Assembly (NCBI GenBank): GCA_018242665.1
Contig: JAFEBL010000007.1
Location: 186,001-250,000, forward strand
Source of the DNA: Nitrospira sp.
Lineage (GTDB): Bacteria; Nitrospirota; Nitrospiria; Nitrospirales; Nitrospiraceae
DNA: 64,000 nucleotides
Reading direction: 5' to 3'
In this document: positions 1 to 64,000 of the stretch, in pieces
Position numbering within the stretch: position 1 is the stretch's first letter
Layout of the letters: each line of letters begins with the position of its first letter
Notes under the pieces: model-generated
The model's input: the letters and a program-made list of their open reading frames with translations, nothing else
Told to the model about the DNA's origin: nothing
Database searches by the model: none
Made by a program: the position numbers and the translations under genes

Positions 1-269
1 TAGTCGTGAGGCCGGAGTTCTATTGGGATCGAAACGGGCGCTGGACGGGGTCGGAGCAATTCGTGAAAGCGGTGACGTCGACCGTGGAATACAAGATTCC
101 CTATAAATGGACGAATACCACCCTGCGGCTCGAGCATCGATGGGATGAATCGACCGGAGCAGGAGGCGGATTCTTCCGGCGTGGAGACGTGCAACCCGGT
201 GTACTGAGCCTCACGCCGAATCAGCACCTGGTGTTGCTGGGAATCTTATGGACGTTCGATAGTCCCTGA
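1..269 (+). CDS. Outer-membrane beta-barrel porin, C-terminal fragment
   Basis: The reading frame is open at the left edge, so this is the end of a longer gene. The last 90 or so residues alternate polar and hydrophobic positions as in beta strands and close with LVLLGILWTF plus three residues, which resembles the final strand of BBP2/OmpL-type porins. An in-frame GTG at position 6 is not a credible start because the homologous feature is a strand near the end of a barrel. No signal peptide or substrate clue is available from the fragment. The family assignment rests on the terminal strand only; an outer-membrane barrel is likely, the subfamily uncertain. Confidence 0.5.
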   Translation, partial: VVRPEFYWDRNGRWTGSEQFVKAVTSTVEYKIPYKWTNTTLRLEHRWDESTGAGGGFFRRGDVQPGVLSLTPNQHLVLLGILWTFDSP

Positions 270-278
270 GCCAGCACT

Positions 279-406
279 GAACATGGCTTCGGACTTCGTT
301 CTCGGTACACTCGTGACTTCGACGTACTGCAGGGAGTACGCCTCAGTCGCTCGTCCCCTGCGGCCTCGTCCGACAGCCATGTTGAGCGTCCGAGAGAACG
401 AGATTC
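279..406. repeat. Dispersed structured intergenic repeat, copy A
   Basis: This 128-base intergenic element aligns along its whole length with a second one at 38362-38490. Shared blocks include ACTTCGTTCTCGG, GTACGCCTC, CCTGCGGCCTCGT and CATGTTGA. The ends are inverted (AACATGGCT..TCGGAC against GTCCGACAGCCATGTT) and the centre holds a small hairpin (GTACT/AGTAC around positions 332-347). No reading frame is conserved between the copies, so it looks like a folded, noncoding repeat family of the REP/MITE kind. Confidence 0.7.
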
Positions 407-522
407 AGTAATGAGTTGTTGCTTCTTCGGACTACCCGCGGCGGGCTTCGGTCTCAGCTGCCTCGCGACGATACGCAGGCAGCATCTCAGTCACGACTGG
501 AAGGAGAAACTGAGGAGGGCGT

Positions 523-1254
523 TCACGGTATTGCCTTCTGCTTTTCCTTCAGCAGCCGCAATGTATCGGCGAGTTCTCTGCCGAAGCGGGCCATCGCCAC
601 ATCCTTCGCTTCGGCCACCGCGGCTTTGTCGTCGAGCGAGGGAGCGGGTCCGATGAGCGTCGTTTCGCCTTCTGCGGTTTGCGTGCCGTAGAGGGCACCG
701 GTCCGGACATCCCATAACGTGCCCTCCACTATGAACAGGGCATGGCTCTCCGTGCCGTGCGCAAAGTAGGTGCCGATTCCCGTCGCGTACCAGGCGGCAT
801 GACTGTTGTTGTATCGCTCGACTGCGGAGGCGCCGTCGAGGATAAGGATCGCATCGGCGTTGTAGCGGGCGGCGGCTATCCGTATATCCCGCAGGGTGTT
901 GCCCTGCACCGTGGAGTTCGCCAGTAGAAATGCCTGTTGGAGTATGCCTTCTTCCTGCACCGGTTTGAGTGCCCGTTGAACCAAGTCGGCGTCCGCGCTG
1001 CCCCAGTCTACCCGCTGTAACGAGCGTTGCGATGGGAAATCCTTGTGTTTGAAATAGAGGGCGAGCCGGTAGGGATGGGTGAGATGGGCCGCCGTGGCCA
1101 TGGTGTCGGCGATATCGCGATCCGTCACCACATCAGGATAGTCATGAAAGGAGTCCTGCAGAATTTGGCGATTGAGCCCCCGACTACCGCTACAGGCGGG
1201 TAGGCTTATCAATCCAATCAGCAGGAGGATGAGAAGTTGCAACGATCTGTTCAT
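523..1254 (-). CDS. Lipoprotein of unknown function
   Basis: The 243-residue product starts with a lipoprotein signal peptide: MNRSLQ, a run of Leu/Ile, then a lipobox LPAC with the lipidated Cys at residue 21. The ATG at 1254 was chosen because AGGAG lies just upstream and because the longer frame would add an Arg-rich, unlikely N-terminus read out of the neighbouring dehydrogenase gene. The body is globular (segment DAILILDGAS, then a Tyr/His-rich stretch and GTLWDVRTGALYGT), reminiscent of the rhombotarget-type lipoprotein family, but that link is weak. It starts 13 bases after the upstream dehydrogenase stop and is probably cotranscribed with it. Confidence 0.75.
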   Translation of the reverse strand: MNRSLQLLILLLIGLISLPACSGSRGLNRQILQDSFHDYPDVVTDRDIADTMATAAHLTHPYRLALYFKHKDFPSQRSLQRVDWGSADADLVQRALKPVQEEGILQQAFLLANSTVQGNTLRDIRIAAARYNADAILILDGASAVERYNNSHAAWYATGIGTYFAHGTESHALFIVEGTLWDVRTGALYGTQTAEGETTLIGPAPSLDDKAAVAEAKDVAMARFGRELADTLRLLKEKQKAIP

Positions 1255-1267
1255 GTGTCTCCTGCGG

Positions 1268-2209
1268 TTAGCGTGACGCGGAATGGTCGGATGTCTTGTT
1301 GACCGACAGGCTCTCCAGCGCCAGCATGAGGGCATGGGTGCCGGAGCGGCCATGGCCAAGCGCTTGAACGTTCTCATAGAGCTGATAGGCCAAGGTCAGA
1401 CCCGGCAGCGTGAGCTCGCGTCGCCGCGCTTCCTCGAGTGCGATGCCCATGTCTTTGACGAAATGGTCCACGAAAAATCCGGGATCGAAATTGCGAGCCA
1501 CGATGCGGGGCGCCAGGTTGTCCAGTGTCCAGCAGGCGGCTGCACCGCCGCGGATCGATTCCAGCATGCGTGGCACGTCGAGTCCGGCGCGGTATCCGTA
1601 GAGCAGGCTTTCGCAGACGCCGACCATCGTGCCGGCAATGACGATCTGGTTGCACAGCTTCGTATGTTGTCCTGCGCCGGGGCCGCCCTGGTGGACGATG
1701 TGCTTCCCCAGACAGGCCAAGAGTGGCGTGACGGCCTGCACCGCTTCGCCCCAGCCGCCGACCATGATGGAGAGGGTGGCATTGCGCGCGCCGACGTCCC
1801 CGCCGGAGACGGGCGCATCGAGGGCCGTCGCGCCCCGAGCCTGTGCCGCTGTTGCGATGTCACAGGCGAGCGATGGTTCCGTCGTCGTCATATCGATCAC
1901 GACCATGCCGGGCCGGGATCCGGCGAGTACCCCGTGATCTCCGAAGTAGACCTCCCGCACGTCCTTCGGAAAGCCGACCATGGTGAACAGCACGTCGGTC
2001 TGCTCGGCTACGGCGCTGGGTGAATCGGCCCAGGTGGCGCCCCTCGTGAGGATCGGCAAGGCTTTGGTGCGGTTGCGGGTGAAGAGCGTGAGACGGTAGC
2101 CCGCGTTCTGCAGGTGTTGACACATGGGTGCTCCCATGACGCCAGTGCCGATCCACCCGATGCGGGTTGTAGAAGGGGAGGCCGGTGCGGGAGGGTGCAG
2201 CGAAGTCAT
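1268..2209 (-). CDS. NAD(P)-dependent beta-hydroxyacid dehydrogenase
   Basis: A 313-residue member of the 3-hydroxyisobutyrate dehydrogenase/glyoxylate-succinic semialdehyde reductase family. It shows the N-terminal Rossmann motif GWIGTGVMG (about residues 18-26), the substrate-binding DAPVSGG signature, the catalytic lysine in [11 protein letters not shown] and the C-terminal KDMGIAL helix, in the family order and at normal length. Family members reduce small aldehyde-acids or oxidise beta-hydroxyacids with NAD(P)H; the substrate cannot be read from sequence. It lies 3 bases after the upstream secreted protein gene and 13 before the lipoprotein gene, so the three probably form one minus-strand operon. 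Confidence 0.85.
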
Positions 2210-2212
2210 GTG

Positions 2213-2692
2213 CTACTCTACCAAGGGAGTGATCCGGTTGGCGATCGCCTGCACCACACCCTCCTGATCCATCGCAATCTTTGAGCCTTTGAAGCTCAAA
2301 GCATATCCCCCGTGACTCGGAGCCTGTATGGTGGCGTCGACGACCACGCGGGCGCCATCCTCCACGTCCGGATCTTTCACCATCGGAATTCCGCAAAGCC
2401 CCGGCACGGCGATGGACAATGTCGCCGTGTCATCTTCCAGGTTGAAGAGGTAGCCGCCGTAACAGGTTGAGCCGGCCGGGATCTCGTAGGGGTCGAGCGG
2501 TTGGATTTGGCGCACGGTGCCTTTGAGCGTGACCTGTCGCAGATGAAATAGCGCGGGGTCCGCCAGCACCTCCTGTACCGAGAGGGCTTCTTGTGCCTGG
2601 CTGAGGCCGAGGGGCAAGAGGAAGAAGAGCGTGACGCAGCCGAGCTGGGCGGTCCTGAGCCATATGGTTGCGGAGAGAGTGTCGTCGTTCAT
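2213..2692 (-). CDS. Secreted OB-fold-like hypothetical protein
   Basis: The product (159 residues from this ATG) has a signal peptide: a hydrophobic core LGCVTLFFLLPLGL followed by SQAQEA, so it is exported. The mature part reads VRQVTLKGTV-type strands, a GSTCYGGYLFNLEDD segment and IQAPSHGGYALSFKGSKI, which looks like a small OB-fold domain as in periplasmic tRNA_anti/DUF-type proteins; no function is known. An ATG nine bases upstream (2701) is an equally possible start. The longer open frame reaching 2923 is rejected since it overlaps the divergent peptidase gene. It heads the minus-strand group with the dehydrogenase and lipoprotein. Confidence 0.65.
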   Translation of the reverse strand: MNDDTLSATIWLRTAQLGCVTLFFLLPLGLSQAQEALSVQEVLADPALFHLRQVTLKGTVRQIQPLDPYEIPAGSTCYGGYLFNLEDDTATLSIAVPGLCGIPMVKDPDVEDGARVVVDATIQAPSHGGYALSFKGSKIAMDQEGVVQAIANRITPLVE

Positions 2693-2756
2693 CGCGGGCA
2701 TTCTACCACTCTTTATTTCAAGGATCGCCCTCATAGGTTTTCGTGCCATGAGTCGA

Positions 2757-2762
2757 TATAAT
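2757..2762 (+). promoter_or_regulatory. Possible -10 box for the M20 dipeptidase gene
   Basis: A perfect TATAAT lies 33 bases before the dipeptidase ATG and just before its strong Shine-Dalgarno sequence. No good -35 hexamer is visible at 16-18 bases upstream, so it is only a candidate. Confidence 0.3.
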
Positions 2763-2789
2763 CGCCACGACCAGGAGGGAGGGAGAGCC

Positions 2790-4154
2790 ATGAGCGATGT
2801 GCAACGGCAGGTGGATACGTATATCAACGACATTCGTCCGCAGTATGAAGCGATGCTCGGGCAAGCGGTAGAAATTCCTTCCATCAGCATGGATCCCTGG
2901 CATGCGCCGGATGTGCACCGCATGGCCGAACTCGCCGCACAATACCTGCGGGCCGCCGGTGCGGAGGCACATATCGTGGAAACGCCCGGCTACCCGGTCG
3001 TGTCAGGCGGCTGGACTGTCGATCCCAGCTATCCCACGGTCACGGTCTACAATCACATGGATGTGCAGCCGGCGCAGGAGCCTGAATGGAAACAGTCTCC
3101 CTTTGCCTTCCAGAATGACCACGGCATCTATCGAGGGCGCGGGGCGACGGATGATAAGGGCCCGGCCCTCGCAGCGCTGTTCGGGGCGCGGTATGCGATC
3201 GACCAGGGGGTGCCGATCAATGTGCGCTTCCTGTGGGAGTTGGAAGAGGAAAACGGGAGTCCAAGCTTTGCCTCGGCGATCAAGCACCGGGCGGCGATCC
3301 CGCGCCCGGATTCCGTGGTCATTTCGGATACGATCTGGCTCTCCAAGAGTCAGCCGGCGATGCCGTACGGGTTGCGCGGATTGCTTGGTGCGCGGCTTGT
3401 GTTGCGAACCGGAACCAAGGACGCCCATTCCGGTGTAACCGGCGGGGCGGCTCGCAACCCGCTCGTCGAGTTGATGGAGATTGCCCATGCCTGTGTCGAT
3501 GCCAAGACCGGCAAGGTGAAGATCCCAGGCTTTTACGATGAAGTCGTGCCGCCGACGAAGGCCGAAATCGCGAGTTTTCTGAAGTCGGGGTTTCAGGTCA
3601 GGAAGTTCAAGGAAGCATACGGGTTTAAGACATTACGCACGGACGATCCGGCCGAGGTGATGCGGCGGATTTGGGCCGCACCGACATTCGAGGTGCATGG
3701 ACTTACCGGTGGTTATCATGGTCCCGGGGTCAAGACCATCGTGCCCGGCCATGGCGAACTGAAAATCAGCATGCGGCTGGTTCCGAGCCAAACTCCTGAG
3801 AAGGTGTTCACGTTGTTGAAGCAATACGTGGCCAAGTTGAATCCCGCGGTGAAGGTGGAGCGGGAGGGGATGTTGCATCCGTTTCGCGGTGTCTTCGACG
3901 GGCCCTACGTCGAAGCCGTCAAGCGCGCGGTGCAGGCCGGGTTCGGAAAGCAGCCGGCGTTCATCCGTGAAGGGGGCTCCATCGGCGCGGTGGTGACGAT
4001 GCAAAAGGCCTGGAAGGTTCCGATTCTGTTCATGGGACTGAGCCTTCCTGAGCACGGATACCATGCGCCGAATGAATACTTCGACTGGGGCCAAGCCTCC
4101 GGCGGCATCAAGGCCTTCGTGCATTATTTTTCGGAACTGGCGGGGAGGCGATAG
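2790..4154 (+). CDS. M20 family metallopeptidase / dipeptidase
   Basis: A 454-residue M20 peptidase of the CNDP/PepV-like branch, probably a cytosolic dinuclear-zinc dipeptidase. Visible metal and catalytic motifs are NHMDVQP (first His and Asp), RGATDDKGP (bridging Asp), ELEEENGS (catalytic Glu and metal Glu) and, near the C-terminus, SLPEHGYHAPNE with the last metal His. The dimerisation/lid domain lies between about residues 200 and 330. The ATG at 2790 is preceded by AGGAGGGAGGGAG, a strong ribosome-binding site; the longer frame back to 2631 is not needed. It is divergent from the secreted protein gene at 2213-2692 and has no obvious operon partner. Confidence 0.9.
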   Translation: MSDVQRQVDTYINDIRPQYEAMLGQAVEIPSISMDPWHAPDVHRMAELAAQYLRAAGAEAHIVETPGYPVVSGGWTVDPSYPTVTVYNHMDVQPAQEPEWKQSPFAFQNDHGIYRGRGATDDKGPALAALFGARYAIDQGVPINVRFLWELEEENGSPSFASAIKHRAAIPRPDSVVISDTIWLSKSQPAMPYGLRGLLGARLVLRTGTKDAHSGVTGGAARNPLVELMEIAHACVDAKTGKVKIPGFYDEVVPPTKAEIASFLKSGFQVRKFKEAYGFKTLRTDDPAEVMRRIWAAPTFEVHGLTGGYHGPGVKTIVPGHGELKISMRLVPSQTPEKVFTLLKQYVAKLNPAVKVEREGMLHPFRGVFDGPYVEAVKRAVQAGFGKQPAFIREGGSIGAVVTMQKAWKVPILFMGLSLPEHGYHAPNEYFDWGQASGGIKAFVHYFSELAGRR

Positions 4155-4314
4155 CCGGCTCCCCGGCCGTCGGACTCTCCGGCGCGCGCGCGGATCAGTG
4201 GTCTATTTCGAGGATGCCCACCCTCAGATTGTCTTGTGAGCGACCTCTGCATAGGCCATGCATGGGTGATACCCGGTAGTGGGTTTTGCTGGTGCAAGGA
4301 CAGGCTGCGGTCTG

Positions 4315-5361
4315 TCAGGTGAGGGAGCTCATGTCGATGACGAAGCGGTACCGCACGTCGCCGCGGACGAGGCGATCGTAGGCCTCATTCACTTGCTGAA
4401 TGGGGATGACCTCCACGTCGGCGCCGCACTTGTGTTTGGCGCAAAAGTCCAACATCTCCTGTGTTTCTTGAATGCCCCCGATCAATGAGCCCACCAACCT
4501 CCGCCGTTTGAGAATCAACGGAAATGCCCCCAGTTGCGCTGGTTTGTCCGGCACGCCGACCAGGATCATCGTGCCGTCGGCTTTGAGCAATTCTAGTTGC
4601 GCATCCAGGTCATGGGGCGCCGATACCGTGTCCAGAATGAAGTCGAATTGCATAGCGAGTTTGGTGAAGGTTTTCGGGTCAGAGGTCTTGTAAAAATCTT
4701 TGGCACCCAACCGCTTGGCATCGCGCCGCTTTTTGTCGGAATGGCTCAGGACGGTCACGTGAGCGCCCAAGGCCTTGCCGATTTTGACGGCCATGTGGCC
4801 GAGCCCTCCCAGGCCCACCACCGCCAGGCGATGTGTTTTGCCCACTCCCCAATGGCGCAAGGGGGAATAGGTCGTAATGCCGGCGCACAGGAGCGGTGCG
4901 GCCTCCTCGGGACGCAGTTGCTTGGGGATGCGAAGAACATACCGCTGATCCACGACGACCTTGGTAGAGTATCCGCCGTAGGTCGGGGTGATACCGTCCT
5001 GCTCCGTGCTGTTGTAGGTGAAGCTCAGATGGCCTTCGCAGAGCTGTTCTTCGCCTTTTTTACATTGCGGGCAGGTCCGGCAGGAATCAACCAGACACCC
5101 GACTCCGACCATCTGCCCGACCTTGAACCGCTTCACTGAAGCGCCAACCCGCTCGACAACCCCCACGATTTCATGTCCTGGCACCATGGGAAAAATCGAC
5201 CCACCCCATTCATCCCGGGCCTGATGCACGTCCGAATGGCAAATGCCGCAGTAGCGGATGCCGATGAGCACATCATGACGGCCGACTTCACGGCGTGAAA
5301 ATGTAAATGGGGCGAGTCGGGATTTTGCTGTGCGGGCGGCGTAACCTTTGACGTCGATCAT
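4315..5361 (-). CDS. Zinc-dependent alcohol dehydrogenase (YahK/CAD type)
   Basis: A 348-residue medium-chain dehydrogenase of the cinnamyl-alcohol/YahK group, which reduces a range of aldehydes with NADPH. The catalytic zinc ligands are seen in YCGICHSDVH and VPGHE, the structural zinc ligands in CRTCPQCKKGEEQLC, and the nucleotide site in VVGLGGLGHMAVKIG, followed by SHSDKKR, whose Ser and Lys/Arg suit the 2'-phosphate of NADP. Length is standard. The start has AAGGAAGAGG upstream. The downstream 160-base gap to the dipeptidase gene shows no clear terminator. The gene appears to stand alone as a detoxifying aldehyde reductase; physiological substrate unknown. Confidence 0.9.
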   Translation of the reverse strand: MIDVKGYAARTAKSRLAPFTFSRREVGRHDVLIGIRYCGICHSDVHQARDEWGGSIFPMVPGHEIVGVVERVGASVKRFKVGQMVGVGCLVDSCRTCPQCKKGEEQLCEGHLSFTYNSTEQDGITPTYGGYSTKVVVDQRYVLRIPKQLRPEEAAPLLCAGITTYSPLRHWGVGKTHRLAVVGLGGLGHMAVKIGKALGAHVTVLSHSDKKRRDAKRLGAKDFYKTSDPKTFTKLAMQFDFILDTVSAPHDLDAQLELLKADGTMILVGVPDKPAQLGAFPLILKRRRLVGSLIGGIQETQEMLDFCAKHKCGADVEVIPIQQVNEAYDRLVRGDVRYRFVIDMSSLT

Positions 5362-5400
5362 AGTCCCTCTTCCTTACGTCCGTTCTTGGCGCTCATAGGA

Positions 5401-5826
5401 TTATTGAGCCTGCGCTGGTGTGGACGTATCCGGTTCAAGCGTGATACCGATCGTGCCCGGGTCTTGCTCCCAGGCGCCCGGCGTGATGAGACCGAGCAGC
5501 GGCAGCAGGAAAACCGCACCTCCGATGACATCGACGATGCCCACGCTGCTGAGTTTTCGACCGGTCATTCTCGACTGGGAATGGTAGCCGGCCTTGTTGA
5601 CTTCGACCGTCAGGTCACCCCGGCGAGGCACCTGATATTGCAACGGCGTCGTGCCGGCCAGGGTGCCGTTAATCAACACATTGGCGCCCGGCGGATCCGA
5701 ATTGACGATCAGAGGTTGCGAACTTCCGCCAAAAATTGAGCAGCCGCCGAGATGCAGTGAGGAGGCGAGCAGCATCGCAACCGTGGCGGACTTCGATAGA
5801 CTCCGACGTAGGTATGCGTAAGGCAT
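5401..5826 (-). CDS. PEGA-domain lipoprotein
   Basis: A 141-residue lipoprotein: signal peptide ending LHLGGC with the lipidated Cys at residue 29, then a PEGA-type beta domain (SDPPGANVLINGTLAGTTPLQYQVPRRGDLTVEVNKAGY), a hydrophobic segment VGIVDVIGGAVFLLPLLGLI and a short tail. PEGA domains are small surface or periplasmic modules commonly linked to cell-envelope structures. The ATG at 5826 follows GGGAGT; the longer open frame to 5883 lacks a signal-type start. Similar small lipoproteins with a hydrophobic C-terminal segment are known to be hard to assign further. No operon partner within 90 bases. Confidence 0.8.
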   Translation of the reverse strand: MPYAYLRRSLSKSATVAMLLASSLHLGGCSIFGGSSQPLIVNSDPPGANVLINGTLAGTTPLQYQVPRRGDLTVEVNKAGYHSQSRMTGRKLSSVGIVDVIGGAVFLLPLLGLITPGAWEQDPGTIGITLEPDTSTPAQAQ

Positions 5827-5920
5827 GGTGACTCCCTGTCTTCGTGGAGGGACATCGTTACCACAGGCATCCGCGGTTGACAAGGCTTGGAGGGGAGGAT
5901 GAGACAGGGGCTTCGCCTGC

Positions 5921-5957
5921 GAGATCGGCAGAGGCCGCTGTGGGCTCTGCCGATCTC
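5921..5957 (-). terminator. Perfect 13-bp hairpin after the 571-residue protein gene
   Basis: GAGATCGGCAGAG at 5921-5933 is exactly complementary to CTCTGCCGATCTC at 5945-5957, with an 11-base loop. It lies 11 bases past the stop of the minus-strand gene at 5969-7684. There is no U-tract on either strand, so it may be a processing or stabilising hairpin rather than an intrinsic terminator. Confidence 0.5.
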
Positions 5958-5968
5958 GGATAGGTGGC

Positions 5969-7684
5969 CTACGCTTGTGGAGCGGTGGCCAGGATCGGCG
6001 CGAAGATCGGATCAGCGTCCAGCACCGCTTTCAGCAATCCAGTGTGGAGGAAGTAGCGCCAGGCCTCATCCGATTTGCCAGGGACTTGATCGAACCAGCG
6101 TTTGGCTTCGGTGAGATGCTGCAGCATCTTCTCTTTGTCCCCGTAGTTCGGCAGAAAGATCATGGTATAGGCCATGGCATATTCGGCCAGAAATTTGTCG
6201 AGCGGCAACTCGGCATAGGCCAGGGACGCCTCGGCATTGGCGTAGGCCCTCGGGGTTTCCGGATCATGCAGAATGCGATTCCAGGACACCTTGTTGATGC
6301 GAGACCAGGCGAGTTGGAGCAAGGCCTCGGCCTTCGGCGTCTTGCGGTTCTCCGGAATGTCTTTGACCAGGGCTTCAAACGTTTCGACCATGGGAATCTG
6401 GTCGTTGTTCCATCGGTAGGCCACGCCAAGACGGAACCGATTGTCGAGTTGTTCTGGTCGAACTGTGGCGAGGGTGTGGGCGGCCGGGATCAGACGATAG
6501 AGCAGGTCGGCCGGCGTGGGCTGGGAGAGACCGCCCATTTCCATGCCATTCGAGAGGTCCATCCGCAGGCCCTGCGCATAGATGTTCCAATAAAATTCGT
6601 CCACCACGATCCCGAGGGCCGGGTCTTTCGCCGGCACTTGATGTGCATTCCGAGCCTCAAATAGGAGTGCGCTGTAGAGATGCCGAGTCAGGACCGTGAG
6701 GGCATCCGGCTGTTGCGGATCGATGATCAAGATCCGGTTGAGTAGGGCGACTCGATCACGGAGATCAGGAAACACGGCTGCACGCGCCGCCGCAGCGGTC
6801 AGTACGCCGGGTTGGTCCTCCGGTCCCCACCAAGCTAGAGATTCGGGCAATACCCGGCTGATCTCGGTGGTGAAGGGAATCTTCTCCGCGACCATGCCCG
6901 GAGCCTCCGGTTGTGAGGCGACGGGCAGGTTGAACACGGCCGTATCGCCGGGGAATCCATGTTGCTTCAGTCCGGTGAAGACGACCCACTGGGTGGTGAC
7001 GGATTTCAGTGCTCGTCGCGGCCGCTTGATGGTGTTCGTCCATTTCACATTGCCGGCGGCATAACTCACGGGGGAGGTGAGGGGGTCCTGATAGCGAACC
7101 GCGAGTTGGACCAGGGTGGTGGGAACCGCGAGCACCTTGCCGGCACGGGTCAGCTTGAAGGAGCCGGACGGAATGGTCCGGCTGCCGAGGGCCGTCACAT
7201 GAAGGCCGCTGCCGGGAGGCGATATCCCTACGACGTCGGCCACGAAGGTGGACGCGGGCGCTCTTGGTAGGTCATCGCCGAAAAAGACCAGTGGCCCCGT
7301 GCTCGGCCAGAGGATATCCATGGCGATGTCGGAGCGTTTCAACATCGGCGCATAGGCCTCGGTCAGGGTCTGCCAGCAGGCATCATAGGACGCATCCCCG
7401 GCTGGGGCGAACTGTTTCACCTTCGCTTGAAGGGCCGTCACGAAACGATATTGGCAGGCGAAATCCAATTGCCCCGCCGTCACTTTATCGCCCTGAGATA
7501 GGGCTTCGGCATATCGGATCGCAGTCTGTATCGCCGGGGTCGATTTGACCGTCCCGGCCTTGGCGTGTCCCTTCGTGCCGGCTGCCGGTGCCGATTCGGC
7601 CGTTCCGGCCCAGGCCCCGAGCGCGAGCGCGAGGGTTGCGATAGCAATCATCTGTCGTCGATGGAACAGGTTCCCGCGAATCAT
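5969..7684 (-). CDS. Large secreted protein of unknown function
   Basis: A 571-residue exported protein. The start at 7684 is supported by GGGAGGT upstream and gives a clean signal peptide (MIRGNLFHRRQ, hydrophobic core, cleavage near GTAESA). A Lys/Gly/Ala-rich linker follows, then a mostly alpha-helical body. The C-terminal third (about residues 380-560) has repeated helical pairs such as RLGVAYRWNNDQIPMVETFEALVK and ALLQLAWSRINKVSWNRIL, suggesting TPR-like folding with a run of helices. I recognise no catalytic motif and no family. It stands alone on the minus strand, followed by a strong hairpin. An envelope scaffold or binding role is possible but unproven. Confidence 0.75.
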   Translation of the reverse strand: MIRGNLFHRRQMIAIATLALALGAWAGTAESAPAAGTKGHAKAGTVKSTPAIQTAIRYAEALSQGDKVTAGQLDFACQYRFVTALQAKVKQFAPAGDASYDACWQTLTEAYAPMLKRSDIAMDILWPSTGPLVFFGDDLPRAPASTFVADVVGISPPGSGLHVTALGSRTIPSGSFKLTRAGKVLAVPTTLVQLAVRYQDPLTSPVSYAAGNVKWTNTIKRPRRALKSVTTQWVVFTGLKQHGFPGDTAVFNLPVASQPEAPGMVAEKIPFTTEISRVLPESLAWWGPEDQPGVLTAAAARAAVFPDLRDRVALLNRILIIDPQQPDALTVLTRHLYSALLFEARNAHQVPAKDPALGIVVDEFYWNIYAQGLRMDLSNGMEMGGLSQPTPADLLYRLIPAAHTLATVRPEQLDNRFRLGVAYRWNNDQIPMVETFEALVKDIPENRKTPKAEALLQLAWSRINKVSWNRILHDPETPRAYANAEASLAYAELPLDKFLAEYAMAYTMIFLPNYGDKEKMLQHLTEAKRWFDQVPGKSDEAWRYFLHTGLLKAVLDADPIFAPILATAPQA

Positions 7685-7774
7685 GCGAACGACCTCCCGT
7701 GAGGATAAAAAGAAGGTCACTCTATCACGGGGCTCTTTTCAGACGAAAGGGGCGCGGTTGTGACAGGTACGAGG

Positions 7775-8257
7775 TTAGGGGGCCGGTGGCGTGGTCGTCG
7801 AAGATCGACTAAACCGCACTAAGGAGCGGATATAGTGGAGCGCGGCTTGCTGATCGTCCACTGCGAGCCGGTCTTGCCAGGCCGGCATGGCGGTGCGGGG
7901 CTTGCCTTGCGCAATCGTGCGCAGCAGTTCTTTGTCGGTTTTCGCGGATGTCGCGGCCGATACGAGATTTCCCGGGCGCGGGGAGAGAAACGGGGCCTTA
8001 GGGCCGTCGCCCTTCCCGGTTTCCCCGTGGCACTCCAGACAATGCTCGCGATAGATCGTGTGGCCGTGATCGAGGACGTCGGACGGTTGGGCCAGCAGTA
8101 GCCCGCCGCCGCTTCCGGAGAGCACCAGCATGAGGAAGAGGCGGTCCCAGAATCTTATCGCGACCCGTGCCGTGACGGGGGGTGGAGACGAGGGTATGGT
8201 TGTGGCTGACTCGACGTGCGGCGATTGTTGCGGCACCGGGGTGGAGAAGGAAGGCAT
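7775..8257 (-). CDS. Membrane-anchored monohaem cytochrome c
   Basis: A 160-residue protein with one haem-binding motif CLECH (Cys73, Cys76, His77) and a plausible axial methionine in RTAMPAW near residue 121, the layout of a class I cytochrome c. Ahead of it is a 34-residue Pro/Ser-rich leader and a hydrophobic segment (LFLMLVLSGSGGGLLLA), so it is exported and possibly membrane-tethered. The ATG at 8257 is used; a GTG codon directly before it is also possible. It begins only 9 bases after the stop of the anti-sigma gene, so sigma factor, anti-sigma factor and cytochrome form one transcription unit, which hints at a link between this regulator and respiratory electron flow. Confidence 0.85.
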   Translation of the reverse strand: MPSFSTPVPQQSPHVESATTIPSSPPPVTARVAIRFWDRLFLMLVLSGSGGGLLLAQPSDVLDHGHTIYREHCLECHGETGKGDGPKAPFLSPRPGNLVSAATSAKTDKELLRTIAQGKPRTAMPAWQDRLAVDDQQAALHYIRSLVRFSRSSTTTPPAP

Positions 8258-8266
8258 CACGCCCGC

Positions 8267-8566
8267 TCACACCGCTTCGGCGGCTTTTAAGATTTGGCGG
8301 CGCAGGGCGGCGCGATCTTTTGCCGAGAGGGGCGGTGACGGACGCTGCTGACACAGGCGGACCGTTTGACGCAGGGAATCCAAAAAGATTTCGCAGTTCG
8401 GACAATCGCCGAGGTGGGCGCGAATTTCCGAGCAGATATCGCCTGACAGCTCGTCGTCCAGATAGGCCGAGAGTCGTTCGAGGACTTTCACGCAATTCGG
8501 CTTCCGGTGGCCCTGGTGGGGAGTGGGCTTGCGGGTGCCTGGATATGTGCGTACGCGGTCAGCCAT
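8267..8566 (-). CDS. Zinc-finger anti-sigma factor
   Basis: A 99-residue soluble protein with the zinc-binding anti-sigma (ZAS, zf-HC2) pattern: an N-terminal Cys (residue 25) in NCVKVLERLSAYLDDEL and HLGDCPNC, giving the H-x3-C-x2-C motif. It has no membrane segment. Such proteins bind and silence the partner ECF sigma factor, often releasing it on a redox signal when the zinc cysteines are oxidised. It follows the sigma gene by 21 bases and precedes the cytochrome c gene by 9. The first 20 residues are basic and rich in Pro, and the actual start could be a little further in. Confidence 0.85.
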   Translation of the reverse strand: MADRVRTYPGTRKPTPHQGHRKPNCVKVLERLSAYLDDELSGDICSEIRAHLGDCPNCEIFLDSLRQTVRLCQQRPSPPLSAKDRAALRRQILKAAEAV

Positions 8567-8587
8567 GGTGCTGTTTCTGATTCTTGA

Positions 8588-9229
8588 CTATACCAAACTC
8601 TCGGCGTCTGGTGGTAACGTCCTCACGCCCTCTGCCGTCACTCCTTTACCGCTGAGCTCCTTGCGTACAAAGAGGCGGGCGCGGTGCAGCCGGGATTTGA
8701 TAGCCCGCTCGTTTAGCCCGAGGATGCCGCCGACTTCCTTTGCGCTCAACCCTTCCATATCGCGCAGCACCAGCACCATGCGGTATTTGCGCGGTAGCTT
8801 GGCGATGGCGCGGTCTAGAATTTGGCGCAGCTCCTTATTTTCCAGCGCTTCTTGGGGGCTCAAGCCCTCCATGGGGATCTGGAGGGAAAACTCACCTTCG
8901 GAGGTTGGAATGAACTCGGTGAGGGACAACTCGCGCTCCGGCTCGCCTTTCCGCTTGCGCCGCATGCGCTGGCAGGCATGGGATGCGATGGCGTACAGCC
9001 AGGTTGAGACCTGTGAGTCCCCGCGGAAACCGTCGTAGGCACGATAGGCGTTGAGGAAGGTTTCTTGGACGAGATCTTTGGCCGCTTCTACTTCCCCGCA
9101 CAGACGGTAGGCGAAGCGGTACATCACATCGATGTGGTCGCGGTAGAGCTGGTCAAATGGACGGGCAACGGAGGGAGACGCGTCATGGCCGTCTGTTGAG
9201 TCGGGCTGACTGTTCTTCCGTGCTGCCAT
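8588..9229 (-). CDS. ECF RNA polymerase sigma factor (RpoE-like)
   Basis: A 213-residue extracytoplasmic-function sigma factor. Region 2 is recognisable in FDQLYRDHIDVMYRFAYRLCG, DLVQETFLNAYRAY and the region 2.3/2.4 segment STWLYAIASHACQRMRRK; region 4 in LDRAIAKLPRKYRMVLVLRDMEGLSAKEVGGILG followed by the recognition helix ERAIKSRLHRAR. A 15-residue polar N-terminus and a 20-residue C-terminal extension flank the domains. It is the first gene of an operon with a zinc-finger anti-sigma factor and a cytochrome c. No promoter with an obvious ECF consensus was identified in the 77 bases upstream. Confidence 0.9.
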   Translation of the reverse strand: MAARKNSQPDSTDGHDASPSVARPFDQLYRDHIDVMYRFAYRLCGEVEAAKDLVQETFLNAYRAYDGFRGDSQVSTWLYAIASHACQRMRRKRKGEPERELSLTEFIPTSEGEFSLQIPMEGLSPQEALENKELRQILDRAIAKLPRKYRMVLVLRDMEGLSAKEVGGILGLNERAIKSRLHRARLFVRKELSGKGVTAEGVRTLPPDAESLV

Positions 9230-9306
9230 ACGACGAGGCGAGTCTACGGGGCAGGTTCGAAGCCTGTCAAGGGAGCGGACCCCATGTCACCGTCGGGTTG
9301 GAGCGC

Positions 9307-10344
9307 TTACGGTACACGACGGATATCGACGAGTTCGCCTTGCTGGCCCAATTCCACCGTGACCGGCACGCCTTCTTTCAGCGCCGCGAGAGATGACGGT
9401 CGTTGCGCGAGCGGGATGGACTGGGTCCCTTCCGGGCCCTGCATGATGAGCGCGGTCTGACCGTTCTCGTACGCCAGGGGGCCGGACAGAAATCGGCGCG
9501 ATGGCGTGGTTAGGCCGTCTTGATATAGATCAATCGCCATGTGTCGATCCTGGACCCACACCGACATGTCTTGCCCCACCTTTGCGTTCCGCACCCCGGT
9601 TTTGGCGCTGACCGTCACGATGCCGAGTGGGGTTTTGAGAAATACATAATTCGACTTCAGTTTCGAAACCGTGCCGTTCAAGAGCACATGGACGGCCGAG
9701 GCGATACGGGGGATCTGATTCACCTGAAGGTCGAACTGCACATCGTGCAAGCCGCGGACGGTTCCCGCCCCGTCGACTTCGACGGTGAAGGGCTGTTGGT
9801 CCGAACGACCGGCGATTTTGGCTTCAAATGCTCCGAGGGTGAAAGACCGTTCGCCATCCGGGGTCCAGAGCTCGACGGCACGCTTGTCTGGAGTCGTAAA
9901 GTTGGGCATGGCGGTCACGTAGCGGTGCACCAGTTTGTCGGCGCCTCGTTCGCGAATATCGACGACACTGGTGGTGCCGTGCACATACAGCGTGACCTTG
10001 TGGGAATTTTTAATATCGCGCAACGTGGTTTTTGAACTGAGCGACAGTGGCCCGATCGGAGTCTGCAAGAAAATGATGCCGGGTTTGGATCGCCAGATTG
10101 AGCCGGACACCTGCAGGGATGGTGACACCGGCGCCTGAGTGACGGTCGCTTCAGGCTCAGGTGCGAGTTCGGCCTCGACAGGCGGAGGAGGGGCGTCGCC
10201 GGATTCAGTCAGTGGGGGCGGTTCAATGAGCGGCGTTGCCGTGTCTGCCCATGCTGGTGTAACGAGGCAGAGCAAGGAGAGGCAGGCGCGCAATGGAAAG
10301 GAGAAATGCCACGAGTGCTGATGGGAATGCACGACGGTAGTCAT
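9307..10344 (-). CDS. Secreted protein with an internal duplication
   Basis: A 345-residue exported protein of unknown function. A signal peptide (hydrophobic core LRACLSLLCLVTPAWA) is followed by a Pro/Glu-rich linker to about residue 75. Two beta-rich modules then match each other: roughly residues 80-124 (GSIWRSKPGIIFLQTPIG..SSKT) and 222-268 (GTVSKLKSNYVFLKTPLG..SAKT), both with the pattern (V/I)FL(Q/K)TP(I/L)G. The repeats look like small beta-barrel (OB- or SH3-like) folds. The ATG at 10344 was preferred to a TTG nine bases earlier; neither has a strong ribosome-binding site. No partner gene is closely linked. Confidence 0.75.
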   Translation of the reverse strand: MTTVVHSHQHSWHFSFPLRACLSLLCLVTPAWADTATPLIEPPPLTESGDAPPPPVEAELAPEPEATVTQAPVSPSLQVSGSIWRSKPGIIFLQTPIGPLSLSSKTTLRDIKNSHKVTLYVHGTTSVVDIRERGADKLVHRYVTAMPNFTTPDKRAVELWTPDGERSFTLGAFEAKIAGRSDQQPFTVEVDGAGTVRGLHDVQFDLQVNQIPRIASAVHVLLNGTVSKLKSNYVFLKTPLGIVTVSAKTGVRNAKVGQDMSVWVQDRHMAIDLYQDGLTTPSRRFLSGPLAYENGQTALIMQGPEGTQSIPLAQRPSSLAALKEGVPVTVELGQQGELVDIRRVP

Positions 10345-10585
10345 AGTGTTCAACGATTGGTTCTGTGTGGAATGGTGTGACGCCGATTGAGCGGGGGAGA
10401 AACCGTCATCCTCGGGGAGTGAGGGTTTCTGCCGGATCGTGCGTGGCGTACAACGTCTCCTGTGCGAATAACATGCTGGTGGGCGTGAGTCAAGTTGAAA
10501 GGCCCTTGGATGCAGTCGGTGAGCGCGCGGTCAGCGTCTCATCATGCGTGGCAAACCAGGAGGACTCACCTGCGTGGAGGCGCGG

Positions 10586-11962
10586 TCATTTTTTGCGGAC
10601 CATCAACCGAATAGGCGTGCCCGAGAAATGATATTCCTTACGGATTTGGTTTTCGAGGAAACGCAGATAGGCCGGCGTCATATTGTCGGGGTGTCCCACA
10701 AACATGGCAAACGCCGGTGGGCGTGTCGCCACTTGCGTCATGAAGGCTGATTTGCTGGCCTTAGCCGGTTTGCCTTTTCGCACGGGCAGCGGATGTTCCT
10801 CCAGCAGGCCCTGGAAAAACTGGTTCAGGCTGCCGGTGGGAACCCGTTTGCAAAACGACAGGTACACCTGATCGATCAGGGCGAACAGCCCGCGTAAGAA
10901 CTCCTGTTCCAGCGCCGAAATGAACAGGACCGGAGCCCAGGCGAGGAACGGAAAACGGCGTTCGAGGTCCTGTTTGTAGGTCTCGCGGGCACCCACGTCG
11001 TCGGCTTTGAGGTCCCACTTGTTCACGATCAGCACGCAGGCGCGCCCCTGTTTGAGGATCAAGCCGGCGATCTTGGTATCCTGTTCCGTGACGCCTTCCT
11101 CCGCATCCAGCAACAGCACGGCCACGTCTGAGCGGCCAATGGCACGCAGCGAGCGGGCAACACTGTAGCCTTCGATGCCGCGCTCAACTCGACCCCGTCT
11201 GCGAATACCCGCGGTGTCGGTCAGGACATATTGTCGGTCTTTGAACGTCGCCACGGAATCCACGGGGTCGCGTGTCGTGCCGGGGACATTACTGACGACC
11301 ACGCGAGTTTCGCCGAGGACAGAATTGACCAGGGTGGATTTCCCCACGTTCGGGCGGCCGACGATGGCAATGCGAGGGATCTCTGTTGCAGTCTCCTCAT
11401 CGGACAGCTCCACCATATGAGGAAAGAGGTCGTCCAGCAGTTCCGCGACGCCGATGCCATGTTCAGCGGACAGGGGATAGAGCTGGTCCTGGCCCAGGCG
11501 ATAAAAATCGGCGACGAGCGGATCGGCCTTGGGCGTGTCCACTTTGTTGATCACATAAAACACGGGCTTGTCCGTGCCGCGCAAGGTCTCCACCACCTCT
11601 TCATCCGGCGGGGTCAGGCCGGCTCGGGCATCGAGGACGAGGACCAAGATATCGGCCTCGGCAATGGCGAGTTGAGATTGCTGCCGGATCAAGGACAACA
11701 TGCCCTCGTGGGCTGTCGGGTCGAGTCCGCCGGTGTCGACCAACCGGAAGTGCCGGTTGCGATAGCTGGTATCAGCATAGTTGCGGTCTCTCGTCACGCC
11801 TGGGACGTCGTCGACGATCGCCGCTCTGGTGCCGAGAATGCGGTTGAACAACGTGGATTTGCCGACATTGGGCCGCCCGATCAGGGCGATGATGGGCAGA
11901 CGACCGCCTTCGAGTGTGAAGAGCGGCGCAACGGGACCACGAGCGGATTTGGGGCGGGGCAT
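10586..11962 (-). CDS. der: Ribosome-assembly GTPase Der (EngA)
   Basis: A 458-residue protein with two tandem GTPase domains, the hallmark of Der/EngA, which acts in 50S ribosomal subunit maturation. Domain 1 carries GRPNVGKST, DVPGVTRDR, DTGGL and NKVD; domain 2 carries a second GRPNVGKST, NVPGTTRDPVD, DTAGI and NKWD. The C-terminal KH-like domain ends in RLMVRKK. The N-terminus has about 20 extra residues (MPRPKSARGPVAPL) before the first G1 loop; an ATG at 11962 was chosen over a TTG-type extension to 12004. The gene is divergent from the nucleotidase gene starting at 12041, with 78 bases between the two starts. Confidence 0.95.
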   Translation of the reverse strand: MPRPKSARGPVAPLFTLEGGRLPIIALIGRPNVGKSTLFNRILGTRAAIVDDVPGVTRDRNYADTSYRNRHFRLVDTGGLDPTAHEGMLSLIRQQSQLAIAEADILVLVLDARAGLTPPDEEVVETLRGTDKPVFYVINKVDTPKADPLVADFYRLGQDQLYPLSAEHGIGVAELLDDLFPHMVELSDEETATEIPRIAIVGRPNVGKSTLVNSVLGETRVVVSNVPGTTRDPVDSVATFKDRQYVLTDTAGIRRRGRVERGIEGYSVARSLRAIGRSDVAVLLLDAEEGVTEQDTKIAGLILKQGRACVLIVNKWDLKADDVGARETYKQDLERRFPFLAWAPVLFISALEQEFLRGLFALIDQVYLSFCKRVPTGSLNQFFQGLLEEHPLPVRKGKPAKASKSAFMTQVATRPPAFAMFVGHPDNMTPAYLRFLENQIRKEYHFSGTPIRLMVRKK

Positions 11963-12040
11963 GGTGAGGGACGGTAACACAGAGATTTCAGTGAACACAA
12001 TCACTCGTCATGGTGCGCCGGTCTCCGTTATACTGCCGAC

Positions 12041-12727
12041 ATGGAGCACGCTCAACCCGGTCGGCCACCGCAGCCGGTCGATTGGAATCAGATCGACGAC
12101 GTCTTGCTCGATATGGACGGCACGTTGCTGGATCGCCATTTCGACAACTTCTTTTTCGAAGAAGAGCTGCCGAGGCGGTATGCGGTCAAACATGGACTCG
12201 CATTCGAGGAGGCCCGGGATCGATTGATGAGCATGTACCGCTCCGTGGAAGGGGAACTCGCCTGGACGGATTTGCACTATTGGACAGAGCGGGTGGACAT
12301 CGACGTGGTCGCCATGCACCGAGAATTGGACCATATGATCGGGTTTCTCCCCGACGCCGAAGAATTTTTGACGTCATTGCGGCGATTGGGGAAGCGCGTC
12401 ACCATTCTCACGAACGCGCATCGGGCGGGAGTGGACGTCAAGGCCGCCAAGACCGGGCTGGATCGGCAAGTCGATCGTATCGTGGATGCCTTTGAGGTGG
12501 GGTGGCTCAAGATGCGTGCTGAATATTGGCCCACCTGCCGTGAATTGGTCGGCTTTGAACCGTCACGCGCGCTCTACATCGATGACGACGAGCAATGCCT
12601 TGCGGCGGCCGCGCAGTTCGGCATCGGCCGCATCGTGCATCGGTCCAAGTCGAGTTCGCAGGTGTCGGCGGTGCCTTCCTCTCGATTTCATTCCATCGAA
12701 ACGTTTGACGCGATTCTGCCTGGATAG
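12041..12727 (+). CDS. HAD-type GMP/IMP nucleotidase (YrfG-like)
   Basis: A 228-residue HAD-superfamily phosphatase closely resembling E. coli YrfG, which dephosphorylates GMP and IMP. Shared features are DDVLLDMDGTLLD (nucleophile Asp and acid/base Asp), then FDNFFFEEELPRRY and WTERVDIDVVAMHRELD in the helical cap, TLTNAH-type motif II as ILTNAHRAGV, a Lys in VGWLKMRAEYW as motif III, and LYIDDDEQCLAAAAQFGI as motif IV. Length and motif spacing are normal. It is divergent from der and followed by a convergent sensor kinase 40 bases away. Confidence 0.85.
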   Translation: MEHAQPGRPPQPVDWNQIDDVLLDMDGTLLDRHFDNFFFEEELPRRYAVKHGLAFEEARDRLMSMYRSVEGELAWTDLHYWTERVDIDVVAMHRELDHMIGFLPDAEEFLTSLRRLGKRVTILTNAHRAGVDVKAAKTGLDRQVDRIVDAFEVGWLKMRAEYWPTCRELVGFEPSRALYIDDDEQCLAAAAQFGIGRIVHRSKSSSQVSAVPSSRFHSIETFDAILPG

Positions 12728-12767
12728 GTCTCCCGCGCGGCGGTCGTTCGACGGTCCGGTCGGTCTT

Positions 12768-15700
12768 CTACGGGGCCGGGTCGAGGAGTTCGCGCAATTT
12801 TCTGGCCAGTTCCGTCGGCAGGAATGGCTTCTGGATGAAGCCGGTACCCGGTTCGGCGAGAAACGTCGGCAACACGCTTCCTTCCGCATATCCCGACATG
12901 AACAACACCCGAAGCTCCGGCCATTCTTTGCGGAGGCGCTCGGCCAATGCCGGCCCCGTCATCTGCGGCATCACCACATCGGTGAGTAGAATGTGAATGG
13001 GCGTCTTGGCGGCGGCGACGAGCCGGAGCGCTTCCTGTCCGCTGGAGGCTTCCAGCAGGGTGTATCCGTAATCGGACAGCGCGTGCGTGAGCAGCATCCG
13101 CACGGCTTGCTGATCTTCCACCAGCAGGATGGTTTCTCGGCCGCAATGGGGGCGGGAAACCGGAGGCGGCGTAGCGGGCAGAGGCGGGGCCTCGGCCAAC
13201 GGCACGTAAATGTTGAACGTGGTGCCCTCGCCCGGAGTGCTGTCGGCAAAGACGAATCCCTGGCTTTGTTTGACGATGCCATAGACCGTCGCCAATCCCA
13301 GGCCCGTGCCTTTGCCCTCTTCTTTTGTCGTGAAGAACGGTTCGAAGATATGCGACAGGGTGGCGCGATCCATGCCCATTCCCGAATCGCGGACCGACAG
13401 GTGGATATAGTCCCCCGGAAGCAGGGCGGGATGCGGCACCGGGGTCTCTTCAGTGACTCGCAGGATGCGTGTGCCCAACGTCAGGGTTCCTCCCTGCGGC
13501 ATGGCGTCCTTGGCATTGACCGCGAGGTTCAAGATCACTTGGTCGATTTGCCCCCGGTCCGCGCGGATGATGCACGGTTCTGGCGTCAGGTCCCTGATGA
13601 GGGTGATATCTTCCCCGATCATCCGCTCGATCATCGAACTGATTGACGAGAGTGCCTCGTTCAAGTCGAAGACCTGGAAGGTCAAGACCTGTCTGCGGCT
13701 GAAGGCGAGCAGTTGCTTGGTGAGCGCGGCCGCCCGTTGCCCGGCGGTCAGAATTTCCGTGAGCGAACGACGCAATGGATCTTCGGCCCGCACCTGCTCC
13801 AGCACGAGCGTGGCGCAGCCGTTGATGACCGTGAGCAAATTATTAAAGTCGTGGGCGACGCCACCCGCCAGCCGGCCGATGCCTTCCATCTTGTGCGCTT
13901 GCCGGAGTTGCTCCTCCAGTTGTTTGTGTTGGGTGACGTCGATGAAGAAGCCGATGGACCCCGTCGTCTGACCACCGGGGCCCTGCAGCAATGTTCCCCA
14001 CATGGTCACATCGATAGGGGCGCCGTCCTTTCGCCTCCGGCGCAGTTCCAGGCCTCGCGGCGCATTGCCGCTCATGACGGATGCCCACAATTCATCGGAC
14101 TCCCGTTCTTGGCCCGGTGGCACGTAGGGCAGTTTCTGGCCGAGGACGTCTTCTCTTGCCCACCCGAACAGCGAGGTGGCGGCCGCATTCCATGTCGTGA
14201 CATGTCCGGCCTGGTCGAGTTCGATCATCGCCAGCGGAGACTCTTCGATAATGGTTTGCAGGTGCGCGGTCATGCGTCGTAATTCACCGGTGCGTTCACG
14301 GACATGTTGTTCCAACGCCTCTTGAGCCTGCCGGCGGTCGGCGGCTTCCAACGTCAGGGTCGCCATGGCCGCCAGAGAGGCGGCAAACGCCTCTTCTTCG
14401 CTGGTCCAGGTTTTGGCTGGGCCGACATGTTCGAGGCACAAGACCCCGACCACGCGTCCGTGACGACGGATCGGGGCGTCCAGCATGGCGACGATGCCGA
14501 GCGGAGCCAGATAGGACGCAGTGAGTTCGCAGGTGCGCGGGTCGGTCTGCGCGGAATGGGCGGCCAGGGAGTAGGGTTCGGTTTCGAGTGCGCGAAGGTA
14601 CGCCGGGTATTGCCCCGTGGACAGCGTGGCTCCGCGCAGGTGGCGTTTCGGCGTGGCCTCGAACAGGTCTTGGAGAATCAAGGTGGTCTGTGTTTCGTCA
14701 AAGAGCCAGATACTCGCCCGTTCCACGGCGAACGTGACGGCGGCATGTTCGGTCATCACAGGAAAGGCCTGTTGCGGGTGCCCGCTGTGAATGGCCGGAT
14801 CTTCGGCAAGTTTGTGGAGCACCGTTTGCTGCGTGGCGAGTTGCCCCAAGCGCAATTGTTCGATTTCCTGGCGCTGTTTTTGATCCGTAATGTCTTCCGA
14901 GATGCCCAGCAGATAACATGGGACGCCGGTGTGATCATAGAGGGGAAGCTTCTTGGTGTGGAGCCACCGCAGGCCTTGATCTTTCGTCTGGATCGGTTCG
15001 GCTGGAATATCCAACATCGTTCCGCCCGTCAGCACTTCGCGATCGCGTGCGGTGAAAAACTCCGCCTGTTCGCGCGGAAAGAAATCAAAATCGTTCTTGC
15101 CCAGCAGGGCTTCCCGCGGGATGCCGATCAACTGCTCGCCGGCTTTGTTGAACTGGACGAATCGCAATTCCCGCGCGTCCTTCAAAAAGACCATGTGGGG
15201 GATGTGCTCGACGATCGATTCCAGGAGCTGACGCGTGTGGGTCAAGGCGTCTTCCATGCTTTTACGTTGGGTCACATTCTCGCAGACAATGACGATGTCG
15301 AACCGGCCGTCCAGGTTCCGCACGGCTCGGGCGGCTTCTCTGACCCAGAGATGGCTCCCGTCTTTCCTGATTTTGCGAAACTCCCAGCGAAGTACCTCGC
15401 CCGGGCGGGCGAGACAGTCGTCGAAATGCTGCTGCATGCTGGCCTGATCCTCCGCATGCACGATGCGCGACACCGGTTGGCCGATCAAGTCGTCGGCGTC
15501 GTACCCGAGTTCGGCGGCAGCGGTGGCGTTGACGGTGAGGAGCGTGCCTGTTGCGTCGACAGTCAGGAGCATTTCCGGGCTGCTCTCATATAAAGCCCGG
15601 TAGCGCTCCTGGCTGAAGCGCAGCTCTTCCTCGGCCTGCTTGCGCGAAGAGATGTCACGCATCACGGCCTGAAATCCAATCACCTCCTGGTCGCGCAGCA

Positions 15701-16712
15701 GCAGTTGCACGTTTTGGCCGACCCACAGCGTCTGGCCGTTTCGTGTCACAAGCGGGAACTCATAGTAGGTGCTGGGAATCCTCCGGAGAAATTGCCGGAT
15801 GTACACATGTTCCGTTGTGCGGCAATAGTTTGGGTGTACCAGATCCAGCGCGCGATGCCCGAGCATTTCAGTCTCGTGGTAGCCCAACAGGCGAACGACG
15901 GCGGGGTTGATGAACGTGAACCGGCCGCTCCGGTCGGTGCGATAAATGATGTCTTCTGCGTATTCCGTGATGAAGCGATAGTGTTCGGAATGCACGTTCA
16001 GGAGCAACGCCGTCTGTTCTCCCTCCTCCAATTGGGAGGAGAGCTGCTCCACAAGTTGCGCGTTGTGATATTTCAGCCGCAAGGTTTCGAGCACGGTGTT
16101 CGAGGTGCGGGACGCGGTGTAGATCATGAGCAGGGAAAACAATAGGGTGCAGATCGCCATGGGCAGGGCTTGCTCATGGTTGAGGAACAGAAAGCGCAGA
16201 ATGAGCGGTGTCAGGGTTGGAAGCGCGAACGAGAGAAACGCATCGAAACGCGCGGACAGCGTGGAAGACGCGCCAGCCGAGACGCCTGCCAGTATGAAGG
16301 TCAGAAACACTTGATGGGAGGGGGATGACTCGGGAAACAGGATCAGCGCCGACGCGCCCCATCCGAGTCCGGCCAAGGTGGTTCCGGTCAGAAACGCCCG
16401 GTGCCAGCGTTGGTTCGTAGTCGCGGTCGGCCTGGCAGCCTTGAACGATCTCGCAAGGAAATATCGGCCCGTAGAGAGAATGACATGATAGGTCAACCAT
16501 GCTAGCAGTTGGTTGTGAGGAAGCACGTTCCAATTGACGACGACCAGCGCGAGCGCGCAGCCGAGCCCGGCTGCGAGGGCTGCCGGCATGCCCTCATAGA
16601 GCAGCGTGACCTGCTGCAACATCAGGTTGGTTTCCATGCCTGCATCGACAGGTTGAGCGATGGTGGCAGTCGAGGTGGGGCGGTCGCCTGGAACCGGTTG
16701 CGAGGAAGCCAT
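12768..16712 (-). CDS. Multi-PAS/GAF hybrid sensor histidine kinase
   Basis: A 1,314-residue membrane hybrid kinase. Order: an N-terminal integral membrane sensor of about six helices (residues 35-215); PAS domains near 250-370 (FITEYAEDIIYRTD), 375-495 (LYESSPEMLLTVD) and 500-620 (IVEHIPHMVFLKD); a GAF domain near 630-790; a fourth PAS near 800-930 (IIEESPLAMIELD); HisKA with VAHDFNN (phospho-His954); HATPase_c with NLAVNAKDAMPQGG and a GTGLGL lid; and a C-terminal receiver with LLVEDQQ and phospho-Asp1245 in LLTDVVMPQMTG. The ATG at 16712 has GGGAG at 8 bases; a GTG at 16721 would overlap that site. No response regulator or output gene adjoins it, so it is an orphan phosphorelay input. Confidence 0.93.
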   Translation of the reverse strand: MASSQPVPGDRPTSTATIAQPVDAGMETNLMLQQVTLLYEGMPAALAAGLGCALALVVVNWNVLPHNQLLAWLTYHVILSTGRYFLARSFKAARPTATTNQRWHRAFLTGTTLAGLGWGASALILFPESSPSHQVFLTFILAGVSAGASSTLSARFDAFLSFALPTLTPLILRFLFLNHEQALPMAICTLLFSLLMIYTASRTSNTVLETLRLKYHNAQLVEQLSSQLEEGEQTALLLNVHSEHYRFITEYAEDIIYRTDRSGRFTFINPAVVRLLGYHETEMLGHRALDLVHPNYCRTTEHVYIRQFLRRIPSTYYEFPLVTRNGQTLWVGQNVQLLLRDQEVIGFQAVMRDISSRKQAEEELRFSQERYRALYESSPEMLLTVDATGTLLTVNATAAAELGYDADDLIGQPVSRIVHAEDQASMQQHFDDCLARPGEVLRWEFRKIRKDGSHLWVREAARAVRNLDGRFDIVIVCENVTQRKSMEDALTHTRQLLESIVEHIPHMVFLKDARELRFVQFNKAGEQLIGIPREALLGKNDFDFFPREQAEFFTARDREVLTGGTMLDIPAEPIQTKDQGLRWLHTKKLPLYDHTGVPCYLLGISEDITDQKQRQEIEQLRLGQLATQQTVLHKLAEDPAIHSGHPQQAFPVMTEHAAVTFAVERASIWLFDETQTTLILQDLFEATPKRHLRGATLSTGQYPAYLRALETEPYSLAAHSAQTDPRTCELTASYLAPLGIVAMLDAPIRRHGRVVGVLCLEHVGPAKTWTSEEEAFAASLAAMATLTLEAADRRQAQEALEQHVRERTGELRRMTAHLQTIIEESPLAMIELDQAGHVTTWNAAATSLFGWAREDVLGQKLPYVPPGQERESDELWASVMSGNAPRGLELRRRRKDGAPIDVTMWGTLLQGPGGQTTGSIGFFIDVTQHKQLEEQLRQAHKMEGIGRLAGGVAHDFNNLLTVINGCATLVLEQVRAEDPLRRSLTEILTAGQRAAALTKQLLAFSRRQVLTFQVFDLNEALSSISSMIERMIGEDITLIRDLTPEPCIIRADRGQIDQVILNLAVNAKDAMPQGGTLTLGTRILRVTEETPVPHPALLPGDYIHLSVRDSGMGMDRATLSHIFEPFFTTKEEGKGTGLGLATVYGIVKQSQGFVFADSTPGEGTTFNIYVPLAEAPPLPATPPPVSRPHCGRETILLVEDQQAVRMLLTHALSDYGYTLLEASSGQEALRLVAAAKTPIHILLTDVVMPQMTGPALAERLRKEWPELRVLFMSGYAEGSVLPTFLAEPGTGFIQKPFLPTELARKLRELLDPAP

Positions 16713-16821
16713 CGGGATCACTCCCGTCTCGAGGTAGGACGTCTGCGAGGCACGTGGATCATACGCTGCAGTCTACAAAATTGCGGTGAGGGATACAATT
16801 GCGAGAACCGGTTGGTTACCC

Positions 16822-17514
16822 CTAAGGGATGATGCTAGATGACGAGGGTCTGGCGCTGCCGCGATAGAGTTCGCCGGCGATCCTGGGGACGCCGGGGAGG
16901 AGGTCCCGATCCAGCCGTTCGAGTTGAAAGCCCGCCTCCATCACGAGCTGATCGATCCGCCGGTTGAGATTGCAGCCGCAGGCGAAGCGACGTTGTAATG
17001 GATTGAGGCGGTCCTGCCAGCGGGCCGTTGCGGGATTGTCGCTCCGGCCATGCTCCAGGAACAGAAACCGTCCATCAGGCTTGAGGACCCGCCGGACTTC
17101 TCGCAACGACTGCAATGGGTCCGGAATGGTGCAGAGTGTGAACGTGCTGACCGCGCAGTCGAAGGTGGCCGTCGCGTAGGGGAGTGTCTCCGCGCTCACC
17201 TGCTGGAGACGGACTGGAAAGGGCGTGCCTGCCACCCGCTGCGCTACACGATCGGGAAGCAGTGGGGCGGGATCGACGGCAGACAGGGAGATCACGGTTC
17301 GAGGGTAATGCGGGAGGTTCAGCCCGGTTCCAAAGCCGATTTCCACGACTGTCCCGTGAGCGGCCGCAAGCAGGCGCCGTCGCTCGGTTTGGAAGCGCGC
17401 TCCACCGAGCACCCAATCCATGAGCCGGGGAAAGATGTAGGTTGCGTACATGGCGTGGAGCGGATCCCGGGATGGATATGAGAGCCTATCCAGCGTTGCT
17501 GTCCTCTCGAGCAT
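16822..17514 (-). CDS. Class I SAM-dependent methyltransferase (UbiE/Methyltransf_11 type)
   Basis: A SAM methyltransferase with motif [16 protein letters not shown], an acidic SAM ribose site in SAVDPAP, motif [19 protein letters not shown] and motif [23 protein letters not shown], then a Cys-containing [18 protein letters not shown] segment. Start is uncertain: the product is 230 residues from the ATG used here or 209 from an ATG at 17451 ([13 protein letters not shown]), which fits similar methyltransferases better; neither has a clear ribosome-binding site. The longer frame to 17754 is rejected because it would run deep into leuS. The substrate is unknown; relatives methylate lipids or quinones. 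It is divergent from leuS. Confidence 0.8.
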
Positions 17515-17660
17515 TTGAGCAGGAGTGGGGCCGTGGATCAAGGGGCCTGGATGGGCGCCTCGTGTGCCGGTCTCGTCCTTGTCGCTCCGTGCCGCGTGTG
17601 CTAGAGTCGTCCGTTCTCTCGCCGAGAGCGAATGGGCGCCTCGCGTTTCATGTGAGCAGG

Positions 17661-20096
17661 ATGAGTAAATCGTACGATCCCCAAACTCTTGAGTCGAAGT
17701 GGCAGGCCTATTGGGAGACGCATCGTCCGTTTCGAGCGTCGGATGATCCCTCAAAGCCGAAGTTTTATTGTCTCGATATGTTTCCGTATCCCTCCGGGTC
17801 CGGTCTGCATGTCGGGCATTTGGAAGGGTACACCGCCACCGACATCGTGTCCCGATATAAACGGATGCGTGGCTTCAATGTCTTGCATCCCATGGGTTGG
17901 GACGCATTCGGGCTGCCGGCCGAGCAGTATGCCGTGAAAACCGGGGTTCATCCGGCCATCACCACGGCGCAAAATATCGCGACCTTCAAGCGGCAAATGA
18001 AACGTGCAGGTCTCTCCTACGACTGGGAGCGCGAACTCAGCACGACCGATCAGGATTACTACCGCTGGACTCAGTGGATCTTCCTGAAGCTGTTCGAGCG
18101 TGGCTTGGCCTATGTGGCCGAGGTCCCGGTCAATTGGTGCCCGGCGTTGGGAACGGTGCTGGCCAATGAGGAAATCGTCGACGGGAAAAGCGAGGTCGGC
18201 GGTTTCGATGTGATTCGCAAGCCGATGCGGCAATGGGTGCTGAAAATCACCGCCTACGCGGAGCGGCTGCTGGAAGATCTCAGTCTCGTGGAGTGGCCGG
18301 CCAGTACCCTGGAAATGCAAAAGAATTGGATTGGTCGCTCAATCGGCGCGGAAGTGGACTTCGCCCTCGCTGGCGCGCCGGGGAATCTTCGCGTCTTCAC
18401 CACCCGCCCCGATACGCTCTTCGGCGCGACCTATATGGTACTGGCTCCTGAACATCCGCTGGTCGATGTGGTGACGGCTCCCTCGCAACGCGCGCAGGTC
18501 ATGGAATACCGCGAGGCGGCGGCGCGCAAGAGCGATTTGCAGCGTCAGGAATTGGAGAAGGTGAAGAGCGGTGTCTTTACCGGCGGGTATGCGATCAATC
18601 CCGTCAACCAGGAACGCCTGCCGATCTGGATCGCCGACTATGTGCTGATGAGTTATGGCACCGGCGCCATTATGGCCGTGCCGGCCCATGATGAGCGCGA
18701 TTGGGCGTTCGCCACGCAGTATCACCTGCCGATTCGTGAAGTGATTGAAGGCGGACAGGTTGAGAAGGCAGCGTTCGTCGACACGGACCGCGGCCGTGTC
18801 ATCAACTCGGCCACACCAGACGGGTCTTGCTCACTCAACGGGCTCTTGCCCAGCGACGCGATTCCCAAAATGACGACCTGGCTCGAAACCGTCGGGAAAG
18901 GCAAAAAAACCATCAATTATAAACTTCGGGACTGGCTGTTCGCCCGGCAACGCTACTGGGGCGAGCCGTTTCCGATTGTGTGGGTTGACGGTGAACCCCG
19001 GCCCTTGCCGGAAGAGCAGTTGCCGCTGCCGTTGCCTGAGACGAAGAACTTCAAGCCGTCCGGGAGTGGCGAAAGCCCATTGGCGAATCTTGAAGACTGG
19101 TTGAACGCCACGGACCCTGCCACTGGTAAGGCGGCGCGCCGCGAGACGAACACCATGCCGCAGTGGGCCGGCTCCTGCTGGTATTACCTGCGGTTCATCG
19201 ACCCGAAGAACTCCCGGCAGATGGTCGATCCGGTGAAAGAGCAGTACTGGATGCCGGTGGATCTCTACATCGGCGGCAGTGAACATGCGGTCTTGCATCT
19301 GCTGTACAGCCGGTTCTGGCACAAGGTCCTGTTCGATGCGGGCGTGGTCAGTACGCCGGAACCCTTCAAGAAGTTGGTCCATCAGGGGATCGTGCTGGGC
19401 GAAGACAATCAGAAGATGTCCAAATCACGCGGCAACGTGGTGAATCCGGACGACATGATTGACCAGTTCGGCGCCGATGCGGTGCGCCTCTATGAAATGT
19501 TCATGGGGCCGCTGGAATCCATGAAGCCGTGGAGCACGCGGGGCGTCGAAGGTATTACACGATTCCTGGATCGTGTCTGGCGGCTGGTGGTCGGCGAAGA
19601 TGGCGCACTCAGCGCCGCGGTCGCGGGGGCGTCGCCCACGCTCGAGCAACAGCGGTTGCTGCACTGCACGATCAAGAAGGTCACCGAAGATATTGAGGCT
19701 TTGCGATTCAACACAGCTATTTCACAGATGATGGTGTTTACCAACGAAATGACCAAGCTCGAACAGCGGCCCCGGCAGTTGCTGGAGCCCTTTGTGCTTC
19801 TGCTATCGCCCTTTGCTCCCCATCTCAGCGAAGAGCTCTGGGAGAGGCTGGGACATCCTCCCAGCGCCGGTCAGCAACCCTGGCCTGAGTTCGACCCGGC
19901 CCTGGTCGTCAGCGACCGGTTGACCATTCCGATTCAGGTCAACGGCAAACTCCGCGGTAAATTGGAGGTGAGTGCCGGCGCGTCTCGCGATGAGCTGGAG
20001 CCTCTGGCCAAGCAGGAAATTGCGGAGTGGCTGCAGGGGAAGGAGCCGAAGAAGGTGATCTACGTCGAGAAGAAGCTGATCAACTTTGTGGTGTGA
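17661..20096 (+). CDS. leuS: Leucyl-tRNA synthetase
   Basis: An 811-residue class Ia aminoacyl-tRNA synthetase that charges tRNA-Leu. Leucine-specific signatures are [17 protein letters not shown] at the N-terminus, [13 protein letters not shown] (HIGH motif as HVGH, residues 50-53), the CP1 editing domain with [21 protein letters not shown] and [15 protein letters not shown] (residues about 240-400), [15 protein letters not shown], and KMSKSRGN (KMSKS at 585-589). The C-terminal anticodon-binding domain ends in [13 protein letters not shown]. The start is the ATG fitting the family N-terminus; the open frame extends upstream without support. It leads a run with lptE (4 bases later) and holA, a gene order seen in several deep-branching diderm groups. 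Confidence 0.97.
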
Positions 20097-20100
20097 CGCC

Positions 20101-20736
20101 ATGCGCCGGTCCCTTTTACTGCTGGTCTTGTGCCTGTGCGTGATAAATCTCGCCGCCTGCGGGTACCAGTTTCGGGTGCAAGGTGCCGGTCCGACGGTCG
20201 GTGGCGCGCCGGAGACCACTACCAAGCGGACGCAGACTCCACGGCTGGCCATTCTTCCCATCTACAACACCACGTACGAGCCGAATTTTGAGATCAAACT
20301 CGCCAACTATCTGCGTCGGGAATTTTCTGCGGGGGCAGGGGCGGAGATTGTCGGCCCGTCGGCTGGAGCCGACCTGTTCTTGTCGGGGCAGATCATGCAA
20401 ATTCTTCTGCCGACCCTGAGTTTCGATCAAACCACGACATTTGAAAGCCGGGTGGAAATGCTGGTGAGTGTGAAGATCGAGGATGCGAAGACCAAGCGTG
20501 TGGTCTGGTCGCAGGTTGCCAAGGGCACCTCGGAGTTTTTCCTCACCCAGGACCTGCAATTCAACCGCGTGCTGCAGAATCGCGCATTGGAGCAGGCCGG
20601 GCGGTTTGTGGCGGAGGATCTTGCATCCCGCTTCTTGCTGTTTTTGGATGCGGGTGAATTGGACAAGGTGTTGAAGCGTCCGGTGAAGGCGGAGGCCGGT
20701 CAGGGCACCCAGCCACAGCCTGAGTCGGCGCGATAG
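20101..20736 (+). CDS. lptE: LPS-assembly lipoprotein LptE
   Basis: A 211-residue lipoprotein, signal peptide ending INLAAC with the lipidated Cys at residue 20, followed by the GYQFR start of mature LptE proteins. The body has LAILPIYNTTYEPNFEIKLANYLRREF and a beta-rich stretch typical of the LptE/RlpB family, which plugs the LptD barrel and delivers lipopolysaccharide to the outer leaflet. Its place between leuS and holA matches the conserved context of lptE in Gram-negative bacteria, which supports the call. It starts 4 bases after leuS, so it is translationally or transcriptionally tied to it. Confidence 0.9.
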   Translation: MRRSLLLLVLCLCVINLAACGYQFRVQGAGPTVGGAPETTTKRTQTPRLAILPIYNTTYEPNFEIKLANYLRREFSAGAGAEIVGPSAGADLFLSGQIMQILLPTLSFDQTTTFESRVEMLVSVKIEDAKTKRVVWSQVAKGTSEFFLTQDLQFNRVLQNRALEQAGRFVAEDLASRFLLFLDAGELDKVLKRPVKAEAGQGTQPQPESAR

Positions 20737-20758
20737 GAATACGGAAAGGCTGTCGCGG

Positions 20759-21871
20759 ATGAGTGCGTCGGTCACGAGTCTGGAATTGCCTCAGGCGCTT
20801 GCGCGGAGCGGGGTCGGGCCGCTGTATGCGGTGGTCGGCGAGGAGGATTATCTCCGCGATCAATCCGTGGCCGTGCTGCGCGCTGCTGCTCTGGGTTCAG
20901 CCTCGGACAGTGGATTCAACTATGACATCTTTCACGGCGACGATGCGGCGGTTGAGGACGTCTTGGCCTGCGCGGCGGAGATTCCGGTGTTTGCCGAGCG
21001 GCGTGTCGTGGTCTACAAGACGGTGGAGAAGCTCCCGGCGCGGGAAGGGGAAAAGCTGCTGTCGTATTTCTCGGTTCCGAACGACACGACGACGTTGATC
21101 GTGGTGGCGGTGAAGCTGGATGGGCGGCTCAAGTGGACGCAGGCGCTAACGAAGCAGGCGGTGTCGGTCAATTGCGCTCCGTTGCGCGAGGCCCAGCTCT
21201 CGACATGGATTCGCCAGGAAGCGGCAGCCTTGGGCGTACGCCTTCAGGATGACGCACTCCAGTTACTCAAAGAGGTCGGCAGCGAATCGCTCTACGCGGT
21301 GAAGCGGGAATTGGAGAAGCTGGCTGCGTATGTGCCGTCCGAGCGAAGTGTCCAGTCAGCGGAGGTGGAGGCGTTACGGGGAACTGAGCCGGGGGCCTCG
21401 GTGTTTGATCTGTTGAATGCCATTGGCGCCCATGATCATGGCCGCGCCATGCGGATTCTGGCGCGCAATGTCGAGAACGGTGAGGCACCGCTGCGCATTC
21501 TCGGGGCCTTGGTTTGGCAGTATCGGCGACTGTGGAAATTGAAAGAGCAGATGAAATCGGGAGGACGGGAAGGCGAGGCGGCACGCACGTTCCGGATGGA
21601 CCCTTCGCGGGTCCGTGGCTTCTTTGCTCAATTTCCCGACACCCAGCTGACGCAGGCGTTTCAGTGGTTCCTGGAAACGGACTCAAAGCTGAAAGGCGGG
21701 AGCGGGAGCAGCCCTGTTCGTGTGATGGAAGACCTGTTGTTCCGATTGTGCGGACTCCCTGCGAACCCGGCAGCAGCGGTGGGGCGGAAACAATCAGTGC
21801 CACCGGCCCCGCGCCCGTCGGGTTCGAGACCGGTGTCGAATGTCAGAACCGTTACGACGCGGAAGCGGTGA
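20759..21871 (+). CDS. holA: DNA polymerase III delta subunit
   Basis: A 370-residue HolA, the clamp-loader delta subunit that opens the beta clamp. Recognisable features are the N-terminal LYAVVGEEDYLRDQSV, FAERRVVVYKTVEKLP, the AAA-like segment AAALGVRLQDDALQLLKEVGSESLYAVKRELEKLAAY and the C-terminal collar region with ALVWQYRRLWKLKEQ. It begins 22 bases after lptE, in the widespread leuS-lptE-holA order. The last 20 bases overlap the convergent rpsT gene, and its C-terminal tail is rich in Pro, Ser, Arg and Lys, unlike the compact family core, as though the stop has drifted into the neighbour. Confidence 0.92.
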   Translation: MSASVTSLELPQALARSGVGPLYAVVGEEDYLRDQSVAVLRAAALGSASDSGFNYDIFHGDDAAVEDVLACAAEIPVFAERRVVVYKTVEKLPAREGEKLLSYFSVPNDTTTLIVVAVKLDGRLKWTQALTKQAVSVNCAPLREAQLSTWIRQEAAALGVRLQDDALQLLKEVGSESLYAVKRELEKLAAYVPSERSVQSAEVEALRGTEPGASVFDLLNAIGAHDHGRAMRILARNVENGEAPLRILGALVWQYRRLWKLKEQMKSGGREGEAARTFRMDPSRVRGFFAQFPDTQLTQAFQWFLETDSKLKGGSGSSPVRVMEDLLFRLCGLPANPAAAVGRKQSVPPAPRPSGSRPVSNVRTVTTRKR

Positions 21872-22130
21872 GTGCGTTCACGCGAACAGCGAGCCGGGAT
21901 ACACGGCGTGAGGCTGTGTTGGGCTTGAGGACACCTTTGGTGACCGCTTTGCCCAGAGCTGCCGTTGCATCACGCAAGGTCGCCTTGGCTTCTTCAGGCT
22001 TCTTAGCCGCGATCGCATCCTGCACCTTGCGGAGAATGCTCCGGACGGAGCTGAGGGTGGCGCGATTGCGCAACCGGCGCTTCTCGGACTGACGGGCACG
22101 TCGAATCGTGGATTTGTGGACAACAGGCAT
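21852..22130 (-). CDS. rpsT: 30S ribosomal protein S20
   Basis: A 92-residue, strongly basic, all-helical protein with the S20 pattern: HKSTIRRARQSEKRRLRNRA at the N-terminus, then VRSILRKVQDAIAAKKPEEAKATLRDATAALGKAV and GVLKPNTASRRVSRLAVRVNAL. S20 binds 16S rRNA early in 30S assembly. Facing holA, whose last codons overlap the end of this gene by 20 bases, is a common position for rpsT. The opposing orientation with overlap means the two 3' ends must be transcribed through each other. Confidence 0.95.
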   Translation of the reverse strand: MPVVHKSTIRRARQSEKRRLRNRATLSSVRSILRKVQDAIAAKKPEEAKATLRDATAALGKAVTKGVLKPNTASRRVSRLAVRVNALTASAS

Positions 22131-22256
22131 ACGGAGTCTCCTACGTTCAAAGCTTGAACTTGTAACACAGGGAGAGAAGGTAGGTCAAGAACAGTGAACG
22201 ATGAAAAGGAGTCAGCCGGGGTGCAGGGGGATTCTCCTGATGGCCGTGGCGTCGCT

Positions 22257-22976
22257 ATGAAGACGCGAATTGATGCTCGAGACCGATTGATGGTGGCATT
22301 GGATGTTCCGTCGGCTGCTGAAGCCGAGCGCCTGGTCGATCGGATGGGAGACCAGGTGCGGGTGGTGAAAGTGGGGTTGGAGCTCTACACGGTGGCGGGG
22401 CCCGACATCGTACGGACACTCGTGGATCGTGGGAAGGCTGTCTTTCTTGACCTCAAATTTCTTGATATTGACGAGACCGTCCGGCGTGCGACGGCCAGGG
22501 TTGCGGCCATGGGAGCCACCTTTTTGACCGTTCATGCGCATCGCAAGGCGTTGCGAGCCGCCGTGCAAGGGCGGGGGCAGTCTGCTCTCAAACTGCTCGC
22601 GGTGACCGTCTTGACCAACTTCGATGGAGAAGATTTGCGGGACATGGGTATTGAACGGAGCGTCAGGGATCTGGTGACGGCCCGAGCGCAACTGGCGGCG
22701 GACGTGGGCTGCGATGGCGTCGTTGCGTCCGGAGAGGAGCCCGAGGCGATTCGTGCCATGGTGGGACCGGACCTGCTCATCGTGACGCCGGGTGTCAGAC
22801 CGGCGGGGAAAGGAACCGACGACCATGCCCGAGCGACGACTCCCACGCAGACCATTGGCGCCGGGGCGGATTATTTGGTGATTGGCCGACCCATACGCGA
22901 TGCAGAAGATCCGGCGGTCGCGGCGGCGGCGATTTTAGCTGAAATGCAGGCGGCGTTCGATCGGCGGCTTCGATAG
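22257..22976 (+). CDS. pyrF: Orotidine-5'-phosphate decarboxylase
   Basis: A 239-residue OMP decarboxylase, last step of UMP synthesis. Visible: RLMVALDVPS, VKVGLEL (catalytic Lys), the K-D-x-K-x-x-D motif as DLKFLDID, TVHAH, VTVLTNFD, the GVVASG phosphate loop region and VTPGVRPAG with the C-terminal GADYLVIGRPI. In the active-site motif the usual His of DLKFHDI is Leu here; the catalytic Lys/Asp residues are intact. The start at 22257 gives the family N-terminus MKTRIDARDR but lacks a Shine-Dalgarno sequence; a GTG at 22194, 21 codons upstream, is the alternative. Confidence 0.92.
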   Translation: MKTRIDARDRLMVALDVPSAAEAERLVDRMGDQVRVVKVGLELYTVAGPDIVRTLVDRGKAVFLDLKFLDIDETVRRATARVAAMGATFLTVHAHRKALRAAVQGRGQSALKLLAVTVLTNFDGEDLRDMGIERSVRDLVTARAQLAADVGCDGVVASGEEPEAIRAMVGPDLLIVTPGVRPAGKGTDDHARATTPTQTIGAGADYLVIGRPIRDAEDPAVAAAAILAEMQAAFDRRLR

Positions 22977-23048
22977 CGCAGAGACTCTCCTTGCATGTGA
23001 GTGATGATTCCGGTCCATGGGCTCTCTTCGCCGTCGCTGGGAGGGCGG

Positions 23049-23078
23049 TTGCGACTGTTCTTCGTGGTTTGTTAAGAT
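23049..23078 (+). promoter_or_regulatory. Candidate sigma-70 promoter for tRNA-His
   Basis: TTGCGA (23049-23054) and TAAGAT (23073-23078) are separated by 18 bases, and the second lies 24 bases before the mature 5' end of tRNA-His. Both hexamers match the consensus at four or more positions. Confidence 0.4.
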
Positions 23079-23102
23079 GCGCGTTCTCTGTGGGTCGAGC
23101 GT

Positions 23103-23180
23103 GGTGGGTGTAGCTCAGCTGGTTAGAGCGCCGGATTGTGGATCCGGAGGTCGCGGGTTCGAAACCCGTCACTCACCCCA
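23103..23180 (+). tRNA. tRNA-His (anticodon GTG)
   Basis: The sequence folds into a standard cloverleaf: acceptor stem GTGGGTG (23104-23110) with CACTCAC, D-arm GCTCAGCTGGTTAGAGC, anticodon stem CCGGA/TCCGG with anticodon GTG at 23138-23140, and T-arm GCGGGTTCGAAACCCGT. The 3' CCA is encoded. The extra G at 23103 faces discriminator C, giving the G-1:C73 pair specific to histidine tRNAs, which histidyl-tRNA synthetase requires. A PilZ gene begins 35 bases downstream with no terminator between. Confidence 0.97.
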
Positions 23181-23214
23181 ACCTTGTGGCCCGATTCGCC
23201 GGACGAGTACTGTG

Positions 23215-23589
23215 ATGACGGGTAGCAATAAACACCTGGCTCCGCTGGCTCCTTCTCGCCCCCCGGTTGCTGTCGGCACTCGATTTCAGGTGCGGTCGTT
23301 TCGTCGGTTTCCTATCCAGTGTTCCATCTACTACTCCTGTGACCAATTTCACGGCAGCGGCATGGCCTGGAATCTGTCGCTTACTGGGTGGCGGGTTGAC
23401 GGGACGCACCCCGTTGAACCGGGGATGCTCGTCACGTTCTGTATCTTCCTTCCCGATCAGCACTCGACCGTCTTTGTCGAGCGCGCGATCGTGCGCTGGT
23501 CCCGGGGCCAGGAATTCGGCATTGAAGTGGAGTCCATCAAAGCCGATGAACGGGCCAGACTCGAACAGTTTGTGACGGCACTCATCTAG
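23215..23589 (+). CDS. PilZ-domain protein 1
   Basis: A 124-residue single-domain protein. After a short Pro-rich lead come VRSFRRFPIQCSIYYSC, then NLSLTGWRVDGTHPVEPGM, LPDQHSTVFVERAIVRW and FGIEVESI, the strand order of PilZ domains, which bind cyclic di-GMP. The Arg-rich RSFRRFP corresponds to the RxxxR loop and NLSLTGWR to the (D/N)xSxxG motif, so ligand binding is plausible. Start chosen at the ATG after the tRNA; the longer frame runs through tRNA-His. It is the first of three tandem PilZ-like genes. Confidence 0.82.
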   Translation: MTGSNKHLAPLAPSRPPVAVGTRFQVRSFRRFPIQCSIYYSCDQFHGSGMAWNLSLTGWRVDGTHPVEPGMLVTFCIFLPDQHSTVFVERAIVRWSRGQEFGIEVESIKADERARLEQFVTALI

Positions 23590-23729
23590 TTCTGCTTCCG
23601 CCGCTCGCGCCAATCGAACGGGTTCCCGGTGTGGGGAACGAGAATCTCCTTGGTCAATTCCTGCAAGTTGAGTAGACTTGGTTGTGGCTGAGGACCCTCT
23701 TCGCTCGGATCAACCTTTTGCGCAACACC

Positions 23730-24071
23730 ATGGCCAAATCACACACTTCTCGCTCCCATTCACGCGTTCCTGTCAGCTGCTTTCTCTATTACCTCGGTGA
23801 TGGGCTGGTCGGAACCGGCAAGGTCTGTGATCTGTCCGTGAAGGGTTGGCGCATCGAGGGGGATAAGCCGGTTACCGTCGGGATGAAACTCACGTTGCGG
23901 GTCTTTTTGCCCGATCAACCCAAGGCCATCGATGTCGAGGGTGTCACCGTGCAGTGGGTGAGGGATCGGGTATTCGGCCTCGAAACCGTGAGAATGAACG
24001 CCAGCGCGGAAGCGCGCATCCACAGGTTTGTGGAGTCGGTGCTCTCGTCGGAATCCCCCCGCGTCGCCTGA
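23730..24071 (+). CDS. PilZ-domain protein 2
   Basis: A 113-residue single-domain protein with SRSHSRVPVSCFLYYLGDGLVGTG, DLSVKGWRIEGDKPVTVGM, VFLPDQPKAIDVEGVTVQWV and FGLETVRM. It is clearly paralogous to its upstream neighbour (shared PDQ..V..VQW and GW(R)x(D/E)G stretches). The RxxxR loop is represented only by SHSRVPV, one Arg short of the canonical pair, while DLSVKGW keeps the (D/N)xSxxG motif, so c-di-GMP affinity may be lower. The ATG at 23730 is preferred to an upstream TTG/ATG because it gives the paralogous start; no strong ribosome-binding site is visible. Confidence 0.8.
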   Translation: MAKSHTSRSHSRVPVSCFLYYLGDGLVGTGKVCDLSVKGWRIEGDKPVTVGMKLTLRVFLPDQPKAIDVEGVTVQWVRDRVFGLETVRMNASAEARIHRFVESVLSSESPRVA

Positions 24072-24227
24072 TTAAGGGCGCGGCCCCTCCTGTTCATTCA
24101 GCCCTGCGACCTTTCCGCAACGGTTCGTTGCCCACGCAGATGGCGCTCAACCATCCCCCCACTTTCGGGGACTATCCTGCAATCTGTTGTTTTTCATATT
24201 CTGCCGAAGCGTTTGCGTGGAGGCATG

Positions 24228-24593
24228 ATGGAACAACAGAATCGCCCGCGGTTTATCGTCGAGTGTACCGGATCGCGTTCCGAGGACGGCCTGCTGGTCT
24301 GGAATGGCCGGATGCTGGACCTCTCAATTCCAGGCTGGTCGCGGACCGGGCTCAAGGGATTGCAAGCCGGAGATCTTCTCCAGCTGCATCTTCATCTTCC
24401 CGGCCAGCCGAAGCCGCTGTCTGTCAGACTGGCGACCATTCGGTGGGCGAATGATTCCCGGTTAGGGGTCGATCCCATTCTCATGGATGCGGACGATCAA
24501 CTCCGTCTGAACGACTTTGTCAGTGCGCATGTTCCGTTGCCGTCATTCAATAGCGATCGACATGAACAAATTGTCATTGCGGATGCGGGATAA
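24228..24593 (+). CDS. PilZ-like protein 3 (divergent)
   Basis: A 121-residue protein aligned with the two genes before it: RPRFIVECTGSRSEDGLLVWNGRMLDLSIPGWSRTGLKGLQAGD, then HLPGQPKPLSVRLATIRWAND and LGVDPILMDADDQLRLNDFV. The (D/N)xSxxG motif is DLSIPG, but the N-terminal RxxxR loop is only RPRF, so binding of c-di-GMP is doubtful. GGAGG ends 4 bases before the ATG used; an adjacent ATG three bases earlier is possible. It completes the tandem PilZ trio behind tRNA-His. Confidence 0.75.
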   Translation: MEQQNRPRFIVECTGSRSEDGLLVWNGRMLDLSIPGWSRTGLKGLQAGDLLQLHLHLPGQPKPLSVRLATIRWANDSRLGVDPILMDADDQLRLNDFVSAHVPLPSFNSDRHEQIVIADAG

Positions 24594-24911
24594 TCGCGTC
24601 AGCCCATCCCGACGGATTTCACGTATTCCCCGCCCCTGTTCGGGTTTCTCGCTCTCACCATCCTCCAGGCATGAAGGCATCACGTCGCTGTGTTCGTGCC
24701 GACGCGCCACGTAGAACAACGGAGCCCAGGGAGCCGGACCGTCCGGTCGTGTTCCTTGCTGGCAGGGTAGTTCGTTGGCGACCGATATTGCCGCCGATTG
24801 CTTGACATCGTTAGGTAAGATGGTGTCTCTTAGCTGAGAGACATTCGTACAGACACCTGCCTTTCGCCGGCTCATTCGGTCAAGTCCTAACAGTGTCCCA
24901 AGGGCGGAGGC
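24594..24911. other. 318-base intergenic region upstream of the glycosyltransferase
   Basis: No gene is supported here. It holds a TTGACA hexamer at 24802 and a near-perfect dyad at 24824-24843 (separate entry), and a long mid-section in which I see no conserved signal. Confidence 0.5.
24802..24843 (+). promoter_or_regulatory. TTGACA plus operator-like dyad before the glycosyltransferase
   Basis: TTGACA at 24802-24807 is followed 16 bases later by the dyad TGTCTCT (24824-24830)-TAGCTG-AGAGACA (24837-24843); treated as a 20-base palindrome, 9 of 10 positions pair. The dyad occupies the place of the -10 region, where a repressor or activator would act. A clear -10 hexamer is not visible. The glycosyltransferase gene starts 68 bases downstream. 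Confidence 0.4.
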
Positions 24912-26228
24912 ATGAGAGATACATGTATGACGCCTGGCTCCCATCTTCCCGAGATCGCCCATACCACGCCCCTGACGCCGGAAACAGAAACGCAGGTTGA
25001 GCAATTTGCCCACACGGACATTTTGGTCGGCATTCCCAGCTTCAATAACGTCGAAACCATCGGGCATGTTGTCAAGGCGGTGAGTGCCGGCTTGGCCAAG
25101 TATTTTCCGGATGCACGCGCGGTGCTGGTGAACTCGGACGGCGGGTCCACGGATGGCACACAGCAGGTGGTGGCGCAGGCCGTGGTCGACCTCAAAACGC
25201 TGTTTATCGGCGATCAGCAGAGTTCGCTGCACAAGATTATTACGCCCTATCACGGAATTCCCGGAAAGGGCAGCGCATTCCGGACGATCTTTGAAATCGC
25301 GCGTCGTTTGAAGGCCAAGGCTTGTGCCGTCGTGGATTCCGACTTGCGCAGCATCACGCCAGAGTGGATTGAACTGCTGGTGAATCCGGTGTTTGAACAG
25401 GGGTTTGACTATGTCGCGCCCTACTACTTGCGGCACAAGTACGACGGGACCATTACCAACAGCATCGTCTATCCGTTGACGCGCACGCTCTACGGCCACC
25501 GGATCAGGCAGCCGATCGGCGGCGACTTCGGGTTTTCCGGTCAACTCGCCCAGCATTATCTGGACAAACATGTGTGGGAATCGGAGGTCGCTAAATTCGG
25601 GATCGACATCTGGATGACGACGGAGGCCATTGCCAGCGGGGCGAGGGTGTGCCAAAGTTTTCTGGGTGCCAAAATCCACAATCCCAAGGATCCGGCCGCC
25701 GACTTGTCGGCCATGCTGGTGCAAGTACTCGGCGCGGTGTTTGCCCTCATGGAAGATCACTATGCGGTCTGGGGCAAGACAGACGGGTCAAACGCGGTGC
25801 CTCTGTTTGGGTTTCAGTACGAAGTCGGGGTAGAGCCGGTGAACGTGAATGTCGATCGCATGATCAGCACGTTCCGTCAGGGGTTGAGTGATTTGGGGAC
25901 GATCTGGGATCAAATTCTCGCTCCAGGGACCAGGCAAAGTCTGCGACTGTTGGGGACCTGTGCCTTGCAGGATTTTCGCATCGCCGATAGCCTGTGGGCG
26001 CGGGTCGTGTATGACGCCGCCGTCGCCTACCGCAATCGAGTGTTGCCGCGTGATCACGTCTTGAAGGCGTTTACGCCGTTATATCTGGGACGGACCGCGT
26101 CGTTTGTGCTGGATACCCAAGGGCTCACATCGAGTGAGGCTGAAGGGCGCATCGAAGCGCTCTGCCAGGCGTTCGAAAAGGATAAGTCGTATCTGGTGGC
26201 GCGCTGGAACGAATCGCATACCAGTTGA
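24912..26228 (+). CDS. Glucosyl-3-phosphoglycerate synthase-like glycosyltransferase
   Basis: A 438-residue GT-A fold glycosyltransferase. It shows DILVGIPSFNN, the nucleotide-binding VLVNSDGGSTDGT, a PGKG motif in YHGIPGKGSAFRTIFEIAR and the DxD metal site DSDLRS, the last two being hallmarks of GpgS-type (GT81) enzymes that transfer glucose from NDP-glucose to 3-phosphoglycerate. An extended C-terminal region of about 150 residues is helical. Two genes on, and on the other strand, sits an MPGP-type phosphatase, which would remove the phosphate to give glucosylglycerate or mannosylglycerate. The sugar cannot be decided from sequence. GGAGG ends one base before the ATG, so an ATG at 24927 is an alternative. 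Confidence 0.78.
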   Translation: MRDTCMTPGSHLPEIAHTTPLTPETETQVEQFAHTDILVGIPSFNNVETIGHVVKAVSAGLAKYFPDARAVLVNSDGGSTDGTQQVVAQAVVDLKTLFIGDQQSSLHKIITPYHGIPGKGSAFRTIFEIARRLKAKACAVVDSDLRSITPEWIELLVNPVFEQGFDYVAPYYLRHKYDGTITNSIVYPLTRTLYGHRIRQPIGGDFGFSGQLAQHYLDKHVWESEVAKFGIDIWMTTEAIASGARVCQSFLGAKIHNPKDPAADLSAMLVQVLGAVFALMEDHYAVWGKTDGSNAVPLFGFQYEVGVEPVNVNVDRMISTFRQGLSDLGTIWDQILAPGTRQSLRLLGTCALQDFRIADSLWARVVYDAAVAYRNRVLPRDHVLKAFTPLYLGRTASFVLDTQGLTSSEAEGRIEALCQAFEKDKSYLVARWNESHTS

Positions 26229-26285
26229 TGGTCGCAATTCCGTCCATCTGAAGGCAGGCTGCAGTCGAGGCCGGAGGAGGGAAGC

Positions 26286-26993
26286 ATGAAGGAATTTTTC
26301 GAGAAGGGTCTCCTTGACCCTCTGGAGTTGATGGCGCGGCAGGTGCTTGCGGTCTTGCCAAGCCTTCTCGCGATGTCCATCATTTTCTTCGCGGGTCTCG
26401 TGGTGGCCTGGACTGCGAGCCAGGCACTGGAACGGCTGTTGCGCGTGGTCGGGCTGGATCGACTGTTCGACCGATTGGGCGTCACCGGCGCCTTGCTTCG
26501 CGGCGGCGTGAAGACCGATCCCTCGCGATTGGTGGGACAAGCGGCCTATTGGCTGGTGATGATCTTTGCGACCGTTGCCGCGTTGGGGGCGCTCAATCTT
26601 CAACCAATCAACGATTTTGCCAAGTCGTTCCTCGCCTATGTCCCGCACTTGGTGACGGCCAGCTTGATCCTGATCGCCGGGTGGCTGCTGTCCAACTTTG
26701 TGTCCCAGGCCGTGCTGATTGCCGCCGTCAACGCGGGGTTGCCTCCGGCACGCCTGGTGGCGACTTGTTCCCGTTGGGGCATTCAGCTGTTGGCGGTGGC
26801 CATGGCGTTGGAGCAACTTGGCATCGCGCAAAATATCGTGGTCGTCGGGTTCGGCATTACGCTGGGAGGGATCGTCATGGCGGGGGCAATCGCCTTCGGT
26901 CTGGGCGCAAAAGATTTGGCCAAAGATTACCTCGAGCGGGGGTTATCGGTTCGGACCCGCAATGGCGCGCCGGATGATTTGAGGCATCTATGA
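26286..26993 (+). CDS. MscS-type (conserved TM helix family) membrane protein
   Basis: A 235-residue integral membrane protein with four or five helices: around residues 20-45 (PSLLAMSIIFFAGLVVAW), 85-105, 115-150 (HLVTASLILIAGWLLSNFV), 165-185 and 190-215 (ITLGGIVMAGAIAFGLGAKDLAKDYLERGL). The final segment resembles the pore-lining TM3 and start of the beta domain of MscS channels, and paired repeats of the PF05552-type 'conserved TM helix' are visible. It lacks the large cytoplasmic vestibule of MscS. GGAGGAGGGAAGC precedes the ATG. Placed directly behind a compatible-solute synthase it may release or sense solutes during osmotic shifts; the role is inferred. Confidence 0.78.
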   Translation: MKEFFEKGLLDPLELMARQVLAVLPSLLAMSIIFFAGLVVAWTASQALERLLRVVGLDRLFDRLGVTGALLRGGVKTDPSRLVGQAAYWLVMIFATVAALGALNLQPINDFAKSFLAYVPHLVTASLILIAGWLLSNFVSQAVLIAAVNAGLPPARLVATCSRWGIQLLAVAMALEQLGIAQNIVVVGFGITLGGIVMAGAIAFGLGAKDLAKDYLERGLSVRTRNGAPDDLRHL

Positions 26994-27253
26994 AGACTGA
27001 ACAAGTGTTGAAGGTCGAAGATAAAGGACAGGGTATGGCCAAGAACATTTCGGAAATTGATGGCGAAGCGAAGGCACGGCGCTGGCTGGGCGGAGAGGCG
27101 GCGGTGCCACGCTACCCCCATCGGCGTCAGAACCCGTTTCGGTTCAACCGCTCGTTGTTGGGGCTGGTGGCCTTTGCCACTGGATTGGGCTTCGTCGGGG
27201 GCCTGCTGATCGGGCTGCAAAGCCGTCGTCCCACTGTTCGACCGAAGGAGTAA
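26990..27253 (+). CDS. Small single-pass membrane protein
   Basis: An 87-residue protein, soluble and basic for its first 50 residues, with one hydrophobic segment LLGLVAFATGLGFVGGLLIG and a basic tail. Its ATG overlaps the stop of the upstream channel-like gene in an ATGA arrangement, so translation is coupled. No family is recognised; it could be a subunit or membrane partner of the channel-like protein. Confidence 0.65.
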   Translation: MKTEQVLKVEDKGQGMAKNISEIDGEAKARRWLGGEAAVPRYPHRRQNPFRFNRSLLGLVAFATGLGFVGGLLIGLQSRRPTVRPKE

Positions 27254-27302
27254 CCATGCGCCGACCGCTGTACCGATGGCGGAGAGTTGTCCGGGAGTGT
27301 CG

Positions 27303-28139
27303 TCAGGTCGAATCGCTCAGGCGATACAACAGGGCCGAGAGACTCCGGTTCCATCCAACCGGTCCGACTCCGTCAGCCCGGATGAGGTGGGGAAGCTGCA
27401 CCTCCGGATCATAGGAGCCGTCGGGTTTCTGGATAAGAATAGGATAGTCCGCGACCGCTAACATGGGCCGATCGTTCAGGCTGTCCCCGAGGCCGATCGT
27501 TACGACTTCTTCCCCCTTTTGTTCCGCCGCCCGCCGATACCACGAAATGAGCCGCGTGCTCGCCAGTCCTTTATCGTTCGCACCCATCACGTGATAAAAC
27601 CGTCCACCCCTGGTGCAGCGGAGTCCTTGCCTCTCTACCGCAGCTTCCAATTGATCCCAGGATATCCCGTCCCCCTCAACGACAAACGGCTCGTCATATT
27701 CCCGCTGGGTTGCCAGCCTGGCCTCATCGGCTGATAAGCCTGTCAGTTGAGCGACCTCTTGAATGGAGAGATCGCCGAACCCCCGCAACCGGCCGCCGAG
27801 TTCCTGTCGAATGCGATTCAACGCCGCACGAAGCCCGGTATAGGCTGTGCCGAGTTCGACGACCTCGTATCCGTCACGAATGGATGCCTGCTCAAGAGGA
27901 AATGGAAAGATGCCGCGTGGAATGAACAACGCCCCGCCATTCTCCACAATAAAGGGAGAGGAATTGTGCAGCCGGCGGCGAAGCGGTTCCATCTCCGACC
28001 GGGTCTTGCTGGAGACGAGAATAAGCGCGGCGCCAAGTTGCTCAAGCAGCGCGAGGGCTTCGCGGGCAGGCTCGTAGGAATAGGTCGTGGTGTCGAGCAG
28101 GCTCCCGTCCAAATCTGTCAGCACGAGGATACGGCGCAT
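27303..28139 (-). CDS. Mannosyl-/glucosyl-3-phosphoglycerate phosphatase (HAD, MPGP family)
   Basis: A 278-residue HAD phosphatase of the MPGP/YedP subfamily. Motif I is LVLTDLDGSLLD, motif II the VSSKTRSEME segment, followed by FIVENGGALFIP, a signature of MPGP enzymes, and motif IV is TIGLGDSLNDRPML. Also VEGDGISWDQLEAAVERQGLRCTRGGRFYHVMGANDKGLA matches the cap domain. These enzymes hydrolyse mannosyl- or glucosyl-3-phosphoglycerate to the compatible solute. It faces the GpgS-like glycosyltransferase gene two genes away, consistent with one pathway on two transcripts. ATG at 28139 chosen because upstream residues are not conserved; AGGAG lies 13 bases before. Confidence 0.85.
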   Translation of the reverse strand: MRRILVLTDLDGSLLDTTTYSYEPAREALALLEQLGAALILVSSKTRSEMEPLRRRLHNSSPFIVENGGALFIPRGIFPFPLEQASIRDGYEVVELGTAYTGLRAALNRIRQELGGRLRGFGDLSIQEVAQLTGLSADEARLATQREYDEPFVVEGDGISWDQLEAAVERQGLRCTRGGRFYHVMGANDKGLASTRLISWYRRAAEQKGEEVVTIGLGDSLNDRPMLAVADYPILIQKPDGSYDPEVQLPHLIRADGVGPVGWNRSLSALLYRLSDST

Positions 28140-28506
28140 AGTCGCTCGGGAACTCCTTCGCAGCAGTATACGGAACTCCCGCCAGCGGAGAAAACCCCGT
28201 GCCGACTGTCGTCTGTCTGGTTCCGTTCTGAACGGTCTACATGCCAGGTCTGTGGCTCCGTCTTGTAGGACGGTTGGCCGGCCGCCGGTTGTGGCCAATC
28301 CGGCACAGGAGAATCCCCAATCAAGATCGTCCCTGGAAGTACCGACAAGGATAGTCACATAGCACTGTCGGATCCCCGGGCACGCAGGGGGGCCTGACCA
28401 GCAGTTCCGACCCCCCGTGCGTACAGGCTCAGAGGAGAACCTTTGCTGTGGCCAGCGATTCAGCCGTGGCACGAATGAAACCGTTGTACGATCATAGGGT
28501 TATCCC
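28140..28506. other. 367-base gap between the phosphatase and giant-protein genes
   Basis: No gene is supported. The region includes the divergent upstream flanks of the phosphatase and giant-protein genes. A hairpin-forming inverted repeat is seen at 28380-28420: GCAC, three unpaired bases and GGGGGG pair with CCCCCC-GTGC across an 18-base loop. Nothing else is recognised. Confidence 0.5.
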
Positions 28507-31500
28507 GTGCGATTCGATAAAAAACCGCCCCTAAAATCCGACAAAAAAGCTCCGCCCAAGTCCCAGAAAAAGGGCAGCATCGGCTACAACAAAAAGTCGG
28601 CGTTGCTTGAGGACGCCATCACGCACATGAACGCGGGCAAGTATGGTCGCGCTTCGTCTGCGCTGAAAGACCTTCTTGCGCTCGATCCCCTCAATGCCGA
28701 AGCGCGCCGATTGTTCGCCACGCTGCATTTGCGGCTCGGCAGTCTCATGAGCGCCAGGTCGGCGTTCGAATCCTTGGCCCGGGAGGCCATGGAGCGCCAG
28801 GACTATTGGTTGGCGGAATCGCTGTTGCGGGAATACCTGACGGCCGGCCCACGGTATGTGCCATTCCTGGTCATGCTGGGACAGGTCTACGAAGACAAGG
28901 GTGATGTCATGGCCGCGGTGGCCGAATATGGCAAGGCGGTCGAAGTCTTGCTGGAAGATCCGGATGTCGAAAAGCCTGATCAGCCCAGTGAACTCTTTGC
29001 GCGCATTCGTTCGCTCGCTCCTGGCAGCCCGGTCGCCTTCCGTTTTGCAGCCATGTTTGACACGGTCACGGGACAAGTGTTGCAGGCCGCTCCGTCCTCG
29101 GCCGCGGCCGAGGTTGCGAATGCAGAGCCCGCTGCTGAGGCGGTGCCGGACTCGCCCGTCGAGAGCACCGGACTCATGCCGTGGGAGCAGATGGATCCCG
29201 TCCCGACCAGTCAAGCGAGTACGGAGCTTGCCCCAGGGCCAGTAGCGGAGCCTTCGCCGGACGTTGTGGATGCGCTCGTGCTTCCTACCGCCCCAGCGGA
29301 AACAGTTCCAGCAATGACTCAACAGATGGAACCGCCGGAGTCGCCGGCGCTTCCTCCAGCCATGGTATCGGAGGCCAAGACGGAAGCGGATGGGTCAGTC
29401 GAGATGGCCTTGCCGCCTGTCGCGGTTGCGCCAAAGTCCGGTGCAGGGGAAGCTCTCGATCCAATCGCTCCTGCCGCTCCGAGTTTGGAATCACCTGGGC
29501 CTGAAGAAGCAGTCGTAGCAGCTGCGACGCAACCGAGCGAGTCTGCTCTGGATCTTGCCTCGCCTGCTGACCCGGTGGTTCCTGTCCTTGCGGTGTTGCC
29601 ACAGAGTGGGAGTCACCCGATCGTCGAAATGCCCAAGAGTCCAGCACCGATGCCCTGGGATCAAGTGGAGGAAGTGGCCATTCTCATTCCTCCGCCGACC
29701 GAGTCTGTGCCAACAGCGGCGGCCGACGGCCCTGCCTCATCCGCAGTGGAAGCGGCAGCCCCTTCAGCACCGATTGAGGCGACGACTCCGGCCCCCACGA
29801 TCGAAGTGCTCACGCAGACCAGCAGCCTCCCCATTGCCCAGGCCCCGACGAGCCCGGCACCGATGCCATGGGATCAAGTTCAGGAAGGAGTGAGTTCGAC
29901 GCCGGCAATGACCGACCTGCCCCATGAAAGCCCCATCGAGGCAACGGCATCGCCTAGCGAGGAGGCGGCGCCGTTGCCGCTGTCTGACGCGACGACCACA
30001 GCAGAACCGGCAGGTGCCCCGGCCCGCGCTGACGTCACCTCTTCCGGGCTGACGTGGGATGAAATTCTCGCGGCGGTCGCGGCTATGCAAGCGTCTCCCG
30101 AGCCGGCCGCCATCCGCTCACAAGATTTCGCTGCGCCCGTTTCCGATCAGGTTCCGGCTGAACCTGTGGTTCCGCTGGCCTCTGGTGCGCCTGATGGCGT
30201 TGGGGCCACGCCGTCGGATCTACCGACGGCAGCCTCGATTGATTCGGGTGCTCCCCTTCCTTCGTTGTCTGCCCCCATGCCGTGGGAACAGATCGAAGCG
30301 GAGCATATCGTCATCCCGCCGCAGGAGCCGGACTCAACAGCGGTTCCTATATTGGATGCGCCCGTCGAGGTGAAACAGGATCTCACGTCGGCGCCGGTCG
30401 AGCCGGACTCGTCCGAGCTTGCGGCGACGGTTGACATGACTGGACAGCAGTCCGAGGTCGCTCCCGCCGTGGATGCGCAGATCGATGCAGCGCCCGGGTT
30501 CCAACTCCTGTCTTCCGATGCTCCGATTGAGCCGCAGGGTGAATTGACGCCGTCTCCCGTTGAGATGCGGGAGACCGTGGATGCATCGGCGCCGGATTTG
30601 TCACCGGAGTCCGGCCCGCTGTCTTCCTCCATGAGTGAGGCACCGACGGAGCCCGCCTTCCGTTTGGCCGAACCCAACAAGTTGACGCAGACAGAACCCG
30701 AGGTGCCGCGTCCGGTCATTGAGCCCGTCGACGAATTCTCACTGGCCGACAGCCAACCACTGGTGACGCTGGTTTCACCGCCGGAAGCAGTGGTTCCACG
30801 CGTGGTGCCGATAGAGGCGACGCCTGTGCAGGAGCAGGTCAGCCCCGCCTTGAGCGAAATAGCTGTGGAGGCCGCAGTCACGTCAGGTTCGCCTGAGCCG
30901 GCCGTCGAGCCAATGAATGCCCAGATGGAGGAGCCCGCGGTGCAGCCGCCGGCTCCCGTTGATCCGGAGCTGTCCGCGGTGCTGGAGATGGATTCGGTTC
31001 CTGAGCAGGAACTGGTGGTGCAGCCCACTGCTGAACTCCGGCCTCAGATTCCCGCCCACGAAGCCGTCACCGAGCCTACCGAATGCGTGCCGGTTCCAGC
31101 TGATGTTCCGGCAGAGCCGCTAATGGTTTCGGAGATTCACGAGGCGGCGGTGGTGGCAGAAGAAGCGCCGCTGCCGACGTCCATGCCCGTTGCCCCTGCA
31201 GACGTTCTGGATCCGGTGTTATCCGATGCTGGAGAGGTGCCGGCCGAACCCGTCGCTGTTTCAGCAGAGGAGGCGCCTACAGCGTTGACAGCGGCCCCCT
31301 CCGAGCCGGTCGCCGACGAGCCTGTGAAGATTCTCTGGGACAATGCCCTGTCCGCGCCGCCGGCTCCTTCGTCCAACGGAAACATGCTGACTCGCTGGTT
31401 CAAAAAATCTGCAGAGACGGTTCCAGCCGACAGGGCCGCAGTTCCAGAGATCGCACCGCCTGCCGATGAACCAGCCGCTCTTGACGCATCTGTGCCGTTG

Positions 31501-33072
31501 CTCGAAGCGGTGCCGGCCGAACCCAGTGCGCCGATCGAGGAGCCTCTGCTCGAACCGGTGGCACAAGCGACGCGGGTGTTTGTCGAAGAGCCACCTCAGC
31601 GGCCGACGCTCAATCCGCCTGCCGGGAAGAGTCTAGGGACGCGTGCGGGAGAGGCAGTGGCTTCGCTGGTCGGCGCCGGGGTGTCCACCACGCGGTCGCT
31701 GGTGGTGATGGCGCTGGCCTTTGTGGGGCTGCTGTTGTTTCTGGTCGGAGGAACCGTGGCGGCGGTGGCGTTGACATGGCTGGTTCTCGAAGAGCAGCCA
31801 AGCGCAGCCTATCGTACCATGACGTCCGTGCCCCAGAAGATGCTCCAGGATTCAGCCAAGAACGGTTATTTCCTTCTTCTTGGCTTCGGGGCGCCCGCGG
31901 CACAGGACCCGATGCAAGCCGGAATAGACCGGCGTGCCGAGAGTAGCGATCAGGCCCTGGCGCATGCCTGTCTGACCGGGGAGGGCTCAACAGCGGCCGG
32001 TGAGTACAACGCATCGGCTGAGGTCGGCAAATGGATCAAGACCTCGGACCCTGCGCAGCAGATGTCCCAACACGCTGCAGAGGTCAAAGCATTGGTGTCC
32101 AAGCATGAGGTTGGACTGGGACGATATCGGCAATGGCTGGGCAAGCCGTTTGAGGATGAGGGATACGGGCAATCGATCAGCCCGAACTGCGGCCTGATTC
32201 TTCAGGCGCATCGGCTTTATGTGGCGGACGGGTTTGCGCAGGATGTCGAGATAGGGATGGCCCGTCTCGAAACCGATGTGACGGCCTGGCGAACGGTCTT
32301 CGGACAGGCCAAGACGATGCCGATGAAGCTGCTGGCTGCGGCCGCAATCAATGACGACAGTGCGGTGATGGGTGGGCTGCTCCAGCGGCCGGAGCTCGAT
32401 GAGCGGCAGATCAGCCGGGTCGCGAAATTCGCGCGGCCGCTTGAATCGACTGAGCAGTCGATTCGTTGGCCGATGCAGAGCGAGTTCGTGTTGGCCACCA
32501 AAACGGTGGATGAGGCCATCAGCCGAGACCGGTCGGAAAGCCGTCCGTTCTACAGTGCGATTGCGGCGGCCTTGCCCCTGCCGAAGCAGCGTCGATTCAA
32601 TGCCTACGCGGAATATTATGATGTTGCGGGCAAGGCCGCGGCGGAGGGTCGGTATGCAGATCTGCCCAAACAATCACAATTTGTGCATCTGCCTCCCTAT
32701 GGCGTCAGCGATGTCGTGCTGAACCCTATTGAGAGCCTTGTCGGAGTCGATCCCCTTCCCACCTGGGAGGTCTATGCCGGACGAGTGTTGGAAACCGATG
32801 CACGCCTGAGATTGGCCTCATTGCAGGCCTGGTTGCGCCGGACACCGTCTGAACAAGACCTGTTGACGAGGTTGGCGAAGGCCGGACAAGGGATGTACGA
32901 TCCCTTCACAGGCCTGCCGATGCTGGTTAATCTCAAGAAGGGCGTCCTGTACAGCATCGGTCCCGACCTCAAGGACAATGAAGCGCAGGAGCGATTTGAC
33001 CTCGTGGCTCAAATTCCCGCTGTGGCCTGGACTGGTGGAAAAAAGACGACCGAACCGGGTGCCGCCAAGTGA
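28507..33072 (+). CDS. Giant TPR/Pro-Ala-Glu-rich membrane protein with PMPW motifs
   Basis: A 1,521-residue single-pass protein. A Lys/Pro-rich start is followed by TPR-like helices (about residues 25-165: ALLEDAITHMNAGKYGRAS, VMLGQVYEDKGDVMAAVAEYGKA). Residues 190-1050 are low-complexity, Pro/Ala/Glu/Val/Ser-rich and likely unstructured, with four copies of MPW(D/E)Q at residues 224, 382, 453 and 591 and related W517-D-E and W944-D-N. A transmembrane helix (VVMALAFVGLLLFLVGGTVAAVALTW) lies near 1065-1095, then a folded C-terminal domain of about 420 residues. Starts at GTG. A tethering or assembly scaffold is likely; FimV has the mirror-image layout. Function unknown. Confidence 0.8.
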   Translation: MRFDKKPPLKSDKKAPPKSQKKGSIGYNKKSALLEDAITHMNAGKYGRASSALKDLLALDPLNAEARRLFATLHLRLGSLMSARSAFESLAREAMERQDYWLAESLLREYLTAGPRYVPFLVMLGQVYEDKGDVMAAVAEYGKAVEVLLEDPDVEKPDQPSELFARIRSLAPGSPVAFRFAAMFDTVTGQVLQAAPSSAAAEVANAEPAAEAVPDSPVESTGLMPWEQMDPVPTSQASTELAPGPVAEPSPDVVDALVLPTAPAETVPAMTQQMEPPESPALPPAMVSEAKTEADGSVEMALPPVAVAPKSGAGEALDPIAPAAPSLESPGPEEAVVAAATQPSESALDLASPADPVVPVLAVLPQSGSHPIVEMPKSPAPMPWDQVEEVAILIPPPTESVPTAAADGPASSAVEAAAPSAPIEATTPAPTIEVLTQTSSLPIAQAPTSPAPMPWDQVQEGVSSTPAMTDLPHESPIEATASPSEEAAPLPLSDATTTAEPAGAPARADVTSSGLTWDEILAAVAAMQASPEPAAIRSQDFAAPVSDQVPAEPVVPLASGAPDGVGATPSDLPTAASIDSGAPLPSLSAPMPWEQIEAEHIVIPPQEPDSTAVPILDAPVEVKQDLTSAPVEPDSSELAATVDMTGQQSEVAPAVDAQIDAAPGFQLLSSDAPIEPQGELTPSPVEMRETVDASAPDLSPESGPLSSSMSEAPTEPAFRLAEPNKLTQTEPEVPRPVIEPVDEFSLADSQPLVTLVSPPEAVVPRVVPIEATPVQEQVSPALSEIAVEAAVTSGSPEPAVEPMNAQMEEPAVQPPAPVDPELSAVLEMDSVPEQELVVQPTAELRPQIPAHEAVTEPTECVPVPADVPAEPLMVSEIHEAAVVAEEAPLPTSMPVAPADVLDPVLSDAGEVPAEPVAVSAEEAPTALTAAPSEPVADEPVKILWDNALSAPPAPSSNGNMLTRWFKKSAETVPADRAAVPEIAPPADEPAALDASVPLLEAVPAEPSAPIEEPLLEPVAQATRVFVEEPPQRPTLNPPAGKSLGTRAGEAVASLVGAGVSTTRSLVVMALAFVGLLLFLVGGTVAAVALTWLVLEEQPSAAYRTMTSVPQKMLQDSAKNGYFLLLGFGAPAAQDPMQAGIDRRAESSDQALAHACLTGEGSTAAGEYNASAEVGKWIKTSDPAQQMSQHAAEVKALVSKHEVGLGRYRQWLGKPFEDEGYGQSISPNCGLILQAHRLYVADGFAQDVEIGMARLETDVTAWRTVFGQAKTMPMKLLAAAAINDDSAVMGGLLQRPELDERQISRVAKFARPLESTEQSIRWPMQSEFVLATKTVDEAISRDRSESRPFYSAIAAALPLPKQRRFNAYAEYYDVAGKAAAEGRYADLPKQSQFVHLPPYGVSDVVLNPIESLVGVDPLPTWEVYAGRVLETDARLRLASLQAWLRRTPSEQDLLTRLAKAGQGMYDPFTGLPMLVNLKKGVLYSIGPDLKDNEAQERFDLVAQIPAVAWTGGKKTTEPGAAK

Positions 33073-33183
33073 CGCATTGACGATGTGTGATCCACGACTT
33101 CCTTCGCGTTCGCCTGAGAATCTCGATCGGGGTCCCCGTTCTCGCCGGTAGCGCGTTCCCTCGTATTGAAACCCCCACGTTAG

Positions 33184-33197
33184 TCAGGTCAACCTGA
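33184..33197. promoter_or_regulatory. 14-base dyad upstream of the sigma operon
   Basis: TCAGGT-CA-ACCTGA is a perfect palindrome, 96 bases before the putative leader gene start. A GAAACC at 33168-33173 lies just upstream of the dyad, resembling the -35 element of some ECF-type promoters. The pairing is clear; the role is a guess. Confidence 0.3.
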
Positions 33198-33279
33198 GCC
33201 GGTTATTTGCGTTTCTTCTCTCAGGGGACGGGTTCGCCCTGCGTGTCAGGAGAGCCCACCGGCAAGGAGGAACGCGCGA

Positions 33280-33501
33280 ATGGTCTGCAGGGTCATGAGG
33301 CAATCTCAAACCACTCTTGATTTCATCGGGGTGCAGGCTGAGAATCGCACGGGGAGTACCCATTTGTTGCGCCGGGCTTATGATCTTCGGCGGTGTGGCA
33401 CGAACGGGTCCCATCGGCAAGAGGGCGCCGGTGGCCGGCTGACTCATGGTGATCTTCTGGGAGTCGGCCGCTTGATGCCGATGAAACGGGTGGGGGAATG
33501 A
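33280..33501 (+). CDS. Possible leader peptide coupled to the sigma factor gene
   Basis: A 73-residue frame with an ideal ribosome-binding site: AGGAGG at 33265-33270, 9 bases before ATG. It ends in TGA at 33499-33501, overlapping the ATG of the sigma factor gene (33498), the same ATGA arrangement used by the next genes in this operon. The product is basic (RRAYDLRRC, SHRQEGAGGR) with no recognised domain or signal peptide. It could be a true small protein or a leader whose translation sets sigma factor expression. Without homologues the call is tentative. Confidence 0.4.
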   Translation: MVCRVMRQSQTTLDFIGVQAENRTGSTHLLRRAYDLRRCGTNGSHRQEGAGGRLTHGDLLGVGRLMPMKRVGE

Positions 33502-34115
33502 GCGGCTGGCCTGTTCCTGCGGCCGTCAATGGACAGCCAGGCAATCTCTGCCTGGGTGAGAGGGTGGGCTCTCTGGATCGAACCCAGGCATTAGACCGGT
33601 TCCTGGCGGGGATTGAGCGGCGCGCATTCCGCATGGCGCATATCGCCACGGGGAACGAAGATGAGGCGCTGGATCTTATCCAGGATGCCATGCTGAAACT
33701 GGCCGAAAAGTATGGTGCGCGGCCTGAAGAGGAATGGGGCCCGCTGTTCCATTGCATTCTTCAAAGTCGGATTCGAGACTGGTATCGACGGGAACGGGTG
33801 CGAAATCGGCTGCGGGAGTTCTTTCGCGGGCCGCAGGACGAAGAAGAGGGCGAAGACCCGCTGGAACAGGTTGCCGATGTCACGGTGCCTGCACCGGATG
33901 AAGAGGTGCAGCGAAAGCGAGCCTGTGCGGCCTTGGAGGTGGCCTTGCGGGCCCTTCCGCTCCGGCAGCAGCAGGCGTTTCTCTTGCGCATCTGGGAAGA
34001 ACAAGACGTGGCGCAGACGGCCCGGGCCATGGGCTGCTCGGAAGGCAGCGTCAAAACGCATTTGTTCCGCGCGTTACAGGTCTTGCGACAGCGGTTGGGA
34101 GCACATTGGCCATGA
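33498..34115 (+). CDS. ECF-type RNA polymerase sigma factor
   Basis: A 205-residue sigma-70 family factor. Region 2 shows FLAGIERRAFRMAHIATGNEDEALDLIQDAMLKLAEKY; region 4 shows ALEVALRALPLRQQQAFLLRIWEEQDVAQTARAMG followed by SEGSVKTHLFRALQVLRQRL. An acidic linker (PQDEEEGEDP) joins the domains. It heads (or nearly heads) a tight operon: the next gene begins in its stop codon (ATGA). The ATG at 33498 is preceded by GGGGGA, very close, and may depend on ribosomes finishing the upstream 73-codon frame. Confidence 0.88.
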   Translation: MSGWPVPAAVNGQPGNLCLGERVGSLDRTQALDRFLAGIERRAFRMAHIATGNEDEALDLIQDAMLKLAEKYGARPEEEWGPLFHCILQSRIRDWYRRERVRNRLREFFRGPQDEEEGEDPLEQVADVTVPAPDEEVQRKRACAALEVALRALPLRQQQAFLLRIWEEQDVAQTARAMGCSEGSVKTHLFRALQVLRQRLGAHWP

Positions 34116-34468
34116 ACCCACGATCGGATGAACAGCTGGATCCAGTGGCAGTAGAGGCGAAGCGTCTGCTCGATGACAGTGTCGAGGAACTCGATCGGAA
34201 GACGGTGTTATCGTTGCAGCGTGCGCGGCTCAATGCTGTGAGCCTGTCACGCACGGGGCGCCCTTGGCCTCGATGGGTTCCGGCGCTAGCCTTGGCCTCG
34301 ATGGCGGCTCTGGCGATGACGATGTGGCTGTGGCAGGCGAATGGTGTGAACCATTCACATCTGCTTTTGGAAGATCTCGAATTGATGCAATCGCCGGAGA
34401 ATCTCGAACTATCCGAGGATCTCGAATTTTACGATTGGCTGGCTGATGGTCCTGCCACCACCGGGTAA
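34112..34468 (+). CDS. Single-pass membrane protein, probable anti-sigma factor (DUF3619-like)
   Basis: A 118-residue protein: a soluble N-terminal half (AVEAKRLLDDSVEELDRKTVLSLQRARLNAV), one hydrophobic segment WVPALALASMAALAMTMWLW and an acidic outer tail (LLEDLELMQSPENLELSEDLEFYDWL). Its layout and position, with the ATG overlapping the sigma factor stop, suit a membrane anti-sigma factor, as in DUF3619 proteins; no zinc-finger cysteines are present. The repeated acidic ELxxxxDLEFYDWL tail, DUF3619-type, is commonly found in such pairs with DUF3106 proteins. Confidence 0.7.
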   Translation: MNPRSDEQLDPVAVEAKRLLDDSVEELDRKTVLSLQRARLNAVSLSRTGRPWPRWVPALALASMAALAMTMWLWQANGVNHSHLLLEDLELMQSPENLELSEDLEFYDWLADGPATTG

Positions 34469-34772
34469 GACAGGACTGGTGCTCCTGGCCTGCCTGGCCG
34501 TCGGGGTTGCGGAAGCGGCGCCAGTCCCGCCACCACCGGCAGAAGAGCTGGATGCCGAGTTGCTCGATTTCCTAGGCAGTTGGCAGGACGAGGATGGTCG
34601 CTGGGTTGATCCGTTCTCCGTGACCAACGATCCTGTTGCGCAGCCTGGTGTGGAATCACAATCGAATCGCAAGGACATGCCAGCGGATGTTCGCAAGCCT
34701 GCCGAGGAGAAACCGTCAACATCTGCCAAAGATCGTCCGCGCGACCGACGGAGAATGGAAACGAGCCCATGA
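34446..34772 (+). CDS. Small secreted protein of the sigma operon
   Basis: A 108-residue exported protein: signal peptide (LVLLACLAVGVAEAA), then an acidic helical stretch EELDAELLDFLGSWQDEDGRWVDPF and a charged, Lys/Arg-rich tail. It overlaps the upstream anti-sigma-like gene by 23 bases and the downstream gene by 4, so the operon is translated as a chain. No family is recognised; the ELLDFLGxW segment recurs in small secreted partners of DUF3106 proteins. Confidence 0.65.
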   Translation: MVLPPPGKTGLVLLACLAVGVAEAAPVPPPPAEELDAELLDFLGSWQDEDGRWVDPFSVTNDPVAQPGVESQSNRKDMPADVRKPAEEKPSTSAKDRPRDRRRMETSP

Positions 34773-35314
34773 GTGTGTTCCTGATAGCCATGCTGGTGTT
34801 GATTCTTGGGGCGATGCCTGCCTGGGCGCAGGGTGATCCGGCAGGGGTGCCGTGGAGCCAGTTGAGCCCGGGCGAACAGCAACTGTTGCAACGGTTCAGC
34901 GACAACTGGGATCAGCTGCCGCCGCGAAAACAGCAACGGTTGCGGAGGGGCGCCCAACAGTGGGGCACCATGACACCTGAAGAGCGTCAGGAGGCGAAGC
35001 AACGGTTCAAGCAATGGCGGTCGCTTCCGCCGGAGCAACAGCAGCAGATGCGTGAACGCTTTCAGCAATATCGCCAGCTGCCGCCGGAACAGCGTGAGTC
35101 GGTGCGTAATGCTCGACGATGGTTTCGGTCACTCCCTCCCGAGCAGCGGAAAGAATTGCGGGAAAAATTTCAGACGATGTCTCCGGAGGAACGTCGTGCC
35201 TATCGACGGGAACTCCGCCGCCAGTATGGCGGGAACGGCGGCAGTCAGGCTCCAGACGGGACGCCCTCGCCAACGGAGAAGCCTCCCGTGCGGCAGCCTT
35301 CCGTCTTGCCGTGA
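34769..35314 (+). CDS. Secreted DUF3106-type protein with LPPEQ repeats
   Basis: A 181-residue exported protein. After the signal peptide (MSVFLIAMLVLILGAMPAWA) come about seven tandem repeats of roughly 20 residues with the pattern W/F-x-x-(L/M)-(P/T/S)-P-E-(Q/E)-(Q/R), for example WRSLPPEQQQQMRERF, YRQLPPEQRESVRNAR and WFRSLPPEQRKELREKF. This is the DUF3106 repeat, highly charged and helical, resembling metal- or misfolding-sensing periplasmic proteins such as the CpxP/Spy group only in general style. It closes the ECF sigma operon and may be its envelope sensor or target. Ends 4 bases before the convergent signalling gene. Confidence 0.78.
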   Translation: MSVFLIAMLVLILGAMPAWAQGDPAGVPWSQLSPGEQQLLQRFSDNWDQLPPRKQQRLRRGAQQWGTMTPEERQEAKQRFKQWRSLPPEQQQQMRERFQQYRQLPPEQRESVRNARRWFRSLPPEQRKELREKFQTMSPEERRAYRRELRRQYGGNGGSQAPDGTPSPTEKPPVRQPSVLP

Positions 35315-35318
35315 TTGG

Positions 35319-36296
35319 CTATGCCGCGTGTGAGTCGGAGGCGGAGTCTTCGGCTTCCGTCCGTCTGTTGTCTTTCACGTACACGCTGCCTGGTTGGCTC
35401 TTGGCGAGTTTCTTGAGTTCCGAAGCGATCTTGCTGACATCGCCCGGGTGTGAGATGGCGCGATGTTCGTTGGTGACGACAGCGATCGACAGGCTCATGA
35501 TCGGAAAACGCTCGTAGTTACCGCGTCGATCGACTGAGTCAATGAAGCCTTTGTTCCGATCTTCCGGGTCATAGAAATCCGGGATCACCAAGTCGAACCG
35601 TTTGATCAGGGTTTGGCAAATGCCTTCAATAGTGGCCGGCGCGCTCATAAAAACAAAATCATCTCCGCCCACATGGCCCACGAATCCGTCTGCCCCCGCC
35701 AGTTCGCTGACGACGGTGGTGAGAATCCGGCAGGTGACGACCAACACCTCATCCCCACGGGCGTACCCGTAACGGTCGTTGAACGACTTGAAGTTGTCGA
35801 TGTCCAGGTAGGCGAGCGCGAAGGGCGCACCGCTTTCAATTCGCGCCGTCGTTTCGTGGAGAATCGTGCTGTTGCCCGGCAAACGCGTGAGTGGATTGGC
35901 GTCCAGCGAACGCTCAAGCCGGCTGAGGCAGAGACGCACCCGTTGCGGGACTTCCTCCGGGCGGTAGGGCACGGCAATGTAATCGTCGATGCCGAGTGCC
36001 GCCCAATCCAAATCGTTGACGCGTATATCCCGCACCAGAATGATCAACGGCAGCCGCCCCAAAAAGGGATCGGTGCGCAGCTCCCGGGCCAGCGTGTCAG
36101 CCGAGCGCCCGTTCGTGCCCTCTGCCGCCAACACCAGGCAGGGCGGGTCGTGCACCAGTTCATGCATGGCGAGCCGCCCCGCATCGGCCGCAATCACGCT
36201 GAACCCCGACCGGTTCAGTCCGGTGGTCAGCCGCTCGATTTCGACCGGGTCATTGTGCAGGAGCAGAATCCGTCTGTTGGCAGAAGGCCCGCTCAT
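35319..36296 (-). CDS. Receiver-like GGDEF diguanylate cyclase
   Basis: A 325-residue protein: an N-terminal receiver-like domain (about residues 8-125: RILLLHNDPVEIERLTTGLNRSGFSVIAAD, then PLIILVRDI and GIDDYIAVPYRPEEV) that lacks a clear phospho-acceptor Asp (the position reads CLVLAAEGT), followed by a GGDEF domain (LAYLDIDNFKSFNDRYGYARGDEVL) with active-site motif GGDDF. That motif variant keeps both glycines and the metal acid, so cyclic di-GMP synthesis is plausible. The insert with VIPDFYDPEDRNKGFIDSVDRRGN is unusual. Its start overlaps the HDOD gene stop (ATGA), the last gene of a three-gene operon. Confidence 0.87.
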   Translation of the reverse strand: MSGPSANRRILLLHNDPVEIERLTTGLNRSGFSVIAADAGRLAMHELVHDPPCLVLAAEGTNGRSADTLARELRTDPFLGRLPLIILVRDIRVNDLDWAALGIDDYIAVPYRPEEVPQRVRLCLSRLERSLDANPLTRLPGNSTILHETTARIESGAPFALAYLDIDNFKSFNDRYGYARGDEVLVVTCRILTTVVSELAGADGFVGHVGGDDFVFMSAPATIEGICQTLIKRFDLVIPDFYDPEDRNKGFIDSVDRRGNYERFPIMSLSIAVVTNEHRAISHPGDVSKIASELKKLAKSQPGSVYVKDNRRTEAEDSASDSHAA

Positions 36297-37129
36297 AAGT
36301 AGTCGTCGATGGTTTGGAATTCTTCCGTGGCCTGCGCCAGACAGCCGGCCAGGCTCTGTGCGTCCAAGCCGACCAGTTCCCAGGCCTGGCGCGACAGGGG
36401 GGGGACGAGATCGTCGCCGGGATTTCCACAGGCGAGCCCTTTCACCAACACATCGGCCACATGCACGATGGCGGTTTGCAGCTTTGCATCTTGCGCCATC
36501 GCCGGCTGGTGATGATGGAGGATCGGTTCCCGCAGGCTGGTCGGGAGGTGCCAGGCGGTGGCGAGCCAGCCACCCACGTCCGCATGGGTCACGTCGAATA
36601 GTGCCTGCTCCGTTTCCATCAATGAGTGAGAGGTATTCCCTGTGGCCTGCGTGATCTGTTGGCCGACGTCGGGCCATTTCACATAGAGCACGACCTTGCC
36701 GATGTCGTGCAGCAGGCCGCCGACAAACACCTCTTCCGGATTCTTCATGCCCGCCTTCGTGCCGAGAATGTGCGAGGTGATCGCGACGCCCAAGGAGTGG
36801 CGCCACAGGTCATTCATGCCGGCGTTGCGCATCATGTCGAACGCGGTCGCGCACAGGGTCAGACCCTTCACGACATTCAGGCCCAGCACCACCACCGCAT
36901 GGGCGACCGACGCGATGCGTGAGGGAAATCCGTAAAACGGCGAATTGGCCAGCCGCAGGACTTTGGCCGACAGGACCTGGTCCTTTTCGATCAGGATGCC
37001 GATCTCCTCCGCGGAGACATTGGGGCGGCCGATCATGGAGGCCAGTTTCTGCACGACATGGGGCAGGGTCGGCAATTCGCCGACCTGTTCGATTCGCCGC
37101 CGAAGATCGATCTTGGCCGAAGGGCTCAT
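36293..37129 (-). CDS. HDOD-domain signalling protein
   Basis: A 278-residue HDOD protein. The domain spans about residues 10-215: LPTLPHVVQKLASMI, SAEEIGILIEKDQVLSAKVLRLANSPFYGFP, VVVLGLNVVKGL and the HD-like LLHDIGKVVLYVK, followed by ALFDVTHADVGGWLATAWHLP and ILHHHQP. HDOD proteins are non-enzymatic relatives of HD-GYP phosphodiesterases that act in chemotaxis, pili and c-di-GMP circuits. Both neighbours overlap it by ATGA, so the order is: HD-GYP-type accessory domain, HDOD, GGDEF. Confidence 0.88.
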   Translation of the reverse strand: MSPSAKIDLRRRIEQVGELPTLPHVVQKLASMIGRPNVSAEEIGILIEKDQVLSAKVLRLANSPFYGFPSRIASVAHAVVVLGLNVVKGLTLCATAFDMMRNAGMNDLWRHSLGVAITSHILGTKAGMKNPEEVFVGGLLHDIGKVVLYVKWPDVGQQITQATGNTSHSLMETEQALFDVTHADVGGWLATAWHLPTSLREPILHHHQPAMAQDAKLQTAIVHVADVLVKGLACGNPGDDLVPPLSRQAWELVGLDAQSLAGCLAQATEEFQTIDDYL

Positions 37130-37461
37130 GTGCTCGGCGGTGCCTCTGGAGAATCGGCCACTCCATGCGTTGCCTGGAGTTGGAGGCGAATTGCTTCGCG
37201 AAGCTGGTATTGGATCGGATCGTCGATGACCCGCCGGAAGCGATGGTCAAGTTCGGCTTCCAACTCGGCCAGGGTTTTCCCGCTGGCGTCGCCGGCCTCG
37301 CCTTCCACATAGACGGAGGGAAGCCCGAGGCGCTGGAGCCTGGCAAGCATCGCGTCGTCGAGTTCCGCGCCGATGGGCAGCACGACGAGACCGGTGCTGT
37401 TGGTGACGGGTTTGGCCAGGATCATTCCCGGCGTGAGTTCTTCGATCACGACGCGTTTCAT
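37126..37461 (-). CDS. Stand-alone HD-GYP N-terminal-like domain
   Basis: A 111-residue protein reading MKRVVIEELTPGMILAKPVTNSTGLVVLPIGAELDDAMLARLQRLGLPSVYVEGE (positions spread over residues 1-55), the small beta-domain that precedes HD-GYP or HDOD domains in many c-di-GMP proteins, followed by a helical tail. Here it is a free-standing polypeptide, followed immediately (ATGA) by the HDOD gene, as though a fused regulator had been split. The start at 37461 gives the family N-terminus; the open frame runs to 37614 without support. Confidence 0.75.
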   Translation of the reverse strand: MKRVVIEELTPGMILAKPVTNSTGLVVLPIGAELDDAMLARLQRLGLPSVYVEGEAGDASGKTLAELEAELDHRFRRVIDDPIQYQLREAIRLQLQATHGVADSPEAPPST

Positions 37462-37669
37462 GCGATGAGCTTCTGCTGGGCGAACGGCGCGAGTACGGTA
37501 GTTCTTTGTCGGTTGATTCCCCTCGGATCTGAAGCCGCGCGGGAATCCCACAGTGAGGTGAACCATGGCCTCTCGTGCAGCCTGACGCCGTTGGCTTGAC
37601 AGAAAGGGGGACATTCCACAGAATCATGCCGGTCATCAAAGGCTGGTGGTTTGACGAAGGGAGCGATCG

Positions 37670-38353
37670 ATGAAGTGTGAGATTTTATATCCCGGCGCAT
37701 TTCCGATGGTGCGCGTGTATCTGGATGCCAACGAAACGGTGAAGGCCGAATCCGGCGCCATGGTGGCTGCCTCGCCAACGATCGACATCGAGAGCAAGAT
37801 GGAAGGCGGCTTTTTGGGCGCGCTGTCGCGAAAGATGTTAAGCGGCGAAAAGTTCTTCTTCCAGACTCTCAGGGCCAGCCGCGGGGCCGGCGAGGTCTTG
37901 CTGGCGCCGACGGTGCCAGGCGAAATTGTCTTGCTGGAACTCGACGGCGTGAATGAATACATGGTGCAGAAGGACGGATTTTTGGCCGGGGCGGAGGGCG
38001 TGAAGATCGAGAGCAAGATGCAGAGCCTCACGCGCGGCCTGCTGGGTGGAGAAGGATTCTTTATTCTGAAAATCGGCGGCCTCGGTCAGTTGGTGCTGAA
38101 CAGTTTCGGGGCCGTTCACAAAATCGACCTGAAGCCAAACGAAGAATATATCGTCGATAACAGCCACCTGGTGGCTTGGTCCTCCACCACGACGTACAAC
38201 ATCGAGAAGGCTTCTTCCGGCTGGATTGCCAGCCTCACGTCGGGTGAAGGGCTGGTCTGTCGGTTCCGCGGTCCTGGTGTGGTCTATATTCAGAGCCGCA
38301 ATCCCGGCAGTTTTGGCAATTGGATACGTCAGTTTATTCCTGTCTCCGAGTAG
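37670..38353 (+). CDS. AIM24 / TIGR00266 family protein
   Basis: A 227-residue beta-rich protein of the AIM24 (TIGR00266) family: MKCEILYPGAFPMVRVYLDANETVKAESGAMVA, SRKMLSGEKFFFQTLRA, LLAPTVPGEIVLLEL, YIVDNSHLVAW and LTSGEGLVCRFRGPGVVYIQSRNP are conserved landmarks. Bacterial members are cytosolic or membrane-associated with no fixed biochemical role, though some are linked to tellurium/stress gene neighbourhoods. GAAGGGAG precedes the ATG. A dispersed repeat starts 9 bases after the stop. Confidence 0.88.
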   Translation: MKCEILYPGAFPMVRVYLDANETVKAESGAMVAASPTIDIESKMEGGFLGALSRKMLSGEKFFFQTLRASRGAGEVLLAPTVPGEIVLLELDGVNEYMVQKDGFLAGAEGVKIESKMQSLTRGLLGGEGFFILKIGGLGQLVLNSFGAVHKIDLKPNEEYIVDNSHLVAWSSTTTYNIEKASSGWIASLTSGEGLVCRFRGPGVVYIQSRNPGSFGNWIRQFIPVSE

Positions 38354-38361
38354 CGGTAGAT

Positions 38362-38490
38362 GAAAATGCCCGCGCACTTCGTTCTCGGCTCACGACACAT
38401 CCTCAACGTACCCCCAAGGGTACGCCTCCGGTTTGCGCTTGCCTGCGGCCTCGTTCGCAGTCATGTTGATCAGCCGCAAGATCGAGTCCG
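38362..38490. repeat. Dispersed structured intergenic repeat, copy B
   Basis: Aligns end to end with copy A at 279-406. The central hairpin here is GTACCC-CCAA-GGGTAC (about 38407-38422), where copy A has GTACT/AGTAC, so the stem is kept although its bases differ. Outer arms pair imperfectly (GATGAAAATGCCCGCG with CGCAGTCATGTTGATC). It fills all of the space between the AIM24 gene and the M48 peptidase gene and therefore forms the whole leader of the latter. Confidence 0.7.
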
Positions 38491-39624
38491 ATGAATCCTA
38501 CTCCCAACGCGCTCTGTTTCGGTGACGGGCTGCCGGCGTCTGGTGCGCCGTGCTCTGTGACGGTCTCGGCGGAGGGCGTGACCATTGTTCCCACCGGGAA
38601 TGCTGAGCTCGCGGAAGAGGCCGTGGCGTTCACCGCCATGTCGGTCGAGGCCGGCGGCTTGGATCACGATCAGTTAGTCGTGTCATGGGGCCATGGTTCA
38701 GCACGCAGGACACTCTATCTCAAAGATCCGGCCGTGATCGTCGCGTTTCGCCGCACCGCTCCGCACGAGTTGACCGCGCATCTCGAGCGGGCGGCCCAGC
38801 AGGTCCGTCGCGCCCGCCACAGCCATCGTCTGCTATGGGGTTCTCTTTTGGGCGCGCTGGTAGGCCTGGGCCTGATGCTCTGGTTCGGGTCTGATCTGAT
38901 CGTCGAGTGGGCAGTCGCCAAAATTCCCATCGAATGGGAACGGAAGTTGGGCGAATCGGTGTACCAGGATTTCCTGTCGAAAGAGACCGTCCTGAAGGAT
39001 GGGCCGGCGGTCAGCGCCGTGCAGGAAATGACGCAGCGGCTGGCCGAGAAAATTCCCGACAATCCCTACACATTTCAGGTGTCAGTCGTGCAAAGCCCTG
39101 TGGTCAATGCCTTCGCCTTGCCCGGTGGCTATGTCGTGGTCTTTACCGGTTTGATGAATAAAGCAGAGAGCGGCGAGGAGGTTGCCGGGGTTTTGAGCCA
39201 TGAGTTGAACCATGTGTTGCAACGACATGGGCTGGAGCGCATGGTCAAAATGCTGGGGTTGGCGGCCGTCGTCGGCATCATCGTGGGAGATCAACAGGGT
39301 GTGCTCGGCCTCGCCAAGCAGTTAGGGATGGAGTTGGCGACGCTAAAGTTCGGTCGCGCACAGGAGACGGAAGCCGATCTCACCGGTCTTCGCCTGCTCT
39401 CCGATGCGGGGATTGCGCCGGACGGCATGATCCGATTTTTTGAGCGCCTGTCCGAGAAGGACGGCGGGCGTGTCGAACTCTTCTCCACCCATCCGATGAG
39501 CGCGGCTCGTGCGGAACGGCTGAAAGCTGAATTGGCGGCCTTGCCCAAACGGATGCCGAACCCGTTCACGTTCGAGTGGAAGCAGGTGCAGGACTCGCTG
39601 GCCTCGTCCGTGCCGAAGACATAG
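38491..39624 (+). CDS. M48-family membrane metallopeptidase
   Basis: A 377-residue zinc protease. The N-terminal 110 residues form an unusual beta-rich domain (PCSVTVSAEGVTIVPTGNAE, RRTLYLKDPAVIVAFRR). One membrane helix follows (LLWGSLLGALVGLGLMLWFG, about 112-132), then the peptidase: NAFALPGGYVVVFTGLMN, the zinc motif HELNH (His237, Glu238, His241) and the third ligand Glu294 in QETEADLTGLRLL. STHPMSAARAERLK matches the family's end. Such proteins (HtpX/BepA-like) act in envelope quality control. The ATG follows directly on the repeat element; the ribosome-binding site must lie within it. Confidence 0.9.
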   Translation: MNPTPNALCFGDGLPASGAPCSVTVSAEGVTIVPTGNAELAEEAVAFTAMSVEAGGLDHDQLVVSWGHGSARRTLYLKDPAVIVAFRRTAPHELTAHLERAAQQVRRARHSHRLLWGSLLGALVGLGLMLWFGSDLIVEWAVAKIPIEWERKLGESVYQDFLSKETVLKDGPAVSAVQEMTQRLAEKIPDNPYTFQVSVVQSPVVNAFALPGGYVVVFTGLMNKAESGEEVAGVLSHELNHVLQRHGLERMVKMLGLAAVVGIIVGDQQGVLGLAKQLGMELATLKFGRAQETEADLTGLRLLSDAGIAPDGMIRFFERLSEKDGGRVELFSTHPMSAARAERLKAELAALPKRMPNPFTFEWKQVQDSLASSVPKT

Positions 39625-39637
39625 GCCGGAGCTTCTG

Positions 39638-40123
39638 ATGCGCATTGGAGTGATCTCGGATACGCATGGACTGTTCGATCGGGCGATTCTGCGTCATTTT
39701 GCCGGAGTCGACCATATTCTCCATGCGGGTGATATCGGCCGGGGGGATGTCCTTGCACAGCTTCAACGAATCGCATCGGTGACGGCGGTCTCCGGCAATG
39801 TGGACGGATTCGAGGCCAGCGGCATTCCGGTGGAGCAGATCGTGGAACTGGCGGGCCGTCGCATCGCGCTCTACCATCGTCTCTATGAAGGCGGCCGGCT
39901 GACGAGGGAGGGCGTGGATCTGCTGGCGCGCATGGGGCCGGCGGTATGCGTGTACGGCCATACTCACCAGCCGAAGGCCGAATGGCGAGATGGGGTACTC
40001 TTGTTCAACCCCGGTTCCGCCGGACCAAAGCGGTTTCACTTGCCCCGTGCGCTGGGAATCCTCCTGCTCGAGCACGACACTGTTGAATGTCGGCACATTC
40101 TCTTGGCCGATCGCGCGGAATAG
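39638..40123 (+). CDS. YfcE/MJ0936-type metallophosphoesterase
   Basis: A 161-residue calcineurin-like phosphoesterase. Metal motifs are ISDTHG, AGDIG, GNVDG and the C-terminal GHTHQP; the internal His motif is only YHRLYEGG in place of the usual hGHr, so one metal ligand position is changed. The last part NPGSAGPKRF is standard for the family. Substrates are small phosphodiesters. It begins 13 bases after the M48 gene and is probably cotranscribed with it. Start and length are typical. Confidence 0.85.
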   Translation: MRIGVISDTHGLFDRAILRHFAGVDHILHAGDIGRGDVLAQLQRIASVTAVSGNVDGFEASGIPVEQIVELAGRRIALYHRLYEGGRLTREGVDLLARMGPAVCVYGHTHQPKAEWRDGVLLFNPGSAGPKRFHLPRALGILLLEHDTVECRHILLADRAE

Positions 40124-40149
40124 CAGCGGCCGGGCCGGGGATTTTTTGC

Positions 40150-40178
40150 TCTACATGCCGCGGGCGCTTGGCTATAAT
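40150..40178 (+). promoter_or_regulatory. Candidate sigma-70 promoter for the DUF3015 gene
   Basis: TCTACA (40150-40155), 17 bases, then a perfect TATAAT (40173-40178). It gives a leader of about 60 bases to the ATG at 40249 and lies past the stop of the phosphoesterase gene. Confidence 0.5.
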
Positions 40179-40248
40179 GCCGGAAGCCGTCTTATTGTTC
40201 GGCGGTTGGGCGAGCGAAATCATTCACGTGTTGAAAGGAGGAGGACGT

Positions 40249-40758
40249 ATGCTGAGACAAGTCATCGTTGCGTTAGGTGTGGTCGCTGTTGCGTCACAGG
40301 CTGGTCTGGCCATGGCGGCCAATCCTGATACCGGACCCGGTTGTGGTCTGGGGAAATTGGCCTGGGCAGACTATAAGAACCAGAAGAATATTGCGCCTCA
40401 GGTGATGATGGCGACGACGAACGGCACGTTTGGCAGCGGCACGTTTGGTATCAGTTCGGGAACGTCAGGCTGCACGAATGACGGGCAGGTCATGGCGGAT
40501 CAGAAGACGACCATGTTTGCGCTGTTGAACTTCGAGAACTTGACGCAAGAAATGGCACAAGGAAAGGGCGAGCACTTGGCGTCCTTGGCGACCCTGATGG
40601 GCGTGCCCAGTGAGCAGCATGCCGCCTTCTTCGCAATGACCCAGGAGCGGTACACCGCGTTGGTGCAGGATGGTGAAACCTCGTCGGTGGCCTTGGTGAA
40701 GACGTTGAATGACGCCGTCTCCAAGAGTCCTGTTCTTGCCCAAGCCGTCAGCCGCTAA
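40249..40758 (+). CDS. DUF3015-family secreted protein
   Basis: A 169-residue exported protein: signal peptide ending AGLAMA, then GPGCGLGKLAWAD, QVMMATTNGTFGSGTFGISSGTSGC, the conserved DUF3015 core with its two cysteines, and a helical C-terminal half (TTMFALLNFENLTQEMAQGKGEHLASLATLMGV). Function unknown. AAAGGAGGAGG precedes the ATG. It is followed 42 bases later by the DUF4105 gene, with a strong hairpin in between; this pairing recurs in other bacteria, so the two proteins may work together. Confidence 0.88.
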   Translation: MLRQVIVALGVVAVASQAGLAMAANPDTGPGCGLGKLAWADYKNQKNIAPQVMMATTNGTFGSGTFGISSGTSGCTNDGQVMADQKTTMFALLNFENLTQEMAQGKGEHLASLATLMGVPSEQHAAFFAMTQERYTALVQDGETSSVALVKTLNDAVSKSPVLAQAVSR

Positions 40759-40771
40759 TTCATATCAGGCC

Positions 40772-40798
40772 AGGGCTCCGGTCATCGGCCGGAGCCCT
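40772..40798 (+). terminator. 10-bp hairpin between DUF3015 and DUF4105 genes
   Basis: AGGGCTCCGG (40772-40781) and CCGGAGCCCT (40789-40798) are perfectly complementary around a 7-base loop. No U-tract follows. The GTG start of the next gene lies 2 bases past the stem, so the structure could attenuate transcription or hide that gene's ribosome-binding site. Confidence 0.5.
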
Positions 40799-40800
40799 GA

Positions 40801-42720
40801 GTGTTTCTGCTCCCGATCGTGCACGTCCTATCCATCCTGCTGGCCGCCTGTCTCTGGGCCATCTCTGTCCAAGCAGAAGAGCCCCCGGCGGCGTACCTTT
40901 CCCAACTCCGTCAACGGGCGCACGAAGCCCGATTGGCTGATTCGCGTGAATGGCATCTCCTGCTGCACTATCGTGCGAATCTGTTCGGTGGATATACGAG
41001 CGAGCAGGACGATCCCGGTTTCTTTCTGTCTCCCGATGGCAAGACCGATCCCCAGGCTGAACTCGACGCGACCCTGGCTCACTTCTTTTCATCGGAGTTG
41101 GTCGGTCGATCGAAACAGCCGGCTCAATGTGCGTTTGTGGCGCGGTATGCCTGGCTGAAGACGCAACTCTCGTTCGATGACGCGTTGCTCAAGCCGTTGA
41201 CATGCGACCGGTTCCACGCCTGGTTTGCCGGGTTTGAGGCGGAGGCGGTGACCCTCATCTTCCCATCAGCCTTTATGAACAACCCTGCCTCGATGTTCGG
41301 CCATACGTTCCTCCGGATCGACCAGCGGGGGCAGACGCCGCAGACGCGTATCCTGGCGTATACGATCAACTTCGCGGCCGATGTCCCGAAGAACGAAGGC
41401 CTGGCCTATCCGGTGCGCGGTATCTTCGGCGGCTACAGCGGATACTTCTCGACCATTCCGTACTACCTCAAGGTGCAGGAGTACCGGGATATTGAAAATC
41501 GCGATATCTGGGAATATCAGCTGAATTTCGACGAGCCGAAGATCCGTCGATTGCTCATGCATGCGTGGGAATTGGGGAATGCCTCATTCGATTATTTCTT
41601 CTTCAAGGAGAATTGTTCCTATCATCTTCTGTCGCTGCTGGAATATGCCGATCCTTCGCTTCACCTGACCGAGCAGTTCAGCGTGTGGACCATCCCCGCG
41701 GATACCGTGCGTTTGCTTGCCGCTCAGCCGGGCTTGGTGACCGATACCGCCTTTCGTCCGTCCAGGGTCACGCTCATTCGCCGGAAGCGCGAGCACCTGT
41801 CCGTATCCGAGCACGAACTGGTCATGCGTGTGGTGCGCGATGCGGCGGCCGCGCAATCTGACGATGTGCGGAGCCTGCCGTTGTCGCGCCAGGCGTTTGT
41901 CTTGGATGTGGCCTCGGATTATGTGCGGTACAAGGGAGAACGTGATGAAGCAGAGGCGGCATCGGCCCGTGCCCAGAATCGGCAGATTTTGACCGCGCGG
42001 AGTCTCCTCCGTATTCCTTCGGAAGACCTGCCGATCCTTCCCTTTGCCATGCAGCCGGATGTCGGACACCGTACCTCCCGCGCGTCTTTGGGAGGAGGCT
42101 GGCGCAACAACGATACGTTTGAGGAGGTCACGGTTCGGGCGGCTTATCATGATCTGCTCGATCCGGAGCCAGGGTATACACCGGATGCGCAAATTGAAGT
42201 GGGCTCGCTCAGCTTGCGCCACTACAACCGGGCTGATCAGAGCAGGATCGAACGGGCGACCTTGCTGAATGTGGTGTCTCTGTCACCCATCGATAGGTTG
42301 TTTCGATCGCCGTCCTGGAAGTTGAATCTGGGCATGCAGACCATCAAACATGGCGAGTGCCAGCTGTGCAGCAACTGGAGTGTCAATGGAGGAATCGGCG
42401 CGTCAGCCGAAACGCACCTATTGCGTCGAGAAGTTTTCTTCGCCTTTGCCGAGGTGGAAGGGAACTATAGCCGTGCGTATGAGGAGCGATATCGCGTCGG
42501 AGGCGGGGCATCGGTTGGTTTCTATGCCGACCTGGCTGAGCGGTGGCGGCTGTTGGCGTCAGCCACCTATCTTCGATATGCGCTGGGTGATCGATCAGAC
42601 GATGTGCGGTGGGCGGTTGGGCAGCGATATACATTGGCGCAGAATTGGGCGTTGCGTCTCGAGTACAGCCATCGTGATCACGACAACGACGTGCTGTTCA
42701 CCGTGCAGGCGTTTTTTTAG
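40801..42720 (+). CDS. DUF4105-family envelope protein
   Basis: A 639-residue exported protein. The signal peptide (VHVLSILLAACLWAISVQA) is followed by the DUF4105 region (about residues 25-330), with FPSAFMNNPASMFGHTFLRID, FGGYSGYFSTIPYYLKVQEY and the NCSYHLLSLLEYADP segment holding a conserved Asn-Cys, resembling the NlpC/P60-like fold suggested for this family. The C-terminal half is beta-rich (SLRHYNRADQSRIERATL, ending in FTVQAFF with terminal Phe), consistent with an outer-membrane barrel or surface association. Start GTG at 40801 is bounded by a stop just upstream; a GTG at 40819 is possible. Confidence 0.85.
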   Translation: MFLLPIVHVLSILLAACLWAISVQAEEPPAAYLSQLRQRAHEARLADSREWHLLLHYRANLFGGYTSEQDDPGFFLSPDGKTDPQAELDATLAHFFSSELVGRSKQPAQCAFVARYAWLKTQLSFDDALLKPLTCDRFHAWFAGFEAEAVTLIFPSAFMNNPASMFGHTFLRIDQRGQTPQTRILAYTINFAADVPKNEGLAYPVRGIFGGYSGYFSTIPYYLKVQEYRDIENRDIWEYQLNFDEPKIRRLLMHAWELGNASFDYFFFKENCSYHLLSLLEYADPSLHLTEQFSVWTIPADTVRLLAAQPGLVTDTAFRPSRVTLIRRKREHLSVSEHELVMRVVRDAAAAQSDDVRSLPLSRQAFVLDVASDYVRYKGERDEAEAASARAQNRQILTARSLLRIPSEDLPILPFAMQPDVGHRTSRASLGGGWRNNDTFEEVTVRAAYHDLLDPEPGYTPDAQIEVGSLSLRHYNRADQSRIERATLLNVVSLSPIDRLFRSPSWKLNLGMQTIKHGECQLCSNWSVNGGIGASAETHLLRREVFFAFAEVEGNYSRAYEERYRVGGGASVGFYADLAERWRLLASATYLRYALGDRSDDVRWAVGQRYTLAQNWALRLEYSHRDHDNDVLFTVQAFF

Positions 42721-42836
42721 GGCGCCTGCACGGATGAGGATTAGGGAGTGGCCGGGGAGTGTGTGAGGCTGGAGGGGACGGGCAGAAGAAGAGCGGATAT
42801 CGTTATTCACTATGGACGGATAAACATTCAGGATTG

Positions 42837-42866
42837 GTCAGGCCGAGGTAGAACCCCCGGCCTGAC
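42837..42866. terminator. Hairpin between convergent DUF4105 and lipoprotein genes
   Basis: GTCAGGCCG (42837-42845) pairs perfectly with CGGCCTGAC (42858-42866) over a 12-base loop, 26 bases from the stop of the minus-strand lipoprotein gene and 116 from that of the plus-strand gene. It has no U-tract on either side. Confidence 0.45.
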
Positions 42867-42891
42867 AGTGAAGAGAATAGGCAGCAATCTT

Positions 42892-43302
42892 TTATGGCTT
42901 GATCTTTTCGATCGATGCCAGTTTCCCATCCGGGTTGTAGGCGAGATGATAGATAAACGTTCGGTCTCGAACGGCGAGTTCGTATGGCGTACCGACGAGT
43001 TCCCAGAGAAATGCGGTGACGAGATCCGCACCGAGGTGTAGCACCACGGTGCCAACCTTAACCCAAGTGCGATGGGCATCCGGGTCGAGAATATAGCGAT
43101 CGTCGAACGTTCCAGTCTCGGTCTTATAGAAGGAATCAGGTTCACCAAGTTCGGCAATGATTTGAGGTCGTGGTGCCCCTTCCTTGATAACTTCAACATC
43201 GCCACGGTAACTGGAGCGGTTGGCCGCCATAATCACCGAACATCCCGACGTCATCATTAGGACAGTCCCCAAGGCTGCCATTGTTGTCCATCTCCCCGCC
43301 AT
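42892..43302 (-). CDS. Small lipoprotein, BamE/SmpA-like
   Basis: A 136-residue lipoprotein: signal peptide with lipobox TSGC (Cys21), then GAPRPQIIAELGEPD, YHLAYNPDGKLASIEKIKP and beta hairpins resembling the BamE/SmpA fold, whose members bind or stabilise outer-membrane machinery. The similarity is to the general pattern (a G-x-P helix start and paired strands), so the link is tentative. GAGGAGGG precedes the ATG; an adjacent ATG at 43305 is too close to that site. Divergent from the beta-barrel gene at 43605. Confidence 0.65.
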   Translation of the reverse strand: MAGRWTTMAALGTVLMMTSGCSVIMAANRSSYRGDVEVIKEGAPRPQIIAELGEPDSFYKTETGTFDDRYILDPDAHRTWVKVGTVVLHLGADLVTAFLWELVGTPYELAVRDRTFIYHLAYNPDGKLASIEKIKP

Positions 43303-43604
43303 CATTCCCTCCTCATACCGTGTGTGACATCAAGGACGCGTTTGCGCGGACACTCTGATGTGAGCTCCTCGCGTGTCGTGTTTATGGGGCCGAAGCAGGA
43401 TCCCCCGCAATCCTACGAATGCCAAGCGGGCCATACCGAAGGAGGGAGCGGGGGCATATGCGTAGGATAGAACACGTTCTTCGTTCATGGCACAGATGGG
43501 TCCGCACCGTGTCGAGCTGTACGAACTCGATGTGAATCAAGTCGCAGGCGGCTACAGGTGTCAAGGCTACGGGTGAGATCACGTGTGAAAATGAGGAGGG
43601 GGCT
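43303..43604. other. 302-base divergent intergenic region
   Basis: The two flanking genes diverge from here. GAGGAGGGGG just before 43605 and GAGGAGGG before 43302 are ribosome-binding sites. No convincing promoter pair, repeat or small gene is visible in the middle. Confidence 0.5.
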
Positions 43605-44327
43605 ATGTTGTGGTTGCGAGTGGTTCTTTGTGCCGGTCTTGCGCTGGCTGGTGAACTGACACTGTCGTTGGACGGGCGAGCTGAGGATGCGCTTACACAA
43701 GAATCAGAGGTGAAGGGTCCCAGGAAAACCGAGGCATATTTTGCTCCGTACCTGCTCGGCACTTTTCCGATCGATAGAAATTTGTCAATCGACGGCGATG
43801 GGGTGGCGAACGAAACGTTTCGCGGAACCAATATACGGAGCTCAGGAGGAGCCGGACTAAAGGCCGGTGTCTATCCAGGATCGATGGGTGGTGTGTTGGG
43901 GTTGGAAGGCGAATTTTACGGACATGGCGGAAAACTTAAGACTCCCGGTGGGACATTTCCAAGCGCCGACGCCAATATGTTGGTGTTGAATTGGATGGTC
44001 AACGTCCTAGCCCGGTACCCTGGTGAGGTTTTTCAACCGTATGTCGGCGCCGGTGCAGGTGTCTCTCTGGCGAACTTACGAGACATCAATTTTCATACGA
44101 GTTCAGGATCACTGAGTGGGAAAGCCAGTGACGCGGCCTTTGCCTACCAGTTCTTAGCCGGAGCCCGGGCCTATGTTCAGAAGAAGGTTTTCCTGTTTGG
44201 TGAGTATAAGTATTTTGGTTCCTCGTATGATTGGAAGAGCGAAGTTTCTTTTGGAGCGTCGGGCCCGACCACATCGCTGACCTTTCGAACACACATTGTC
44301 GCAGTCGGACTTGGCGTCACCTTCTGA
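43605..44327 (+). CDS. Outer-membrane beta-barrel protein A (paralogue pair)
   Basis: A 240-residue protein with a signal peptide (VVLCAGLALAGELTLSLDGRAE) and an eight-stranded-type barrel: YFAPYLLGTFPIDRN, GAGLKAGVYPG, LGLEGEFYGHGG, LVLNWMVNVLARYPGEVFQPYVGAGAG, FLFGEYKYF and the last strand AVGLGVTF ending in Phe, the usual outer-membrane signature. It is paralogous to the gene at 44949-45581 (shared LVLNxMVNxxARYPGEVxxPYxGxGxG and KVFLFGEY(K/R)YF). Role unknown. GGAGGGGGCT precedes the ATG. Confidence 0.8.
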   Translation: MLWLRVVLCAGLALAGELTLSLDGRAEDALTQESEVKGPRKTEAYFAPYLLGTFPIDRNLSIDGDGVANETFRGTNIRSSGGAGLKAGVYPGSMGGVLGLEGEFYGHGGKLKTPGGTFPSADANMLVLNWMVNVLARYPGEVFQPYVGAGAGVSLANLRDINFHTSSGSLSGKASDAAFAYQFLAGARAYVQKKVFLFGEYKYFGSSYDWKSEVSFGASGPTTSLTFRTHIVAVGLGVTF

Positions 44328-44422
44328 GACCATGTCATCAAACTCTTGCTTTTGTGGGTCCATACGGCCCTAGGGTTTGTACGGTTTGGGCCGGATCTTG
44401 ACGCCCCTGGCGGGCTTTGCGA

Positions 44423-44451
44423 TTGACAAGCCTGAAGACCTTACCTATACT
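44423..44451 (+). promoter_or_regulatory. Near-consensus sigma-70 promoter of the TRL lipoprotein gene
   Basis: TTGACA (44423-44428), exactly 17 bases, TATACT (44446-44451). One mismatch to consensus in total. Predicted start near 44458, giving a leader of about 58 bases to the ATG at 44516. Confidence 0.7.
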
Positions 44452-44515
44452 CCGGCCACGTAGAGATCCACATAGAGTGGGCACCATCAACCGCTAACTT
44501 CACGAGGGAGGACTT

Positions 44516-44842
44516 ATGAAGAAGGTGACCGTGTTGTTTTCTCTGAGCCTGATCAGCGCAGCGTATCTCAGCCTCACCGGCTGCCAGATCGTGGCGTCCC
44601 CGATGGCGGGTGGAATCTACAATGAAACGAAGTACGGCGATGTGGCCACGACCCACAACAGCGCCACGAAGGAAGGCAAGGCCTGCGGACAGTCCATCTT
44701 GGGCTGGGTCGCGACGGGTGATGCGAGCGTCTCGGCGGCGAAAGCGGCCGGCGGAATCACCACGGTGGCGTCGGTGGATCACTCAGCAAAGAACATCCTC
44801 GGCATCCTTGGCGAATGGTGCACGATCGTTAAGGGCAGCTGA
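44516..44842 (+). CDS. TRL-family lipoprotein
   Basis: A 108-residue lipoprotein (lipobox SLTGC, Cys23) with the TRL-like family layout: SPMAGGIYNETKYGDVATTHN, then SATKEGKACGQSILGWVATGDASVSAAKAAGGITTVASVDHSAKNILGI and a C-terminal CTIV. The repeated Gly-Ala pattern and the central KxGKACGxSILGW motif are characteristic. Function unknown; the family name comes from a tRNA-linked locus in other bacteria. It has the strongest promoter and terminator in the window and lies between two paralogous beta-barrel genes, suggesting high constitutive expression. Confidence 0.85.
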   Translation: MKKVTVLFSLSLISAAYLSLTGCQIVASPMAGGIYNETKYGDVATTHNSATKEGKACGQSILGWVATGDASVSAAKAAGGITTVASVDHSAKNILGILGEWCTIVKGS

Positions 44843-44865
44843 TCCGATTCGTTGTCCCTCTGAGG

Positions 44866-44904
44866 AAAAGGGTCTTCGGGAGCAATTCCCGAAGACCCTT
44901 TTTT
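44866..44904 (+). terminator. Rho-independent terminator of the TRL gene
   Basis: AAAAGGGTCTTCGGGA (44866-44881) pairs over 16 bases with TCCCGAAGACCCTTTT (44887-44902), loop 5, followed by a run of six T. It is 24 bases past the TRL stop and is the clearest intrinsic terminator in the window. Confidence 0.95.
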
Positions 44905-44948
44905 CGTTCTTCGCCCGGCAGCCTTCTGCGTGCTACCGTAGTTCAGAT

Positions 44949-45581
44949 ATGTGGGTTCCCATCCTGATCTTCATGTTGATCGGTTCTGCATGGCTTCCGG
45001 TGTCAGCACGGAGCGCCGAATTCGGGGAAATTGATTTAGGCGCTTATCTGCTGGGGAGCTGGCCGCGCGACCAGTCGATCTTCAACCAAGGCAGCACGGT
45101 GTCGGGCTCGATTCAGCAGGGATTCGGCGCGGGCTTGAAGATCGGCCTGTTTCCTCACGCGACCCGGCGGATGCTTGGCATTGAGATCGACTCATCCGGC
45201 CACGGTGGCGCGCTGTCGTTCCCCAATACAGCCAATGGGCAGAACCACGGCACCGGCCGTTCGAATCTTCTGGTGTTGAATACGATGGTGAACCTCATCG
45301 CCCGCTATCCCGGTGAGGTGGTGACTCCTTATCTCGGGATCGGCGGCGGCTGGTCGCACGGGACGCTGCTCAATCCCAACATCATCGGCCGAAACGACAA
45401 GGACTTCGATTCAGCCCGGGCCTTCGGCCATCAATACCTGGCTGGCGTTCAGGTCATGGTCAGTCCCAAAGTCTTTCTATTTGGCGAGTACCGCTACTTT
45501 TCCGCGAATTACCACTGGGACGGCCTCGCACTGGACTTTCGGGCGCACTACGGATTGTTTGGTGCGGGACTCCGCTTCTGA
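44949..45581 (+). CDS. Outer-membrane beta-barrel protein B (paralogue pair)
   Basis: A 210-residue exported barrel: signal peptide ending PVSARSAE, GAYLLGSWPRDQS, GAGLKIGLFPHATRRMLGIEIDSSGHGG, LVLNTMVNLIARYPGEVVTPYLGIGGGWSHG, KVFLFGEYRYF, and terminal strand LFGAGLRF ending in Phe. It shares strand order and motifs with the gene at 43605. The ATG at 44949 is chosen because the longer frame reads back through the TRL terminator. Followed by the hydrolase gene 6 bases later. Confidence 0.78.
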   Translation: MWVPILIFMLIGSAWLPVSARSAEFGEIDLGAYLLGSWPRDQSIFNQGSTVSGSIQQGFGAGLKIGLFPHATRRMLGIEIDSSGHGGALSFPNTANGQNHGTGRSNLLVLNTMVNLIARYPGEVVTPYLGIGGGWSHGTLLNPNIIGRNDKDFDSARAFGHQYLAGVQVMVSPKVFLFGEYRYFSANYHWDGLALDFRAHYGLFGAGLRF

Positions 45582-45587
45582 GCTTTC

Positions 45588-46349
45588 ATGAGCTTGCTCG
45601 ATCAATTCTTCGTCTACCATCCGCATCCGTGGGAAGAGCGTGATTGGTCCGCTGCCGGCGGGGTGCCGCTGGAGGATGTGTGGTTTCAGGCTGCCGATGG
45701 CACGAAGCTGTTCGGCTGGTATGCGGAGAATTCAGCCACGTCCGCCGTGTTGTTGTGGTGCCACGGCAATGCCGGCAATATGACCCATCGGCTGGAGAAT
45801 CTCCGTGCCTTGCATTGGCTCGGCCTATCTGTGTTTCTCTTCGACTATCGTGGTTATGGAAAAAGTCAGGGACGTCCGTCCGAGGAGGGCCTATATCTGG
45901 ATGCGGTTGGCGCCTACGACTATCTCACGCGGATGCGCCGGGTGAGGCCTGAGCGGTTGGTGATGTTTGGTCGGTCACTGGGAGGAGCCGTGGCTGGCGA
46001 GCTGGCGAGCCGGCGACCGGCGATGGGTCTTGTCTTGGAATCTTGCTTTCCTTCAATCGAAGCGGTGGCTCGCCACCACTATTTGGGCATGCCGCTCCAT
46101 TGGTTGCTGGGAGCTGCGTTTCGGCTGGAAGACCGGCTGCCACATCTTTCGTTGCCGAAGTTATTTGTGCATGGCGATCGCGACGACATCATTCCGCTCG
46201 AACTCGGCCAACAGGCGTTTGCCGCTGCCAAAGCGCCGAAAGAGTGGTATGTCGTGCGTGGCGCCGATCACAACGATGTGCCGACGGTCGGAGGTCGCGC
46301 CTATTTTGCGAAACTGTCGGAGTTTATTTCGGGCGCGCTCGGCCGATGA
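45588..46349 (+). CDS. Alpha/beta hydrolase (serine esterase, ABHD13/YfhR-like)
   Basis: A 253-residue alpha/beta hydrolase. The oxyanion-hole motif is WCHGNAGN, the nucleophile Ser sits in FGRSLGGAVA (GxSxGG), the acidic residue in HGDRDDIIP and the catalytic His in GADHNDV. The N-terminus is a DQFFVYHPHPWEERDW segment and no signal peptide is seen, so it is probably cytosolic or membrane-associated. Substrate unknown. It starts 6 bases after the barrel gene and is likely cotranscribed with it. Confidence 0.88.
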   Translation: MSLLDQFFVYHPHPWEERDWSAAGGVPLEDVWFQAADGTKLFGWYAENSATSAVLLWCHGNAGNMTHRLENLRALHWLGLSVFLFDYRGYGKSQGRPSEEGLYLDAVGAYDYLTRMRRVRPERLVMFGRSLGGAVAGELASRRPAMGLVLESCFPSIEAVARHHYLGMPLHWLLGAAFRLEDRLPHLSLPKLFVHGDRDDIIPLELGQQAFAAAKAPKEWYVVRGADHNDVPTVGGRAYFAKLSEFISGALGR

Positions 46350-46564
46350 GGTGGCACTCCCGGTGCTGCCGCTTGTGAGTGCTTTCTGTCACGGATGGAT
46401 CGCTTGGTAAGAGGCTTCACGTAGAGCGAAGGGGGCTCTGCCTGGGATGTTCTGAGGACTACGCCTCATCTGGCGAGTGCCGAAACATTCTGGTAGAGTG
46501 CGACCGCTTGCCGCGCTGTCATACGCGGCCGGAACGGCAGTGGGTGTGTATGCAAGGAGGCATA

Positions 46565-47533
46565 GTGCAGCGGACAGGTCTGGGCGTGATCGGGTGTGCC
46601 AGCATAGTGGCGTTGTTGTTGATGGTAGGCTGTGCCGGTGGACCGGCACGATCCACATTGAAGATTGCTCCGGAAGAAGGGCTGGTGCTGGAGGATAGCC
46701 GAGCCAACGCCGGGGCCGAAACCGCGAAGCAAGATGGTTCGCATGTCACATCACCACCAGTGGTACTGATTGCCACCGCGCCCGCTCCGGTGGAGAAGAT
46801 GACCTCTGAGGCTGAAACTCCCGAAGATCCATTCTACGATCCCTTTGCGAAAAGCGACGAGCCTGCAGGGGGGGAAGAATATGATCCGTGGGAACCGCTG
46901 AACACCAAGATATTCGAGTTCAATCGCCAGGTGGATCGGTGGGTGCTCAAGCCGGTCGCGCAGGGATATGACAAGGTGGTGCCGAATCCTGTGCAAACCG
47001 GTATCAGCAATCTGTTCTACAACATCCGGTTTCCGTCCCGATTGATCAACAACCTCGCGCAAGGAAAGTTCAATGGTGCCGGGACCGAAGTCGGCCGGTT
47101 TCTGTTGAACAGCACGTTCGGCTTGGGCGGACTTGTGGATGTGGCGAAGTACCTCAACATCACGACGCCGGAAGAAGACACCGGCCAGACGCTTGGCTAT
47201 TACGGCGTGAAGCCGGGCCCCTATGTGGTCCTGCCGTTCTTGCCGCCGTTTACCCTGCGGGATCTTTTCGGCTATGTCGGCGACATTGCGATGAACCCGA
47301 TCAACTGGATGGTCTTTCCCATCATCGAGGTGAACGGCATTCCCTCGCTGGTGGCGCATCACAATCGGACCACATCTTCGATCGCGCAGATCGGTGGCCG
47401 CGTCGAAGAGATTCTCAACGAACGGTCGCTGAATCTGGAGAAATTTCAGGGAGTGGAAGAAGCCACGCTGGATTTGTACACGGCGGTCAAAAACGCGTAC
47501 ATCCAAAAGCGGCGCAATCAGATCCGCGAATAG
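46565..47533 (+). CDS. mlaA: MlaA (VacJ) outer-membrane lipoprotein
   Basis: A 322-residue lipoprotein, lipobox LMVGC (Cys23), with an 80-residue disordered linker and the MlaA core: DPWEPLNTKIFEFNRQVDRWVLKPVAQGYDKVVP, INNLAQGKFNGAGTEVGRFLLNSTFGLGGLVDVA, EEDTGQTLGYYGVKPGPYVVLPFLPPFTLRDLFGYVGD. MlaA removes mislocalised phospholipids from the outer leaflet. GTG at 46565 follows AAGGAGG at 4 bases and is preferred to an upstream in-frame ATG. No mlaBCDEF genes are nearby. The stop lies 4 bases from the convergent kbl stop. Confidence 0.9.
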   Translation: MQRTGLGVIGCASIVALLLMVGCAGGPARSTLKIAPEEGLVLEDSRANAGAETAKQDGSHVTSPPVVLIATAPAPVEKMTSEAETPEDPFYDPFAKSDEPAGGEEYDPWEPLNTKIFEFNRQVDRWVLKPVAQGYDKVVPNPVQTGISNLFYNIRFPSRLINNLAQGKFNGAGTEVGRFLLNSTFGLGGLVDVAKYLNITTPEEDTGQTLGYYGVKPGPYVVLPFLPPFTLRDLFGYVGDIAMNPINWMVFPIIEVNGIPSLVAHHNRTTSSIAQIGGRVEEILNERSLNLEKFQGVEEATLDLYTAVKNAYIQKRRNQIRE

Positions 47534-47537
47534 CGCG

Positions 47538-48728
47538 TTACCCGATGACCTTGAGTTCGCGGCCGACGGTGGCGAAGGCGGCGACGGCCCGTTCGAGCTG
47601 CGCGCGGGTGTGGGCGGCCGAGAGTTGCAAGCGAATCCGCGCCTGCCCTTTGGGCACCACCGGATAACTGAACCCCACCACATAGATCCCTCCCTGTAGC
47701 AGACGGTCGGCCATATGTGCGGCCAGCGTCGCGTCTCCCAGCATGACTGGAATGATCGGATGGTGGCCGGGCACGAGGGTGAAGCCGAGGGCCGTCAGCC
47801 GGGACCGGAGCCAGCTGGCCTGCTCCATCAAGTTGGTGCGCAAATGCTCGCCTTGCTCGACCAGCGTCAGGGCTTGTAACGCAGCGGCAGCGATGACCGG
47901 CGGCAGGCTGTTTGAAAAGAGATAGGGGCGTGAGCGTTGCCGCAAGAGTTCGATGAGTTCTTTCCTCCCGGTGGTAAAACCGCCGGCTGCGCCCCCCAAC
48001 GCCTTCCCCAATGTGCTGGTGATAAGGTCGATCCGCTCGGCCACCCCGAAATGATCAGGCGTGCCGCGCCCGCCTTTTCCCAAGACTCCCGTCGCATGGC
48101 TATCGTCCACGATCACCGCGGCATTGTAGCGATCGGCCAGATCGGCAATGCGATCCAGCTTGGCCAGATCGCCGTCCATTGAAAACACCCCATCCGTGAC
48201 GATCATCCGCACCCGGCTGTCTGCCGACTCGGCCAATCGCGTTTCGAGTTCAGCCATGTCGGCGTGGGCATATCGAAGGCGGGCGGCCTTACAGAGACGA
48301 ATGCCGTCGATCAGGCTGGCGTGGTTCAAGGCGTCACTGATGATGGTGTCCCGTTCGTCGAGCAGTGTGTCGAACAGTCCGCCGTTGGCATCAAAGCAAG
48401 AGCTGTAGAGGATGCTGTCGGCGGTGCCGAAAAACGTGCTGATGGCCTGCTCCAACCGCTTGTGCAATTGTTGCGTCCCACAGATGAACCGCACGGACGC
48501 CATCCCGTAGCCGAATTCCGCGAGGCCGTCCTGGGCCGCTTGTTTCACTTCCGGATGATTCGCTAGGCCGAGGTAGTTGTTGGCGCAGAGATTGATGACG
48601 TCGCCTTGCGCCACACGAATCTCAGTGTTCTGCGGACTCAGAAGCTGCCGCTCGGTTTTGTAGAGACCGGCGGTGCGGATCTCTGCCAGCTGCTGCTCCG
48701 CGGCTTGCTTGAGAGAGGTGTAGGCCAT
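47538..48728 (-). CDS. kbl: 2-amino-3-ketobutyrate CoA ligase (glycine C-acetyltransferase)
   Basis: A 396-residue fold-type I PLP enzyme of the alpha-oxoamine synthase family. Visible: [31 protein letters not shown], the nucleotide/PLP region [31 protein letters not shown] and the PLP lysine in [14 protein letters not shown]. Sequence and 396-residue length match Kbl, which splits 2-amino-3-ketobutyrate with CoA to glycine and acetyl-CoA. It follows tdh by 39 bases, the classical tdh-kbl threonine degradation operon. Confidence 0.94.
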
Positions 48729-48767
48729 TGCCTCGAAACACGTGAAAGGTGAACCGTAGAACGTGGG

Positions 48768-49802
48768 TTATGGAAACAGCACTACTTTGCCGCATTGGCC
48801 GGACTTGATCAATTCAAATCCTTGGGCAAAATCTTTGAGCGGGAACGTGTGGGTCAGGACGGGACGGATATTAAGACCGGCTTTGAACAAACCGGCCAGG
48901 CGATACCAAGTGCTGAAGAGGCGGCGGCCGGTGATGCCGTGGACGCGCACGCCCTTGAAGATGACTTCATTCGCAAGATCGAAGGTGACGGGCCCGGAGG
49001 GAATCCCGAACAGGGTGACCCGGCCACCGTTTTTCACGGATCGAAAAGCATGGTGCAGCGCGGTCGGGTGCCCCGACATCTCCAATGACGCATCGACGCC
49101 TTCGCCGCTGGTGATGTCCTGAATGGCGGCGGCAATGGCTTCGGGGCGGTCAGCCCCTGCGTTCAGGACGTGATCCACCCCCACTTGCTTGGCCAAGCCA
49201 AGACGGTAGTCGCTGACATCGGTGGCGATAATGGTGGCGGCTCCGGCCGTGCGCGCGACAGCGGCCGCGAAGAGGCCGGTCGGGCCGCAGCCGGTGATCA
49301 GGACGGTGTGGCCGGTTAAATCTTCGACGAGCGCCGCATCGACGGCGTTCCCCAACGGCTCCTGTAGACAGGCCAATTCCGGAGGAATCTCCGGCGAGGT
49401 CTTCCAGAGGACGGTTTCGGGCAATACGATGAATTCGGCGAACGAGCCATCCAGATCGACGCCGAGGATGCGATAGTTCTTGCAGACATGCGCTTGGCCG
49501 GTTCGGCATTGAAAGCAGGCGCCGCAGGTGAGGTGCGACTCCGCCGCCACGTAATCGCCGACGCGGACGAGGGTGACATCTGACCCGATGGCGACCACCT
49601 CGCCACACATCTCATGGCCGATGGTGCGTGGCGGATGAATCCGGCTGTGGGCCCAGGCATCCCAGTTGTAAATGTGCGCATCGGTTCCGCAGAGAGACGT
49701 GGCGTTTACCCGGATGACGGCGTCGGTAGGGCCGGGCGTGGGGTCGGGACGTTCGGTATGCGTGAGGCCGGGTTGGGCGGCAGTTTTGACGAGGGCGCGC
49801 AT
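48768..49802 (-). CDS. tdh: L-threonine 3-dehydrogenase
   Basis: A 344-residue zinc medium-chain dehydrogenase. Catalytic zinc ligands lie in SLCGTDAHIYNWDAWA and GHEMCGEV, structural zinc Cys in CGACFQCRTGQAHVC, the coenzyme motif in ITGCGPTGLFAAAVA, and the Tdh-specific segment ANEVIFKGVRVHGITGRRLFSTW near the C-terminus. It oxidises threonine to 2-amino-3-ketobutyrate for Kbl. The ATG at 49802 fits family length; a TATAAT lies six bases upstream (separate entry), so the message may start almost at the ATG. Confidence 0.94.
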   Translation of the reverse strand: MRALVKTAAQPGLTHTERPDPTPGPTDAVIRVNATSLCGTDAHIYNWDAWAHSRIHPPRTIGHEMCGEVVAIGSDVTLVRVGDYVAAESHLTCGACFQCRTGQAHVCKNYRILGVDLDGSFAEFIVLPETVLWKTSPEIPPELACLQEPLGNAVDAALVEDLTGHTVLITGCGPTGLFAAAVARTAGAATIIATDVSDYRLGLAKQVGVDHVLNAGADRPEAIAAAIQDITSGEGVDASLEMSGHPTALHHAFRSVKNGGRVTLFGIPSGPVTFDLANEVIFKGVRVHGITGRRLFSTWYRLAGLFKAGLNIRPVLTHTFPLKDFAQGFELIKSGQCGKVVLFP

Positions 49803-49808
49803 CGGCTC

Positions 49809-49836
49809 ATTATAACAAGATGGCGCCAAATGCCTA
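49809..49836 (-). promoter_or_regulatory. Promoter of tdh-kbl, possible leaderless start
   Basis: On the minus strand TAGGCA (49836-49831), 16 bases, TATAAT (49814-49809), then 6 bases and the ATG of tdh. The start point would fall at or next to the ATG, and no Shine-Dalgarno sequence is present. Confidence 0.45.
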
Positions 49837-49965
49837 GCCACGGAAAGAAATGGGCACCCCGCGGCACGATACCGTGATCCACCGCAAGGAATCCGGTTGC
49901 AGTGAATTTCTTCTCGGCCCGCGCCCGAGACCGTGCCGGTAGCCTTCCTGGCGGGAAAAAACGGG

Positions 49966-49994
49966 TTGAACTGGGTCAGGCTCCTGGGTAGGAT
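49966..49994 (+). promoter_or_regulatory. Promoter of the TonB-C protein gene, possible leaderless start
   Basis: TTGAAC (49966-49971), 17 bases, TAGGAT (49989-49994), 6 bases, then ATG at 50001. Transcription would start at about the ATG itself; there is no Shine-Dalgarno sequence before that ATG. Confidence 0.45.
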
Positions 49995-50000
49995 GCCAGC

Positions 50001-51029
50001 ATGCAGTACCAGTTGTACACGTTCTGCAGAGGGCTGGTCGGCGGATTGGCGTTGATGCTCTGTGTCGGTAGCCCTGTGGCCGTCGCTCTGGCCGGTCCTT
50101 CCACCAGTTCCGTCTCGACAGCGCCGAAACGCTGGGCTCAGTTCGACTTGGTCAGCACCGAGCCTGACGGGTCCGTCCAGGCCGGGAAAGATGTGGTACT
50201 GAGCATCACCTTAGGCGGTGTGCCGCCCGGGACGGAATCCGTCATGGCCATGATCGAGTCCAACGGATTTCAGAGTCAGACGGTCTCCTTGAGCGAAGAG
50301 CCGACGACTGCCGTGTACCAGGGCACCGTGATTCTCGAACCGAATTCGACGTTGAAGAGCCGCACGACGGTGCATCCGAAGGCCGTACGCGTCAGAGTGT
50401 CGTTCGCACGCGCGAAGATCACGGGGCTGGAGGAGTTCTTGAAACGTGACGTCTACGTCACGCTGGGTGATCCGCCCGCCAGCGATCCGGAGGCCGATGT
50501 GCAACCGGGGCCGGTGGCTGAAAGTCCGGAGGCCGATGCCGCGGCCGTGCAAAAGGCGACGGAGCAGGTCATGGCCGTGAATGCGACGATTGCCGAGGAA
50601 GATTTGCTGCCCCTGCCCCCGCCCGGCGAATCGAAAGCCTATTGGAAGCAGGTCAGCGATTTGATCAGTCGGAACTGGAGCCGGCAAATCCGCTCAATCC
50701 GCCGCGCACCCAGCAGCGAAACGGTCCGGGTCCATTTTAAAATGTACGCCAGCGGCGTGGCCCAGGTGATTCAATTAGAAAAGAGTTCGGGGGCACGGGA
50801 TGTCAACGATGCGGGATTGCAAACCATCATCCATGCCCAACCGTTCCCTCCGATTCCGCCGGATTTGGGTGGCGATGTCGTGGATGTGCATGTACGAATG
50901 AGAACGGGGGCGAAAGTCGCCACACAAGATGTGCAGATTGGTGTGGAAAAGAAGCCGTCCAAGTCTGCTTCGCCCCCATCCCCAACCCCGAAAGACGGAG
51001 CTGCGACAAGCGGCTCTACAAAGGAGTAG
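50001..51029 (+). CDS. Secreted protein with TonB C-terminal domain
   Basis: A 342-residue exported protein. A signal peptide (GLVGGLALMLCVGSPVAVALA) is followed by a beta-rich N-terminal domain (AQFDLVSTEPDGSVQAGKDVVLSITLGG..), a Pro/Ala/Glu-rich linker (residues 155-195), and a TonB-C-like domain (YWKQVSDLISRNWSRQIRSI, VHFKMYASGVAQVIQLEKSSG, LQTIIHAQPFPPIPPDL). No extra membrane anchor is present, so it is not a usual energy-transducing TonB; such domains also occur in periplasmic binding proteins. A promoter is placed so that the message may begin at the ATG. The YceI gene follows 2 bases later. Confidence 0.78.
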   Translation: MQYQLYTFCRGLVGGLALMLCVGSPVAVALAGPSTSSVSTAPKRWAQFDLVSTEPDGSVQAGKDVVLSITLGGVPPGTESVMAMIESNGFQSQTVSLSEEPTTAVYQGTVILEPNSTLKSRTTVHPKAVRVRVSFARAKITGLEEFLKRDVYVTLGDPPASDPEADVQPGPVAESPEADAAAVQKATEQVMAVNATIAEEDLLPLPPPGESKAYWKQVSDLISRNWSRQIRSIRRAPSSETVRVHFKMYASGVAQVIQLEKSSGARDVNDAGLQTIIHAQPFPPIPPDLGGDVVDVHVRMRTGAKVATQDVQIGVEKKPSKSASPPSPTPKDGAATSGSTKE

Positions 51030-51031
51030 CT

Positions 51032-51643
51032 ATGACGAAATCGATCGGTCGTGTGCTCGCCATGTGGTGCCTTGGAGCAGGGATGGTGCTGGGAGCGACG
51101 GTTGTACAGGCTGAGACGGCCCGGTATGACGTCGACCTGGATCATTCAATCGTGGAGTTCAAGGTCGCCCACATGGTGGTGTCCAAGACGACCGGGCATT
51201 TCAAAGACTACACCGGCTTCATCGAAATGGATCCGGATGCCGGAACGGTGAAGGCGCTTGAAGCGACGATCAAGACGGCCTCGGTGACCACCAATCACGA
51301 AAAGCGTGACGCGCACCTGCGGAACCCCGACTTTTTCGATGTCGAGAAGTATCCGACTATTGTGTACAAGATGAAAAGTTACAAGAAGGCCGGTGACGGC
51401 TATCTCGCGGTGGGCGATTTGACCCTGCACGGTGTCACGAAGGAAATTACGCTGGAGGGCACGTTTAACGGCGTGACCAAGGATCCGTGGGGCAATACCC
51501 GCGCCGGATTTACGGCCGAAGGAAAGGTGAATCGCAAAGACTTCGGCATGGTGTGGAATAAAGCGCTTGATAGCGGGGGACTGGTGGTCGGCGACGAGGT
51601 GTTTATTAAGTTGGACATCGAATGTATTAAGGCAAAATCGTAG
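51032..51643 (+). CDS. YceI-family periplasmic protein
   Basis: A 203-residue YceI protein: signal peptide ending TVVQAE, then YDVDLDHSIVEFKVAHMVVSKTTGHFKDYTG, VTTNHEKRDAHLRNPDFFDVEKYPTIVYK, YLAVGDLTLHGVTKEITLEG and RKDFGMVWNKALDSGGLVVGDEV, the landmarks of this lipocalin-like barrel that binds isoprenoid lipids. The start has AAGGAG 5 bases before ATG. It follows the TonB-C gene by 2 bases and is probably cotranscribed. Hairpin sequences lie downstream. Confidence 0.93.
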   Translation: MTKSIGRVLAMWCLGAGMVLGATVVQAETARYDVDLDHSIVEFKVAHMVVSKTTGHFKDYTGFIEMDPDAGTVKALEATIKTASVTTNHEKRDAHLRNPDFFDVEKYPTIVYKMKSYKKAGDGYLAVGDLTLHGVTKEITLEGTFNGVTKDPWGNTRAGFTAEGKVNRKDFGMVWNKALDSGGLVVGDEVFIKLDIECIKAKS

Positions 51644-51928
51644 CTCAAGCATCCCTGCTTCTAAGGGCCACGCGCCTGTCCGGCTTTCTGCCGGGCAGGC
51701 CGAGCCAGCAACGGCGCATAGGGCGGGATCTCTCCAATCCGGAGAGGCAGGCCGCCCCCCCTCTGATGCCGCCGATTTCCGCAGACACTGTCGGTGGACG
51801 TATACCGGAGCTATTGCCAGACATCTGGTTTGCGATCTGATGCCGGTGCGCCGATGTCAGCTTGTGCCGGGGGCGGATGCATAGGGGCGGTGGTCGCGTG
51901 AGGGGGTCTCAGGGGATAGGTCAGAAGC
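51644..51928. other. Intergenic region with two stable inverted repeats
   Basis: CCTGTCCGGC (51675-51684) pairs with GCCGGGCAGG (51690-51699, one G-U pair). A nested structure follows: GGGCGG (51721-51726) with CCGCCC (51752-51757) enclosing CTCTCC/GGAGAG (51730-51735, 51741-51746). No gene or U-tract is seen; the first stem may end the YceI message. Confidence 0.5.
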
Positions 51929-52573
51929 ATGAATCAGGCTGGAAAATTTAGGCAGGTCATCGGTAGGATACGCGGGATGTGGTGGTGGAAATTGGCAGGG
52001 GTGATGGCATTGGTGTGGGCTCTCGGCGTCGTTGAGGCCGGCGCGTTGGAATTTACGGCGGACCAGATCTTAAAGATCAATGGCCGAACCCAGAAAGCCA
52101 ATATCTATTACCGCGACAACATGTGGCGGATCGAGCATCACACGATGGGCCCGGTCAACGTCAGCATCGTGCGGAAAGACAAGCAGGTGGTCTGGCTGCT
52201 GCTGTCGCGGATGAAACACTTCAAGACGGTGCCGTATAAGTCTGATCAAGATCTCAAAGTCACGGAACATTTGGAGGGGGAGGTGTCGCGCGAAGAAATC
52301 GGGACGGAAACGCGCGAGGGGCACCCGACGACGTTGTATGAAGTGACGGTGAAGGACGGTGAACGGACGGAGGTGTATTATCAATGGTTCGCCACTGATA
52401 TTCATTTTCCGATGAAGCTCGCCAAGAAGGACGGGAGCTGGATCGTCGAGTATCAGCATGTGAAGTTTCGCCCCTTGATCGACTATCTGTTTCAGTTGCC
52501 GCTCAACTTCGAACCACTGGAAGAATTTGATCAGCCACCTGCTGCTGCGGAGCCGAATCATCCGCCGATGTAG
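51929..52573 (+). CDS. LolA/DUF4412-like exported protein
   Basis: A 214-residue exported protein: hydrophobic signal segment LAGVMALVWALGVVEAGA, then FTADQILKINGRTQKANIYYRDNMWRIEH, DKQVVWLLLSRMKHFKTVPYK and a GHPTTLYEVTVKDGERTEVYYQWF sheet, the beta-barrel pattern of DUF4412/LolA-type proteins. No lipobox. The C-terminal tail is Pro-rich. Function unknown. It starts 285 bases after the YceI gene and is followed after 25 bases by the SUMF1-domain gene, with which it may share a message. Confidence 0.65.
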   Translation: MNQAGKFRQVIGRIRGMWWWKLAGVMALVWALGVVEAGALEFTADQILKINGRTQKANIYYRDNMWRIEHHTMGPVNVSIVRKDKQVVWLLLSRMKHFKTVPYKSDQDLKVTEHLEGEVSREEIGTETREGHPTTLYEVTVKDGERTEVYYQWFATDIHFPMKLAKKDGSWIVEYQHVKFRPLIDYLFQLPLNFEPLEEFDQPPAAAEPNHPPM

Positions 52574-52598
52574 GATGATCAACGGATAAAGGAGTGTC

Positions 52599-53528
52599 AT
52601 GGCGCGTATACGAAGTTTGGCGGTATGGGTGTTGGGCGCGGCACTGTTCGGGATGAGCGGATCCCTCTATGCGCTCGATGTCGCCGATGTCGTCAGGGAA
52701 TGGACGCCGGAAGGAAAGAAGCTGGCGATGGAGCGTGCCAAGTTGCCGGCGCATGACGAGATGATCCGTATCCCGGCCGGTGAATTCCTCATGGGAAGCG
52801 AGAAGAGGGTCGACAAGAACTCCTACCTGGCCGAGTTCCCTCAGCGGAAGGTGTATCTGGATGCCTATGATATCGACAAGTACGAAGTCACCACCATCCA
52901 GTTTTTGAAATATGTACTCGCCCACAACCTCGCGCCCTTGATCGATTGGCAGTACGACGGCGGAAATTTCCAGGAGACCATGGTCAGCCATCCGGTGATG
53001 CACGTCTCTTGGTTCGATGCGGAGGCGTACTGCAAATGGGCGGGGAAACGGCTGCCGACGGAGGCGGAGTGGGAAAAAGCCGCTCGCGGCGAAGATGGAC
53101 GCATCTATCCCTGGGGCAACCAAATGGCGGGGCTCTCTCGCGCGAATTTCGGTCGGACTGGGCTGTCGGGGCCGGTGCGCGATCGGCCGGAACGGCTGCT
53201 GCTCTATCCGCCGATTATCTCAGTGGATAAGTATGACAATGCGATGAGCCCATACGGACTCTTTCAGATGGCGGGAAATGTGGCTGAATGGGTCGCGGAT
53301 TGGTACGACCCGAAATACTATGCCGGTGCGCCGGACAAAAATCCAAAAGGCCCTGAAACCGGCAGTCAACGGAGCTTTCGCGGCGGTGGTTGGATCGACA
53401 GCACGCCCAGTGTTCGTGTCGCACAGCGCAACGGGACGGATCCCAACACCAAGATGAACTGGATGGGATTCCGCTGTGCGCGCGATGCCAACGAGGGGAC
53501 GGCGGCCCCAACCATCGAGGCGAAATAA
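52599..53528 (+). CDS. Secreted SUMF1-domain protein (FGE-like, no catalytic Cys)
   Basis: A 309-residue exported protein of the formylglycine-generating-enzyme (FGE-sulfatase) fold. After the signal peptide: MIRIPAGEFLMGSE, YLDAYDIDKYEVTTIQFLKY, HVSWFDAEAYCKWAGKRLPTEAEWEKAARG, PYGLFQMAGNVAEWVADWYDP, RGGGWIDSTPS and MGFRCARD. The catalytic pair of real FGE (Cys-x4-Cys after the RGGSW strand) is absent: that loop reads WIDSTPSVRVAQ. It is probably a binding or structural protein rather than an enzyme on sulfatases. AAAGGAG precedes the ATG. Confidence 0.88.
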   Translation: MARIRSLAVWVLGAALFGMSGSLYALDVADVVREWTPEGKKLAMERAKLPAHDEMIRIPAGEFLMGSEKRVDKNSYLAEFPQRKVYLDAYDIDKYEVTTIQFLKYVLAHNLAPLIDWQYDGGNFQETMVSHPVMHVSWFDAEAYCKWAGKRLPTEAEWEKAARGEDGRIYPWGNQMAGLSRANFGRTGLSGPVRDRPERLLLYPPIISVDKYDNAMSPYGLFQMAGNVAEWVADWYDPKYYAGAPDKNPKGPETGSQRSFRGGGWIDSTPSVRVAQRNGTDPNTKMNWMGFRCARDANEGTAAPTIEAK

Positions 53529-53577
53529 TTGCGATTGCGGCTGGAGCTCTTGCGGGTGTCAGACTGGCCTGTGCCCT

Positions 53578-54423
53578 TCAGATTGCTCGTTTGATAGTCA
53601 ACAGACGCTGAACCTGCTCGCTCGTTTCCTTCACGAGAATGCCCATTTTCCCGTGCGAGGGCTCAAAGTCCACCGGCAAGCCATGGCTGCGGATGCGTTC
53701 GCTGGCCGTGGGGCCGATGGAGGCGACGACCAGTCTCCCGCAGGCTTGCTTGAATGGCTCTGCCTGTTCCTCCTGTCCTGCCAGTTGCATCACATGATCG
53801 ATCTGGGCGGCATTGGTGAGCAACATCACCTGAACGTGTCCCGCCAGAATCTGGCGTAAGGCTTCTTTCAGCGGCCCGATGTCTTCCGGGAGTGCCCAGC
53901 GATAGATGGGCACGGGAGTGACGTGTGCCCCCCGCTGCTTCAGGGCCTCTAAGAGGTCGCGGTTCGATACTCCATATTCCTGCACCGCCACGCGCAAGCC
54001 TTGTACGGGCCGGTGGGTGTCCAATGTGGAGATGACATCCATCCAGGTATTGGGCTCAGGGACGGTGAAGGTCGGTTGGAATCCCAGCGCCTTCAGCGCG
54101 GCGACCGGTTTGGGGCCACGGGCGATCAGAAGGGTGCTCTTCAACGCGGTGACAATGTCGCGTTTGGCATAGTGACGTTCGAGAATCTCAAAGAGGGCGG
54201 TAGTGCCGGCGCCGGTCATCAGCACCAGCACGTCAAGCCCTTCTCTCATCAGCTGTTCGCCAAACTGTAACGCCGCCGAATTGTCTTCCAGCGGGATTTC
54301 GCGCAGAGCCGGCGCCACGAGGGGGGTACCCCCGTAGCGTACGATCAGTCTCGCCATGTCCGACGCCATGCGCGATTCAAACGACGCGACGGTGAGACCC
54401 GAGAATCCTTTGGCTTCTGCCAT
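53578..54423 (-). CDS. Uroporphyrinogen-III synthase-like protein (HemD family)
   Basis: A 281-residue protein with the two-domain HemD fold: LTVASFESRMASDMARLIVRYGGTPLVAPALREIPL at the start, VLVLMTGAGTTALFEIL, LIARGPKPVAALKALG, a second half with LRVAVQEYGVSNRDLLEALKQRGAHVTPVPIYRWALPED, VMLLTNAAQIDHVMQLA and VVASIGPTASERIRSHGLP. Real HemD closes the tetrapyrrole ring in haem synthesis; no hemABC genes adjoin it, so a role elsewhere in haem/d1 or as a paralogue cannot be excluded. It converges on the SUMF1 gene before it and precedes another SUMF1 gene on the same strand. Confidence 0.82.
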   Translation of the reverse strand: MAEAKGFSGLTVASFESRMASDMARLIVRYGGTPLVAPALREIPLEDNSAALQFGEQLMREGLDVLVLMTGAGTTALFEILERHYAKRDIVTALKSTLLIARGPKPVAALKALGFQPTFTVPEPNTWMDVISTLDTHRPVQGLRVAVQEYGVSNRDLLEALKQRGAHVTPVPIYRWALPEDIGPLKEALRQILAGHVQVMLLTNAAQIDHVMQLAGQEEQAEPFKQACGRLVVASIGPTASERIRSHGLPVDFEPSHGKMGILVKETSEQVQRLLTIKRAI

Positions 54424-54443
54424 CGTGATGTCCGACTAGAAGG

Positions 54444-55283
54444 TTACTGAGCATCCGCCGCGCAGCGGAATCCCGTCGATTCATTTCTCATGGTCGGATC
54501 GCTATCGACTCGAGTGAAGATGCGAACGGTCGGGGTCTCATTTTGCCAGCCGGCCCCGCGGATAACCTTCTTCGTGCCGCTCTCGGGTCCGGGAGGATTC
54601 TTGGCGGGACTCTTTTCATAATATTTCCCGTCGTACCAGTCGTTGACCCATTCCCACACATTGCCCGCCATGTCATACACGCCGTAGGGACTTTTGCCTT
54701 TTTCGTAACTGCCTACCGGCATCAAAGTCTTTTCCCCGACCCACTTCTGATTGAAGTTCAGATGTCCGTTGGTGGGCTCGACATTGCCCCATGGGAAGCG
54801 CCAGTCGTTGTTGCCCTTGGCGGCCTTTTCCCATTCGGCTTCTCGCGGCAACCGCCGGCCCGCCCATGTGCAGTAGGCATCGGCATCGGCCCAGTCCACA
54901 TTGATCACCGGACGGTCGGCGAGCGAGGCGGGAATGCCGACCCCTTCCCAGAGATTCCGGGTGGGATTTTTTGGATTTTGCGGCACGCGGTGACTGGTGG
55001 CCTTCACAAACTCCAAATACCGCCCATTGGTGATCTCATACTTGTCGATATAAAAGGGGTCGATCTCGATCACATGGCGGGGATATTCATCGCGTCCGCC
55101 GTCACGGTCGCCCGCCGGAACCCCCATCGGGTAGGAGCCTGCTGGGATGAGCACGAGCGGCGCCCCGTCTTTTCCCGTGATTTCTTTGGGCAGAGCGGCC
55201 TGCTCTGCGGCGAATGCGTGAGATCCCGTGCCGTTGAATCCGATGAGCGCCACCACCAATGCGAGGACGGATCGTGCCAACAT
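54444..55283 (-). CDS. Secreted SUMF1-domain protein 2 (no catalytic Cys)
   Basis: A 279-residue exported protein: signal peptide ending GSHAFAAE, then LVLIPAGSYPMGVPAGDRDGGRDEYPRHVIEIDPFYIDKYEITNGRYLEF, INVDWADADAYCTWAGRRLPREAEWEKAAKG, YGVYDMAGNVWEWVNDWYD and TGFRCAAD, the full FGE-sulfatase fold. The loop after RGAGW reads QNETPTVRI with no Cys-x4-Cys, so it should not make formylglycine. Start at 55283 is supported by AGGAGT; the long frame upstream is unsupported. It precedes the HemD-like gene on the same strand with a 20-base gap. Confidence 0.88.
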   Translation of the reverse strand: MLARSVLALVVALIGFNGTGSHAFAAEQAALPKEITGKDGAPLVLIPAGSYPMGVPAGDRDGGRDEYPRHVIEIDPFYIDKYEITNGRYLEFVKATSHRVPQNPKNPTRNLWEGVGIPASLADRPVINVDWADADAYCTWAGRRLPREAEWEKAAKGNNDWRFPWGNVEPTNGHLNFNQKWVGEKTLMPVGSYEKGKSPYGVYDMAGNVWEWVNDWYDGKYYEKSPAKNPPGPESGTKKVIRGAGWQNETPTVRIFTRVDSDPTMRNESTGFRCAADAQ

Positions 55284-55407
55284 AGCGTCAAACTCCTTTG
55301 GTTCGTAACACACGATGCCCGATCGTACCACAGCCGCGGAGTTTTCAAACATGACTTGCCTGGGCAAAATGATGGTTCTGTCTGCGGTCGCTGCTGGCGG
55401 TTGAGGA

Positions 55408-55437
55408 TTGACGCGATGGTAGGCCCGCACCTACTAT
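55408..55437 (+). promoter_or_regulatory. Candidate promoter of the VOC gene
   Basis: TTGACG (55408-55413), 18 bases, TACTAT (55432-55437); predicted start some 14 bases before the VOC ATG, just ahead of its CAGGAGA ribosome-binding site. Confidence 0.35.
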
Positions 55438-55457
55438 ACGCGCCAGGAGATATCGGC

Positions 55458-55904
55458 ATGACATCCCACCGAGGCTTACGGCATCTGGCCCTCCGTGTGA
55501 CGAACCTGGCACGGTCGCGCGCCTTTTACGAGCGACTGCTCGGGATGAAGGTGGTCTGGGAGCCGGATCCGGACAATGTCTACTTCAGTTCGGGATCCGA
55601 CAATCTGGCCTTGCATCAAATCGGCCCCACCGAGCTGGCCCAGTATCAGCCGCCGCGGGGACAGCTCCTCGACCACTTCGGCGTGATCCTGGAAAGCCCG
55701 GCTCATGTTGATGACATGTTTCGCGAGGTGCAACGCGAGATGACGCAATACGGCGCCACGATCGCCAAGCCCCCCAAGCAGCATCGCGACGGCAGCTATT
55801 CGTTTTACTTCACCGACCCGGACGGCAACGTGATTCAAGCATTGTACGAGCCCACGATCAGCCTGATGGAACTAACGCCCTCAGGCCGCGGCACAGGGCG
55901 GTGA
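55458..55904 (+). CDS. VOC (glyoxalase/dioxygenase fold) protein
   Basis: A 148-residue vicinal-oxygen-chelate protein: RHLALRVTNLARSRAFYERLLGMKVVWEPDPDNVYFSSGSDNLALHQ as the first beta-alpha-beta-beta-beta module and HFGVILESPAHVDDMFREV plus FYFTDPDGNVIQALYEP as the second. The metal ligands His (RHLAL), His (DHFGV) and Glu (ALYEP) are in their usual places, so it may bind a divalent metal. The substrate is unknown. CAGGAGA precedes the ATG. It lies 3 bases before the metallo-beta-lactamase-fold gene, forming an operon. Confidence 0.85.
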   Translation: MTSHRGLRHLALRVTNLARSRAFYERLLGMKVVWEPDPDNVYFSSGSDNLALHQIGPTELAQYQPPRGQLLDHFGVILESPAHVDDMFREVQREMTQYGATIAKPPKQHRDGSYSFYFTDPDGNVIQALYEPTISLMELTPSGRGTGR

Positions 55905-55907
55905 CGC

Positions 55908-57527
55908 ATGGGACTTTGGGACGCATGGCCGCGCGATCAGTATGTGGGGCTAGCCCCGTGGGTCTGGGTCCAGCTTGAAAGCAACCAGTCGCCCGGACCC
56001 TTTCCGTTTGTGGGCGGCGTGGCACCGGAGGTGGTGGCCAGTCTCCACGAAGCCCATAGCCTGTTTCTGGCCTGCATCGAAACGGCCATCAGCGATGTCT
56101 TTTCCCGGCGTGCCGTCCTCGATGATCCGCAGACCCGTGTGCGGATGGAAGATGCCTATGCCGAATTGGTCAATTCCCGGCAGCAATTGAGTCAACACAT
56201 CACGGCCCGACGCCAACCCGACGGGCAGTTCCACTGGTCGCATCCCTTCGATGCCACAAAATCCGCCACGGTCGTGAATACCGGGCTGCGTATCTTCAAC
56301 GCCGTGAAACGGCAGGCGATCCCTGTCCCGTTCGAGCGTCCGATGGGTCCGGTGGTGGGCAAACTGCTGGGTATGCTGGATGGCACGCAGCAAGCCGGGG
56401 CGATCAGGACCATTGTGACGACGGCCGGGCGGGAGGGCGAGCGCCTGCTCACCAAACTGATGGAACTGTTTCTCCAATACGAGTGCCTCACGCCCACGAG
56501 CCAGGCCACAGTCCGCCATCATTGGTTGGCGCAGATGAACGATCGGGACACGGTGCACCTCGGCCATGCCGCGCTACTCTATCGGCAACGCGACCAGTTT
56601 CTGCTTTTCGATCCCTGGTTGTTGCCCTGGTTTGCAGAATCGAATGTGCCGAGCCTGTGGGTGTCCTTGCTCCCGAAGCCGGCGGCGATTTTTCTGACGC
56701 ATGATCATGACGACCATGTGGACCCTCGAACCTTGCTGCATGTGCCGAAGGATGTACCCATCGTCATCCCTAGTCGGCGGAATCGGAAGAAATTCTATTA
56801 CGACTATCTGCCGCTCCTCCGGGAATTGGGATTCAGCCATATTATCGAACTCGCCCATGGCGAGGCCTGGAACTTCGACGGGGGCGCCGTCGTCTCAGTG
56901 CCGTTTTATGGCGAGGACCCCTGCGACCTGGAGATGCCGAGGAATTGTTATCTCGTGACCGACCGGGGGCAAAATGTCCTGGTGCATGCCGACAGCGGCC
57001 CGACGAACAGCGGCCGATCGGCTATTCAGGAAGGGGTCATTCAGCAGTTGGTCCAGAAATATGGACCCCTGTCCCTAGTCCTGGCTTCTCAACAGCAATT
57101 ACAGGAGATTCGCAGCTACGCCGCCCATGCGCCGCTGTCGCATCCGGGGCAATGGCTCGACGTGGGGGAGAATGGATACCTCACCAACCGATATCTGGAT
57201 GAATTGTGCGCAACGGCCCAGGCGAGACTCTTTGTGTCCTATGCGACAGGCGGCGCCGATTGGTATCCCGATCATCTGTCCTTCATGTTCAGCCAGCGCA
57301 ATCCGGCTCGTACGGCTCTGCTCACTGCGCATTGGGAACCCCCGGACAAGTTGGAACATCTTCTGAAACAGCACGATTGCCGCTATCATCGTGCTCACGC
57401 ATTGGATGTGTTTCGCGCGGGCGCCGACGGGTCAGTAGAGGTCCGCTCTATGGCCGAGGCCTTATCGCCCATGCCGCTCTACCGGCTCGATCATGGCGAA
57501 CCGGCATTCATGAAGCGGGCGAGGTAA
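55908..57527 (+). CDS. Metallo-beta-lactamase-fold hydrolase with long N-terminal domain
   Basis: A 539-residue protein. The C-terminal 300 residues form a metallo-beta-lactamase fold: [19 protein letters not shown] (His265, His267, Asp269, His270), LVHADSGPT and further metal-site loops. The N-terminal 215 residues ([49 protein letters not shown]) are helical and unlike the usual RNase Z or UlaG proteins. Substrate unknown. It starts 3 bases after the VOC gene and 22 bases before the UDP-sugar epimerase gene. ATG has only a weak ribosome-binding site, so coupling to the VOC gene is likely. Confidence 0.82.
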
Positions 57528-57549
57528 TTTCCAGAAGGGAAAGAGTTCT

Positions 57550-58572
57550 ATGGGATCTGAGAAAGGAGTCGTACTCGTCACCGGCGCTGCGGGATTCATC
57601 GGGTCTCATGTGGCCAGGCGGTTGCTGGATCGCGGGGATTCCGTGCTGGGGCTGGACAATCTGAACGATTATTACGACGTTCGCTTGAAAGAAGCCCGTC
57701 TGGCCCGGCTGCAGACACACCCGCAGTTTCAATTTGTGAAGCTTGATGTGTCGGATCGGCCCGGCATGGCGGCTCTGTTCGAGCAGCAGGGTATTCGACG
57801 CGTCGTGCATCTGGCGGCGCAGGCCGGCGTCCGCTACTCGCTCGTGAATCCCCATGCCTATACGGCGAGTAACGTCGATGGGTTTTTAAATGTGTTGGAA
57901 GGCTGTCGGCATCACAAGGTCGAACACTTGGTCTATGCATCCACCAGTTCGGTCTACGGCGGCCATACGAAAATGCCGTTTTCGGTGCACGACAATGTCG
58001 ACCATCCCGTGTCGCTCTATGCCGCGACGAAGAAGGCCAACGAACTGATGGCGCACTGTTATGCGCATCTGTATCGGTATCCGATTACGGGCTTGCGGTT
58101 CTTCACGGTCTACGGGCCTTGGGGCCGTCCGGACATGGCGCTGTTTTTGTTCACGAAGGCGATTCTCGAAGGTAAACCGATCGATGTCTTCAATCATGGG
58201 AAGATGAAACGAGACTTTACCTACGTGGACGATATCGCCGAAGGCGTGCTGCGTACGCTCGATCGGCCCGCGCAGGTTGATCAAAACTGGTCGAGCGATA
58301 ACCCCGACCCCGGAAGCAGTTCCGCACCGTATCGACTCTACAATATCGGCAACAATCAGCCGGTCGACCTCCTGCGTTTCATCGAGGTGCTTGAGCAGAC
58401 GCTCGGCAAGAAGGCCGAAAAAAATCTTCTGCCGCTCCAGGCCGGCGATGTGCCGGCCACCTATGCCGACGTCGCAGACTTGATGCGCGACACCGGCTTC
58501 AAGCCGGCCACGTCGATCGAAACCGGCATCGCCAGATTTGTCGAGTGGTATCGGGAGTATTACCACATATAG
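57550..58572 (+). CDS. UDP-glucuronate 4-epimerase-type NAD-dependent epimerase
   Basis: A 340-residue extended short-chain dehydrogenase: [15 protein letters not shown] (Gly-rich NAD loop), [36 protein letters not shown], the STSSVYGG strand, [19 protein letters not shown] with catalytic Tyr-x3-Lys, [18 protein letters not shown] and a C-terminal substrate domain. NLNDYYD and [10 protein letters not shown] are typical of UDP-glucuronate 4-epimerases, making UDP-galacturonate for polysaccharide. A 22-base gap separates it from the previous gene. Confidence 0.9.
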
Positions 58573-58729
58573 CTCGGTCCGACTCGCTGCCCACACGTAG
58601 ACGATCTGCTTGCTGGTAGGGACATGATCTCGCCGTGGAGACTCTATCGCGCAGATGACGGCAAGCAAGCACAGGGACCGGTAGACCGTCCAGACCACGA
58701 CGCAGTCGCGCGCTCACTCCATTTACGCC

Positions 58730-60904
58730 ATGAATGATCGGCCAGAATGTTCCCGCCGACAGCTGATCAAAGCTCTGGTCGGACTCGGCTTCGTGGTCGT
58801 GGCACGTTCTCCGACTGCTCTCTTTGCGGAGGGATCGGCTGAGTTCAAGGTTGACAGTACGGCTCCGCTGATTCGCGCCCCGAAAGACCCGCACCAATGG
58901 CCATCCTGGAAGGACGGACTCCAGGAATGGCGGGATCACGCGCGCGCCGCCTTGAGATACGACAACCGGCGCTATCACGACCCAGCCCAGGCCTGGGTGA
59001 CATCCAGCTTCTCCAGTTGCTTTCTCATGCTGTATGACCAGACCTTCTACGATCATCAGTCGGGCCACTATGACGTGGAGTCCTTCCTTCGAAAAGCCGT
59101 GGAGGATTTTGGCGGCTTCGACAACCTGATTCTCTGGCATGCCTATCCGCGAATCGGCACGGATGACCGCAATCAGTTCGACTTTTACCGAGATATGCCA
59201 GGGGGACTTCCCGGCATTCGGGATGTGGTCAGGCGATGCCACCAGCTAGGCGTCAAGGCGCTGGTCGTGTATAAGCCATGGGATGTGGGAACGAGGCGCG
59301 AGACGGTATCGGACGTGGAGGCTTTGGCCCTATTGGTAAGGGAGACCGAGGCGGATGGCGTCTATCTCGATACGATGCTGGAGGCTCCTGAACCTCTCCG
59401 CGCTGCCCTCGACGGAGTCGGTCCCGGACTGGTCATAGAAGGTGAGGGCGTGTTGCCGCTCGAGCATATCCACGACCATCACATGTCGTGGGCGCAATAT
59501 TTTGAGGACAGCGAGACCCCGGGGATTCTCAGAAATAAATGGCTTGAACGCCGCCACATGATGCACCAAACCGCTCGATGGAGGCGCGACCGTTCAGCTC
59601 AACTTCACACGGCGTGGATGAATGGCAGCGGTATGGTGGTCTGGGAGATCGTCTTCGGTGCATGGGTGGGATGGTCCGTCCGGGACCGGGCGACCTTGCG
59701 GGCGATGCTTCCGGTGCAACGGCACTTTGCCGCCTTGTTTTCCGGAGAAGGCTGGACGCCGCTCGTTCAGACGGAGGTTCCGCATGTCTATGCCTCGCTC
59801 TGGGAAGAGGGCGGGATCAGGCTCTGGACAGTGGTGAACCGTCACGATCAGCCGGTTTCAGGGCTGTTGCTGAAGATTCCGGCGATGGACGCTGTCGTTT
59901 ATTTTGATGTGATGACGGGCGAACAGCTGCATCCACGAGTCGAAAAGGGAGAAGCATGGATCTCTGGCACCTTGGCATCGCGGGGAATCGGCGGCTTTGT
60001 GACCGGCGATTCGTCCGCGTTCGGGGCCGATTTTGAGCAACTCATGGCCATGCAGCGAAGCGGCCGGTTGAACGTGCCCCGGTCCGGGGATTTTCCTCAG
60101 CGCCCTGTGGTGCATCTGAGTGCGCCGTTGGGTCTTGATCCTCAGGTTGAACCGAAGCGCTCAGAGATGGCCGACATTCCATCCGCGAGTTTCACCATGC
60201 GAGTACAACTCAGGACGCGAGAATGCGGCTTTTACGAGAATGAACTGGAGCAGGATGAACTCTACGGGAACTTCCACAAGCCGCGAATCTTCGAACGCCG
60301 CGTGACGTTGGCGGCCTATGCCATCGACATCACTCCTGTCACCAATGCGCAGTACGCAGAATTTCTTCGGGCGACGGGCTATAGCCCCCGCGTTCAGGAG
60401 CACTTTCTGAAACATTGGATCGGTGGGGCGGTGCCTGCCGGGAAAGAAGACCATCCGGTCGTCTACGTCTGTTTGGACGATGCCCGTGCCTATGCACGAT
60501 GGGCAGGGAAAACCATCCCAAGCGAAGAGCAATGGCAATATGCGGCACAAGGGCCGGAAGGGCTCACCTATCCGTGGGGTCACGTGATGGAGCCGGGCCG
60601 GTGCAATGGTGGCGAATCGGGCGGGACCACGAGTGTGCAGGCATTTCCTGCCGGGCGTTCTCCATTCGGGTGTTATGACATGTGCGGCAATGTCTGGGAA
60701 TGGACGGAGAGTGAACGGACTGATGGCCGAACGCGGTTCTGCATGATCCGAGGCGGGTCCTACTACCGCGCCCAGGGGTCCCATTGGTACATGGACGGCG
60801 GCCCTCAGTCTGCCGATTTTGCCGCGAAGTTTCTCCTGTTGTGGCCTGGCTTGGATCGCTGCGCCACGATTGGCTTTCGGTGCGTGGCCAATCGACGCGA
60901 ATGA
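58730..60904 (+). CDS. Tat-exported glycosidase-like barrel fused to a SUMF1 domain
   Basis: A 724-residue fusion. It begins with a canonical Tat signal, SRRQLIK followed by ALVGLGFVVVA. Residues 40-470 resemble a TIM-barrel glycoside hydrolase (FDNLILWHAYPRIGTDDRNQFDFY, GVKALVVYKPW, ADGVYLDTML) with a beta-sandwich after it. Residues about 500-720 are an FGE/SUMF1 domain (RVTLAAYAIDITPVTNAQYAEFL, DDARAYARWAGKTIPSEEQWQYAAQG, PFGCYDMCGNVWEWTES, RGGSYYRAQGSHW, TIGFRCVAN). The FGE catalytic Cys pair after RGGSY is missing. It is exported folded, so a cofactor or disulfide-rich product is possible. The next gene upstream makes a sugar nucleotide. Confidence 0.83.
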   Translation: MNDRPECSRRQLIKALVGLGFVVVARSPTALFAEGSAEFKVDSTAPLIRAPKDPHQWPSWKDGLQEWRDHARAALRYDNRRYHDPAQAWVTSSFSSCFLMLYDQTFYDHQSGHYDVESFLRKAVEDFGGFDNLILWHAYPRIGTDDRNQFDFYRDMPGGLPGIRDVVRRCHQLGVKALVVYKPWDVGTRRETVSDVEALALLVRETEADGVYLDTMLEAPEPLRAALDGVGPGLVIEGEGVLPLEHIHDHHMSWAQYFEDSETPGILRNKWLERRHMMHQTARWRRDRSAQLHTAWMNGSGMVVWEIVFGAWVGWSVRDRATLRAMLPVQRHFAALFSGEGWTPLVQTEVPHVYASLWEEGGIRLWTVVNRHDQPVSGLLLKIPAMDAVVYFDVMTGEQLHPRVEKGEAWISGTLASRGIGGFVTGDSSAFGADFEQLMAMQRSGRLNVPRSGDFPQRPVVHLSAPLGLDPQVEPKRSEMADIPSASFTMRVQLRTRECGFYENELEQDELYGNFHKPRIFERRVTLAAYAIDITPVTNAQYAEFLRATGYSPRVQEHFLKHWIGGAVPAGKEDHPVVYVCLDDARAYARWAGKTIPSEEQWQYAAQGPEGLTYPWGHVMEPGRCNGGESGGTTSVQAFPAGRSPFGCYDMCGNVWEWTESERTDGRTRFCMIRGGSYYRAQGSHWYMDGGPQSADFAAKFLLLWPGLDRCATIGFRCVANRRE

Positions 60905-60997
60905 TGATTCATCCCAATTCAATTGAGCGGGAACTACACTCCTCCACCGATCAGCGAGAAGACCCATGCGTGTTATTGGTCGGGGCCCGTCATCCAC

Positions 60998-61026
60998 TTG
61001 TTGCGACGGAATGGATCAGGTAGAGT
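60998..61026 (+). promoter_or_regulatory. Weak promoter with possible leaderless start
   Basis: TTGTTG (60998-61003), 17 bases, TAGAGT (61021-61026), 6 bases, ATG at 61033. Geometry equals that at 49966-49994 and 49809-49836, but the hexamers are poorer. There is no Shine-Dalgarno sequence. Confidence 0.3.
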
Positions 61027-61032
61027 AACAAC

Positions 61033-61443
61033 ATGCGATCACACGGCGATCGAACTCTACGAATCGTATGCATGCTGTTTGCGACGGGATACCTGTATGT
61101 CGTGGGAATGGGCTCGGCACTGGCCGAGCCTGCCGACGCCGACGTCCCGGCAATGACTGAATTGCAGTCCCAGGCCGTAAGTGACGGAACGGAGACCGCT
61201 GCACCAACCGATCAACAATCGGATCTCTTTCGCCAGGCTCCCACGCTCAGCGGCCGGTTGCGGGTCAGCGAGCAGACCTTCATTCCGTACATCGGCGCCG
61301 GTTTCGGCGGAGGGTATGTCACTGAACGAGATCGTGCGTTGAATCCCCAGCCCATGCTTCCGCAGCAACATCTCTTCGGCGAGTCCATGGGCAAAGGCAT
61401 GATGCCGAACGAGTTCCAGATGGGCATTCGCATCCCCTTCTAG
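61033..61443 (+). CDS. Small secreted protein, probably outer-membrane associated
   Basis: A 136-residue protein with a signal peptide (IVCMLFATGYLYVVGMGSALAE), a Thr/Ala/Gln-rich linker and a beta-like C-terminal half: GRLRVSEQTFIPYIGAGFGGGYVTERD and a terminal strand QMGIRIPF ending in Phe. The Phe end and paired strands fit a small outer-membrane or surface protein, but too few strands are present for a complete barrel. No family is recognised. It stands between the SUMF1 fusion and the antiporter genes. Confidence 0.6.
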   Translation: MRSHGDRTLRIVCMLFATGYLYVVGMGSALAEPADADVPAMTELQSQAVSDGTETAAPTDQQSDLFRQAPTLSGRLRVSEQTFIPYIGAGFGGGYVTERDRALNPQPMLPQQHLFGESMGKGMMPNEFQMGIRIPF

Positions 61444-61626
61444 TCCTTGTCACCCCTACACTGCTTGCCGTCTCTTCTTCAATGCCGGTCAGATGCACCG
61501 GGGCACTACTGCTGAGCGCCGGGCGTAGGACAAACGGCACGCCTTGTTCCGCCGAAGTCCCTACGGTATGCTGGGCACCATTTTGCGCTGTCGCGATGTG
61601 AAACGGCATGCCGGTTCGTCTTCCCT

Positions 61627-63651
61627 ATGAATGATTACGCAGTTCTCGGCGACCTGTTGGTGATCTATGCAGTGTCCACCGCTGTCGTCTTCACGTTTCA
61701 TCAGTTCCGCCTGCCGTCGATCGCCGGGTTTCTGGTCGCCGGAGCCCTGATCGGCCCGCATGGATTGCATCTGATCCCCGATGTGTCGCAGGTCCATGTG
61801 CTCGCCGAGATCGGTATCGTGTTGTTGCTGTTCACGATCGGCATGGAATTTTCGTCCACGCACTTTGCGGCTGCCCGCCGCACGTTGATGGTGGCGGCGC
61901 CGGTGCAGACCGGAGGGGTGCTGATCCTGGCGTTGCTCGGGGCGCTGGCGGTCGGACTGACCTACCAACAGGGCATTTTCTGGGGATTCCTCCTCTCGCT
62001 CAGCAGCACGGCCATTGTCTTGAAGGCCCTGTCTGAACAGGGTGAGAGCGATTCATTCCATGGCCGTGCCACGGTGGCCATCCTCATTTTTCAAGACCTG
62101 GCCGTCGTGCCCATGATGCTCATCACGCCGATTCTGGCCACGCCCAGCGGGAGCGCGATGGGGATGGTGCTGATGACGCTCGTGAAGGCGGCGGTCGTGG
62201 TGGGACTGATCGTCGCGGCGGCCTGGTATCTCGTCCCGCGATTGTTGCGGCATATCGTGCGGAGCCGAAGCCGAGAATTGTTCCTGCTCTCGATCATTGT
62301 ATTGTGCCTGGGGATTGCCTGGCTGACTTCCCTGGGCGGCCTGTCGCTGGCCTTGGGCGCCTTCATTGCGGGATTGGTGATGTCGGAGTCGGAGTACAGC
62401 CATCAAGCACTGGCGGAGGTGCTGCCGTTTCGGGATAGCTTCAATAGTTTGTTTTTCGTGTCGATCGGAGTCCTGATGGACCTGCGGGTGGTCTTGGACC
62501 ATCCCTTCATCGTGTTGGGGCTGTTGCTGGCTGTGATCGCCGGTAAGCTCCTCACCGGCGCCGGGGCGATGGTCGCGGCGGGCGCTCCTCCCAGGTCGGC
62601 GGTGTTGGTGGGGGTCGCTCTCGCGCAGGTGGGAGAATTCAGTTTCATTTTGGCACAGCAGGGGCAGGAGGCCGGCCTTTTCACCGGAGAGCAATATCAG
62701 TTGTTCCTGGCCGTATCGGTCCTGACGATGGTGGTGACGCCCTTCGTGATGCAGTGGTCGCCGCATTTGGGAAGGCGGATCGAGGCGGTGCAACGGGTGC
62801 GGGGATGGATGCCGACCCGCACGGTCGCCCATGTCGAGCAATTGGAGGGGACGCAGGTTCGCATCAAGGACCATGTCATCATCGTGGGCTACGGGCTCAA
62901 TGGCCGTAACCTGGCCCGCGTGCTGGGTGAGACGGAGATTCCACATGTGGCCCTAGATTTGGATGGCGAAACCGTGCGCCGCGAGGCGCGGCATGGTGTG
63001 CCGATCTATTACGGAGATGGGTCAAATGCCAATGTGCTCCGGCACATGAAGATCGAGGACGCCAAAGTCCTGGTCGTCGCTCTTTCCGATCCCTTCACAG
63101 CCAGGAGAACGGTAAAGGTCGCCAAGGGTTTGAATGCCAACCTGCACATCGTGGTACGGACGCGGTATCTGCGGGAGTTGGAAGAATTGCATCAACTCGG
63201 CGCGGATGACGTGGTGCCGGAGGAATTCGAGACCTCGATCGAGATTTTTGCCCTCGTATTACGCACCTATAGCCTGCCGCAAGAATTCGTGGCGCGCAAG
63301 GCCGAGCAGATCAGGCGGGAAGGGTATGCCTTGCTGCGGCGGAGTGAAATGCCGGAATTGGCGCATCATCTCCGCGGCGGGACGCTGACTGATGTCGAGG
63401 TGGAAACCTGCCGGATTGATGACGAAGCGCCGGCGGTGGGGAAATCGTTGGCGGAACTGTCCATTCGTCCGCGGACCGGCGCCTCGGTGATCGCCTGGAC
63501 CAGAAGCCAGGTCACGCAGTCCAATCCGTCGGAGCATGTCCGGCTACAGTCCAGCGATGTCGTCACGCTGCTCGGATCGCGGGAGCAGATTCGCCGTGCC
63601 ATGGCGCTCCTGAACGAGCCCAATCACGGCACCAGTCACCAGCTCAAATAG
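61627..63651 (+). CDS. CPA2-family monovalent cation:proton antiporter (Kef-like)
   Basis: A 674-residue antiporter. Residues 1-385 hold about 12 membrane helices with GFLVAGALIGPHGLHLIPD, GIVLLLFTIGMEFS, LALGAFIAGLVMSESEY and the FRDSFNSLFFVSIGVLMD segment of CPA2 transporters. Residues about 415-530 form a TrkA-N/RCK domain (HVIIVGYGLNGRNLARVLGETE with a Rossmann GxGxxG), and 580-665 a TrkA-C domain (ETCRIDDEAPAVGKSLAELSIR, DVVTLLGSREQI). These proteins exchange K+ or Na+ for protons under nucleotide or redox control. No quinone-reductase-like KefF partner is adjacent. Confidence 0.92.
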   Translation: MNDYAVLGDLLVIYAVSTAVVFTFHQFRLPSIAGFLVAGALIGPHGLHLIPDVSQVHVLAEIGIVLLLFTIGMEFSSTHFAAARRTLMVAAPVQTGGVLILALLGALAVGLTYQQGIFWGFLLSLSSTAIVLKALSEQGESDSFHGRATVAILIFQDLAVVPMMLITPILATPSGSAMGMVLMTLVKAAVVVGLIVAAAWYLVPRLLRHIVRSRSRELFLLSIIVLCLGIAWLTSLGGLSLALGAFIAGLVMSESEYSHQALAEVLPFRDSFNSLFFVSIGVLMDLRVVLDHPFIVLGLLLAVIAGKLLTGAGAMVAAGAPPRSAVLVGVALAQVGEFSFILAQQGQEAGLFTGEQYQLFLAVSVLTMVVTPFVMQWSPHLGRRIEAVQRVRGWMPTRTVAHVEQLEGTQVRIKDHVIIVGYGLNGRNLARVLGETEIPHVALDLDGETVRREARHGVPIYYGDGSNANVLRHMKIEDAKVLVVALSDPFTARRTVKVAKGLNANLHIVVRTRYLRELEELHQLGADDVVPEEFETSIEIFALVLRTYSLPQEFVARKAEQIRREGYALLRRSEMPELAHHLRGGTLTDVEVETCRIDDEAPAVGKSLAELSIRPRTGASVIAWTRSQVTQSNPSEHVRLQSSDVVTLLGSREQIRRAMALLNEPNHGTSHQLK

Positions 63652-63663
63652 CGTGGACTGGTA

Positions 63664-63680
63664 GCCGGTTCGTGACCGGC
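63664..63680. terminator. Short hairpin between convergent genes
   Basis: GCCGGT (63664-63669), loop TCGTG, ACCGGC (63675-63680), between the stops of the antiporter gene and the partial minus-strand gene. It is perfect but short, with no U-tract. Confidence 0.3.
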
Positions 63681-63714
63681 GCTGCACACCATAGTGATCC
63701 CGAGCCGAAGCCTG

Positions 63715-64000
63715 CTAACTTCTCCACCGCAGAGTGACGCGCTCCTTCAGCGGGTGCTCCAACGGCGCTCCGGTTTGCAGCGAGGTCAGGTAGGCGGTCT
63801 TCAGCTTGTAATACCACTTGGCGGGGGTATCCGCGTCGTCGATCAGCATGAGTGCCGGTTTGTATTTCAATCCCACCGCTTGCCGCTCCATGGCCTGCTT
63901 GTCCTGTTTCATGAAAATATTGGCAAAATAACGGAAGAGAGGCTTGGCGAACGGCAGCCAGGGAAGGATGTTCCAGGCGGCGGCAAAGTCGATCCGGCAT
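63715..64000 (-). CDS. C-terminal fragment, possible Rieske-type oxygenase
   Basis: The minus-strand frame is open at the right edge, so only the last 94 or so residues are present: CRIDFAAAWNILPWLP, FMKQDKQAMERQA, PALMLIDDADTPAKWYYKLKTAY and a terminal TLRWRS. The pattern QDKxxxExQ followed by DDADxxAKWYYxLK resembles the C-terminal end of Rieske non-haem-iron oxygenases, but the diagnostic Rieske cluster and mononuclear iron motifs lie beyond the window. The family call is therefore weak; that a real gene ends here is likely. Confidence 0.4.
   Translation of the reverse strand, partial: CRIDFAAAWNILPWLPFAKPLFRYFANIFMKQDKQAMERQAVGLKYKPALMLIDDADTPAKWYYKLKTAYLTSLQTGAPLEHPLKERVTLRWRS

Follow-up and report, generated by a model that had tools for sequence, protein, structure and literature searches.

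In the 64,000-nucleotide stretch of Nitrospira sp. DNA that was analyzed (the window), the gene of a GT-A glycosyltransferase (GT) is followed by that of an MscS-superfamily membrane protein (TM), and the linkage of the two genes is far above chance. The explanation favored overall, to which we assign a probability of roughly 0.6, is that GT works with GpgS and an MPGP-type phosphatase in a sugar-glycerate set, that it is complexed with TM, which would have a regulatory function, and that a pair with a degenerate GT serves in trehalose clusters. Following this explanation, the locus is predicted to contribute to the synthesis of an anionic sugar-glycerate osmolyte, probably one that protects against salt. 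The first-pass annotation of this DNA had read it as a compatible-solute module joined to an MscS-type channel; the sugar-glycerate module and the linkage of GT to an MscS-superfamily protein are retained here, and the identification of GT as GpgS and of TM as a full channel are given up.

The four-gene set at 24912-28139 is real, with all open reading frames present and the phosphatase on the minus strand:

24912..26228, plus strand: GT gene, 438 aa; GT-A glycosyltransferase with C-terminal helical domain
25266..25343, plus strand: GT catalytic-motif region, K119 (PGKG) to D142-S-D144 (DXD)
25677..25679, plus strand: H256 of GT, which falls on the His of 'GVRAH' in GpgS (profile alignment to 7pdo)
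26055..26057, plus strand: H382 of GT, a candidate residue of the interface with the partner, located in the C-terminal helical domain
26286..26993, plus strand: TM gene, 235 aa; MscS-superfamily membrane protein, PF05552 helices only
26973..26990, plus strand: C-terminal tail of TM (DDLRHL-COOH, with His as the second-last residue), a candidate docking motif
27035..27253, plus strand: small single-helix protein, probably 72 aa (87 aa from a start at 26990 in the first-pass annotation)
27303..28139, minus strand: MPGP-type HAD phosphatase, converging on the GT and TM genes

Conservation of the GT-TM gene pair

All linkage, co-occurrence and residue counts given here are raw counts of genomes or loci in which kinship is ignored. 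Counted in this way, 108 of the 112 GT places found in 198 Nitrospirota genomes have TM directly downstream on the same strand; GT adjoins 108 of 113 high-scoring TM places in these genomes but 0 of 25 low-scoring PF05552 places. The proposed linkage of the synthase to an MscS-like gene is thus conserved across Nitrospirota, and it reaches well beyond this phylum: in a GTDB scan, 79 of the 80 best loci carry the pair. These loci come from several phyla and, according to their record titles, include Zixibacteria, Acidobacteria, KSB1, Aminicenantes, Gallionellales and Deltaproteobacteria. The single exception is L185, where the contig breaks off. In the linked loci the genes often overlap by 4 or 8 bp, and the distance matrices of GT and TM correlate with an r of 0.53, compared to a maximum of 0.164 in 1000 permutations.

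Intact GTs without TM were identified at L095, L107 and 20 fetched Acidobacteriota loci, and therefore the enzyme is able to do without TM. Two genomes (L195 and L196) carry a GpgS of the F3 type, TM and the MPGP-type phosphatase but no GT, from which it follows that TM may serve GpgS too.

The small protein, which had been put forward as a third component of the module, is a genus-level addition and was rejected as a conserved component beyond the genus, since 12 of the 81 first-set loci have it and all of these are from the genus of the window. The 87-residue frame at 26990-27253 (plus strand) is present; however, all 12 same-genus loci have a start codon at the position of 27035, accompanied by a purine-rich ribosome-binding site, so that the protein probably starts there and has 72 residues, which makes the proposed ATGA overlap with TM doubtful as a start. 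Its median dN/dS is 0.17, at a dS near saturation, and a plasmid search with it gave no match.

Identity of the glycosyltransferase and the solute pathway

In a Pfam profile search GT matched PF00535 with an E-value of 3.2e-6. The PGKG and DSDL motifs reported before are present and line up, together with LGAKIH, with GpgS in a profile alignment; by alignment and conservation, the PGKG, the DXD and the metal-binding His of GpgS all have counterparts in GT. H256 is presumably a metal ligand, and each of the 141 main-group loci retains K119, D142, D144 and H256. A phmmer search of the PDB with the single GT sequence gave no matches, and a profile was required for the alignment with 7pdo. A plasmid search with GT gave one distant match, from Halorussus.

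A GpgS-type enzyme is encoded in all 87 Nitrospirota genomes with an intact GT, compared to 3 of the 111 without an intact GT; 84 of the 87 are of the F3 type and three are mycobacterial-type proteins fused to GT. The MPGP family follows the same pattern, with 83 of 87 intact-GT genomes and 4 of the 111 without an intact GT. The GpgS-like gene adjoins GT in relatives and is located elsewhere in the genome of the window, separate from the window locus (G000:C10:208460-209686). It has a full-length match of 357.5 bits to GpgS_Meth, for which the curated cut-off is 700, and the F3 proteins score 357-381 bits, under this cut-off. In several loci a glycerate 2-kinase is found inside the operon or fused into it. 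The window phosphatase passes TIGR01486 (MPGP family; 238.1 bits, cut-off 164.75) and stays with 226 bits under the cut-off of 244.35 of TIGR02461, the mannosyl-3-phosphoglycerate phosphatase equivalog; its nearest solved structure is the mannosyl-3-phosphoglycerate phosphatase 3ztw (E 2.5e-41). The MPGP-type assignment on the facing strand was therefore confirmed for the family but not for the equivalog.

The motifs and the nearby phosphatase would also fit with GT being itself the glucosyl-3-phosphoglycerate synthase, whose product the phosphatase converts to glucosylglycerate, with TM as a linked membrane anchor. This is improbable, because a separate or fused GpgS accompanies the intact GT in all 87 genomes, because the three fused GpgS-GT proteins would then be redundant, and because GT scores only 50.9 bits on the GpgS model NF010496, below the curated cut-off of 262. 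The fold points in the same direction. In the AlphaFold2 model of GT (pLDDT 86.9) the best structural match is mannosylglycerate synthase (Z 31.1, rmsd 3.7, 353 residues, 17% identity), whose two-domain overall fold (GT78) the model shares, and GpgS matched with a Z of 17.3 over 222 residues. PF21969, the Pfam MGS_GT family, gave no match to GT at E-values up to 1. GT was thus rejected as GpgS, and the earlier proposal that the enzyme pair alone yields glucosylglycerate or mannosylglycerate is unsupported, as a GpgS-type enzyme is encoded in addition.

GtrB and ArnC appear further down in the list of fold matches, and an obligatory membrane partner is, as general knowledge, common for envelope glycosyltransferases; GT and TM could accordingly be imagined to make a membrane glycoconjugate, for instance a glycosylated lipid or an envelope sugar, instead of a soluble osmolyte. 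The near-perfect co-occurrence with GpgS and the MPGP family, the glycerate 2-kinase in the operon and the mannosylglycerate synthase fold make this highly improbable.

Together with GpgS and the MPGP-type phosphatase, GT is probably the second sugar transferase for a glucosylglycerate-derived solute. The GpgS-like enzyme would make glucosyl-3-phosphoglycerate, GT would add a second sugar to this compound or to glucosylglycerate, and the phosphatase would take off the phosphate. Mannose is a first guess for the second sugar, in which case mannosylglucosylglycerate would be formed. A GlgC-type gene was found near a few loci, which was insufficient to name the donor from the neighboring genes.

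The membrane protein, candidate docking features and degenerate pairs

TM matches PF05552 with 57.4 bits and NF033912 with 107.4 bits (cut-off 100), and PF05552 is matched by all 54 aligned members, the window protein included; one paralogue scores 77 bits on NF033912, below the cut-off. The MscS beta-domain PF00924 was found neither in the window TM at E-values up to 1 nor in any of the 54 aligned homologues at E-values up to 0.01, and a cytoplasmic cage was not recognised in TM. The AlphaFold2 model of TM is all-helical, with a pLDDT of 80.5 and a modest pTM of 0.57. Its best VIA match is MscS (2oau; Z 8.9 over 66 residues), a score that counts only beside the PF05552 match because helical bundles can reach such values by chance. 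The profile match of TM to MscS is weak (E 0.065), and Foldseek returned nothing at an E-value of 0.001. The description as an MscS-like membrane protein consequently holds for the transmembrane part, but that as an MscS-type channel goes too far.

The MscS-type helices and the weak profile match are what would be expected if TM were a mechanosensitive pore through which the solute made by the enzymes leaves the cell on downshock, with the linkage reflecting no more than the co-expression of synthesis and release; that one and the same partner accompanies both sugar-glycerate and trehalose clusters would also fit a solute pore. However, the beta-domain is absent from the matches of all 54 homologues, TM is missing beside the 20 fetched intact TM-less GTs, and TM follows GT specifically, also where GT is degenerate, although a release pore would have no need for a dead GT. 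A release pore is therefore rather unlikely.

Two residues follow the pairing. Of the complete TMs linked to a GT, 172 of 175 have a penultimate His, compared to 0 of 21 unlinked PF05552 relatives. Among TM-linked GTs, whether active or degenerate, 172 of 178 have His at position 382, which none of the 22 TM-less GTs has. The six TM-linked GTs that lost H382 are those of L086, L088, L089, L091, L173 and L222, and three of them are the GpgS fusions. From these correlations we infer a GT-TM complex docked via the tail of TM, probably with a regulatory role: the C-terminal tail, with its His followed by a hydrophobic residue, would bind the C-terminal helical domain of GT around H382, TM would keep GT membrane-bound, and it would most likely make the activity of GT depend on membrane tension or on turgor.

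GT-TM pairs with a catalytically degenerate GT were found at 18 Nitrospirota and 17 Acidobacteriota loci. The full set of catalytic residues (K119, D142, D144 and H256) is intact in none of the 18 Nitrospirota TM-linked paralogs, and none of the 17 Acidobacteriota loci keeps a full set. TreS is present at 17 of the 18 and 13 of the 17 loci, respectively, and at none of the 61 main Nitrospirota loci or the 20 TM-less Acidobacteriota loci. In both phyla, most of the degenerate pairs thus reside in trehalose clusters, and they have retained TM. That degenerate GTs keep the same TM partner argues that the pair has a role other than catalysis, probably in regulation, and a pairing that outlasts catalytic loss suggests a physical complex of enzyme and membrane protein. 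In the TreS clusters, degenerate GT and TM would most likely act as a sensor, scaffold or regulator.

A more specific version is possible and is offered tentatively. The C-terminal domain of GT might replace the missing MscS cage and be bound by the tail of TM, so that tension would gate synthesis, and possibly flux, at one site; the version with a dead GT would be a pseudoenzyme sensor that places trehalose metabolism (TreS, maltokinase and GlgE) under the same turgor control. If true, this would be a direct link, at the level of the enzyme, from membrane tension to osmolyte synthesis.

Comparison with known systems

How bacteria sense turgor and match osmolyte synthesis to it is a long-standing question. 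The GT and TM genes are a broadly conserved pair, and since TM offers a short candidate docking motif and the enzyme a residue to match it, the coupling is directly testable. The pseudoenzyme copies in trehalose clusters offer a natural separation of catalysis from the other role of the pair. No description of the pair was found in the open-access full-text literature covered, including the accessible parts of PMC11009771, PMC3694870 and PMC10965496; subscription journals are mostly outside this scope.

The closest structural relative of GT is mannosylglycerate synthase, which we take to be the Rhodothermus marinus enzyme of class GT78. GT resembles it over nearly the whole length, including the C-terminal helical domain, but has low identity to it, lacks a match to its Pfam family, has a near-constant membrane partner gene and co-occurs with GpgS and the phosphatase. 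With GpgS, GT has the GT-A motifs PGKG, DXD and the terminal His in common; it differs in scoring below the GpgS cut-off, in its extra C-terminal helical domain and in that GpgS is encoded separately. The proposed set, with its GpgS-like enzyme, would resemble the MggA/MggS pathway of Petrotoga mobilis, in which GpgS and a further glycosyltransferase reportedly act together with a phosphatase to give mannosylglucosylglycerate; unlike for GT, we know of no membrane partner in that pathway.

TM resembles E. coli MscS in its transmembrane helices, whereas the family has no recognised beta-domain. A further relative is CmpX of Pseudomonas aeruginosa, an MscS homologue whose neighbor cfrX belongs to the same transcription unit (PMC10965496). 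No glycosyltransferase partner of CmpX is mentioned in the parts of that article available here. Like TM, CmpX is an MscS-family membrane protein with a neighboring gene, and its reported regulation of the sensor kinase PA1611 is a precedent for a regulatory MscS-family partner (PMC10965496).

Arrangement of the genes and linkage of GT and TM

All four reading frames proposed in the first-pass annotation were present and could be confirmed:

24912-26228, + strand, glycosyltransferase (GT)
26286-26993, + strand, MscS-superfamily membrane protein (TM)
26990-27253, + strand, small frame
end at 28139, - strand (opposite to GT and TM), phosphatase

In family searches PF00535 was the sole match of GT above threshold, and TM matched PF05552 with 57.4 bits and NF033912 with 107.4 bits (cut-off 100). 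The phosphatase passed TIGR01486 with 238.1 bits and narrowly missed the equivalog TIGR02461 (226 vs 244.35). Upstream of GT, three ORFs are conserved within the genus: a PilZ-like ORF over the Pfam cut-off (23682-24071), a second one slightly below it (24213-24593), and an ORF clustered with the former (23017-23589), whose frame overlaps a tRNA-His gene (23104-23180).

Among 198 Nitrospirota genomes, GT homologues were identified in 92 and TM homologues in 100. TM was located directly downstream of GT on the same strand at 108 of 112 GT places, and GT adjoined 108 of the 113 TM places scoring >250 bits and 0 of 25 weaker PF05552 places. Among the four GT places lacking a downstream TM, one (G080:C200) lies at a contig edge, one (G063:C178) is an apparently truncated partial match, and two (L095 and L107) are genuine exceptions. 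When the best 80 of 571 relatives from a scan of GTDB species genomes were used, TM was found downstream in 79, including loci whose records are labelled Zixibacteria, Acidobacteria, KSB1, Aminicenantes, Gallionellales and Deltaproteobacteria. In the 80th (L185) the contig breaks off. The claimed linkage of a channel-like protein to the enzyme is thus conserved in relatives. In the deltaproteobacterial locus L190, counted among the 79, the TM gene is broken by an insertion that resembles a transposase (7282-8938). The genome studied here contains exactly two GTs and two TMs, arranged as two pairs.

The assignment of TM as an MscS-type channel stood only in part, since PF05552 helices were present in 54/54 aligned TM members but the MscS beta-domain in 0/54. 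The AlphaFold2 model of TM consists of helices throughout (pLDDT 80.5, pTM 0.57); a Foldseek search gave no match at 0.001, and the top match on a second look was MscS (Z 8.9, rmsd 1.6, 66 residues). A true MscS gene with the beta-domain lies near the GT-TM pair of L089 (7961-9049), and its family occurs in seven loci of the first set. Long frames of repeated PF05552-type helix units occur away from GT genes (G065:C1:275014-276504; several Acidobacteriota genomes).

Co-occurrence with GpgS-like enzymes and the phosphatase

The best structural match of the GT model (pLDDT 86.9, pTM 0.86) was mannosylglycerate synthase (Z 31.1, rmsd 3.7, 353 residues), followed by GpgS (Z 17.3, 222 residues) and mannosyl-3-phosphoglycerate synthase (Z 16.2, 234 residues). 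The earlier identification of this synthase as GpgS was not upheld: against the GpgS model, GT reached 50.9 bits where 262 are required, and a separate GpgS-like enzyme or a fused GpgS accompanies it in all 87 Nitrospirota genomes with an intact GT, defined as a match at ≥54% identity. The separate GpgS-like family, F3, aligns full-length to GpgS_Meth with 357-381 bits, which at a curated cut-off of 700 indicates homology rather than assignment, and shares the locus with GT in 31/81 first-set loci. In three genomes a mycobacterial-type GpgS is fused to the N terminus of GT (365-374 bits, above its cut-off).

F3 or the fusion was found in 87/87 intact-GT genomes vs 3/111 others (Fisher p 2e-53, uncorrected for relatedness), the three being G112, G117 and G035, in which TM stands next to F3 at the edge of a contig. 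The MPGP-type phosphatase family occurred in 83/87 vs 4/111 (p 2.5e-45, likewise uncorrected). Outside Nitrospirota, F3 was present in 17 of 20 genomes bearing GT loci, all of unstated completeness and with L184 and L189 (phylum unstated) counted among the 20. Glycerate 2-kinase genes lie within four Nitrospirota and several other GT loci. This co-occurrence fits a GT that works beside GpgS toward a glycerate-sugar product. The F3 copy in the genome of the window (G000:C10:208460-209686) follows a gene for a thiamine-pyrophosphate enzyme, an order also seen in other genera where F3 and GT are linked in one operon; because F3 keeps this neighbour, the operon was probably split in this genus. 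Fusions of MPGP and glycerate 2-kinase were observed in both domain orders (L179 3774-5984, L190 3276-5732), and two genomes carry F3-TM-MPGP operons without GT, L195 (3998-5975) with an intact TM tail and L196 with a stop just ahead of the expected RHL tail.

A check of all four genes across Nitrospirota had been suggested; the small protein proved to be limited to the genus of the window (12/81 first-set loci) and does not belong to the conserved module. The small protein has one hydrophobic stretch, and a start codon with a ribosome-binding site is conserved at window position 27035 in 12/12 of these loci. The median dN/dS of 0.17, at a dS near saturation, suggests that it is a real gene.

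Degenerate pairs and a candidate interface

Eighteen paralogous Nitrospirota GT-TM loci (L092-L111 minus L095 and L107; ∼40% identity) are mostly surrounded by trehalose clusters (TreS, TreT, GlgE, maltokinase, GlgB). K119 of the PGKG motif, D142 and D144 of the DXD motif and H256 were all kept in 141/141 main-group GTs and in 0/18 of these paralogs, in which D142 was left in 10, H256 in 3, D144 in 1 and K119 in 0. In 199 Acidobacteriota genomes, GT was found in 53 and TM in 63, and sequences were obtained from 40 of 58 GT places: 17 TM-linked GTs had no intact catalytic set (0/17; L208 is a fragment and the catalytic part aligns only loosely), three further TM-linked GTs were intact, as were 20/20 TM-less GTs. 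TreS adjoins 17/18 degenerate loci in Nitrospirota and 13/17 in Acidobacteriota (14/17 counting TreS or maltokinase), and 0/61 main Nitrospirota and 0/20 TM-less Acidobacteriota loci. In the trees, L093 (GT and TM) and L094 (TM) branch outside the main degenerate clade, so the catalytic residues may have been lost more than once. DUF5752 proteins recur near TreT/TreS clusters (e.g., L092 4191-4967; family in 21 first-set loci), and two TM-less Acidobacteriota GT frames are longer (L231, L233; 627 aa), possibly other fusions.

Of the positions ≥95% conserved in the main group, the paralogs retain 77% in the C-terminal domain vs 58% in the catalytic domain. Residue 382 is His in 172/178 TM-linked vs 0/22 TM-less GTs (Fisher 3e-24, without correction; L185, at a contig end, not counted). 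The last two residues of GT-linked TMs are His and then one that is mostly hydrophobic (137/140 with active GTs, 18/18 and 17/17 with degenerate GTs, three truncated frames excluded), a motif seen in 0/21 unlinked PF05552 relatives. As this conserved dipeptide follows a linker of variable length, which is typical of docking peptides, the TM end is a candidate for such a peptide. GT and TM trees correlate with r 0.53 (highest of 1000 permutations 0.164), which shared ancestry alone could partly explain.

Possible role of the GT-TM pair

That a dead GT still keeps its TM partner argues for a role of the pair besides catalysis. In the favoured reading, GT would attach a second hexose and be bound through the TM tail, and TM would relay membrane tension; less probably, TM could be a release pore, or GT the cage of such a pore. 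For the favoured reading the computed base is linkage, co-occurrence, fold, residue loss and motif correlations. Mannosylglucosylglycerate is reported from Rhodopirellula baltica and Petrotoga (PMC3694870). A regulatory role of the GT-TM pair is plausible by analogy, since the MscS homologue CmpX is stated in the abstract of PMC10965496 to regulate a sensor kinase.

Follow-up and report, generated by a model that had tools for sequence, protein, structure and literature searches.

An exported protein found in Nitrospira and in other phyla combines a GH13-like barrel with an FGE-fold domain and probably represents an uncharacterised family of sugar-cleaving enzymes

Introduction

Enzymes of glycoside hydrolase family GH13, such as neopullulanase and maltogenic amylase, combine a (beta/alpha)8 barrel with a C-terminal beta-sandwich (domain C). 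Their nucleophile is an Asp at the end of strand 4, with an Arg two residues before it; the acid/base is a Glu at the end of strand 5, and a further Asp, the transition-state stabiliser, follows strand 7. The FGE fold (PF03781), found in FGE and in the SUMF1-SUMF2 proteins, carries in FGE a pair of copper-binding catalytic cysteines. The FGE-like folds of EgtB, OvsA, SenA, and PvdO also take part in catalysis. In PorK, an FGE fold that lacks the cysteines serves as a docking hub (PMC12421860). Literature searches for a fusion of a barrel to an FGE fold, or for an FGE-linked glycosidase, found none.

Here we analyse a gene from a window of 64,000 nucleotides that forms part of a Nitrospira genome contig, and whose product has its closest named relatives in Nitrospira metagenome-assembled genomes. 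A preliminary description of this DNA had proposed a Tat-exported fusion of a TIM-barrel-like domain, a beta-sandwich, and an FGE-like domain, and had called it a fusion that it did not recognise.

Results

Gene, domain layout, and export signal

The gene and the parts of its product are located as follows:
58730 to 60904, + strand: complete gene with an ATG start, encoding 724 residues (Tat signal, (beta/alpha)8 barrel, beta-sandwich, FGE-like domain)
58730 to 58837, + strand: twin-arginine signal peptide region, residues 1-36, with SRRQLIK at residues 8-14; seen in the sequence and disordered in the model
58952 to 59749, + strand: (beta/alpha)8 barrel, approximately residues 75-340, with a GH13-like fold and kinship to DUF6259; no Pfam match
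59753 to 60007, + strand: beta-sandwich C-terminal to the barrel, residues 342-426, placed as domain C of GH13 and common to DUF6259
60155 to 60892, + strand: FGE/SUMF1-fold domain, approximately residues 476-721, from PF03781 and FGE structure matches; in 54/54 relatives

An AlphaFold2 model of the 724-residue protein, calculated with 54 sequences as input, has a mean pLDDT of 89.6 and a pTM of 0.90 and contains all three of the proposed folded parts. The N-terminal part, for which a lack of any TIM-barrel similarity would have counted against the proposal, is a confidently predicted (beta/alpha)8 barrel with strands at residues 95-100, 132-136, 176-181, 210-213, 235-239, 252-256, 277-281, and 301-304. 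A pTM of this size for a 724-residue chain points to a single fixed arrangement of barrel, sandwich, and FGE parts. In a Pfam scan, the sole domain recognised was FGE-sulfatase (PF03781; residues 522-719, E 1e-38), while residues 33-470 gave zero matches down to E 10. A Glyco_hydro_30 match (E 0.063) falls within the FGE part and was rejected as noise.

The N terminus, MNDRPECSRRQLIKALVGLGFVVV, carries a twin-arginine motif followed by a hydrophobic stretch, and SRRQLIK satisfies the Tat motif S/T-R-R-x-F/L-L/I-K expected before such a stretch. The canonical Tat signal noted earlier is therefore present, and its twin arginines are retained in 9/9 Nitrospira orthologues checked. Among 57 relatives, however, 25 have no twin-arginine match; several of these have Sec-like starts, and some are incomplete or uncertain in their start. 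Tat export is thus a trait of Nitrospira and, in part, of a wider set, and with so many relatives outside the motif, the folding before secretion that Tat export had been taken to imply does not seem to be needed across the barrel-FGE family as a whole.

Fold and relatives of the barrel

GH13 enzymes are the top PDB structure matches of the barrel and beta-sandwich (Foldseek E 3.4e-12). Neopullulanase 1j0j matches the protein with Z 20.5 and rmsd 3.8 over 335 residues (VIA), a GH129 structure matches with Z 18.5 (VIA), and a galactosaminidase follows close behind. As modelled, the barrel folds like a GH13 amylase (Z about 20, ~330 residues), although the fold by itself proves no function. A search of a viral structure library with the model gave weak matches only, and when the barrel sequence was run against the PDB, no true relative came up, the matches being to a designed protein and to an antibody chain.

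Profile-profile comparison matches the barrel and beta-sandwich to DUF6259 (PF19773) with P 5e-27 over 367 columns. Against a set of GH13 sequences from Nitrospira, whose small size limits the comparison, the score of 43.1 is above chance: 20 column shuffles reached no more than 21.8, and the reversed profile scored 21.1. By these profile scores, the nearest sequence relative of the barrel is the uncharacterised DUF6259, with GH13 a far weaker match; compared directly, the GH13 and DUF6259 profiles match weakly (score 32). GH129 and GH36 both occur among the structural matches, but as sequence relatives they were rejected on noise-level profile scores of 24.7 and 26.6, the GH129 set consisting of two sequences only. 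No Pfam model matches the barrel region in any of 54 aligned members: PF00128 matches 0/54, and the Pfam model for DUF6259 itself finds no match in members of the barrel-FGE family. DUF6259 proteins have a related barrel and beta-sandwich, but those that we found lack an FGE domain and have a different N-terminal domain. Distant half-matches in Planctomycetota (for example L125-L128, L130, L131, and L133) are DUF6259 proteins by Pfam, likewise without FGE domain. Within the literature collection searched, no paper was found that refers to DUF6259.

Candidate catalytic residues

Ten polar residues of the barrel are invariant in 54/54 aligned relatives: D103, D131, D145, D151, D155, D185, D209, D214, E239, and H276. 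Three of these, together with one near-invariant Glu, are encoded at the following positions:
59282 to 59284, + strand: D185, after strand 3 (in PWD), on the expected active-site face; 54/54
59369 to 59371, + strand: D214, at the end of strand 4, candidate nucleophile; 54/54, in the GH13 nucleophile column and matching a DUF6259 Asp
59444 to 59446, + strand: E239, at the end of strand 5, candidate acid/base; 54/54, aligned with a DUF6259 Glu
59645 to 59647, + strand: E306, after strand 8; conserved in 52/54, replaced by Asp in the other two

In the profile alignment with GH13, D214 falls on the Asp of the motif GFRLDA. E239 has the expected place at the end of strand 5, but in this alignment, the weaker of the two, it misses the GH13 acid/base by one column. 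The barrel shares with GH13 the overall fold, the strand 4 Asp, and the strand 2 motif, but its identity to GH13 is ~12% and its GH13 catalytic set, judged from the alignment, is incomplete. The Arg position two before the nucleophile is occupied by Y212 in the protein and by Phe in the family consensus (GIFLD), and no invariant Asp follows strand 7, with D287 (44/54) several residues further on. Because that Arg is missing, we do not class the protein as GH13. Catalytic-type acids are nevertheless conserved, contrary to the case, envisaged beforehand as fatal to the proposal, in which they would be absent from all orthologues.

The foremost alternative, which we consider improbable, is that the protein binds or scaffolds glycans without catalysis, as a GH13-like pseudo-enzyme joined to an FGE-fold adhesion module. 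The FGE chemistry has been lost, cysteine-free FGE folds act as docking hubs elsewhere (PMC12421860), and the structure matches of the barrel found by Foldseek include CD98hc, an inactive protein of GH13 fold. Against this stands the invariance of the ten polar residues, both candidate acids among them, across phyla and down to ~32% barrel identity, a degree of conservation beyond what one expects of a decayed enzyme, and D214 and E239 have conserved equivalents in DUF6259.

An FGE fold without the FGE cysteines

The nearest structures of the FGE part are FGE, SUMF2, and CalU17 (Z 23). It has the fold of FGE and SUMF1-SUMF2 but differs from them in being fused behind a barrel and, as the preliminary description had recognised, in having no catalytic cysteine pair:
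60749 to 60802, + strand: segment aligned with the two copper-binding cysteines of FGE, residues 674-691, RGGSYYRAQGSHWYMDGG, no Cys

At the position of GGSYMCHRSYCYR in human FGE (C336 and C341), the protein reads GGSYYRAQGSHWY, and the human motif GGSYMCHRSYC, checked against the PDB, corresponds to GGSYYRAQGSHW. The pair occurs in none of the aligned relatives. The FGE part is nonetheless maintained, as seen from its own set of invariant residues: R497, N539, E599, S684, D709, and R710 are found in 54/54 relatives, and H562, W563, W686, and K700 in 53/54.

This residue set could also mean that the FGE-fold domain is itself an enzyme of another chemistry, for example another oxidation, and that the barrel only delivers or trims its substrate. 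The catalytic FGE-like folds of EgtB, OvsA, SenA, and PvdO, to which sequence matches of the protein were seen, would be precedents. We regard such a role as quite unlikely, given that the protein has neither the cysteine pair nor a DinB domain for iron (Pfam finds FGE-sulfatase only). It scores 65 bits where the model cut-off is 360 and 64 bits where it is 420, which likewise places it outside the EgtB/OvoA/SenA group. A parallel is offered by PorK and GldK of the type IX secretion system, which are also exported FGE folds without the cysteines and in which the fold provides a binding surface, but which have no barrel and build a secretion ring (PMC12421860). The FGE part may bind a substrate or partner, or shape the active site of the barrel.

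FGE-like proteins are numerous in Nitrospira. A search of the genome with the protein finds 15 matches, most via the FGE part, and two more FGE-sulfatase proteins are encoded within ~6 kb, at 52599-53528 (+) and 54444-55430 (-).

Spread of the family

Far from being a one-off, the fusion is a conserved and widespread family, even if its barrel is, as the preliminary description sensed, named in no library searched. The same domain order, an FGE domain being detected by Pfam in 54/54 aligned members, occurs in at least seven phyla, with members in Nitrospirota, Planctomycetota, Verrucomicrobiota, Acidobacteriota, Bacteroidota, Armatimonadota, Hydrogenedentes, and Myxococcota. A search of genome contigs with the barrel only gave 60 loci, where nearly all open reading frames also encode the FGE domain; those without an FGE match (L062, L071, L074, and part of L082) are cut short by a contig end or masked sequence or are incomplete in another way, judged from length and position. 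In 294 sampled Planctomycetota genomes, we found seven further full-length members in six genomes besides the one already known, all with the FGE domain. The fusion is thus obligate, and its two parts diverge at the same pace (mean identity 56.4% for the barrel and 56.8% for FGE; r 0.83, 1431 pairs), as they should if they work together as a single unit.

Among 295 sampled Nitrospirota genomes, the gene is present in six only, all Nitrospira and including that of the window. Full-length orthologues at 64-77% identity occur in 10/28 congeneric Nitrospira genomes, which, together with the same architecture in many phyla, excludes a chance fusion. In a phylogenetic tree, the Nitrospira members form one clade (100/100) among members from Planctomycetota, Verrucomicrobiota, Acidobacteriota, and Bacteroidota, for which a single acquisition by Nitrospira is the simplest reading.

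Proteins of the Armatimonadota/Hydrogenedentes type (L070, L077-L081, L086, L120, and L121) carry an N-terminal extension of 226-391 residues. The two extensions scanned have no Pfam match, and the set is unlike the N-terminal domain of DUF6259.

Genomic neighbourhoods

Upstream of the gene lies a sugar epimerase gene, which had been taken to point to cell-surface polysaccharide:
57550 to 58572, + strand: NAD-dependent sugar epimerase/dehydratase; a core Nitrospira gene, not specifically linked

Genes recur in Nitrospira in the order metallo-beta-lactamase-fold protein, epimerase, barrel-FGE protein where present, small outer-membrane-like protein, and KefB-type exchanger. The epimerase is found in 28/29 Nitrospira genomes at 87-95% identity, while the barrel-FGE gene is limited to 10/28 congeners, where it occupies one fixed slot, and four non-carriers read in detail show the identical gene order minus this gene. 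With a core epimerase beside a patchily distributed gene, the Nitrospira neighbourhood says little about function, and it contains no glycan locus around the barrel-FGE gene. The proposed pointer to surface polysaccharide does not hold. That the two proteins together make or trim a uronate polysaccharide of the cell itself is very unlikely, since the adjacency on the same strand in 10/10 carriers (by position) is offset by the core status of the epimerase, by flanks that stay intact in the four non-carriers, and by neighbour clusters showing no recurrent epimerase beside the gene in other phyla.

In the same Nitrospira block, the metallo-beta-lactamase-fold protein (55908-57527, +) is conserved, falls below all Pfam cut-offs, and has ~200 N-terminal residues without assignment.

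Loci of Bacteroidota relatives point to glycan breakdown instead of polysaccharide assembly. They contain SusC/SusD together with RhaT, PfkB and FGGY kinases, URO-D, and AraC, and in Bacteroides stercorirosoris (L083) the gene lies beside genes for DUF2961 (GH172), GH26, GH43, and an ADP-ribosylglycohydrolase. In a Dysgonomonadaceae metagenome-assembled genome (L066:6810-10037), GH26, barrel, and FGE parts form a triple fusion, with SusD in the locus.

Discussion

Proposed mechanism and significance

The barrel-FGE protein is probably a member of an uncharacterised family of sugar-cleaving enzymes whose barrel is nameless in the libraries searched. We put at roughly 60% the probability that it is an exported enzyme active on carbohydrates and belongs to an unnamed family, akin to DUF6259 and more remotely to GH13, with a predicted retaining mechanism and an FGE part that serves for binding. 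This reading draws on fold matches led by GH13, the DUF6259 and GH13 profiles, the invariant acids, the glycan loci of relatives, and the obligate FGE part; a search for reported activity of any family member found none. The protein would be exported by Tat in Nitrospira, with some other members of the family taking different routes. Its barrel would then act on a glycosidic bond, by cleavage or transfer with retention of configuration, with D214 as the putative nucleophile, E239 as the putative acid/base, and the invariant D103, D145, and D185 and near-invariant E306 assisting. The FGE fold, which is never absent and is predicted to pack in a single arrangement, would hold the substrate or a partner as a fixed part without performing FGE chemistry.

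Should the protein prove active, it would define an uncharacterised enzyme family that spans at least seven phyla, and DUF6259 would acquire catalytic residues that can be tested. After PorK, this would make a second case of a cysteine-free FGE fold retained for its binding function, in this instance permanently joined to an enzyme. Why an autotrophic nitrite oxidiser should retain an exported enzyme of this kind, probably acquired in a single event, is a puzzle of its ecology.

A lead to the substrate

GH172 enzymes are exo-D-arabinofuranosidases (PMC10115798), and DUF2961 proteins occur not only in the Bacteroides locus but also in a Verrucomicrobiota locus (L047) with an FGGY kinase (assigned by cluster), a fucose-isomerase-like protein, and an MFS transporter. 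These neighbours provide a pentose- or furanose-containing glycan as a lead for the substrate, to which we give a probability of perhaps one in four. Tallied over 86 proteins, without a background set, the neighbours are too diffuse to name a substrate. More speculatively, and at somewhat less than even odds, these proteins could form a new family of glycosidases or transglycosidases with DUF6259 as its sister family. An obligate FGE fold stripped of its oxidase function would then perhaps shape the active site, and the target would be a glycan, possibly containing pentofuranose, that has no known enzyme of this kind.

Loci from Alistipes and Bacteroides also contain a second conserved neighbour family without a Pfam match (L060:2-1555 and L083:5705-7780).
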